The notes under the pieces: model-generated
The model's database searches: none
The model's input: only the letters and a program-made list of their open reading frames with translations
What the model was told of the DNA's origin: nothing
DNA from: Bacteroidota bacterium
GTDB lineage: Bacteria; Bacteroidota; Ignavibacteria; Kryptoniales; JAKASW01
Assembly (NCBI GenBank): GCA_021845665.1
Contig: JAJZVO010000044.1
Span: 1-35,700 of the forward strand
Direction of reading: 5' to 3'
DNA length: 35,700 nucleotides
Program-made: the position numbers and the translations under genes
Shown here: piece after piece, positions 1 to 35,700 of the stretch
Layout: each line of letters begins with the position of its first letter
Numbering within the stretch: the stretch's first letter is position 1

Positions 1-3000
1 CCTGTTGACGTATTTCTGAGTCAGGAACGACCGCGATGCATCGAGCAGGTGTCTAAGTATTGTTTCCTGTCGATGGATAGTCTCGTTCGTAATGTCTCTG
101 TCATGCATATCGGTGACGACCCGGTTCATTTCTTTTGCTATGTCGTTGAGGTTTCCTAATATCCTTTCTTGAGATTGCGATCTTTGAGCTTCTCTTGCGA
201 GCTGTTCAAGGGACTTACGAATGGCTTCCTGTCTCGCGGCGAGCCTTGCCAGCTCGGCTTGCTGCCGCATCGACAAACCTCCCTGCATTCCGAGTTGACG
301 GGTGAGCGCATTCAGGCTCTCCTGGCTTGCTCCGAGCTGGTCAAGCTGCTGAAGGAGGGAAGGGGAGCCGCCACCCTGGCCCTGCATCATAGACTGCAGC
401 GTAGCCTGAATGTTGAGTACCGCTTTGTTTAGCGAGCCCATGGCTTCACTTTGCGACGGTCCGGGAGACTCCCCGCCCCTGCTCTGGAGTTGGCTGAGTG
501 ACTCCTGCATCTGGGAGTAAGCCTCGCCGATCTGGCGCCCCATTTGAGGAGTAATAGCAAAGCTTTTGTTCGAAAGCTGCATCATCTGCTGCGCGGTGTA
601 GCCCAGCTGCAGCATCAGTTCGTTCTGCTTCAAGGAAAGCATCCTGGATTCGGCCGAATACGGCACTACGTTCTTCGATCTATCGCGCAGTGCCTCTTGC
701 TCCTTCGAAATCTCGAGAAGGTTTTGCTGTGCCTTTCTAAGAGCATCCATGGTGGCTCGCTGCCGGTTCTCAAGCATCGACCGCTCAGTTTCCGACAGCC
801 GCTGCCTGAACTGCTGAAGTGCGGACGATACATCCCTTTGGTTTGTGAGTGAATTTGAGAATTGCCCCCGGGAAAGCTGACGGCCTGCATCCCGCATTTT
901 CTCCGAAACGCCTGATTTGTTCAGCGCTTTGCGTGCGTCCGAAAGCTGCTCCGTCGGCATCTCACCAGAGAATTCCGACATCATCTTCTTCAAATCGGCT
1001 GTGGCGCGCTCTGCCGACGAAAATTCCCTCCGGATCTCCTCTTGGCTTTGGGCAAGTTGACGGCGAGCTTCGCCGTTTGTGGAATCCGACGATGCCGTCG
1101 ACTTCTGAACTTCGTCTTGCTTCGAAAGCATTTGCTCGACGCGCGTCCGAAGCTCGTCGAATTTCTGCTCGATCTGGATGCGCTTGATCAGGCTCAGGGT
1201 GCGTTCGATGCTCTTCCGAAGCATCTCATCGTTGACCTGGAAATTTTTCATCGCTTCGCGCACCATGTCAGGATTCAGCGACTGAATGGCCTGCTGCAGT
1301 TTCTTGAGAGCCTCCTGGAAGCCGGGTGAATTAATGTCCTGCAGTGCCTTCTGAAGTTCCAGATACTTTTCGAGCGTCCGTGGGGAGATGATCTTATTCT
1401 CAAGCATGTTCTGCGTCATCTTTTCGATCTGCTCCTTTATCCCCTCGACCTTCTTCTGAAGACTATCGTATCGCTGGAGAGTGTTGTCCATCTTCTTCTG
1501 TTGTTCCCAGCTCAACTGTTTTGTCGCCGTCTTCATCTCTTCGGATATCCTGTCGAACTGCTGCTTCAGTTCGTCGGAGCTGTTAAGGGCATCTTCCGTT
1601 TTTTGAATAAGGCCGCTATGCTCGCTGTCGGCCGCCGCGAAAACTTCCTCGAGCGAAGGGAGGCGCAGCGTGTATTCAGCGCTCGAGGTCGCCTTCGGCC
1701 CGTCTACCATGTCGTTGTCGAATACTGTGGCGTGATAGCTGATTACGTCCTCAGGAACGAGATGGCGCGACGAGAGATCCCACACGTACGATATCTCCTC
1801 CTCACCGGCAGTTTTCGATGGAATCGGAATCTCGATGGAGCGGTATGTCTTTTCAGGCGGAATGTATTTTGAGCTGATCAGCTTATACTGGAGAAGAAGC
1901 TTTGTGAATCCGTAGTCGTCGCCTATCGAGATCCTCAACGGGAGAATCATGTCCCGGTTAAGAGCGACGTCTTTACCCGGAATCGTGATCTCGCAAGTCG
2001 GGTACTGATCGCTTACCGCCTTTGCCGTGTAAAAGATTGGGTCTCTGTTACCTAGGCTGTCGTAATCGAGCAGGCGCAACGAATAGTCTGATGTGTGCCG
2101 CACTACGAAAAATCCGTGCGCTTCAGTACCGCTCGTTTCCATTTTGACATTTGATGTGTCGCCGAAGGAAATCCATGCTTTCAGCAGACGCTTATTACTC
2201 CGGAGCGAATACTCGGCGCGCGTCCCAACGAGCGCCGAGAAATCTCCGATGTCTTCCTGAAGCATTTCCGGCGGTTTCCCTGTGTATTGAGGGTAAACTA
2301 GCCGGACCGTGAAATTGTTGACAATAGGAAGTTCGACGACATCGACGCTGAAGTCCCGGCTTCTTTGACCGCCTGCGGTAACGTAATACACCAGGTCGCC
2401 TCTCACATCCGGCATCCTGAACATATAGATACCATCACCTCTCTCTTTGACGACGTGTCCCTCGAATACCTTCTCGTCGCTGTACTTCTCGCTGACTGAA
2501 ATGTCAGAAGGGAATCTTGCGGCGGTCACGAGCCCGAGCTTGACATGCACGTTGAGCGTGTCGCCCCTCGACAACTCCGTGTCGCCGGGAGCTATTTCAA
2601 AAGTGTACACCAACGGGGTGACATAATTGTGCGTGAAGTCCACTGAGCGTAGAAGTGCATTCGGCATGCTGGACGGAAAACCGATTAGCAAGAGTGCGGC
2701 AATGGTCAGACTCGCGGCAAGAAGATAGGCCGGTTCCTTCCGCGGTCTGTGCCTGACTGCCGTCTCGAGTTCGCGCGAAGAAGCTCTTCCTATTGTCCGT
2801 CTGATGTATTCCCTGACAAGCTCTTTAGAATGTAATGGCTCATGAACGGTGCCCATGAGCTCGATGGCGTTCCGTAATCTGTCCTTGATGTCGGGAAATG
2901 CCTCGCCGGCTTCGAGAGCGGTGTCGACAAGGTCTCTGGTTGCGACCGGTCTGAAATAATGCGACAGATGAGGAAGAAGGAGCTTAATGAATGTAAACAG

Positions 3001-3216
3001 CAGGACAGCCGCGGAAATCAGGAAGAGTGAGGTCCGAACCACAGTGCCGAAATTGAAAATCATCTCGAGAAGACCGGTGATGAACAGAGAAAGTACGAGG
3101 ACTGATATGCATGCGGCCGCCCCGTCCACGATGCGCGCCAGGACCTTCCTTCGGTAGATGTGGCGCAGCGACGCTAATACATCTTTCCCGGATTCTTGGC
3201 TGAGATCATATTTCAT
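1..3216 (-). CDS. DUF4175-like large membrane-anchored coiled-coil protein (3' end outside window)
   Basis: The minus-strand frame from ATG at 3216 appears open to base 1 (1072 codons), so the C-terminus is missing. N-terminal residues start MKYDLSQESG. Two hydrophobic segments lie at about residues 22-45 and 48-68 and a third at about 160-180, just before a long extracytoplasmic beta-rich part (roughly 190-520). After that comes a very long Gln/Glu/Lys/Ser-rich alpha-helical, coiled-coil region (about 530 to the window edge). This layout of three membrane helices, Ig-like middle and Q-rich helical tail resembles the DUF4175 family; that assignment is from memory of the family. Its start lies 3 bases after the stop of the upstream DUF4159 gene, so the two are probably translationally coupled. 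Function is unknown. A role in the cell envelope or surface assembly is inferred from the topology and partner. The reading frame was checked codon by codon only in parts. Confidence 0.7.
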   Translation of the reverse strand, partial: MKYDLSQESGKDVLASLRHIYRRKVLARIVDGAAACISVLVLSLFITGLLEMIFNFGTVVRTSLFLISAAVLLFTFIKLLLPHLSHYFRPVATRDLVDTALEAGEAFPDIKDRLRNAIELMGTVHEPLHSKELVREYIRRTIGRASSRELETAVRHRPRKEPAYLLAASLTIAALLLIGFPSSMPNALLRSVDFTHNYVTPLVYTFEIAPGDTELSRGDTLNVHVKLGLVTAARFPSDISVSEKYSDEKVFEGHVVKERGDGIYMFRMPDVRGDLVYYVTAGGQRSRDFSVDVVELPIVNNFTVRLVYPQYTGKPPEMLQEDIGDFSALVGTRAEYSLRSNKRLLKAWISFGDTSNVKMETSGTEAHGFFVVRHTSDYSLRLLDYDSLGNRDPIFYTAKAVSDQYPTCEITIPGKDVALNRDMILPLRISIGDDYGFTKLLLQYKLISSKYIPPEKTYRSIEIPIPSKTAGEEEISYVWDLSSRHLVPEDVISYHATVFDNDMVDGPKATSSAEYTLRLPSLEEVFAAADSEHSGLIQKTEDALNSSDELKQQFDRISEEMKTATKQLSWEQQKKMDNTLQRYDSLQKKVEGIKEQIEKMTQNMLENKIISPRTLEKYLELQKALQDINSPGFQEALKKLQQAIQSLNPDMVREAMKNFQVNDEMLRKSIERTLSLIKRIQIEQKFDELRTRVEQMLSKQDEVQKSTASSDSTNGEARRQLAQSQEEIRREFSSAERATADLKKMMSEFSGEMPTEQLSDARKALNKSGVSEKMRDAGRQLSRGQFSNSLTNQRDVSSALQQFRQRLSETERSMLENRQRATMDALRKAQQNLLEISKEQEALRDRSKNVVPYSAESRMLSLKQNELMLQLGYTAQQMMQLSNKSFAITPQMGRQIGEAYSQMQESLSQLQSRGGESPGPSQSEAMGSLNKAVLNIQATLQSMMQGQGGGSPSLLQQLDQLGASQESLNALTRQLGMQGGLSMRQQAELARLAARQEAIRKSLEQLAREAQRSQSQERILGNLNDIAKEMNRVVTDMHDRDITNETIHRQETILRHLLDASRSFLTQKYVNR

Positions 3217-3219
3217 GAG

Positions 3220-3894
3220 CTAGTGAGTAAGAGCCCAGTAGACTATGTTTGTGCCGAACTCCATCGCTTCCCGTCGTTTGTTTTCAGGATCGCTGTGGAC
3301 TTCGGGCGGATCCCATCCGTCGGATGGATTACATCCTGTGGTGTAGTACACCGCCAGCCTTTTCCCGACGAAAATTCCGAATGCAGCCGGAGGTTTGCCG
3401 TCGTTCCAATCCTGTATCTTCGGCGGGCCTTTGGAAAAATCAAATACGCAGCTGTAAAGTCCGTATGAGTACGGCAATGCGACAAGCTTCTCCTCCGGCA
3501 ATACCTTCTTTATTTCCCGTCGAAATGCCTCGTCCATACCGTAGTCGTCGTCCGCGTATAGAAAACCGCCGTCCTGGATGTATCGACGCAATCTCTTTGC
3601 CTGTTCATCGCTAAATTTGATATTACCGTGTCCCGTCATAAATAGTATCGGATAACCGAAAATGTCGTCGCTCATTATGTCGACATAGTGATAATTCGGG
3701 TCGACGTTGATACCTGTGTGTCTTCCGACGAACTGCAGGAGAGTCGGTTCCTCGAGCGGATCGTTGTACCAGTCCCCGCCTCCGTCGTACTTCAGCCTCG
3801 CGATCCTGACCGCACTCGACTTCTGTGCGAAGGCTTCGTGCACAATCCCGATACAGATTATGAGGAACAATACCGCGAGTAGGAAATCTCTCAT
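3220..3894 (-). CDS. DUF4159-domain exported protein
   Basis: The protein has 224 residues when started at ATG 3894, where a classical signal peptide begins (MRDFLLAVLFLIICIGIVHE, cleavage near AFA-QK). A longer version from GTG 3951 is possible but would put 19 hydrophilic residues in front of the signal. The mature part carries DUF4159 hallmarks: YDGGGDWYNDP near the start, a Rossmann-like middle with FMTGHGNIKFSDEQ, the GGFLYADDDYGMD segment, and GCNPSDGWD near the end. DUF4159 resembles a glutamine-amidotransferase/flavodoxin-like fold, but no catalytic role is established and none is claimed here. In Bacteroidota such genes often lie in clusters with MoxR ATPase, DUF58 and large membrane proteins (family knowledge). 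Here the next gene downstream is the DUF4175-like protein, 3 bases away. Confidence 0.8.
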   Translation of the reverse strand: MRDFLLAVLFLIICIGIVHEAFAQKSSAVRIARLKYDGGGDWYNDPLEEPTLLQFVGRHTGINVDPNYHYVDIMSDDIFGYPILFMTGHGNIKFSDEQAKRLRRYIQDGGFLYADDDYGMDEAFRREIKKVLPEEKLVALPYSYGLYSCVFDFSKGPPKIQDWNDGKPPAAFGIFVGKRLAVYYTTGCNPSDGWDPPEVHSDPENKRREAMEFGTNIVYWALTH

Positions 3895-3979
3895 CGATTC
3901 CAATCTAAAGAAGGGTAAAAGCAGTTTCAAGATAGCGGCCGTTCGATTCACCCATCAATATGGCGTTTCGCTTCGAAAA

Positions 3980-4543
3980 GTGGTAAGTTTCCTCGTGGAG
4001 CAATTCATACATCAGAACGGTTACCTGACGGTCTTCATATCGGTAGCCCTGGCTGGAGAAGTCGGCCTGTTTGCCGGTGTGGCACTCGCGCGATCGGGGG
4101 CGGTGTCGCTGACGGGGGTTGTGGTTCTCGGCACGGTAGCTTCGTTTGTCGGCAATACCATCTATTATTATGCGGGGAAATTTCTCTGGAAAAAATGGAG
4201 CTTTCTGCGGGATAAATTGGGTGAGAAGGTTGATCGAGCATCGCGTGTCGTGAACAGATTCGGATCTCCGATTATGCTCGTGGCAAGATTCTTCTACGGT
4301 ATCAGGGATATCGTTCCCATCACGCTCGGTCTCTACCAAACGGAACCGGTCCGCTTTGCAGCATACAATCTTGTCGGCGCATTTCTCTGGGCATATTCAT
4401 TCACGGTTCTCGGAAAGGCGTTCTCATCTTTCGTAGTGGGATATGCCGGGAGTTTAGGCGCGACGCTCGGGTGGGTGGTGATTTCGACAGTCATAGTGGG
4501 TGTCTATTTATCCATCCGTCGACTTGCTTCCAGGTTGCGTTGA
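3980..4543 (+). CDS. DedA/VTT-family membrane protein
   Basis: About 187 residues from GTG 3980. The frame is open further upstream to 3707, but that part would overlap the divergent DUF4159 gene and its signal peptide on the other strand, so a start at GTG 3980 or GTG 3995 is preferred. Neither has a clear Shine-Dalgarno sequence. The protein is very hydrophobic and shows DedA (SNARE-associated/VTT) features: an early helix ending in LAGEVGLFAGVALARSG, the GNTIYYYAGK segment, a central VARFFYGIRDIVPITLGLY motif with the conserved Arg and Pro, and C-terminal helices ending in RRLASRLR. DedA proteins are inner-membrane, and some act as phospholipid or undecaprenyl-phosphate flippases. The substrate here cannot be told. 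It is a single gene, divergent from DUF4159. Confidence 0.85.
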   Translation: MVSFLVEQFIHQNGYLTVFISVALAGEVGLFAGVALARSGAVSLTGVVVLGTVASFVGNTIYYYAGKFLWKKWSFLRDKLGEKVDRASRVVNRFGSPIMLVARFFYGIRDIVPITLGLYQTEPVRFAAYNLVGAFLWAYSFTVLGKAFSSFVVGYAGSLGATLGWVVISTVIVGVYLSIRRLASRLR

Positions 4544-4561
4544 GACCCTCGCATAAAGAAA

Positions 4562-4595
4562 CCGCCGGCTGACCTGGAGCGGATCGAACCGGCGG
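4562..4595. terminator. Hairpin between convergent dedA and cytochrome genes
   Basis: CCGCCGG (4562-4568) pairs with CCGGCGG (4589-4595) around a 20-base loop and is followed by CGGGTATTTATT. It lies between two convergent stop codons (4543 and 4626), the expected place for a shared terminator. There is no uninterrupted U run, so termination strength is uncertain. Confidence 0.4.
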
Positions 4596-4625
4596 CGGGT
4601 ATTTATTCCTTCAATACACTTTGCT

Positions 4626-6125
4626 TCATTGCGTGCCGTCGTGGCAATCGGTGCATGATCCTTCTTTCCATGCGTCCCCGATGCCTACATGCGGATGAAC
4701 GAACGGTACGCCGTCAAGATTCACCACCGAATCGGCCTTCTCTCCCTGGGCAAGTATGATGTGACAGGTCGTGCAGCTGTGCGGTATCACCTGTCCATCG
4801 GCACTCTTGTGGTGCCCGTCATGGCAGCGGAAGCAACCCTGGTATTCCATGTGTCCGAGATCGTTCGGGTATGCCCTCCAGTCGGCCCTCATGTACGGGA
4901 AGAAGTTCTGTTTGTAAATAGTCTGTAGCGATGCGATCGCGCCCGCGATGGCGGAGTCGTCGTGGGCTGCAACTGCCGGATATTTCCTCTGGTAGAAAGA
5001 ATTGATGTAGAGGGAGATGCTGTCCAATGCATCCTTCGTATCCACATAGCGGGGAACCAGTGCGTTGACCCCTTCCTGCTTGATCCAGGGAAGAGCCGGG
5101 CTGATAGCACCCGTCGCCATTGCATCGTTGATCGCGTCTCCCGGCGATTTTATGATGTGCGTCGGCCGGTTGTGACAATCCATGCAATCCATCGTTTTGA
5201 TTTTCACGTGTTTGACGGAATCGGGCGTAAACGGGTTGTCGCTCGTAGTGAATGTTTCCGTTTTTCCATCCTTGTTTACGACGCGTACCCATGGAATGGT
5301 CTGCGCCGTGGAATCGGTCGGGATGAACTCGACTGTGTGTGTGACGTGCCAGTGAACGGATGGGCGCTGTGGCTCAGCAGAAGTACTCTTACCAACCCTG
5401 ACCAGCATATCGAGGTCCCAACGGGTGTTTGCCGAATCCTCGAGATAGAACGTCTTCGTTATGCGGCGTTCTCCGGTAAACGACTGTGGCCAGTGACACT
5501 GCTCGCAGGTTACCCTGGCAGGACGCAGATTCTTTATGGGGGTAGGAATTGGCCGTGGGAATTTATTGAACAGCACGGCGTAAACCTGATACGCTCCTGA
5601 CAATTTCGACTTGACGTACCAGCTTGCGCCTGGTCCTACGTGGCACTGCACGCAAGCGACCCTCGCGTGCGGCGAATCGGCGTGAGTGACGAACTCCGGC
5701 TTCATCACCCTGTGACAGAGTCGTCCGCAAAACTGCACAGACTCCGTCGCCTCGAAAGCCCTGTAACTCCCTATCGCAGTGAACACCATTAGAAGAAGCG
5801 TTCCCGTCGAGAAAATGAAAAAAGCACGGCGGTGTTTTGGATCGGAGAGATCGATCTTGGGCATCAGAGAACCGCCGGTTTGAGCCAGCCGGTGGTATCG
5901 CTTTCTTTCGATCACCGCCCCGAGCGGAATTATGAGAAGCGCCACTATTAGAACTGCAGGGAAGATTATGTAAGTGACGATTCCAAAGTATGGCGGGAGT
6001 GAATTCCACATCGCCGAGAGTACCATCAGTATCAGGATCGTGCCGAATACGACACTCGCGATAATGGCACCGGCCATACTTATGGGGTTGTAAAATATGT
6101 CCGGTAACTTTCTTTTCTTCATCAT
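4626..6125 (-). CDS. NapC/NirT-type multiheme cytochrome c, seven heme motifs
   Basis: The protein has 499 residues. Three hydrophobic helices lie at about 17-40, 46-70 and 101-121, followed by a large periplasmic part. Heme-binding motifs are CGRLCH at 133 (three residues between the cysteines instead of two), CVQCH at 158, CEQCH at 207, CMDCH at 314, CFRCH at 431, CTTCH at 451 and CTDCH at 491. A Met (141) just after the first motif recalls the Met ligand of NapC/NrfH heme 1. NapC-family proteins pass electrons from menaquinol to periplasmic reductases; that role is inferred. No reductase or maturation gene is adjacent, so the partner is unknown. The start is ATG-ATG: AGAGG in front is spaced better for the second ATG (6122). 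The gene stands alone, with its own promoter at about 6213-6241. Confidence 0.88.
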   Translation of the reverse strand: MMKKRKLPDIFYNPISMAGAIIASVVFGTILILMVLSAMWNSLPPYFGIVTYIIFPAVLIVALLIIPLGAVIERKRYHRLAQTGGSLMPKIDLSDPKHRRAFFIFSTGTLLLMVFTAIGSYRAFEATESVQFCGRLCHRVMKPEFVTHADSPHARVACVQCHVGPGASWYVKSKLSGAYQVYAVLFNKFPRPIPTPIKNLRPARVTCEQCHWPQSFTGERRITKTFYLEDSANTRWDLDMLVRVGKSTSAEPQRPSVHWHVTHTVEFIPTDSTAQTIPWVRVVNKDGKTETFTTSDNPFTPDSVKHVKIKTMDCMDCHNRPTHIIKSPGDAINDAMATGAISPALPWIKQEGVNALVPRYVDTKDALDSISLYINSFYQRKYPAVAAHDDSAIAGAIASLQTIYKQNFFPYMRADWRAYPNDLGHMEYQGCFRCHDGHHKSADGQVIPHSCTTCHIILAQGEKADSVVNLDGVPFVHPHVGIGDAWKEGSCTDCHDGTQ

Positions 6126-6615
6126 TGCCTCTGTATGGTTGTTAATGTCAATGGGTCCATCGACGGGATATGAACTCCGTCATCGGACATCATCGTTGAC
6201 CTAACGATGCCAATTATAGACCTGCTCAGAGGAATGGTCTAGAAAAGGTGGCGATATCGCCTTTCACTGCCGGGCATAAGTTACTATCTGATGCCTATTC
6301 AATTCAATATGTCGTCATAATTTCCCAAAAACTTGAAGAGAATTTCAACAACCGCGGGCCTTCTTTTTCCCCGATATCGAGATTGACTCAGAATTGAAAT
6401 CGATTGAAATCGACACCGCTCAAACCTGTCCTGGTCAGCTGAATTCAATTTATCGGGACGCGCTGTTGGCAGCCGTTCGATTCATCGGATGGCTACTTTG
6501 GGGATACCTGCTTTGGGACGGGGATGAGTTTTGCATTAAGCCCGTCTGGGTGGTTACTCCTCATTCTCATTACTTGGTTGAGTCTTTCATATCATTCGAG
6601 TTAAATTGGTCCATC
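6126..6615. other. 490-base intergenic region between divergent genes
   Basis: The left half holds the cytochrome promoter and palindromes (6191-6261). At 6393-6412 a 10-base unit ATTGAAATCG occurs twice in tandem. The asparaginase frame stays open upstream to 6394 with a hydrophobic stretch, but family members begin near MIFITGG, so this is treated as non-coding. A short reading frame at 6524-6604 (26 residues, one hydrophobic segment, ends 11 bases before the asparaginase ATG) has only a poorly spaced G-rich ribosome site. No RNA gene was recognised. Confidence 0.4.
6191..6261 (-). promoter_or_regulatory. Putative promoter of the cytochrome gene with two flanking palindromes
   Basis: Read on the minus strand, TAGACC (6241-6236) and TATAAT (6218-6213, a perfect -10) are separated by 17 bases, predicting transcription from about 6206. 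A perfect inverted repeat, CATCGTT-5 bases-AACGATG (6191-6209), covers the predicted start site, the usual position of a repressor operator. A 12-base palindrome GGCGATATCGCC (6250-6261) is centred about 50 bases upstream of the predicted start, a plausible activator position. All elements are read directly from the bases; their regulatory roles are inferred. Confidence 0.45.
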
Positions 6616-7104
6616 ATGGCTATAATGATCTTCATTACGGGTGGGACTTTCGACAAGGAATATAACGAACTGACGGGGAAGCTCTTCTTCAAAGACAGCC
6701 ATCTGCAGGAGATGCTGAGGCTCGGCAGGTGTAAACTCGATGTCGATGTCAGAACACTCATGATGATGGACAGCCTGGAAATTACGGATGCCGACAGAGG
6801 CATCATACTCGAAAATTGCACTTTGTGCGAACACGAGAGAATTGTCGTCACGCACGGAACGGATACGATGGAACAGACTGCGCAGCTTCTTGGAAAGTCT
6901 ATCAAAGACAAGACCGTGGTCCTTACCGGCGCCATGATTCCTTACAAGTTCGGGAGTTCTGACGGGCTCTTCAATCTTGGAAGTGCCCTCGCATTCGTTC
7001 AGACTCTGCCCCATGGCGTGTATATAGCTATGAACGGGATGTATTTCCACTGGGACAATGTCCGCAAGAACAGGAAAACGGGCGAGTTTGAGGAGATAAA
7101 ATGA
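6616..7104 (+). CDS. Short asparaginase-like protein (N-terminal catalytic domain only)
   Basis: 162 residues from ATG 6616 (or 159 from ATG 6625). The N-terminus has the type I/II asparaginase first motif, IFITGGTFDKEY, with the nucleophile Thr. The second motif, VVTHGTDTM, with the Thr-Asp pair lies about 80 residues later, followed by VVLTGAMIPYKFGSSDG. Full-length L-asparaginases are about 330 residues with a second domain. This protein stops after the first domain. It is not a broken gene: the stop is part of an ATGA overlap with the intact tag gene, and single-domain asparaginase-like proteins are a known group. Whether it hydrolyses asparagine is unknown, since the usual active site is completed by residues of a neighbouring subunit's C-terminal domain. 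No clear Shine-Dalgarno sequence precedes the start. Confidence 0.8.
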   Translation: MAIMIFITGGTFDKEYNELTGKLFFKDSHLQEMLRLGRCKLDVDVRTLMMMDSLEITDADRGIILENCTLCEHERIVVTHGTDTMEQTAQLLGKSIKDKTVVLTGAMIPYKFGSSDGLFNLGSALAFVQTLPHGVYIAMNGMYFHWDNVRKNRKTGEFEEIK

Positions 7105-7682
7105 ACCTGACGCGATGTCCATGGCCGTCGGATGATCCGTTGATGATCGAGTATCATGACGTGGAGTGGGGGGTGCCTCTTCATGATGATAAACTCATTT
7201 TCGAGTTCCTAATTTTGGAAGGGATGCAGGCAGGACTTAGCTGGTCGACGATACTCCACAAGCGTGAAAACTTCAGGAAGGCATTTGCCGGATTCGATGT
7301 CGAGAAGGTCGCGCGATTCGACAGAAAAAAGGTGAGGAGCCTTCTTATCAATGCGGGCATCATCAGGAACAAATTGAAAATACATGCCGCTGTCTCAAAC
7401 GCAAGGCAATTCATCCTGGTGCAGGAAGAGTACGGCTCATTCGACAGGTACATTTGGCGGTTTATCGATGGGAAGCCTAAGATGAATCGCCTTCGATCGT
7501 TGAAGGATATCCCCGCAACGAGCAAAGAGTCCGATGCGATGAGCAAGGACCTGAAAGCGAGGGGATTCAAATTTGTCGGCTCGACGATCTGCTACGCGCA
7601 CATGCAAGCTACCGGGATGGTAAACGATCATCTGATGTCGTGCTTCAGGTATAAGGAACTGAAGACCGATTCAGGTGTGTAA
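7101..7682 (+). CDS. tag: DNA-3-methyladenine glycosylase I
   Basis: 193 residues, the usual length for Tag. It removes 3-methyladenine from alkylated DNA as the first step of base excision repair. Zinc-binding positions are visible: Cys in TRCPW near the start, His in YHDVEWG, and the C-terminal HLMSC His and Cys in VNDHLMSCFR. The catalytic/base-recognition segment FLILEGMQAGLSWSTIL, with the conserved Glu, lies at about residues 36-52, and the helix-hairpin-helix part follows. The start codon overlaps the asparaginase-like stop by four bases (ATGA), so the two genes are co-translated. No functional link between them is known to me. Confidence 0.95.
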   Translation: MNLTRCPWPSDDPLMIEYHDVEWGVPLHDDKLIFEFLILEGMQAGLSWSTILHKRENFRKAFAGFDVEKVARFDRKKVRSLLINAGIIRNKLKIHAAVSNARQFILVQEEYGSFDRYIWRFIDGKPKMNRLRSLKDIPATSKESDAMSKDLKARGFKFVGSTICYAHMQATGMVNDHLMSCFRYKELKTDSGV

Positions 7683-7832
7683 GATTTGAGGGCTGCTTGA
7701 ATATCCCGGACATTCAGGGCTTCGTGATTCTATCACATCTGTCGCGGCTTCGGTCGCAGTGTCAGCAAGGAGGCTGCTTCGTTGATGCATTGCCGGCAGC
7801 TTTAGTGAACTAAACCTATTGGGAGTCTTGTC

Positions 7833-7952
7833 ATGCTCGACATGAAAGAGGAGCGACGCTGGATGCGTTTGGCGGGTATCACGAAGATATTGAAAATAGT
7901 TGCAGTGGTAATCTTTGTTGCCTTCCTCGTCTGGCTCAAATGGGGGAGATGA
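7833..7952 (+). CDS. Predicted 39-residue single-pass membrane peptide
   Basis: A short frame, ATG 7833 to TGA 7952, is preceded by GGGAG (7821-7825) at good spacing. The peptide starts MLDMKEERRWMRLAG, is basic and charged for about 20 residues, then has one hydrophobic segment (IVAVVIFVAFLVWL) and ends KWGR. That is a typical small membrane protein with a cytoplasmic N-terminus or signal-anchor. A hairpin at 7988-8009 follows. It lies between tag and a secreted protein. I do not recognise a family. Between 7683 and 7832 there is only a short C(UUCG)G-capped stem at 7744-7757. Confidence 0.5.
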   Translation: MLDMKEERRWMRLAGITKILKIVAVVIFVAFLVWLKWGR

Positions 7953-7987
7953 CCTCCGTCAGTTTAGAACCCGCTTTTGTCTCAAGC

Positions 7988-8009
7988 CATCGGCTGATAG
8001 AGGCCGATG
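7988..8009 (+). terminator. Hairpin after the 39-residue frame
   Basis: CATCGGC (7988-7994) and GCCGATG (8003-8009) form a perfect 7-base-pair stem with an 8-base loop. It is followed by TGGTGTTGTATCTTTC, which is U-rich but interrupted. It may end the small-peptide transcript before the secreted-protein gene at 8160. Confidence 0.35.
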
Positions 8010-8159
8010 TGGTGTTGTATCTTTCTCGGTGCGTTGATATACTTCGGCTGCGCTTACGTTTTCCAACTTCAACAAGTAATCGGGAGATCTGGGATTGGTC
8101 CGGCAGGAGAAATTCACTGCGGTATTTGTTGTACACATAGAACGCGGGTCCTCTCTGTA

Positions 8160-10313
8160 ATGTTTCGTGCGGGGTTAATGGCAGTTGCTCTTGTCGTTTG
8201 TTCGAGCGTATTTGGCTTTGCTCAGTCGACGACGAATTTTCAATGGTCCAGATCAGGTGTCACATCTATCGGAGTTGTCAACGCCCTGGCGATGAGCCCG
8301 GGTGCCGGGACATCGGCAGGAGGCTACATACTTGCAGGCACCGCGAGCGGGGGACAGTTGAGCGATGGAAGCCCGACCGGAGGCGTTTATCGCACATCGG
8401 ACGACGGTGCTACGTGGGCTCTCACCGGGCTGTCGGGTAAATGGGTACAATGTCTCGCGATCGGTAGCTCGGGCCTCGCTTTTGCCGGAGCCGCGATAGG
8501 TGCGGGGCTTTACACGTCTACCGACAGCGGAAACAGCTGGAATGCCGATAGTCTTCTATCCGGCTATTCAGTTCAATGTGTCGCAATAGACGGTGGAACG
8601 GTGTTCGCCGGTACTTACAGCAACGGGCTTTGGGTTTCTTCGGATGAAGGGAAAAATTGGGAATCGTCCGACAGCGGTTTTGTTTCTTATAATGCCTCCG
8701 GCAAGCCGAATGTCACCGCGCTCACCGTCAACGGGGGAGCAATCCTGGCGGGCACAAATGCGGGAATGTATTTGTCTACCAACAATGGTCTGAGCTGGGT
8801 ACGCGATGGTTTGGACGATCAATATGTCAATTCGCTCGCAGTTCAGGATCCTGGCACTTCAGGTGCTAAGATTTTTGCCGGCACGAATTTCGGAGTCTTC
8901 GTCGCGCCAGGTGGCGATACAAGTTGGACCGCGGTAAATACAGGATTGACCGATAGTTCCGTGACTTCCATCACAATCCTGGGAAGCAATCTCTACGCCT
9001 CCACGGAAAGCGGCCTTTTTCTTTCAAGCAATGACGGTGCAAACTGGACTCAGGCCAATCTCGGCTTGTCCTTTCCTGATATCCCTGTCCTCGCATCAAA
9101 TGATTCCGCCATTGTTGCCGGCGCCGCCGGAAGCGGGGTATTCCTTTCGCACGATGGAATCAATTGGCTCGCAATCAACTCTGACGTGTCCGGAACCACG
9201 GTCGATGATTTCATGTCTGATGGAACAGCAACATATGCTGCCACGAGCGGAGGGGTATACTTTTCGCCCGACAGCGGGATTTCCTGGAGCCCGAGAAGCA
9301 ACGGGCTCGTAAACGATCAGGTGACGTCACTTGCCATGAACGGGACTTCTATTTTTGCAGGAACGACATTCGGCCTGTACGTGTCGAACGATGACGGGGA
9401 AAGCTGGACGATTGTTGACAGCATGTCTACCAGTCAGATCTCGGCGCTCGTTTCCAACTCCGGAAAAGTGTTTGCCGGGACAAGCGGCCAGGGTGTTTTC
9501 ATCTCGACTGACAACGGAGGGACTTGGGCTCCAGCAGACAGCGGCTTGAAAAGCCTTGCAATAACCGGTTTCACTATAAGCGGAGGGAATGTGTTTGTTG
9601 GAACGAGCGGCCAGGGTGTGTATTCCTACACCGGGGGCGTGCCTGCCTGGTCGGCAGTTAATCCAGGTCTGACGAATACTGCGATAACCTGTCTCGCCTC
9701 CAACGGGACGAATCTCTTCGCCGGAACCGCCGGTGGACCGTACACTTCCACTGCAAGCAGCATCAATTGGAATCCTATCACGGACAGTGGCCAGGTGGCC
9801 GTGTCGATAAATGCCATTGCCGCCAGTGGCCCTTACCTTTTCTGCGGCACAAACGTAGGCCCTTATCTTTCGACGGACAACGGGAACACATGGGAATCTA
9901 TGCTTACAGGCCTGCCGCTTAATACACAGGGAATTACGGCATTGGCTATTTCCGGCTCGAATGCCTTCGCGGGGGCGTACCAGGGAGGCGTCTGGGTTGG
10001 ATCTCTCACCGGCATCACGGCAATCGATGCACAGCCGTCTCAAATCCCTGCCGCATTTGCACTCTCTCAAAACTATCCGAATCCTTTTAATCCAACTACT
10101 GTCATCAGATATCAACTCTCCGCTCCGTGCTTTGTAGTCCTGAAAGTCTATGACGTGCTCGGTAGGGAAGTGGCGACGCTGGAGGATGCGAAGAAGTCCA
10201 CCGGAATACACGAGGTCGAGTTCAACGGCGCTCACCTTGCAAGCGGCGTCTATTTCTACCGGTTAGCCGCTGCCGGCTTCTCTGAAACGAAGAAGATGCT
10301 CCTTCTCAAATAG
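8160..10313 (+). CDS. Secreted beta-propeller (YCF48/Asp-box repeat) protein with T9SS type A sorting domain
   Basis: 717 residues from ATG 8160, chosen because the signal peptide (MFRAGLMAVALVVCSSVFGF, cleavage after AQ) begins there; the frame is open further upstream. The body consists of about 13 repeats of roughly 40-46 residues, each ending in an Asp-box-like turn such as SDDGATW, STDSGNSW, SSDEGKNW, SNDGANW, SPDSGISW or STDNGNTW, and starting with a strand like FAGT..G-Y/V-S. That suggests two stacked beta-propellers. The last 80 residues form the T9SS C-terminal domain: QNYPNPFNPTT, then VYDVLGREVATL, then GVYFYRL and KMLLLK. The protein is therefore expected to be exported by T9SS and attached to or released from the cell surface. 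The ligand is unknown. It faces a DUF2723 membrane protein across a shared terminator. Confidence 0.9.
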   Translation: MFRAGLMAVALVVCSSVFGFAQSTTNFQWSRSGVTSIGVVNALAMSPGAGTSAGGYILAGTASGGQLSDGSPTGGVYRTSDDGATWALTGLSGKWVQCLAIGSSGLAFAGAAIGAGLYTSTDSGNSWNADSLLSGYSVQCVAIDGGTVFAGTYSNGLWVSSDEGKNWESSDSGFVSYNASGKPNVTALTVNGGAILAGTNAGMYLSTNNGLSWVRDGLDDQYVNSLAVQDPGTSGAKIFAGTNFGVFVAPGGDTSWTAVNTGLTDSSVTSITILGSNLYASTESGLFLSSNDGANWTQANLGLSFPDIPVLASNDSAIVAGAAGSGVFLSHDGINWLAINSDVSGTTVDDFMSDGTATYAATSGGVYFSPDSGISWSPRSNGLVNDQVTSLAMNGTSIFAGTTFGLYVSNDDGESWTIVDSMSTSQISALVSNSGKVFAGTSGQGVFISTDNGGTWAPADSGLKSLAITGFTISGGNVFVGTSGQGVYSYTGGVPAWSAVNPGLTNTAITCLASNGTNLFAGTAGGPYTSTASSINWNPITDSGQVAVSINAIAASGPYLFCGTNVGPYLSTDNGNTWESMLTGLPLNTQGITALAISGSNAFAGAYQGGVWVGSLTGITAIDAQPSQIPAAFALSQNYPNPFNPTTVIRYQLSAPCFVVLKVYDVLGREVATLEDAKKSTGIHEVEFNGAHLASGVYFYRLAAAGFSETKKMLLLK
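8360..9960 (+). repeat. Tandem protein-coding repeats of the propeller gene
   Basis: About 13 imperfect units of 120-140 bases encode the propeller blades. Two adjacent units share AGCGGCCAGGGTGT exactly (9483-9496 and 9606-9619, 123 bases apart), suggesting a relatively recent duplication of one blade; the other units have diverged. Confidence 0.7.
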
Positions 10314-10374
10314 GTTTATCATTCTTCCGCCGATGGCCGCGGTGATCCCGGGGTTCCACAGACAGGTCGGGCAT

Positions 10375-10415
10375 AAAAAAAACGGTGACAACCCGCAGGC
10401 CATCACCGCTTTTTT
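10375..10415. terminator. Bidirectional terminator
   Basis: AAAAAAAA then CGGTGA (10383-10388), a 14-base loop, TCACCG (10403-10408), then CTTTTTT. The stem has an A tract on the left and a T tract on the right, so it can terminate both the propeller gene from the left and the DUF2723 gene from the right; both stop codons lie within 65 bases. Confidence 0.85.
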
Positions 10416-10430
10416 AATATCCAGCCTCGA

Positions 10431-13247
10431 CTATTTCATCTTCGGCTTAATTTCCTTTGGTTTCATCGGATGCACCGCCGGACTTTTAGACTTGCGCATG
10501 TTCATCGCTGCGCCGGGGGACGCCGCCGCCTTCATCTGTTCCTTCAGGATCTGTATCTCTTGTGTGATACCCTGCTGATTCGGGTAAAGTGCCTGCAGCT
10601 TTTCCAGGAGATCGATCGATTTTTGAGTCTCATTTTCCTCCTGGTAGAGGCTGAGAAGAATCCTGTATGGGTTGTAGTAGCTTTCCACGTCTTCAGGATT
10701 CTCTTTTATCGCTTCGAGCGCTCCTCGTTCCACGACTGCCGCATATTTATGGAACTGCGGCATCGCACCCAATGAGTAATACATTCTTGCAACGTCGCTT
10801 AGAACCTTGTAGTTCATCGGGATGCACTCGATCGGAATCCGCGCCTCCATCGAGTCGAGCGTCGCTATGGCCTCTGTCGAATCACCATGCATCGCATAAT
10901 AGCTGGCCAGGCGCATGAACCCGTACCTGTAGTTCAGAGTCAGCATCCTGACCTGATCGTCATAGTAGATGTTCGGGTCGTTGAGATTTGTGAAGAGGAA
11001 TCCGTAATGAGCATGCTTGTACGCTCTTTTTGGAGTATGCAGGTAGCATTCCTTCATGATGTTCGTGTTCAGGGCGTACTCTTCCTCGGGATTCATACTC
11101 TCTTTCGGAGTGAGTTGCATTGCCAGGCCCTGCATGTTGAGATATGGACCAAGGCCGATGAAGTTCTGTGGCGCTACGGTGACCGCGAAGTAAATCGGTC
11201 TCTTCCAGTCGTTGGTCTGTACGATGTTTTCTACCAGAAGATCCTGAGCTCTTACTGCCTTGATATTACCGTAACTCAACGTGGGCTTCATGGTAAACTG
11301 AATATATCCCTTGTTCGTGACGCTCGTGTCCGTCACTCCGAATTCCTTGAACACGGATTTCGGGACAGGGATTTTGACATTCTGGGTCTTCCATTCAACC
11401 GGCTGGATATTCTGCAATTCCTGGTTGCTCATGCTGATCGGGACTTCCTCAGCTCCGTGCGGCCTCTCGTTTTTCAGCTGCAGATCGTACCAGTTCGTGT
11501 TGGCGAGACTGAGGTTTACTATTCTGACGTCGGTCCTTATCCCGAGCGCTTCCTGCAAATACCAGAGAGGGAATGTGTCGTTGTCGCCGTTGGTGAATAG
11601 TATGGCGTTCGGTTCGCAAGATTGCAGGATATTGTATGAATAGTCGAACGGCGCGTAATTGCCGTTGCGGTTATGCGTGTATAGATTCTGCGCGAACATA
11701 TTGACCGGGGCCGCGAAGAAAAGCACTGCCGCGGTGCCTGCCGCGGCGAGCATCCTAGTTTTCTTTTGCTTCACCTTCTCCAGGATCAGGTCGATTATGC
11801 CGGACACACCTATTCCTGCCCACAGTGCGAAGACAAAATAAGACCCTACGTAAAAGTAAAACCTCTCTCTGGGCTGCGGATCCTGCATGTTGAAATACAC
11901 CACGAGCGCGAACCCGAACGTAATGAACATGACAAGGAACGTAAGTCCGAATTTCCAATCCTTTTTGAATTGATACCACAGGCCAAATAATCCCAGGAGA
12001 AATGGTATCGCGAAGTACCGCGTCGGAAAGCCCGCACGACCGTCATACCATCCTTTCGGCGCATTGATAAATGCGACCGGTGCATTTTGTATGTCTCCCG
12101 CTCGTCCTATGAAATTCCACCCGATATAACGGAGATACATCTGGTCGAGCTGGTAGCCTAAGAAGTAATCAAAATCAGATGAGTACTTCTGGTAACCTGC
12201 CTGGTATTCTGCCTGATTACTCCAGCGCCGTGGCCAGAATATTGGCTGTGATCCGTATTGATCGCGATTCAGGTACCCGACAAGACGCTTCAGGTCGCTG
12301 GGATTGTCTTCGTTTATCGGTGGGTGCGCGTTTGAACGGATGTATACGAGCGCATATGTCGAGTAGCCGAGAACTATGAAGAGACCTGCAAGAAGTGATG
12401 TGTTGAGGATCCATCTCTTCGCTTTCTGTGCCTTGTACGCACCGTAAATTGCGGCAATCACGAGACCCGGCGGTATCAACTGTATGAGAAAGCTGTGCTT
12501 GATGTCAAATGGCCCGAAGTTCACGTCACCGTGCAATATTGCCGCGATCCATTTCACGATACCCGGATAAATGACAAAGAATCCGAGCATCGCTATGATC
12601 CCGAATTTTATGAACGTCTTTAACTCAAATTCGTAATACCTGAAATAAATCAGGAGGGCCACCGTGAAAAACACGATTATGCTCAATACGTGGACGCCTA
12701 TCGAAAGCCCCATCGCATATGCTGCGAGTAACAAATATCTCTGGCTCCCCGGTTCGTCGGCCTTTTCGAACCATACCATCCCGAGCCAAAGTATGAGTGC
12801 TATGAAAAAGAGCGCCGTCGCAAATAGACTTGATTCTACCGCGTTGAACCAAATGGAGTCGGATACCGAAAGTATCAAAGCGCCTATGGCAGCGGAGCCG
12901 AAAACGACTATCGCACCTTCGCCGTCATTAGGAAATCCCTTCCATCTGGCGATCACTTTCACGCCTATCAGGTAGAGAAGCATCATGGCCAACGCGCTCG
13001 TGAGCGATGAGACCAGGTTGTAACGCAATGCCGGATCATGGACATACGGCGTCATCATTGCAAGCCTTCCCAGGAGTGTCCATAGTGGAGCGCCCGGCGG
13101 GTGAGGCACCTCCATTGCAGGAGCTGTAGCGGCGTACTCACCGCAATCCCAGAAGGCGACTGAGGATTGTGCGGTCATGCCGTACATGAAGAGGGTAACA
13201 ACAAAGATCGCGAGCGCTATGTAGCGGTGGAGGTGCTTGAAATTCAT
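10431..13247 (-). CDS. DUF2723 (TMEM260-type) membrane protein, probable protein O-mannosyltransferase
   Basis: 938 residues from ATG 13247. The frame reaches 13382, but the first 45 residues would overlap the predicted promoter and are not membrane-like. The N-terminal half has about ten hydrophobic helices and the family signature: YGMTAQSSVAFWDCGEY, with the acidic pair just after the first helix, and EVPHPPGAPLW. A globular periplasmic part follows. The last 200 residues are helical and TPR-like (YYAMHGDSTEAIATLDSME; LSLYQEENETQKSIDLLEKL), and the C-terminus is Lys/Pro-rich. The eukaryotic relative TMEM260 is a protein O-mannosyltransferase of GT-C fold (family knowledge), so glycosylation of exported proteins is the inferred role. 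It lies next to two secreted propeller proteins, possible substrates. Confidence 0.85.
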   Translation of the reverse strand: MNFKHLHRYIALAIFVVTLFMYGMTAQSSVAFWDCGEYAATAPAMEVPHPPGAPLWTLLGRLAMMTPYVHDPALRYNLVSSLTSALAMMLLYLIGVKVIARWKGFPNDGEGAIVVFGSAAIGALILSVSDSIWFNAVESSLFATALFFIALILWLGMVWFEKADEPGSQRYLLLAAYAMGLSIGVHVLSIIVFFTVALLIYFRYYEFELKTFIKFGIIAMLGFFVIYPGIVKWIAAILHGDVNFGPFDIKHSFLIQLIPPGLVIAAIYGAYKAQKAKRWILNTSLLAGLFIVLGYSTYALVYIRSNAHPPINEDNPSDLKRLVGYLNRDQYGSQPIFWPRRWSNQAEYQAGYQKYSSDFDYFLGYQLDQMYLRYIGWNFIGRAGDIQNAPVAFINAPKGWYDGRAGFPTRYFAIPFLLGLFGLWYQFKKDWKFGLTFLVMFITFGFALVVYFNMQDPQPRERFYFYVGSYFVFALWAGIGVSGIIDLILEKVKQKKTRMLAAAGTAAVLFFAAPVNMFAQNLYTHNRNGNYAPFDYSYNILQSCEPNAILFTNGDNDTFPLWYLQEALGIRTDVRIVNLSLANTNWYDLQLKNERPHGAEEVPISMSNQELQNIQPVEWKTQNVKIPVPKSVFKEFGVTDTSVTNKGYIQFTMKPTLSYGNIKAVRAQDLLVENIVQTNDWKRPIYFAVTVAPQNFIGLGPYLNMQGLAMQLTPKESMNPEEEYALNTNIMKECYLHTPKRAYKHAHYGFLFTNLNDPNIYYDDQVRMLTLNYRYGFMRLASYYAMHGDSTEAIATLDSMEARIPIECIPMNYKVLSDVARMYYSLGAMPQFHKYAAVVERGALEAIKENPEDVESYYNPYRILLSLYQEENETQKSIDLLEKLQALYPNQQGITQEIQILKEQMKAAASPGAAMNMRKSKSPAVHPMKPKEIKPKMK

Positions 13248-13284
13248 TTTGCGTCCAATGGTTTTTGTTGACTCAGTGGATTCT

Positions 13285-13313
13285 ATGTTACATTCGAACG
13301 GATGAAAAAACAA
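13285..13313 (-). promoter_or_regulatory. Putative promoter of the DUF2723 gene
   Basis: On the minus strand TTGTTT (13313-13308) and TAACAT (13290-13285) are 17 bases apart, giving a predicted start about 30 bases before ATG 13247. Matches to the sigma-70 consensus are moderate (3/6 and 4/6). Confidence 0.35.
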
Positions 13314-13365
13314 GGTAATCCTTAAGAGTTGGATGTCCTTGAAAGCGTGATTCCCCCTGAAAAAC

Positions 13366-13394
13366 TTGCAGGAATCTGGCAAAGTTTATATTAT
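13366..13394 (+). promoter_or_regulatory. Putative promoter of the sialidase-like gene
   Basis: TTGCAG (13366-13371), 17 bases, TATTAT (13389-13394, 5/6 match to the -10). The predicted start near 13401 leaves about 20 untranslated bases before GTG 13421 but almost none before TTG 13406, which favours the GTG as start codon. Confidence 0.45.
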
Positions 13395-13420
13395 CATTAG
13401 TTGATTTGAATGGGCTCGAA

Positions 13421-14788
13421 GTGATCTCTACTGTCAAGGAATTCGCTGTTGTCTGTATCATGTTGCTGTCCGCTGCGCAGGCATCTTTTGCCTCGGCGCA
13501 TCGTCAGGACTCCGTTGCCTCAGTCTTGACGCTTGCACCGGGCTCTGCAATCACCGCCGTAAGCCCTGACGGCTATTTCAGTGAACCTTCCATCGCAGTC
13601 AATTACAAAAATCCAAGACAGGTCACCGTGGTGTATCAACGAAATGTCTCTGCCGCTTACTCGACTGACGGGGGCAACCACTGGATGCGGTCGTCGGGGC
13701 TCTCCATACCTTCCTACCGGGGTTCAGGCGATGTCTCTGTAGTATACGACAATGAAGGCCATGCGATCATGTCTTGCATCGCTTTCGACAATCTCGGCAC
13801 CGAGGACTACTGGGGACATGGCGCGACCCGCAACGGGATCTTCATTAAGCGCTCTCTCGATGGCGGAAAGAAGTGGGAAGCAAATACCGTAGTTGTTGAT
13901 TCACAGGGAACTAAGCCGGGCATCCCATTCGAGGACAAACCGTACATCGTTGCGGACAACACCGGTAGTCCCTTCGCGGGCAGACTGTACATCGGCTGGA
14001 CTGAGTGGAGGCTGACCGAGTCTGTCATACTCTTTTCCCGCTCTGCGGACGACGGTATAACATGGTCCAAACCGGTCGACATAAGTGATGTTCACGGCCT
14101 GCCGCGCGACGATAACGGCGGGCTGGAAGGATTCGATGGGACAGTCACTCCGGACGGAGTGCTTCACGTCGTGTGGACGAACGGTGACGAGATCATCTAC
14201 AAAACTTCGGCTGACGGAGGAAAGACATTTACTCCCGATCGCGCGATCATAAAGACCGCCCCTGCTATGTTCAAACCGGCGGGCGTTTACCGTGCAAACG
14301 GCTTTCCTCAAATTGCCTCGGATGCCCGCGGACGTTTGTATATTACTTGGAGTGACTATCGTAACGGCGACATTGACGTATTCGAGTCTTACTCATCCGA
14401 TTCAGGTAAAGTATGGTCGCCCCCTGTGCGCGTGAACAACGATTCTTTGCATGACGGCGCCGACCAGTTTATGCAATGGCTCACGGTCGACAGGGCGACG
14501 GGCGATGTGTATGTTATCTTCTATGACCGGAGAATGGATCCGCTTAACGTGCGCGCGTGGGTCGTCGTCGCGCGTTCCTCCGACGGCGGAAATACCTTCA
14601 GCAATTATTTGATGAGCGACTCGTCGTTCGCGCCCGATGGCGCGTTCATCGGAGACTACAACGGCGTCGCCGCGTTCGATGGACGAGTTTATGGAGCGTG
14701 GACCGAACGGGTTCCGAGAGTCGAACTTGGAAGGAATGATGCCGCGGTCGTTAAAGTCGGCGTGGCTAATTTCAACGTGATAAAGTAA
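13421..14788 (+). CDS. Secreted sialidase-fold (BNR/Asp-box) protein
   Basis: 455 residues from GTG 13421 (460 from TTG 13406); the promoter position favours the GTG. A signal peptide follows directly (hydrophobic FAVVCIMLLSAAQASFASA). Six Asp-box turns are visible: STDGGNHW, SLDGGKKW, SADDGITW, SADGGKTF, SSDSGKVW and SSDGGNTF. Also present are YFSEPSIAVNYKNP near the start and the GAFIGDYNGVAAFDGRVYGAW segment near the end. This is the six-bladed sialidase/neuraminidase fold seen in many 'exo-alpha-sialidase' annotations. I cannot see a clear catalytic Arg triad, and most such proteins are not proven sialidases. No T9SS sorting domain is present, so export would be to the periplasm or by another route. 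Divergent from the DUF2723 gene. Confidence 0.8.
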   Translation: MISTVKEFAVVCIMLLSAAQASFASAHRQDSVASVLTLAPGSAITAVSPDGYFSEPSIAVNYKNPRQVTVVYQRNVSAAYSTDGGNHWMRSSGLSIPSYRGSGDVSVVYDNEGHAIMSCIAFDNLGTEDYWGHGATRNGIFIKRSLDGGKKWEANTVVVDSQGTKPGIPFEDKPYIVADNTGSPFAGRLYIGWTEWRLTESVILFSRSADDGITWSKPVDISDVHGLPRDDNGGLEGFDGTVTPDGVLHVVWTNGDEIIYKTSADGGKTFTPDRAIIKTAPAMFKPAGVYRANGFPQIASDARGRLYITWSDYRNGDIDVFESYSSDSGKVWSPPVRVNNDSLHDGADQFMQWLTVDRATGDVYVIFYDRRMDPLNVRAWVVVARSSDGGNTFSNYLMSDSSFAPDGAFIGDYNGVAAFDGRVYGAWTERVPRVELGRNDAAVVKVGVANFNVIK

Positions 14789-14842
14789 GCACCCGGAGCT
14801 CGGCCATAGAGTACCCCTTTGTTTATATATTCAAAATGAATT

Positions 14843-14876
14843 CCGGAATGGCTGTGAAAGCACCTGTGGATTCCGG
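14843..14876 (+). terminator. Inverted repeat after the sialidase-like gene
   Basis: CCGGAAT (14843-14849) and ATTCCGG (14870-14876) pair around 20 bases. No T tract follows. It may end the upstream transcript or lie in the leader of the aminotransferase gene. The rest of the 211-base gap (14789-14999) shows nothing else clear. Confidence 0.3.
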
Positions 14877-14999
14877 GAGCTTTAGAGTCGTGGGCATCGG
14901 CGCTCACCTTCTGCAAATTGTTCCAGATAAATGATCATATATGACAGCGTATGCGCAACATTCAGAAACGAAAATTCGAAAAGGAGTTTGGTTAATATT

Positions 15000-16217
15000 A
15001 TGAGTGTAAGCCAGCTAGCGAATTCGATCGCTGAATCGCCGACACTGAAGCTTAATGAAGAAGCCAGGGTGCTCAAAGAAAAGGGCGAAGCAGTAATTCA
15101 CCTCGGGGCGGGTGAGCCGAAAAATAAAGCCCCATTGTCCGCGATCCTCGGTGCAGCCGCGAAACTCAACACTGCCGACGTGAAATATACTCCTACCGAT
15201 GGTATACCTTCCCTTAAAAAAGCGATCATCAAGTATACGGAAGAAAACTATGACCGGATTGTTGCTCCCGAAAATGTCATTGTCTCTGCAGGAGCAAAAC
15301 AGTCTGTCTACAACATCCTTTACTCGATCATCAATCCTCAGGATGAAGTCATAATTCTTGCGCCTTACTGGGTCAGCTACCCGGAGATGGTCAGGATGGT
15401 CTATGGCGTGCCGGTGATCGCAACTCCCGAAGACGGCGGATTCTATCCGAGGATGGAAGATGTTATGAAAGCCGTCAGCAGCTACACAAAGGCGATCATC
15501 GTCAATAGCCCCAACAATCCTTCGGGAGTGATATATCCGGAAGAGTTCATCGCCGAGCTTGTCGAGTTCTGTGAGAAGAAGGATATCTATGTTATCATGG
15601 ACGACATCTATCACAAGCTGGTATTTGACGGCAAGAAAGCTCCTTCCGCATACAAGTACACCAAAAAAGATGTCGAGTCGACACATGTTATTGTAGTGAA
15701 CGGGGTGTCGAAACTCTACGGCATGACCGGCTTCAGGATAGGCTGGGCGATTGCCAACAGAAAGCTGACACAGATCATGACGAATGTCCAGAGCCAGATT
15801 ACATCGTGCACTGCCGTTCTTCTACAGGCCGCAGCCGAGGGTGCACTAACGGGACTGCAAAGCGCCGTAGAGAGCCTTCGCATGACTCTTGAGAACAACA
15901 GGAATGTTATGCTGGAGGAGTTGCGGTCTTTCGACGGAGTGAAAACGGTGAAACCTGACGGCACCTATTACTGCCTGCCTGATTTCAGCGCCTACTCGAG
16001 AAATTCTGTCGCGCTGTCCGAAATGCTTCTCAAGAAGGCACTCATCGTGACCGTACCCGGAAAAGAGTTCGGAATGGAAGGACACCTGAGGTTAAGCTAT
16101 GCCGGTTCGTTGAAGGACGTGACCGAAGGAGTCGCCCGCATCAAGTGGGCGCTCGATCCCAATTCACCCAAAGAGATCTACATCGGAGAACGAAAACTAG
16201 TGAGGGATTGGTTATGA
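15000..16217 (+). CDS. Pyridoxal-phosphate aspartate aminotransferase (class I/II)
   Basis: 405 residues from ATG 15000. The frame is open to 14931, but family members start close to the MSVSQLANSI segment; AAGGAG lies rather far (13 bases) upstream. It catalyses aspartate + 2-oxoglutarate to oxaloacetate + glutamate (family-level inference). Visible features: VIHLGAGEPKN near the N-terminus, the substrate-loop YTPTDGIPSLKKAI, NSPNNPSG (Asn binding PLP) at about 169-176, MDDIYHKL with the Asp and Tyr at about 200-206, the PLP-binding Lys238 in NGVSKLYGMTGFRIGW, and the C-terminal Arg in LRLSYAGS. The stop overlaps the start of pckA (ATGA), so the two enzymes are made together and can funnel aspartate carbon through oxaloacetate to PEP. 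Confidence 0.92.
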   Translation: MSVSQLANSIAESPTLKLNEEARVLKEKGEAVIHLGAGEPKNKAPLSAILGAAAKLNTADVKYTPTDGIPSLKKAIIKYTEENYDRIVAPENVIVSAGAKQSVYNILYSIINPQDEVIILAPYWVSYPEMVRMVYGVPVIATPEDGGFYPRMEDVMKAVSSYTKAIIVNSPNNPSGVIYPEEFIAELVEFCEKKDIYVIMDDIYHKLVFDGKKAPSAYKYTKKDVESTHVIVVNGVSKLYGMTGFRIGWAIANRKLTQIMTNVQSQITSCTAVLLQAAAEGALTGLQSAVESLRMTLENNRNVMLEELRSFDGVKTVKPDGTYYCLPDFSAYSRNSVALSEMLLKKALIVTVPGKEFGMEGHLRLSYAGSLKDVTEGVARIKWALDPNSPKEIYIGERKLVRDWL

Positions 16218-17854
16218 ACAACCTGCTTAATATAAAAACACCCGCTGAAGGCGAAGCCAAAGCTCTGAAAAGTGACTTTGGGCTGGACAGCCACGGCATC
16301 TTTGATCTGAGAATGTCGTATTGGAATCTACCCACGGAAGCTCTTTATGAGGAAATCGCTTTCAGGGGAGAGGGTCGGATAACCCGTCTCGGTCCAGTCG
16401 TCGCTTTCACGGGAAAGCACACCGCCCGCTCCGCAAGCGATAAATACATCGTCCGCGAACCGTCGACGGATGAACACATATGGTGGGGACAGTATAACAA
16501 GCCTTTCCCACCCGATAAATTCGACGGATTGTACAACCGCCTCCTCGGGTTCATGCAGGGACGCGACATGTTCGTCCAGGATTGCTACGTCGGTGCCGAC
16601 CCGCAGTACCGGATGCCGATTCGCGTCATCACGGAGAAAGCGTGGCATGCGATGTTTGCCCGCAACATGTTCATCCTCCCGCAGACCAATGAAGACTATC
16701 GCAGGCATGTGCCCGACTTCACGGTCATCGCCGTACCATCTTTCAAAGCGATTCCCCAGATCGATGGAACGGCAAGCGAGACTTTCATAATCCTCAACTT
16801 TGCCCGCCGAATTTGTATCATCGGCAACACCGCTTATGCCGGGGAAATAAAGAAATCTGTCTTCACGATAATGAACTACCTGATGCCGTTGCAAGGCGTG
16901 ATGTCGATGCATAGTTCGGCGAACATCGGCGACGACGGCAACAGTGCTGTGTTCTTCGGCCTCTCGGGCACCGGCAAAACTACTTTGTCCGCCGATCCCG
17001 GGCGAAGGCTCATCGGCGACGACGAGCACGGCTGGAGCGACGAAGGCGTCTTCAATTATGAGGGCGGATGCTACGCGAAAGTGATCCGGCTATCCGAATC
17101 GGCCGAGCCTGAGATCTACGCGACAACCAGAATGTTCGGCACAGTGCTGGAAAATGTCGTGTTCGATAATGTGACCCGAATGATCAATCTCGATGACGAG
17201 ACCGTCACGGAAAACACGCGCGCGTCTTATCCACTCGATTATATTGCAAATGCGGTCCCGGAAAAGAAGGGCGGACACCCGAAGAATATCATACTTCTTA
17301 CCTGCGACGCATCGGGAGTCATGCCCCCGATCTCAAAGCTGAGTCCCGAACAGGCCATTTACCAGTTTATCTCCGGCTACACTTCCAAGATCGCCGGGAC
17401 GGAAGTCGGCCTCGGGAAGGAGCCCGAGCTGACGTTCAGCACATGCTTCGGCGCACCTTTCATGGTACACCACCCCATGTTCTATGCGGACATATTGAGG
17501 CGGAAGGTCGTAAACCACCGCGTCAACTGCTGGCTCCTGAACACGGGTTGGATCGGCGGCGCGTTCGGCGTAGGTAAAAGGATCAGCATCGGCTATACCC
17601 GGACACTATTGAACGCGGCACTCGACGGCTCACTTCTGAAATCGAAGTTTGTCACAGATCCGGTCTTCGGTTTCCAGGTTCCCACGAGCTGCGAAGGCGT
17701 CCCTTCGAACGTACTCGACCCGGCCGGATCATGGCCGAGCGTGGACGAGTATATGAAGAAATATAAACAGCTGGCTTCACGCTTTGTCGAGAACTTCAGG
17801 AAGTTTGAACCGAATTGCCCGCCTGAGATCGTGGTTGCAGGTCCCAAAGTGTAA
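16214..17854 (+). CDS. pckA: Phosphoenolpyruvate carboxykinase (ATP)
   Basis: 546 residues from ATG 16214, which overlaps the aminotransferase stop by four bases. It converts oxaloacetate + ATP to PEP + CO2 + ADP in gluconeogenesis. Diagnostic motifs of the ATP-type enzyme are present: the P-loop GLSGTGKTTLSADP, the metal/kinase-2 segment RRLIGDDEHGWSDEGVFNYE, an Arg substrate site in GRITRLGPVVAFTGKHTARS, YTSKIAGTE with FSTCFGAPF, and HRVNCWLLNTGWIGG. Length is normal for the family and nothing looks damaged. Two hairpins follow the stop. Confidence 0.97.
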   Translation: MNNLLNIKTPAEGEAKALKSDFGLDSHGIFDLRMSYWNLPTEALYEEIAFRGEGRITRLGPVVAFTGKHTARSASDKYIVREPSTDEHIWWGQYNKPFPPDKFDGLYNRLLGFMQGRDMFVQDCYVGADPQYRMPIRVITEKAWHAMFARNMFILPQTNEDYRRHVPDFTVIAVPSFKAIPQIDGTASETFIILNFARRICIIGNTAYAGEIKKSVFTIMNYLMPLQGVMSMHSSANIGDDGNSAVFFGLSGTGKTTLSADPGRRLIGDDEHGWSDEGVFNYEGGCYAKVIRLSESAEPEIYATTRMFGTVLENVVFDNVTRMINLDDETVTENTRASYPLDYIANAVPEKKGGHPKNIILLTCDASGVMPPISKLSPEQAIYQFISGYTSKIAGTEVGLGKEPELTFSTCFGAPFMVHHPMFYADILRRKVVNHRVNCWLLNTGWIGGAFGVGKRISIGYTRTLLNAALDGSLLKSKFVTDPVFGFQVPTSCEGVPSNVLDPAGSWPSVDEYMKKYKQLASRFVENFRKFEPNCPPEIVVAGPKV

Positions 17855-17934
17855 CCCCTCGCAAGAATTTTGACAATCGTGACTTGGCAGGACGTAAGAA
17901 CCCACTGCCTGTGGTAGTTCACTGAAACTTGAAC

Positions 17935-17951
17935 GCAGGCTATTCGCCTGC
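17935..17951 (+). terminator. First hairpin after pckA
   Basis: GCAGGC-TATTC-GCCTGC, a perfect 6-base-pair stem with a 5-base loop, followed by TTCTGT. It is compact and GC-rich, typical of a terminator stem, with a weak U tract. Confidence 0.5.
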
Positions 17952-17981
17952 TTCTGTCGCACAGGGAAAGGCTTATTACCT

Positions 17982-18013
17982 AATTGACGGGGACCTTAAG
18001 GTCTCCGTCAATT
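17982..18013 (+). terminator. Second hairpin after pckA (32-base near-perfect palindrome)
   Basis: Arms 17982-17995 and 18000-18013 pair at all 14 positions, allowing one G-U wobble, around TTAA. The stem begins AATTGACGG and ends CCGTCAATT. It is followed by TCTGC rather than a T run. It could act as a strong RNA-end or terminator structure or, as DNA, a dimeric protein-binding site. Confidence 0.5.
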
Positions 18014-18251
18014 TCTGCAATTCCTGTAAAACAAATCCGTTAGTGGAACCTCTCTCCCCTCCGTTTGTAATCGGAAAGCCGTGTGCTTCAAATCGCAAAA
18101 TCACTCAAACATATTTTGCACAAATGAGTTTTCAGTTAATCTGAATAGCACGAAAGCCTTCTGGTCATTTCGCTTGTAGATCGATCAATTCTATCATTTA
18201 GAGGCTTTTCTTCGTTCTCATTGTCAATCTCGCATTCAGCAGCCTTCGAAT

Positions 18252-18280
18252 TTGCAACAGTCTCCTATTTTGCGTAAATT
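18252..18280 (+). promoter_or_regulatory. Putative promoter of the ffh operon
   Basis: TTGCAA (18252-18257), 17 bases, TAAATT (18275-18280), giving a predicted start about 22 bases before the ffh ATG. Each hexamer matches the sigma-70 consensus at 4 of 6 positions. Confidence 0.4.
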
Positions 18281-18308
18281 TTCAGGCAAAAATTGAACCT
18301 TTTGTCGC

Positions 18309-19637
18309 ATGTTTGAACAGATTTCAGAGAAATTCGAAGGTATTTTCCACCGGCTGAGTGGACAGGCGCGCATCTCAGAGGAGAATGTCTCAGATGCGGT
18401 GAAAGAAGTGCGTCGTGCACTTCTTGAGGGCGATGTCAATTACAAGGTCGCACGCCAGTTCACGGAAGAGGTCCAGAAGAAAGCCATCGGCAAAGATGTC
18501 GTAAAGAGTCTCAACCCCGGTCAGGTCTTTGTCAAGATTGTCTACGACGAACTGGTTCAGCTTCTGGGTGGTACGACAAGCGAACTCGAGCTAAGCCAGG
18601 ATATTCCATCGGTGATTATGATCGCCGGGTTGCAGGGCTCAGGTAAGACGACATTTGCCGCAAAGCTCGCCAACCATCTTAAGTCAAAGGGGAGATATCC
18701 TCTTCTCGTCGCATGCGACGTCCACAGACCCGCAGCCATCGACCAGCTCGAAACGCTCGGCCAACAAATTGGTGTCCCTGTGTTTCTCGAACGAGGTGCC
18801 TCTGCGGTCGACATTGCCTCGAAATCGATCGAGTATGCGAGAAAGAATGCCCGTGATATTGCTATCATCGATACCGCGGGCCGTCTGCACGTCGATGAGG
18901 AAATGATGGCGGAGGCCGAAAGTGTCCGCTCCGCCGTGAAGCCTCACCAGATACTCTTCGTCGTCGACTCGATGACCGGACAGGATGCTGTAAACACTGC
19001 GCAGGAATTCAACAAACGCCTCGATTTCAACGGGGTCGTTCTGACCAAACTCGACGGCGACGCGCGTGGTGGAGCCGCCCTTTCCATAAGATCGGTAGTT
19101 CAGAGGCCGATCAAGTTCGTGAGTCTCGGCGAAAAACTCGACCAGCTCGAGATTTTCCACCCGGACAGGATGGCTTCCCGGATACTCGGTATGGGCGATG
19201 TGGTCACCCTTGTCGAGAAGGTTCAGGAACAGGTCGATGAGAAGAAAGCTGAGAGGCTTGAACAGAAGCTGCGACGCAACGAGTTTACCCTCGAGGATTT
19301 TAGAGATCAGCTCAAGCAGATCAAGAAGATGGGACCGCTCCAGGATGTGCTCTCGATGATACCGGGAGTGTCAAGCGCGATGCGGAATGCAACCATCGAC
19401 GATAAGGCCCTGGTCAGGATCGAAGCGATCATCAACTCGATGACTATTTCCGAGAGAGACAAGCCGCATATCATAGATGGAAGGCGGAGAAAAAGAATTG
19501 CGGCTGGAAGCGGCACGTCGGTTCAGGAAATCAACAGGCTACTGAAGCAGTTCGCCGAAATGCAGAAGATGTTCAAGACCCTTTCCAAAGGAAAGCTCGG
19601 CCGGGCGGCTGCGTTGGCAAACATGCGTTTTCGATGA
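18309..19637 (+). CDS. ffh: Signal recognition particle GTPase Ffh
   Basis: 442 residues. Ffh binds signal sequences of nascent membrane proteins together with the SRP RNA and docks with FtsY. The N domain (about 1-85, MFEQISEKFEGIFHRLSG) is followed by the GTPase domain with G1 AGLQGSGKTTFAAKLA, ACDVHRPAAIDQLE, G3 DTAGRLHVDEEM, G4 TKLDGDARGGAALS and the closing loop FHPDRMASRILGMGDV. The methionine-rich M domain (about 310-440) contains SMTISERDKPHIIDGRRRKRIAAGSG, split here as the RNA-binding SMTISERD and RRRKRIAAGSG parts, with Met/Lys-rich helices at the end. Length and motifs are normal. First gene of the rpsP-khpA-rimM-trmD-rplS block. Confidence 0.97.
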   Translation: MFEQISEKFEGIFHRLSGQARISEENVSDAVKEVRRALLEGDVNYKVARQFTEEVQKKAIGKDVVKSLNPGQVFVKIVYDELVQLLGGTTSELELSQDIPSVIMIAGLQGSGKTTFAAKLANHLKSKGRYPLLVACDVHRPAAIDQLETLGQQIGVPVFLERGASAVDIASKSIEYARKNARDIAIIDTAGRLHVDEEMMAEAESVRSAVKPHQILFVVDSMTGQDAVNTAQEFNKRLDFNGVVLTKLDGDARGGAALSIRSVVQRPIKFVSLGEKLDQLEIFHPDRMASRILGMGDVVTLVEKVQEQVDEKKAERLEQKLRRNEFTLEDFRDQLKQIKKMGPLQDVLSMIPGVSSAMRNATIDDKALVRIEAIINSMTISERDKPHIIDGRRRKRIAAGSGTSVQEINRLLKQFAEMQKMFKTLSKGKLGRAAALANMRFR

Positions 19638-19723
19638 GCGCCGGTGTGGCGGTTAGTCCAGAGTATTACTCTGATCGCGGCGCATATGAATTTGATACAT
19701 TTTTGACGCTATTTAAAAAATCC

Positions 19724-19736
19724 GGAGGATAATTTG
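19724..19736 (+). promoter_or_regulatory. Ribosome binding site deciding a TTG start for rpsP
   Basis: GGAGG (19724-19728) sits five bases before TTG (19734-19736). The protein must begin here: S16 starts MAVRLRLRKTG and no ATG or GTG lies in frame nearby. Confidence 0.85.
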
Positions 19737-20186
19737 GCGGTAAGGTTAAGACTACGAAAGACAGGAAGAAAGAACCAACCATCTTACAAGGTGGTTGCTG
19801 CGGATTCGAGATTCCCGCGCGACGGTCGATTTCTGGAGACAGTTGGAACATATAATCCATTGAAGAACCCTGCTGAAATCAGGTTCGACGAGCAAAAAGC
19901 TTTCAAATGGTTGAAGCGCGGAGCGCTCCCGACCGATACTGTTCGTAGTCTGCTTCGTAAAACAGGTTTATGGTACAAGTGGTACCTGATGAAGAAAGGC
20001 TTGGACGAGTCTGCCGTCGCGCAGAAGTTGGCCGAATGGCAGGCGAGTCAGGAAGGCAAGCTCGCACGTGAGGCTGCTCGAAAGCAGCGCCGCAGGGCAT
20101 CCAGGAAGGCAAAGAAAGCAGCTCCGCCTGCAGCGGGAGCAGAAGCCGCCGCAGCGCCGCTACCGTCCGGCAATCCGCCCGCCTAG
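19734..20186 (+). CDS. rpsP: 30S ribosomal protein S16
   Basis: 150 residues, TTG start with a strong ribosome site. The conserved S16 core (AVRLRLRKTGRKNQPSYKVV, then DSRFPRDGRFLETVGTYNP and KWLKRGALPTDTVRSLL) fills the first 85 residues. The remainder is an Ala/Lys/Arg-rich tail (EAARKQRRRASRKAKKAAPP, then Ala/Pro). Classical S16 is about 80-90 residues; extended basic/Ala-rich tails are common in Bacteroidota and relatives. Structural protein of the small subunit, binding 16S rRNA. Separated by 96 bases from ffh and by 253 bases from khpA. Confidence 0.96.
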   Translation: MAVRLRLRKTGRKNQPSYKVVAADSRFPRDGRFLETVGTYNPLKNPAEIRFDEQKAFKWLKRGALPTDTVRSLLRKTGLWYKWYLMKKGLDESAVAQKLAEWQASQEGKLAREAARKQRRRASRKAKKAAPPAAGAEAAAAPLPSGNPPA

Positions 20187-20439
20187 GATCCGTCCTCTGA
20201 GCTTTGAGTTTAGTCGAGGCCAGTCGTCTCATGTCGGTTCGGAAAGCATCTCCGTCAAATGAGCCGATATGTCGCGCTGCCGGCGAAGCTTCAACTAATT
20301 CTCTCCCGCCTCTTTCGGGAGTGTAACTTAAGAGGTCCGTCCGCCATCGGCGTACGGGCAGTTATCAGGCTCATGTGAGACTCGTTTGCGGTTTCAGTCT
20401 CTTTGAGAACCGCCGACGAGGAGGAAAAGGAGGTCCGCA
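20187..20439 (+). other. Structured 253-base leader before khpA
   Basis: An unusually long gap inside a translation operon. It holds CTCCCG-7 bases-CGGGAG (20303-20321) and, just before the ribosome site, GCGGTT (20388-20393) pairing with AACCGC (20408-20413) around an inner CTC-TTT-GAG stem. The khpA ribosome site is doubled (GAGGAGGAAAAGGAGG). No reading frame with a plausible product was seen. It may be a regulatory leader, an RNA-processing region, or contain a second promoter. Confidence 0.4.
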
Positions 20440-20676
20440 ATGCATGACTTCGTTGATTATGTGGTTAGGAAACTGGTGGACAAACCTGATAGCGTTGAAT
20501 TGACCGAGGAGGAAAATGAGGCCAATAAGGTGGTCTTCGAACTCAAGGTCGATCCGGAGGATGTAGGCAAAGTGATCGGTCGAAAAGGAAGGACTGCCAA
20601 CGCCATCCGAACATTGCTGAGCGCCGTTGCCGCAAGAGAGGGTAAACGGGCGATTCTGGAGATCGTCGACAAGTAG
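20440..20676 (+). CDS. khpA: KH-domain RNA-binding protein KhpA
   Basis: 78 residues. A single type II KH domain with the GXXG loop in KVIGRKGRTANAIRTLLSA, preceded by the strand NKVVFELKVDPEDVG and followed by GKRAILEIVDK. KhpA (YlqC) is a small RNA chaperone, which in Gram-positives pairs with KhpB; its position between rpsP and rimM is the classical one. Strong doubled Shine-Dalgarno sequence and a foldable leader precede it, so translational control is plausible. Confidence 0.95.
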   Translation: MHDFVDYVVRKLVDKPDSVELTEEENEANKVVFELKVDPEDVGKVIGRKGRTANAIRTLLSAVAAREGKRAILEIVDK

Positions 20677-20722
20677 TTCCCCCTCGCAGAACTTAATCCT
20701 CAGGTTTGCTGCCCAGGTCCGC

Positions 20723-20752
20723 GGGAGGCCGAGTAGCCGGCTCCCTCACGGG
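20723..20752 (+). other. Hairpin(s) in the khpA-rimM gap
   Basis: GGGAG (20723-20727) pairs with CTCCC (20741-20745), with an inner CCG/CGG stem and one bulged G. The same CCC can instead pair with GGG at 20750-20752 (CCC-TCAC-GGG). These are mutually exclusive folds about 35 bases upstream of the rimM start. Confidence 0.35.
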
Positions 20753-20784
20753 AAAGGGATTGCTTGCCGTAAGAAAGCGTAAAC

Positions 20785-21330
20785 GTGGACGAACTGGTTC
20801 TAATAGGTGTGGCTAAAAAAGTGCGAGGGAATAAAGGCGACCTTAAGATCGAGGCCATGAGTGATTTTCCCGATAGATTTAACGGACTCCGCGAGGTCTT
20901 TGTCCGAAAGCCTGATTGCGGTGATGCAGTGAGAATGAAACTCGAAAAGAGTGAATTTGTGAAAAACTATGCTGTAATGAAATTGAAGGGCGTGGATTCT
21001 TACGACGATGCCGCCTCTTATCTTGGCTCGGAGATCCTTGTCCACGAGTCGGAGAGAGTTGCTCCACCCGAAGGGACATACTTTGTCGACTCACTTATTG
21101 GGATGAATGTGGTGAATACGGTCGGTGAAAAGCTCGGCAATGTCGTGAATGTATTGTCAAATTTGAAGCAGAGTATCCTTCTTATCAGCTCCGTCGATGG
21201 AAAAGAAATCAATATCCCATTTGTGGACGCATTCGTAAAGAAAGTCGACGAGACCTCGAAAGAAATCACGGTCGAACTGATCGATGGACTCATTGAAGAT
21301 TCGGACCGGAAGCGGGAGCGCATGCATTGA
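20785..21330 (+). CDS. rimM: Ribosome maturation factor RimM
   Basis: 181 residues, GTG start. RimM binds S19 and helps the 30S head mature. The N-terminal domain begins ELVLIGVAKKVRGNKGDLKI (typical G-V-x-K-x-x-G-x-x-G pattern); the C-terminal PRC-barrel has YFVDSLIGMNVVNTVGEKLG and INIPFVDAFVKKVD. Length is normal. The ribosome site is weak (AAGAAAG). Its stop overlaps the trmD start. Confidence 0.95.
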   Translation: MDELVLIGVAKKVRGNKGDLKIEAMSDFPDRFNGLREVFVRKPDCGDAVRMKLEKSEFVKNYAVMKLKGVDSYDDAASYLGSEILVHESERVAPPEGTYFVDSLIGMNVVNTVGEKLGNVVNVLSNLKQSILLISSVDGKEINIPFVDAFVKKVDETSKEITVELIDGLIEDSDRKRERMH

Positions 21331-22049
21331 GAATCGATATCATCACGGCCTTTCCTAAAATGTTTGAGAGCCCCCTCGGCGAGAGCATGCTGAAAAAGGC
21401 GCAGGAAAGGAATGTCGTGGATGTTGTCGTACATGATCTCAGGGACTTCGCTCACGATAAACACAAGACTGTCGACGATTCACCTTACGGCGGCGGAGCA
21501 GGGATGGTCCTTAAGCCGGAACCGGTTTTTGAAGCTGTCGAAAAATTGCTTTCGGAACGGGCTTACGACGATGTTATTCTCCTTGCCGCTGACGGCGATA
21601 CGTTCACTCAAAAAGCCGCGAACGATCTTTCATTAGAGAACAACCTTCTCTTCATTTGCGGCCACTACAAAGGAGTCGACGAGCGTATCAGGGAGGGCCT
21701 GATCACTCGCGAGATCTCAATAGGAGATTATGTCCTGACGGGAGGAGAAATCGCGGCCCTTACGGTCATAGATGCCGTCGTAAGACTTCTTCCCGGTGCT
21801 CTCGGAGACAGCGAGAGTGCGCTGAATGATTCGTTCCAGACCGGCCTTCTCGATTCGCCGCAGTACACGCGCCCGGCAGATTTCAGAGGAATGAAAGTGC
21901 CTGACGTCCTCCTCGCCGGTAATCACGAAGAGGTCAGGAAATGGCGCGAACAGAAGAGTCTCGAGAGAACATCGAGGCGCAGGCCCGATCTGTTGGGAAA
22001 ATATTATTCGGAGTCCGGCGCGGAAAAGGCGCAGGCCCAAAAGTTTTGA
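21327..22049 (+). CDS. trmD: tRNA (guanine37-N1)-methyltransferase
   Basis: 240 residues. The TTG start at 21327 overlaps the rimM TGA, so translation is coupled; the protein begins MRIDIITAFPKMFESPLGES. TrmD methylates G37 next to the anticodon and prevents +1 frameshifts. The trefoil-knot SAM site is visible in LLFICGHYKGVDERI and ISIGDYVLTGGEIAALTVID, and the substrate-binding C-terminal helices contain YTRPADFRGMKVPDVLLAGNH. Normal family length. Confidence 0.97.
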   Translation: MRIDIITAFPKMFESPLGESMLKKAQERNVVDVVVHDLRDFAHDKHKTVDDSPYGGGAGMVLKPEPVFEAVEKLLSERAYDDVILLAADGDTFTQKAANDLSLENNLLFICGHYKGVDERIREGLITREISIGDYVLTGGEIAALTVIDAVVRLLPGALGDSESALNDSFQTGLLDSPQYTRPADFRGMKVPDVLLAGNHEEVRKWREQKSLERTSRRRPDLLGKYYSESGAEKAQAQKF

Positions 22050-22067
22050 GAAAATGGAGAACTAAAA

Positions 22068-22406
22068 ATGAACAAAATCTCGTTGGTTGAAGCAGCCCAC
22101 ATTAAGACAGACCTACCGAATTTCAAGCCGGGTGATACCGTCAACGTTCATTTCCGCGTCGTTGAAGGTGACAAGGAACGCATTCAGGACTTTGAAGGCA
22201 TTGTCATCAGCCGCCGCGGCGCCGGTCTGAAAGAAACCTTCACGGTAAGGAAAATCTCGAACGGCGTCGGAGTGGAAAGAATCTTCCCGATACATTCACC
22301 ACGTATCGCAAAGATCGAGCTGGTCAGAGGCGGAAAAGTCAGACGCGCGAAGCTTTTCTATCTCAGGGATCTTGCCAGCAAAGCGGTCCGTCAGAAGACT
22401 ACCTAA
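22068..22406 (+). CDS. rplS: 50S ribosomal protein L19
   Basis: 112 residues. Conserved L19 segments: [52 protein letters not shown] and [13 protein letters not shown]. It sits at the subunit interface. ATG start with GGAG (in aaaatGGAGaac) upstream. It follows trmD by 18 bases, completing the conserved rpsP-rimM-trmD-rplS order. Confidence 0.97.
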
Positions 22407-22497
22407 TAATTTTTATCAAGCTGGTCGCCACCGCTGCTGCCACCCGTTTCAAGGAGCGGGGAAGTGGGGCGCATCAGCCAGGAGAGACAGGAGAGAG

Positions 22498-23595
22498 ATG
22501 CTGGATCTGCAGGAAATCGACGCGTTCACCGGCTTAGAGGATGTTCGGCAGAAAGTAGTGTCAGGCGAGAGGTTGTCCCGTGAGGACGGAATCAGGCTTT
22601 ATAAGTCTAACAACCTTCTTGCCCTCGGGTACATGGCTAACTTGGTCCGCGAAAGACTGAACGGGTCGAGAACATATTTCGTCAAGAACTATTATCTGAA
22701 TTACTCCAATATTTGCGAGCTCGACTGCAAGTTCTGTTCGTTCTACCGCAAGGAAGGACAGGAAGGCGCATTCCTGATGAGCCTCGACGATATCTTCAAG
22801 ACCGTCGAGAGCGACAAGGATAACATCACGGAGATGCACATGGTCGGTGGGCTGCATAACAGTCTGCCTTATGAATATTACCTGAATCTTCTCCGCGGGA
22901 TAAAGAAGATAGATCCCAGAATCCACATCAAGGCATTCACGGCTGTCGAAATAGACTTCTTCGCCAGGCTATATGGACTTTCGGTCGAAAAAGTCCTGCT
23001 CGATCTTAAGGACGCAGGACTGGACGCGATGCCGGGAGGCGGCGCGGAAATATTCAGCGACCGTGTCCGCGCAAAAATGTTTGCCGACAAGATCGGCGCG
23101 GATCAGTGGATCGGCGTGATAAAGACCGCCCATAGACTCGGGATCCCTTCGAATGCCACCATGCTGTACGGACATATGGAGACTATCGAAGAAAGAGTGG
23201 ACCATCTTATTCGTCTTCGTGAAGTTCAGGACGAAACAAAAGGCTTTTTCGCATTCATCCCGCTCGCCTATCACCCTCACATTGAAGATTCCACGCAGTG
23301 GGCTACAGGCGTCGATAACCTGAAAAGTATTGCCGTCAGCAGGCTCATGCTGGATAATTTCCCGCATATCAAGGCGTACTGGATCTCCATGGGGCCGAAA
23401 GTAGCACAGATAAGTCTCGGCTTCGGCGCCGATGATCTGGATGGCACAGTACGTGACGAGCGCGTCTTCAGGATGGCGGGCGCATCCACTGAGACCGCCC
23501 TCACGAAGCGGCAGCTTGTGAAACTCATCAAAGATGCAGGAAGAATCCCGATCGAGCGCGACGCCCTGTACAATACACTAGAAAGCTTTGCCTGA
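22498..23595 (+). CDS. mqnE: Aminofutalosine synthase, radical SAM
   Basis: 365 residues from ATG 22498, preceded by CAGGAGAGACAGGAGAGAG. The frame is open upstream into rplS but the ribosome site fixes the start. MqnE joins the enolpyruvyl benzoate made by MqnA to SAM-derived adenosine, giving aminofutalosine in the alternative menaquinone pathway. The radical-SAM cluster motif is CELDCKFCSFYRKEG (C-x3-C-x2-C) at about residue 72. Family-specific stretches include MHMVGGLHNSLPYEYYLNLL, IKAFTAVEI, GLDAMPGGGAEIF and FIPLAYHP. MqnC, the related cyclase, has a different profile, but the MqnE/MqnC distinction is from reading only. Paired with mqnA downstream. Confidence 0.9.
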   Translation: MLDLQEIDAFTGLEDVRQKVVSGERLSREDGIRLYKSNNLLALGYMANLVRERLNGSRTYFVKNYYLNYSNICELDCKFCSFYRKEGQEGAFLMSLDDIFKTVESDKDNITEMHMVGGLHNSLPYEYYLNLLRGIKKIDPRIHIKAFTAVEIDFFARLYGLSVEKVLLDLKDAGLDAMPGGGAEIFSDRVRAKMFADKIGADQWIGVIKTAHRLGIPSNATMLYGHMETIEERVDHLIRLREVQDETKGFFAFIPLAYHPHIEDSTQWATGVDNLKSIAVSRLMLDNFPHIKAYWISMGPKVAQISLGFGADDLDGTVRDERVFRMAGASTETALTKRQLVKLIKDAGRIPIERDALYNTLESFA

Positions 23596-23625
23596 GCCAC
23601 AAGCCGGGTAAATGAAAGTGAAGAA

Positions 23626-24483
23626 TTGGCTGGTCCAAGAGATCGCACCGCGAAGAAACGTCTGGGCGCGGTTAGTTTTTTAAATACGAAACCGCTTATC
23701 TACGGTATCGAGAATAACCTATTCCCTCACAACTTCCAGATTGTGAAAGCGATACCGTCTGAACTCGCGGTCGAGTTGAATGCGGGCAAGCTGGATGTTG
23801 CCTTGATTCCAAGTATCGCTTACGCCAGAAACAGTCCCACGCTCCGGATAGTACCTGAATGTGGAATCATTGCCCACGCTGAAGTGAACAGCATCCGGCT
23901 CTATTTCAATAAGGATTTAAAGAGCATTCGAACCGTTGCGCTCGATGTCAGCTCGATGACATCTGTCGTCCTCACAAAAATCATTCTTGCGGAGAGATAC
24001 GAGATGAAACCTGAATTCATTGCGGCCCGTCCCGATGTAAACAAAATGCTCGCCTCCGCGGATGCTGCTCTCGTTATTGGAGATGCCGCCCTGTTTAGAA
24101 CGCAGTCCGCCGGCGTGAATTATCTTGACCTGGCGGAAGAGTGGCGCGATATGACTGGCCTTCCATTCGTTTTCGCAGTCTGGGCGGGAAGGGACGGAGC
24201 CATCAGTCTCGACGATACACAGGCAATTATCTCATCCAAGAATCTGGGGCTGGACAATATTGACGCGGTCTCGCGGGCCGCAGCGGCTGAGTACAACGCG
24301 GATTTCACTCTGGTTAAATCCTATCTTACCGAAAACATCCAGTTCGATCTCGGTGAAGAGGAGATTGCCGGTATGAAGCAATACTTCGAGATGGCTTACT
24401 ATCACGGCGCTCTTGACTATATGCCTCTCGTTAACTTCTACCCCCTTGAGTCACCTGCCGGGGAGTCTTCTCCATACAATTAG
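23626..24483 (+). CDS. mqnA: Chorismate dehydratase
   Basis: 285 residues, TTG start at 23626 (30 bases after mqnE); no ATG or GTG lies in frame nearby. MqnA dehydrates chorismate to 3-[(1-carboxyvinyl)oxy]benzoate, the first futalosine-pathway step. Family features: the N-terminal GAVSFLNTKPLIYGIE, the periplasmic-binding-protein-like fold with LDVALIPSIAYARN, SRTVALDVSS-like TVALDVSSMTSVVLTKIIL, the middle VIGDAAL, and LPFVFAVWAGR. Together with mqnE this indicates menaquinone as respiratory quinone; later steps are not in the window. Confidence 0.93.
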   Translation: MAGPRDRTAKKRLGAVSFLNTKPLIYGIENNLFPHNFQIVKAIPSELAVELNAGKLDVALIPSIAYARNSPTLRIVPECGIIAHAEVNSIRLYFNKDLKSIRTVALDVSSMTSVVLTKIILAERYEMKPEFIAARPDVNKMLASADAALVIGDAALFRTQSAGVNYLDLAEEWRDMTGLPFVFAVWAGRDGAISLDDTQAIISSKNLGLDNIDAVSRAAAAEYNADFTLVKSYLTENIQFDLGEEEIAGMKQYFEMAYYHGALDYMPLVNFYPLESPAGESSPYN

Positions 24484-24484
24484 C

Positions 24485-24517
24485 AATTTGTAACAAATTC
24501 CTTCGATTTCGTAGATT
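24485..24517 (+). promoter_or_regulatory. Putative promoter with inverted repeat before the solenoid-barrel gene
   Basis: AATTTG-TAA-CAAATT (24485-24499) is a perfect 6-base inverted repeat directly after the mqnA stop. TTGTAA within it (24488-24493) and TAGATT (24512-24517) are 18 bases apart and could be -35 and -10 elements, which would place the repeat over the -35 box. Confidence 0.3.
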
Positions 24518-24541
24518 CCCTGAGAAAAAGGAGCTCTTGAA

Positions 24542-26236
24542 ATGAAATGGCTGCTACCGCTTCTCATGTCATTTACCCTGCTGTATGCTATTACTCCAGC
24601 GTCCGCTCAAGAGGCTGACTCCACCGCATCGGGTCAGGGCGGCATTATCGACTCGCTCAGGGCGCAAATGCGCGGGATAGAGAAATCCTACATGTTGCTC
24701 AAGGAGCGTACAGACTCCACCAAGCACTTCACAGAATCCGACAGGCTCGAGCTCGAAAAGCTTTCACAGGAGATGACTGCAATCGGGGAACAACTTACAC
24801 ATTTAACCGAGACTGCCTCGCGTCTTGCGGATGATGCAGCGAGTGTCTATGATCTGAAGAACGCCGTGGTAAAAAATGGTGACTACACAATCTCCGATAA
24901 TGAAGTCGTGGACCATGATATCAAAGTCCTGAACGGGGATGCGTTCATTCATGGTACCCTTAACGGCAGCATCGTGGTCGTGAACGGTGATGCCTATGTC
25001 CGGGGCGGAGCAAAAGTAACCGGGGACGTAATCGTGGTGAACGGCCGGGCTCATGTCAGCCGGGACGCTGAAGTGTCGGGCAATATTATTGAGCGCGGTG
25101 GTGCCGACATTGAAATGAGGCACGGCCTTACGGAAAAATTGCACTTCCTGAATAATCCCGATATATGGGCAAAGCCGAACTTTCTCTTCGACAGGCTGGC
25201 GGCTAATTACAACCGCGTCGACGGACTCTTTCTCGGAATTGGACAGCGCAGGCAATATTATTGGAGCGGCGCGGAGACCTTCTCCCCGTTCGGATTCGTC
25301 GGCTACGCGTTTGCCTTGCATAGGTGGCGATACCAGGTCGGACTGGACAAATGGTTCGGGAACCGCGACAGATTTGAAGTGGGCATCGAGGCTCATTCGT
25401 TGACAGACTCGAAGGACTACTGGATAATAGGCCCCAAGGAAAATTCACTTTATTCCATCCTCGCTAAGGAAGATTTCATGGACTACTTTTCCAGAGACGG
25501 GATGTCGGTCCACATTGCTCAATACTACCGTATGAACTCAAGGGTGAAGTTGAGCTTCGATGTCGACAAGTACTCTTCTCTATCCGGTATGACAAACTGG
25601 TCGATTTTCGGTGGACATAAATCGTTTCGCCCTAACCCTCCCGTCACGGACGGTTGGATGAGAAGTGTGGTTATCGAGCTGCAGCACCGTGAGTACAGGG
25701 GAGACTCGAAGCGCATCGGCTGGTTGGCAGGGTTGCGCGGCGAGACAACTGTAAGCGGTGCGTTTGATTTCTCAATGCTGACGGCGAATATCGTCAGGTA
25801 CCAGCCTCTCTTCAGGGGAGTACAGCTCAATATGAGGTTGGTCGGCGGTACCTCCCGCGGCCTCCTTCCACCTCAGCGCAACTACCAGATTGGCGGATTC
25901 AACACACTTAACGCATTCCCGTACAAGGAATTCACGGGCAACAGGCTCGTGCTGTTCAATGCTGAACTTCTACTTAGTCCGGAGTTGTTCAAGCGTTCCC
26001 ATTTCTTCCCGCTCAACACCGTGACGCTGATACTCTTCAGCGACGTCGGGGAGGTGCAGGATGCCGGCACGGTTGGAATGACGAGCGGTTGGGAGTCGAT
26101 GAAACTTACCGGCCTGAAGACCGACTATGGAGTCGGTCTCGGCAACGGCTCCGGAAGCTTCAGGATTTTCCTTGCCTGGAGGACCGATATCAGTGCCCCA
26201 CCAACATTCGGTATACGCATTGCGAGGCCGTTCTAA
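24542..26236 (+). CDS. Outer-membrane protein: coiled coil + bactofilin-like solenoid + Omp85-like barrel
   Basis: 564 residues; AAGGAG precedes the ATG. Signal peptide 1-22 (cleavage near ASAQE). Residues about 33-100 are helical with heptad-like Leu spacing. Residues about 108-190 are short repeats of the form V-x-NGDAxVxGxxxG (LNGDAFIHGTLNGSIVVVNG; DAYVRGGAKVTGDVIVVNG), as in bactofilin and polymer-forming beta-solenoids. Residues about 215-564 are amphipathic strands of a beta-barrel resembling the C-terminal part of Omp85/TamA-type proteins: NYQIGGFNTLNAFPYKEF and FSDVGEV match the loop-6 region and following strand, and the chain ends in Phe, the normal outer-membrane recognition signal. 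POTRA domains are absent, and the usual R-G-F/Y of loop 6 reads N-A-F here. Function unknown; not obviously part of BAM. Confidence 0.75.
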   Translation: MKWLLPLLMSFTLLYAITPASAQEADSTASGQGGIIDSLRAQMRGIEKSYMLLKERTDSTKHFTESDRLELEKLSQEMTAIGEQLTHLTETASRLADDAASVYDLKNAVVKNGDYTISDNEVVDHDIKVLNGDAFIHGTLNGSIVVVNGDAYVRGGAKVTGDVIVVNGRAHVSRDAEVSGNIIERGGADIEMRHGLTEKLHFLNNPDIWAKPNFLFDRLAANYNRVDGLFLGIGQRRQYYWSGAETFSPFGFVGYAFALHRWRYQVGLDKWFGNRDRFEVGIEAHSLTDSKDYWIIGPKENSLYSILAKEDFMDYFSRDGMSVHIAQYYRMNSRVKLSFDVDKYSSLSGMTNWSIFGGHKSFRPNPPVTDGWMRSVVIELQHREYRGDSKRIGWLAGLRGETTVSGAFDFSMLTANIVRYQPLFRGVQLNMRLVGGTSRGLLPPQRNYQIGGFNTLNAFPYKEFTGNRLVLFNAELLLSPELFKRSHFFPLNTVTLILFSDVGEVQDAGTVGMTSGWESMKLTGLKTDYGVGLGNGSGSFRIFLAWRTDISAPPTFGIRIARPF

Positions 26237-26271
26237 AAACGAAGTGAAAGCTTAATTAGCGACTGCGTGAT

Positions 26272-26304
26272 CCGGCACCGCCACGATCCCACGTGAGGTG
26301 CCGG
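26272..26304. terminator. Shared hairpin between convergent genes
   Basis: CCGGCACC (26272-26279) and GGTGCCGG (26297-26304) form a perfect 8-base-pair stem between the stops of the solenoid-barrel gene and gdhA. Downstream on the plus strand is TATCGTCTCTCCCTGTTTTC, only loosely T-rich. Confidence 0.6.
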
Positions 26305-26358
26305 TATCGTCTCTCCCTGTTTTCTAACTGCGCTTCGCATCGAAGCCAACAGTAGTCC

Positions 26359-27780
26359 TCAAGGGAATATTCCGAGTTCCATATAAGCCGTCGCGATCTT
26401 GTTTATCGCGTTTAAGAATGCCGCGGTACGCAAGTCCGGTATCCTGTTGTCGCTTTTCAATATTTCCCTTATCTGATTGTACGCCCCCGTCATCGTCTCT
26501 TCGAGCCCGGAGTTGACAAGGTCGATCTCGTCGGCACCCTTCGTTATCGCACTCCGCTCGGCGTCGGTAAAAGACTTCCCCGTTGTCTGCTCGACGGCGT
26601 GAAGTATCTTGTCGAATGCTGAATGTTCGAACCGCTTGTCCATCCTTCCGAACCTGACATGCGAGAGATTCTTCAGCCACTCGAAGTAAGAGACCGTCAC
26701 TCCACCCGCGTTAAGGAACATGTCAGGGACGACCATCACGCTCTTCTTCAGCAATGTTTCTTCAGCGCCGACGGTCGTCGGACCGTTCGCACCCTCGCCG
26801 ATAATTTTGGCCTTTATTCGCGGAGCGTTCTCTTCGGTTATCTGTTCCTCCAGCGCAGCAGGGATAATGATGTCGCAGTCTAACTCGAGGGCATCCAGTG
26901 AATGCGCGATGTCTTTCGCGCCGGGGAACTTGAGGATTGACCCTGTTTCCTTTCGATGTTTTACGACCGCGTCGACGTCGAGACCGTTGGGATTGTAAAT
27001 GGCTCCTTCGTACTCCGCGAGCGCGACTATCACCGCACCACCTTCCTGGCAGAACTTTGCGGCATGGTAACCGACGTTGCCGAGCCCCTGCACGACGACT
27101 CGCTTTCCGGACAACCCGCGCGTCAATCCCAATTTCTTCATGTCTTCTGTGCTATCGCACGCTTCCTGAAGACCGTAGAAAATGCCTCTCCCAGTTGCTT
27201 CGGTCCTTCCGCGAACACCTCCTTCTGCTACAGGTTTTCCGGTGACGCATGCGAGTGCGTCGATCTTTCCCGGATAGAAAGTCGAATACGTGTCCGCGAT
27301 CCAGGCCATCTCTCTCGAACTAGAACCGTAATCCGGAGCCGGCACATCGACACCCGGCCCGATGTAGTTCTTTCTGATAAGCTCAGTAGTGTAGCGTCTC
27401 GTTATTACTTCAACATCCGTTTCTGTATACTCCTTCGGATTGAACTTTATTGCGCCCTTCGCCCCTCCGAATGGCACATCGACTACAGCACATTTGTAAG
27501 TCATCAGGGCCGCAAGGGCTTTTACTTCATCTTCGTCAACCATGGCGGAATATCTTATCCCGCCCTTCACGGGCAGCTTGTGGTAACTGTGCTCGACCCT
27601 CCATCCCCGCAAGACTTGTAATCCTTTTGATGTCCGCACGGGAAACTGAAATGAGTAAACGCTGTTACACCCTTTGATTTGTTCAAGCAAACCTTGTGGG
27701 TAGCTTGTCAATTGGGCGGCTCTGTCGAAATTGCGGTTTACATTTTCGAAAAAGCTGATCGCATGTTTTGTGTCCGGCAT
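26359..27780 (-). CDS. gdhA: Glutamate dehydrogenase
   Basis: 473 residues from ATG 27780, preceded by CAGGG; an earlier ATG at 27819 has GAGG too close to be used. It interconverts glutamate and 2-oxoglutarate + ammonia with NAD(P). Motifs: [39 protein letters not shown] with the catalytic Lys, and [19 protein letters not shown] with the conserved Asp. The Rossmann glycines follow in [16 protein letters not shown], with an acidic residue later in [10 protein letters not shown] that suggests NAD preference (inference). GEGANGPTT and [17 protein letters not shown] complete the site. Overall it resembles the larger animal/archaeal-type enzymes. A UPF0145 gene lies 64 bases upstream, possibly in one transcript. 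Confidence 0.95.
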
Positions 27781-27844
27781 AGATTTACCCTGTTTTTGTG
27801 TTTGGGTATTGTCACGCATTCCTCATATAAGATGTAATTTGAAA

Positions 27845-28174
27845 TCAGGTGTGTGATACCACGACGGCTGTACCATAACAAAGAACTTCGGTGACGCCGT
27901 TCATTAGCTCTGTCGCGTCATATCTCACGCCCACGATTGCGTTCGCACCGACCTTCTCGGCATGTTCTACCATCATCTCGAAGGCTTCTTCGCGGCTCTT
28001 CTCGCAAAGCTCGGTGAAGAGTGTGATATTCCCGCCGAAAAGAGTCTGCAGTGATCCGCCGATAGTGCCGAACACGGATCTCGATCTCACGGTGATGCCG
28101 CGGACGACTCCCAGCTGCCTTGAGATCTTATACCCTTCGAGTTCGAATGTCGTTGTGGTCATTGAATGGTCCAT
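27845..28174 (-). CDS. UPF0145 (YbjQ-family) protein
   Basis: 109 residues from ATG 28174, fixed by GGAGGT five bases upstream. Family hallmarks: [20 protein letters not shown] near the N-terminus, then [20 protein letters not shown] and [24 protein letters not shown]. YbjQ/UPF0145 proteins form pentameric-type small domains, also called putative heavy-metal-binding; true function is not established. Upstream of glutamate dehydrogenase in the same direction. Confidence 0.9.
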
Positions 28175-28229
28175 CGAAGACCTCCTTGTGTCTAAGGTTT
28201 TGTTACGACTCGCAACAAATTGTACAGTG

Positions 28230-28258
28230 AATATAGCCGCGCGATACATATTTCACAA
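28230..28258 (-). promoter_or_regulatory. Putative promoter of the UPF0145-gdhA unit
   Basis: Minus strand: TTGTGA (28258-28253), exactly 17 bases, TATATT (28235-28230), matching the sigma-70 consensus at 4/6 and 5/6. It predicts a leader of about 50 bases carrying the GGAGGT ribosome site. The rest of the 308-base divergent gap (28175-28482) shows no gene or RNA; the amidohydrolase ribosome site GAGG lies at its right end. Confidence 0.5.
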
Positions 28259-28482
28259 TGTCGTTTGGCAACAGGATGGAACATTGAATGAAGAAGACGC
28301 TCGGCGCGATCTCTCCTTCCGACACCGCGCTTGATAATATTAAGCAACGGCCTTCCGCCGGTTAGATTAGTGAATAAGTCAGGCGGGGGATTCTTAGTCT
28401 CTTAATCAGACATCCTTCAGTTCCTGAGTGTGGTGTATTCCTCTATGGTTTCGTAAATTCTAACGAATCAGATGAGGAATAA

Positions 28483-30240
28483 ATGAAGTACATCAAACTC
28501 GCCGCAGTCGTGATCCTCGCGATAATCCTGGCCTCTTGTTCACCGCAGAAACTTAAGGTGGACCTCGTCCTGACGAACGGAGAAATCCAGACAATGGATC
28601 CTGTCTTCCCGACGGCGGAAGCCGTCGCTGTCAACGGCGGCAAAATCGTAGGCGTCGGTACAGACGATGGCGTCACATCTCACTTCTCCGGAACGAAGAC
28701 GCTGAACCTCCATGGTGCGTATGTCCTTCCGGGATTAATTGACGGCCACGCGCATATGGTGGATCTCGGCATGAGTCTTCAAACTATAAATCTGTCCGGT
28801 GCGCGCTCTCCACAGCAAGTAGCTACATTGGTCGAAGAGGCGACTGCAAGGACGAGGCTCGGCGGTTGGATCCGAGGGAGTGGCTGGAACCCGACGCAAT
28901 GGCACGAGAGTCTCACAGACCTCGGAGGTCTCCTCGACAAGGCCGCCCCCGATAATTACGTCTTCCTTGTGAGTTCAAACGGTGAAGCCGTCTGGGTGAA
29001 TGAGAAAGTCCTTCGATTAGTCGGGATCGACCGTAACACGAAAGCCCCCCCGGGTGGGGTGATCGTCAGGGATAGCAAGGGTAACCCGACCGGTGTACTG
29101 GCTGGCTCCGCGATATCGCTCGTCACATCCATGCTCCCTCGTCCTTCCGAAGACGATATCCAAGAAGCGATCGAGCTGGCTTCGGATACGTGCGCACGTT
29201 ACGGAATTACGGAAGTGCAGGATGCCGGAATCGGTCGGCACACGCTAGATGCTTACAAACTTCTTGCCGACCGGGGTAAGCTGAAAATTAGAATCTACGC
29301 TATGTACGACGGCGACGACACCACCCTTCCGGCCATTCTGAAGTCGGGCCCTATCGTCAATTACAAAGACTATTTTACAATGCGTTCCATAAGGGTCGAC
29401 ATGGACGGGCCGCTGGCATCGCGCCAGGCGGCGCTCGTCAGGGAATATTCGGATGCGCCGGATCAGTTCGGGGCTACGCTGATGAGCGAAGGGAGCCTGG
29501 CGAATCTCACGATCGCATCGTTGTCGTCGGGTTTCCAGGTCTGCACTGAAGCTCATGGCGACAGGGCTAACGACGTCGTTCTGGATGCTTATGGGAAAGC
29601 GCTGAAGGTTGCGAACGTTGACGATCCTCGACTGAGAATAGAGTGCGCGGACGTTCTCCTGAGCAGAGATTTCTCCAGGTTCAAGGAACTCGGCATCATC
29701 CCGTCTATGCAGCCGTCCGTGTGTACATCTGATATGTATTGGGTGGAGTCGAGGTTGGGTCCTGAGAGAACCCGGAACGCTTTCGCGTGGCAGTCGCTGC
29801 TCAGCAGGGGGAACATCATTGTCTCCGGTTCCGACTTTCCGAACGAAAGCCCTGATCCGAGGATCGGGATATACTCTGCCGTCACGCGGCGCGACTTGAA
29901 CGGATTGCCGCAATCCTTTGCCAATGCTGAAAGATATTTTCAACTCAGCCCCAACGCGGCCGTCGACAGCTCGGACTTCGACGGAGGCTTTTTCCCGGGC
30001 CAGCGGATGTCCCTCGCCGATGCGCTGAAGTCCTTCACCGTCTGGCCGGCCTATGCCGCTTTCCAGGAGTCTGAGAAGGGAAGCATATCGGTGGGTAAGT
30101 ATGCGGACTTTACAATTCTGAAATCAAACCTCCACCGCATGCCGCATGACGAGATCCTTCATGACACGATTATGGCAACGATTGTCGGAGGCAGGTTCGT
30201 CTACGAGAGTCCGCTCGCACGCGCGTGGAGTTCACCTTGA
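28483..30240 (+). CDS. YtcJ-type (Amidohydro_3) lipoprotein with substituted active-site ligands
   Basis: 585 residues, GAGG before the ATG. A lipoprotein signal ends in LASC with Cys19. The metal-dependent hydrolase barrel follows: LPGLIDGHAHMVDLG keeps the H-x-H pair (89, 91) and SGSDFPNESPDPR keeps the late Asp (451). Other family positions are altered. The usual D-G-H-A reads N-G-E-A (Glu168). The carboxylated Lys before D-G-x-L-x-S-R reads Arg304. The usual T-H-A-I-G-D reads T-E-A-H-G-D (Glu356, His358). R-I-E-H-A reads R-I-E-C-A (Cys388). The rest (DGPLASRQAALV, GDRANDVVLDAYGKAL, SMQPSVCTSDMYW, GKYADFTIL) follows the family closely, so this is a full-length homologue with altered chemistry or none. 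Substrate unknown; predicted membrane-anchored outside the cytoplasm. Confidence 0.88.
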   Translation: MKYIKLAAVVILAIILASCSPQKLKVDLVLTNGEIQTMDPVFPTAEAVAVNGGKIVGVGTDDGVTSHFSGTKTLNLHGAYVLPGLIDGHAHMVDLGMSLQTINLSGARSPQQVATLVEEATARTRLGGWIRGSGWNPTQWHESLTDLGGLLDKAAPDNYVFLVSSNGEAVWVNEKVLRLVGIDRNTKAPPGGVIVRDSKGNPTGVLAGSAISLVTSMLPRPSEDDIQEAIELASDTCARYGITEVQDAGIGRHTLDAYKLLADRGKLKIRIYAMYDGDDTTLPAILKSGPIVNYKDYFTMRSIRVDMDGPLASRQAALVREYSDAPDQFGATLMSEGSLANLTIASLSSGFQVCTEAHGDRANDVVLDAYGKALKVANVDDPRLRIECADVLLSRDFSRFKELGIIPSMQPSVCTSDMYWVESRLGPERTRNAFAWQSLLSRGNIIVSGSDFPNESPDPRIGIYSAVTRRDLNGLPQSFANAERYFQLSPNAAVDSSDFDGGFFPGQRMSLADALKSFTVWPAYAAFQESEKGSISVGKYADFTILKSNLHRMPHDEILHDTIMATIVGGRFVYESPLARAWSSP

Positions 30241-30289
30241 GTCTTGACCTGCCGGGCGATCGTGATTCATTAACTAAATGGAGCATACG

Positions 30290-30772
30290 ATGGAACTAAA
30301 GGTAGTGAAAATTGAAAAACCTGAGGATGTCAATTTGATACTTGGTCAGGCTCACTTCATAAAAACCGTGGAGGATTTGCACGAGGCTATCGTTGAGACT
30401 GTCCCGCAGATGAAATTCGGGATCGGCTTCTGTGAGTCATCCGGACCGGCGCTTGTGAGATTCAGCGGCAACGACGATGAGTTGTCCGAACTGGCGAAGA
30501 AACGTGCGATGGAAATTTCGGCCGGACACTCGTTCATTATCTTCATGAGAGACGGCTTCCCTGTGAATATTCTAAATACGATTAAGAACGTTGCCGAAGT
30601 CGCCGAAATATTTTGCGCGACGGGAAACCCGGTAGAGGTTGTCCTGGCGGAAACGGAACAAGGGAGGGGGATACTGGGAGTCGTCGATGGGGTTAAAACC
30701 AAAGGGATCGAAACCGATTCCGACAGAGAATCCCGCCACGATTTTTTGAGGAAGATCGGATACAAGCTCTAA
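30290..30772 (+). CDS. Adenosine-specific kinase (PF04008 family)
   Basis: 160 residues from ATG 30290, with GGAG six bases upstream; an ATG at 30278 overlaps that ribosome site and is less likely. Family stretches: VNLILGQAHFIKTVEDLHEA, KFGIGFCESSGPALVRFSGN, AGHSFIIFMRDGFPVNILN, EIFCATGNPVEVVLAETEQG and RGILGVVDG. The family (formerly DUF355) is named from a crystal structure with adenosine and is known mainly from archaea and some thermophilic bacteria; the biological reaction is poorly documented. It follows the amidohydrolase by 49 bases and may be co-transcribed with it. Confidence 0.9.
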   Translation: MELKVVKIEKPEDVNLILGQAHFIKTVEDLHEAIVETVPQMKFGIGFCESSGPALVRFSGNDDELSELAKKRAMEISAGHSFIIFMRDGFPVNILNTIKNVAEVAEIFCATGNPVEVVLAETEQGRGILGVVDGVKTKGIETDSDRESRHDFLRKIGYKL

Positions 30773-30799
30773 ATCGAACTTCTTTCCAGGAACGCCGTC

Positions 30800-30805
30800 T
30801 ATAAT
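30800..30805 (+). promoter_or_regulatory. Perfect -10 box before the exporter operon
   Basis: TATAAT lies 20 bases before the tolC-like ATG (30826). No good -35 hexamer is visible 16-18 bases upstream. It may make the exporter operon independent of the preceding kinase gene. GGAG precedes the ATG. Confidence 0.4.
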
Positions 30806-30825
30806 CACAATTAACGCTGGAGACT

Positions 30826-32121
30826 ATGAATAAGTATATCCTTTCCTTTTTGCTTATACCTATGGTTGTGCTCGGTCAGAGTGTCAAAGGATCACCGTCC
30901 GCACTTGCCGGCAGCGATTCGTTGACGCTGGATCAGTGCGTCGGGATAGCGTTGAAGTACAATCCGCAGATACGGCTTGCCGAAGGCGGCCTAGATGCGT
31001 CAAGGGCAAATCTGAAATTGTCCACATCGGCCTACATGCCGCAAATAATGGGAACGGCAAGCGCTGCCAGGAACGGCGGCACTTTCGTGTTCGGTCCCAT
31101 TGCAAGAGAGGGCTATTTCGACAATTTCTCGGCAGGCTTCACGGCATCACAAACGATATTCGATTTCGGCAAAACCATATCCCGGGTTGCCGCATCCTCC
31201 GATCTTGTGAGGGCCTCGAATCAAGATCTCAGAAGCACTACCGAGGATGTTGTATTAAATACGCATATCTCTTACTTCAACTACCTCGCCGCGGTAAGAG
31301 TCGTGCAAGTCGACAGTGAAACAGTCTCGGAAGCGGAAGGTCATCTCAGGCAGGCAAAAGCTTTCTATAAAGCGGGCACTGTACCACAATATGACGTCGT
31401 GAATGCTGAAGTGGAAGTCGCAAACGCCAGGGTGAGTATGATCCAGGCGGTTAACAACGTGAAAATCGCGAGAGTCCAGCTCGAGAATGTTCTCGGCGTG
31501 AACCTGCCTCCCAAATTAGAACTAGAGGACGATCTCAATGTCAAATATGTCGACATCCCGATGAGTACAGCCATCGAGACCGCCATGAAAAACAGACCCG
31601 AGCTTCTTGCGAGCCGCGCGCAGCTGCAGGCAAGTAAATCGCTCCTGACGGAAGCGTGGACCCAGGTCCTGCCGGACATAAACGCTACCGCGGGATATAA
31701 ATGGAACGGTGCCGATCCGCAGCCTCTTTTCCCAAGCTGGAATGTGGGCCTCACTCTATCCGTCCCGATTTTCGAAGGGTTTGCACTCGATGCCGGAATC
31801 GACCAGGCGAAAGCAAACCTTAAGAGTGCGGAAGCGTCCAATGACATAGTTATGCAAACGTTGTATTTGGACGTCCAGCAGCAGGAGTACGCACTCCAGG
31901 AGGCGGCCGAAAAAATTCAGGCTGCCAGAAAGCTCGTCGATCAAGCTTCCGAAGCTTTGCGTCTCGCCGTGGGACAATACAACTCAGGGACCGGCAGTGC
32001 GCTCGATGTTACTGACGCACAGGTGACTCTGGGAAGTGCCCGTATCTCGTATATCCAATCGCTCTACGACTACAACGTGTCGTATGCATCACTGCAACGG
32101 GCAATGGGAACAATCAAGTAA
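30826..32121 (+). CDS. TolC-family outer-membrane efflux protein
   Basis: 431 residues. Signal peptide MNKYILSFLLIPMVVLGQSV. Two OEP repeats: the first begins LTLDQCVGIALKYNPQIRLAEGG; the second carries AIETAMKNRPELLASRAQL and ends with GQYNSGTGSALDVTDAQVTL. These make the trimeric helical tunnel through the periplasm and outer membrane. Slightly short but complete. First gene of a four-gene exporter; the adaptor follows after 18 bases. Confidence 0.93.
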   Translation: MNKYILSFLLIPMVVLGQSVKGSPSALAGSDSLTLDQCVGIALKYNPQIRLAEGGLDASRANLKLSTSAYMPQIMGTASAARNGGTFVFGPIAREGYFDNFSAGFTASQTIFDFGKTISRVAASSDLVRASNQDLRSTTEDVVLNTHISYFNYLAAVRVVQVDSETVSEAEGHLRQAKAFYKAGTVPQYDVVNAEVEVANARVSMIQAVNNVKIARVQLENVLGVNLPPKLELEDDLNVKYVDIPMSTAIETAMKNRPELLASRAQLQASKSLLTEAWTQVLPDINATAGYKWNGADPQPLFPSWNVGLTLSVPIFEGFALDAGIDQAKANLKSAEASNDIVMQTLYLDVQQQEYALQEAAEKIQAARKLVDQASEALRLAVGQYNSGTGSALDVTDAQVTLGSARISYIQSLYDYNVSYASLQRAMGTIK

Positions 32122-32139
32122 ACTCAGGAAACGTAAGGT

Positions 32140-33435
32140 ATGAAGAAGAAGAGGATTGTTGCAGCGGTTGTCGTCTTGATTATGATTGCAGGCGTCGTAA
32201 CGTTCTTTGCACGCAGGGGAAATACGGAAAACGTTCAGTGGCTCACTCTTCCGGTAAGCACGGGCAACGTCGATGTCGTCGTTACCGCAACGGGAACTCT
32301 GGCACCTGATACGACCGTCCAGGTCGGCACTCAGGTCTCGGGAACAATTGCGAGACTTTATGCCGACTGGAATTCTCGTGTCAGAAAGGGGCAGATCGTC
32401 GCTCAGTTGGACACGACTTTCCTCTGGGCAAGTGTCGAACAAGAGCAAGCCAACCTGCAGAAGGCCATAGTCGCAGAGCAACAGGCTAAGAGAACCTTCG
32501 AAAGGGTCAAGCAGCTGTACGACCGCAACCTGGATTCGCAGTCGGATTATGATACGGCACTTTCCGACTATCAGACTGCCCAGGCGAGTGTGCTTCAGGC
32601 GCAAACTTCACTGGACCAGGCCAGGATCAATCTGAGCTATGCTACAATTCGGTCGCCCATCAGCGGCGTCGTGATATCAAGAAATGTGGACATAGGGCAA
32701 ACAGTCGCTTCAAGTTTCAACACGCCGACCCTCTTCACGATAGCTAATAACTTGTCCGATATGCAGGTGCAGGCCTCGGTCGACGAAGGTGACATAGGGA
32801 ACGTGAAGGTGGGCGAACACGTGAGTTTCACAGTCGACGCTTATCCGAATGATGTGTTCAAAGGCAAGGTGACTCAGATTCGCCTGCAACCGTCCACGGT
32901 TCAAAACGTCGTCGAGTATACGGTCATTATCGATGTTCCCAATCCCGACATGAAGCTTCTTCCCGGAATGACTGCTAATCTTACCATAGATGTTGCACAG
33001 GCAAATGATGTGCTTAAGGTCCCAACTACAGCGCTGAGGTTTATGCCTCCGCAGCGGTACCTCGCTGAGCTCAGAAGAGCGATACCCGACTCCGTCAGGG
33101 AGAAGTTCCGCAAAAAGTTTGAACGTTTTCATGGGCAAAATGGAGGCGGCGGAGCGGTTGGCTTCGGCAGCCAGGGATCTAGCCAGTTTGGTCAGGCCGG
33201 CGGCGGTCAAAACTACCAGGACAGGGACCTCACACCCGGAAGCTATTTTATGGTCTGGGTGCTCGATGGAAAAAACATAAGACCCGTCAGGGTCCGGATT
33301 GGGCTTTCCGATGGGACAAGTACACAGGTGAGCGGCGGCCTACGGCCGGGTGAGTCTGTCGTCGTAGGCATGCTTTCAAACGGCCCGTCAGGACAAGGTC
33401 AGTCAAATCCATTCGCGATGCAGCGGAGGTTCTAA
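32140..33435 (+). CDS. MacA-like periplasmic adaptor (membrane fusion protein)
   Basis: 431 residues with an N-terminal signal-anchor (VAAVVVLIMIAGVVTFF). The lipoyl/hairpin region has VQVGTQVSGTIARLYADWNS, a long alpha-hairpin (about 105-155) and the second lipoyl half YATIRSPISGVVISRNVDIG. Then come the beta-barrel (VQASVDEGDIGNVKVGEHV) and the membrane-proximal domain (LKVPTTALRF). Residues about 330-363 form a Gly/Gln/Ser-rich insertion before the last domain (SYFMVWVLDG...VRIGLSDGT). It links the inner-membrane ABC transporter to the TolC-like pore. Confidence 0.93.
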   Translation: MKKKRIVAAVVVLIMIAGVVTFFARRGNTENVQWLTLPVSTGNVDVVVTATGTLAPDTTVQVGTQVSGTIARLYADWNSRVRKGQIVAQLDTTFLWASVEQEQANLQKAIVAEQQAKRTFERVKQLYDRNLDSQSDYDTALSDYQTAQASVLQAQTSLDQARINLSYATIRSPISGVVISRNVDIGQTVASSFNTPTLFTIANNLSDMQVQASVDEGDIGNVKVGEHVSFTVDAYPNDVFKGKVTQIRLQPSTVQNVVEYTVIIDVPNPDMKLLPGMTANLTIDVAQANDVLKVPTTALRFMPPQRYLAELRRAIPDSVREKFRKKFERFHGQNGGGGAVGFGSQGSSQFGQAGGGQNYQDRDLTPGSYFMVWVLDGKNIRPVRVRIGLSDGTSTQVSGGLRPGESVVVGMLSNGPSGQGQSNPFAMQRRF

Positions 33436-33439
33436 GCAC

Positions 33440-34192
33440 GTGGCACAGTCGATCATCTCGGTCAAGCACCTCGTGAAGATATATAAGATGGGCGACATCG
33501 AGGTCCACGCGCTAAGAGGGATTAACCTCGACATAGAGCAGGGTGAGTTTGCCGCCATCATGGGCGCGAGCGGATCCGGCAAATCGACGCTCATGAACAT
33601 CCTCGGCTGCTTGGATATACCGACCAGCGGAGAGTACCTGCTCGACGGAGTATCGGTCGCCAAGCTCGACAGGGACGAGTTGGCCAGGCTCAGGAATAAG
33701 AAACTCGGTTTCGTTTTCCAGGCTTTCAATCTTCTCCCGAGAACCACCGCGCTTGAGAACGTTGAATTACCATTACTCTATTCCAACAATCATTCATCGG
33801 TGCAGAGACGCGAGAAAGCAATGGACGCTCTGGCGGCTGTCGGCCTCGCCGAACGTGCCGGACATTACTCCAATCAGCTTTCCGGCGGTCAGCAGCAGCG
33901 CGTCGCAATAGCCCGATCTCTTGTCAATGATCCGGTCGTCATTCTGGCCGACGAGCCTACCGGGAATCTCGACACCCGGACAAGTGTCGAGGTCATGGAG
34001 ATATTCCAGAAGCTGAACGAAAAAGGAATAACTGTAGTACTCGTGACGCATGAAACCGATATCGCGCAGTTTGCCACCCGGAACATAGTGTTCAGAGACG
34101 GAAAAATTAGCAAGATGGTACATGTGGAAAATCGGAAAATTGCCGCTCAAGAACTTCCCAAAATACCCGTGACTATCGATGAGGCTGAGTGA
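33440..34192 (+). CDS. MacB/LolD-type ABC transporter ATPase
   Basis: 250 residues, GTG start four bases after the adaptor stop. Walker [17 protein letters not shown]-loop [11 protein letters not shown], signature [14 protein letters not shown], Walker [18 protein letters not shown] and switch His in VLVTHETD are all intact. The C-terminal 30 residues extend past the core. The stop overlaps the permease start (TGATG), so the subunits are made together. Confidence 0.95.
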
Positions 34193-35412
34193 TGAATGTG
34201 CTTAACGTGCTGCGCGTATCGTACCGCTCGCTCGCAAGAAACAAACTCCGGTCTTTTCTGACTATGCTCGGGATAATAATCGGCGTCGCTGCAGTCATAG
34301 CAATGCTTGCAATCGGACAGGGAGCCAGCGATGCGGTTAAGCAGCAGATCGCCGGATTGGGAACCAATGTCGTGATAGTCTTTCCGTTCGCTTCATCCGA
34401 GGGCCAGGTCCGCTTCCAGGCGGGCGAAACATCGCGGCTCACCGAGAGCGACGCAATAGCAATTGGCGAACAATGTCCAGCCGTTAAGTATGTAACGCCG
34501 GTGGTCAGGGTCGTTACGCAGATAATAGCCGGTACCCAGAATTGGAGAACATCTGTGATGGGAGTTTATCCGGATTTCGAACAGATCAGAAACTGGCCGG
34601 TTCAAAGCGGCAGCTATTTCACACAGACTGACGAACGCACGGCGGCGAAAGTGTGTCTCCTTGGCCAAACGGTTGCCGACAATCTCTTCGGGCCAGGAGC
34701 AATTCCTCTCGGGGCGACCGTGCAAATAAGGAACCTTCCTTTCAAAGTGATCGGAGTCCTCGCGTCAAAGGGACAGAGCGCAATGGGGCAGGACAACGAC
34801 GACATTGTAATTGCTCCCTTTTCCACCGTTCAGCAGAAACTCGCCGGGACGATTTACGCCAATATCCTGTTTGCCTCCGCCATCTCCGCCAGGGCAGTAG
34901 AAACGTCCGTCCAGGAAATCAGTCAGTTCCTTCGCATCAAACACAATCTTAGATCCTGGCAGCCAAACGACTTCACCGTCAGAACCCAAACTGAAATCGC
35001 CAGCACCGCCGATGCGACGACGAAAACGATGACTCTCTTACTTGCCAGCGTAGCGGCCATCTCTCTGATCGTCGGGGGAATTGGGATCATGAACATTATG
35101 CTCGTCTCTGTCACAGAACGCACGCGGGAGATCGGTATAAGGATGGCGGTTGGAGCCAGAGGCGGTGATGTATTGACCCAGTTCCTGATCGAGGCCGTTT
35201 CTCTGAGTCTTGCCGGCGGAATAATTGGCGTGGTACTCGGCGTTTTTACCTCTAAATTCGTCTCCGACATCCAGCGCTGGCCGGTCGTCATTTCTCCGCA
35301 GTCGATCGGCCTGGCCTTCGCCTTTGCAGCGATCATCGGCATCTTCTTCGGCTGGTACCCGGCACGAAAGGCAGCAAACCTTAATCCCATCGAGGCCCTC
35401 AGGTACGAGTAA
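34192..35412 (+). CDS. MacB-type ABC transporter permease
   Basis: 406 residues from ATG 34192, overlapping the ATPase stop by one base (an adjacent GTG 34189 is also possible). N-terminal helix with LRSFLTMLGIIIGVAAVIAM, then the large periplasmic MacB core domain (about 50-275), then three C-terminal FtsX helices (SLIVGGIGIMNIMLVSVTER with the conserved TERTREIGIRMAVGA; LSLAGGIIGVVLGVF; IIGIFFGWYPARKAANLNPI). Length suits a half-transporter with a separate ATPase. With the TolC- and MacA-like genes it forms a mechanotransmission exporter; the substrate (drug, peptide, siderophore or glycolipid) cannot be told. Confidence 0.95.
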   Translation: MNVLNVLRVSYRSLARNKLRSFLTMLGIIIGVAAVIAMLAIGQGASDAVKQQIAGLGTNVVIVFPFASSEGQVRFQAGETSRLTESDAIAIGEQCPAVKYVTPVVRVVTQIIAGTQNWRTSVMGVYPDFEQIRNWPVQSGSYFTQTDERTAAKVCLLGQTVADNLFGPGAIPLGATVQIRNLPFKVIGVLASKGQSAMGQDNDDIVIAPFSTVQQKLAGTIYANILFASAISARAVETSVQEISQFLRIKHNLRSWQPNDFTVRTQTEIASTADATTKTMTLLLASVAAISLIVGGIGIMNIMLVSVTERTREIGIRMAVGARGGDVLTQFLIEAVSLSLAGGIIGVVLGVFTSKFVSDIQRWPVVISPQSIGLAFAFAAIIGIFFGWYPARKAANLNPIEALRYE

Positions 35413-35432
35413 TCACAACGGGGGGAGTGCAC

Positions 35433-35700
35433 ATGCCAGCAAAATGCAGCGCCGCAGTTCGTCCAGGGGGCAAGACCTATCGGAGTGAGTAATACCTCAT
35501 TCGAATTTTGTTGCTGACGACCAATCCGAAGTCTGGTAGACCGGCTGTTCGACGGCTTGACCCGCAGGTGGGTCTGCGACAAATTTGTGAAACTATCGCC
35601 ATTCATTAAAATGAACGGCTCAAAAAGTCTCAAAACCCCATTCGGGGTTTCGGGCACCTTCACAGGCGTCCATTTTTAATCGATGCCGATGGTGCGTTAT
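35433..35700. other. Intergenic end of window with hairpins
   Basis: A 19-residue frame (35433-35492) follows a good GGGGGAG ribosome site but resembles nothing known. Hairpins occur at 35559-35574 (GACCC-6 bases-GGGTC) and 35633-35650 (AAACCCC-ATTC-GGGGTTT, with flanking A run), the latter a plausible terminator for the exporter operon or a gene entering from the right. No other gene was seen. Confidence 0.4.

Follow-up and report, generated by a model that had tools for sequence, protein, structure and literature searches.

A YtcJ-type amidohydrolase lipoprotein with replaced metal ligands, maintained under purifying selection within one bacterial genus

YtcJ-type amidohydrolases (PF07969, COG1574, cd01300) include the uncharacterised Pyrococcus hydrolases of structures 3ICJ and 3IGH, as well as BwBSH1, a characterised PF07969 enzyme that acts as a metal-dependent bile salt hydrolase (preprint, PMC13081902). 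In BwBSH1, the metal-binding residues have been assigned as follows: (i) the His pair of the H-x-H motif and a late Asp bind the alpha-metal; (ii) two further His bind the beta-metal; and (iii) a carboxylated Lys bridges the metals. Substitution by Ala of any of these six residues, or of the His adjacent to the amide bond, abolishes activity (PMC13081902). Among these substitutions, K373A, H441A, H474A and H196A (PMC13081902) affect residues that match positions lost in the protein clade described here (the matching was made via motif order and the 3ICJ alignment). In addition, Asn443, located two residues after the beta-5 His, is predicted to contact the substrate (PMC13081902).

Amidohydrolase pseudoenzymes are already known, and two groups of them are comparable to the protein described here: (i) the CRMP/DPYSL proteins (PF01979), which have kept the amidohydrolase fold but lost metal ligands, including the carboxylated Lys (CRMP-4, for instance, has two of the six metal residues; PMC4051505); and (ii) pseudo-dihydroorotase (pDHO), a non-catalytic amidohydrolase homologue still in use, also in bacteria, which holds aspartate transcarbamoylase in Pseudomonas aeruginosa and lacks the zinc ligands in fungi (PMC7053772). 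In contrast to our protein, CRMPs belong to another subfamily, occur in the cytosol of animal cells, have a known neuronal role and are not lipoproteins; pDHO, in turn, is cytosolic, belongs to a different subfamily and has a known partner. Within PF07969, a limited literature search of incomplete coverage, from which absence is not proven, found no amidohydrolase pseudoenzyme.

The gene and its active site

The gene studied here lies in a window of 35,700 nucleotides (the whole stretch of DNA that was analysed) and consists of one open frame of 585 codons (Table 1), in agreement with the original prediction in both frame and coordinates. An overlapping minus-strand ORF (29245-29943, 232 aa) is taken as spurious. 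The product starts, like bacterial lipoproteins, with an N-terminal signal that carries a lipobox (L16-A17-S18-C19, called by eye from the sequence), and it matches PF07969 with E = 2e-86 and 291.8 bits (cut-off, 29.7) along positions 2-472 of the 472 of the profile. The structure prediction that had been proposed as a check was run and returned an intact fold, i.e. a distorted TIM-barrel plus a small beta domain as in 3ICJ and 3IGH, which are the nearest solved structures by sequence and by fold (Z 47.2 and 48.1, respectively). AlphaFold2 modelled the window protein with a pLDDT of 93.3 and its canonical orthologue from genome G008 with one of 94.4, and the two models have nearly identical secondary structure.

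Table 1. Features of the amidohydrolase gene, with positions in the window and the basis of each assignment.
Feature	Position	Strand	Basis
YtcJ-type (PF07969) lipoprotein gene with altered active site; 585 aa	28483..30240	+	Orthologue in 12/12 other genomes of the genus
Signal peptide and lipobox LASC, with predicted lipidation at C19	28483..28539	+	Sequence; Cys at 19 in 13/13 genus orthologues
PF07969 Amidohydro_3 domain, residues 73-574	28699..30204	+	Profile match; AlphaFold2 pLDDT 93.3; Z 47-48 to 3ICJ/3IGH
H89-x-H91, retained alpha-metal ligands of beta-1	28747..28755	+	Sequence alignment
S164 in place of R, N166 in place of D, E168 in place of the substrate-carbonyl-contacting His	28972..28986	+	Alignment; BwBSH1 H196A inactive (PMC13081902)
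G208 in place of a D common to all canonical rows compared; Gly in 10/10 clade members	29104..29106	+	Alignment
R304 at the carboxylated-Lys position; D306 in place of Y/F	29392..29400	+	Alignment
E356 in place of the beta-5 metal His; H358 in place of Ile	29548..29556	+	Alignment
C388 in place of the beta-6 metal His; D390 in place of Gln	29644..29652	+	Alignment
V413 in place of the His of the SMQPTH motif	29719..29721	+	Alignment
D451, kept in window protein; Gly in three other clade members	29833..29835	+	Alignment

The window protein shares with YtcJ-type amidohydrolases the domain, the fold, the H-x-H of beta-1, the late Asp of beta-8 (D451) and the motif frame around each site. Unlike them, it carries replacements at the bridging Lys (R304), at the metal-binding His of beta-5 and beta-6 (E356 and C388) and at the carbonyl His, and several second-shell motifs are changed. 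Compared with BwBSH1 by motif order and via the 3ICJ alignment, it has neither the Lys that bridges the metals nor either of the beta-metal His, and the carbonyl His is missing as well. All residues named in the original prediction were read correctly (H89, H91, E168, R304, T355-E356-A357-H358-G359-D360, R385-I386-E387-C388-A389 and D451); its four replaced positions stand but the extent of change was understated, as a further six near-invariant positions are also replaced (R164S, D208G, Y/F306D, I358H, Q390D and H413V).

The canonical reference set comprises 96 relatives from the same class, including the same-place orthologues of three species of the genus. In each of the 96 rows, position 168 is His, 304 is Lys, 356 and 388 are His, and 451 is Asp; the solved homologues 3ICJ and 3IGH carry the canonical residues in the alignment too. 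Hence, the family pattern of the original prediction holds, and the question then raised of whether these residues vary in active members is answered by ligands that are invariant throughout the canonical rows: the altered site is not family variation. Altogether, most of the altered clade departs from the canonical rows in 15 columns whose invariance in the latter is at least 95%. Changed columns make up 9 of the 24 invariant columns near catalytic residues versus 6 of the 52 elsewhere (Fisher p = 0.013), so the replacement of residues is beyond chance. When 391 genomes of the class were searched with an EAHGDR DNA pattern, amidohydrolase-family matches appeared only within the genus; twelve matching loci outside the genus were inspected by eye, and none reads as an amidohydrolase.

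Distribution, selection and origin

One orthologue is present in each of the 13 genomes of the genus, with a canonical site in three of them (G004, G006 and G008) and an altered site in the remaining ten. Positions 168, 304, 356 and 388 are replaced in all ten altered species, and H89 and H91 are retained in every clade member whose sequence covers that part. The replacing residues differ in their constancy: (i) position 356 is acidic in 10/10 members (Glu or Asp); (ii) position 304 is Arg or Met; (iii) position 168 is Glu, Gln or Gly; (iv) position 388 is Cys in three members, Gly in six and Ala in one; and (v) position 413 is Val, Ala, Asp, Gln or Arg. Position 451 is Gly in G010, G001 and G009 and Asp in the other seven. 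At the same time, eight positions (164, 208, 304, 306, 349, 356, 358 and 423) have become newly fixed in at least nine of the ten members, which suggests that the pocket is still under selection.

The original prediction also maintained that the substitutions are not the product of random decay, and this is borne out by the confident predicted fold and by the following data. The frame is full-length in nine altered species and split across two contigs in the tenth, and no broken frame was found. According to a purpose-written pairwise codon likelihood, omega (dN/dS) for close pairs of the altered gene ranges from 0.054 to 0.135 and is below 1 with 2 delta lnL of 182-514; comparable pairs of neighbouring genes give 0.010-0.085. 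Constraint on the altered gene is therefore a little weaker than on its neighbours, but the gene is far from evolving neutrally. Furthermore, members of the altered clade are 60-90% identical to the window protein, and identical substitutions recur across separate assemblies. Catalytic residues have been lost while purifying selection maintains the protein, as is characteristic of a pseudoenzyme.

The gene lies in the order MqnA-like, outer-membrane-like, glutamate dehydrogenase, YbjQ, amidohydrolase, PF04008, TolC and MacAB-like. This order is the same in five altered genomes (G000, G003, G012, G010 and G001) and in the canonical G004 and G008, and partial in G006. In the gene tree, the altered rows form a single clade with 100/100 support, nested among canonical rows; when the active-site columns are removed, the node that implies a single origin is unsupported. 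A tree of neighbouring genes groups the three canonical species together (support 97). The simplest account would be one change within the genus, after the split from the canonical species. On this account, the dinuclear centre disappeared a single time, in the common ancestor of the ten altered species among the thirteen sampled, and the gene kept its chromosomal place.

A paralogue swap was rejected: altered and canonical copies share their gene order, and the other paralogue is canonical at the metal ligands. Across these genomes the latter is about 30-33% identical; the copy in G000 (L048 984-2672, on contig C53) is about 31% identical and has no obvious signal peptide. Because the genome carries this canonical PF07969 paralogue, the cell probably retains an ordinary activity of the family.

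A second altered lineage was found in another family of the same class. Its two proteins (L064 and L121, from genomes G082 and G105) are PF07969-like, lipoprotein-like (..LYSCS), 95% identical to each other and about 36% identical to the window protein. The H-x-H, the bridging Lys, the two later His and the His at the carbonyl are all gone from them, but D451 is kept, and they carry D306 and E390. They are changed in 14 of the 15 columns altered in the window clade versus 14 of 61 other columns (Fisher p = 7e-7), being also more diverged generally, and their omega of 0.027 corresponds to strong purifying selection. D306 is common to both lineages, whereas the other replacement residues differ and the H-x-H is lost only in the second one. 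Judging from the different residues chosen and from the distance, the loss is apparently independent of that in the window clade; L064 has a long branch and is placed uncertainly in the tree.

Possible roles of the altered pocket

The reading that we favour, with modest confidence, is that of a pseudo-hydrolase, maintained by selection, in which the dinuclear metal centre was dismantled and the pocket became specialised anew, for binding a ligand. The following steps are proposed: (i) a YtcJ-type lipoprotein ancestor would have lost the dinuclear metal centre, while the gene stayed in its place; (ii) the altered protein would no longer perform the metal-dependent hydrolysis of the family; (iii) it would instead be exported, anchored to a membrane of the envelope and used for binding or capture; and (iv) a new charged set (R304, D306, E356 and H358, with S164) would line the old substrate pocket in place of the metals. 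Position 358 probably faces the pocket, since BwBSH1 Asn443, its counterpart, is the residue predicted to touch the substrate. In favour of a pseudo-hydrolase are the loss of ligands (including D451 in three members), the single clade of altered rows, the canonical orthologues in the same gene order, the omega values, the newly fixed positions, the paralogue and the second lineage. Against it, H89 and H91 are kept, as is D451 in 7/10 members, which would suit a remaining alpha-metal; moreover, the new charged residues might have a catalytic role, and either H358 or E356 could be a metal ligand.

Both states of one gene occur at one chromosomal place within a genus, so that the path by which a metal-dependent hydrolase turned into a non-canonical protein that is still maintained can be traced residue by residue, with the second lineage as a control. 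Moreover, a PF07969 match alone is not proof of a working amidohydrolase, and automatic annotation would label all these proteins as enzymes.

A rebuilt metalloenzyme with a new activity is unlikely, in our estimate, and it could take two forms: (i) a single metal on H89, H91, E356 and D451, in the layout of mononuclear amidohydrolases (e.g. adenosine deaminase), with Glu replacing the beta-5 His; or (ii) a displaced site on D306, H358 and D/E390. The first form would be suited by the two His present in all members, by the acidic residue constantly found at position 356 and by the fact that the kept ligands are exactly the alpha-metal set of BwBSH1 and the lost ones are the beta-metal and bridge residues (PMC13081902). 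On the other hand, no complete ligand set is common to all members (451, 358, 390 and 388 vary), the carbonyl His and H413 are gone as well, and the H-x-H is also lost in the second lineage. The variation at 388 and 451 argues against a new metal site that would be conserved throughout the clade and rely on C388 or D451, and the absence of D451 from three members implies that the role of the protein does not need it. Of the pseudoenzyme or rebuilt site envisaged in the original prediction, the loss of the standard dinuclear centre stands, and the Glu/His/Cys metal site, as it was worded, is weakened by a clade in which only three of ten members have Cys388 and three have Gly at 451. A rebuilt site of another kind, on the mostly conserved E356, H358, D306 and D/E390, is conceivable.

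The second form draws on a pattern repeated on three strands, two residues downstream of the beta-4, beta-5 and beta-6 ligands: Y306 has become Asp in all members, I358 has become His in 9/10 (Arg in G001) and Q390 has become Asp or Glu in 9/10 (Gly in G011). Owing to this pattern, a displaced site is conceivable. When checked as nearby substitute ligands, D306, H358 and D390 do not restore the standard set. That the metal centre has moved, with these positions forming a displaced metal or acid-base site of new activity, seems to us distinctly unlikely; the second lineage, which also has D306 and E390, may have approached such a site by related steps.

More doubtful still is a scaffold or regulatory partner, i.e. 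a catalysis-free barrel that acts via its surface by, for instance, holding another envelope protein. This role has precedents in the superfamily, namely pDHO (PMC7053772) and CRMPs (PMC4051505), and would agree with neighbouring genes that are stable across the genus. Nevertheless, a pure scaffold should put no constraint on the pocket, in which several positions are instead newly fixed, and among the neighbourhoods compared across the genus there is no partner gene whose linkage separates altered from canonical species.

Finally, that a dispensable enzyme is in the early stages of decay, or that the assembly has produced an artefact, can hardly be entertained: many catalytic positions are lost and the named relatives are metagenome-assembled genomes, but the frames are full-length in 9/10 species (the tenth being split over two contigs), omega is well below 1, divergence within the clade is long and the same substitutions come from separate assemblies.

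Neighbouring genes

Acid adaptation as the cause of metal loss was rejected: neither for the amidohydrolase protein nor for its exported neighbours do predicted pI values set the altered species apart from the canonical ones, and no link between the sample names and a habitat emerged from the paper checked. In at least one canonical species (G008) and one altered species (G010), the amidohydrolase and PF04008 genes are separated by an aldo/keto-reductase-like gene, at L045 10142-11098 and L037 about 10757-11710, and is absent from the window. Further downstream, the MFP, MacB1 and MacB2 genes (window 32140-35412 versus L035) show dS values of 3-7 between G000 and G012, against 0.45-0.62 for the upstream genes; between G000 and G003, dS for the same three genes is 1.35-2.0. 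This region of G012 is probably a recombined stretch.
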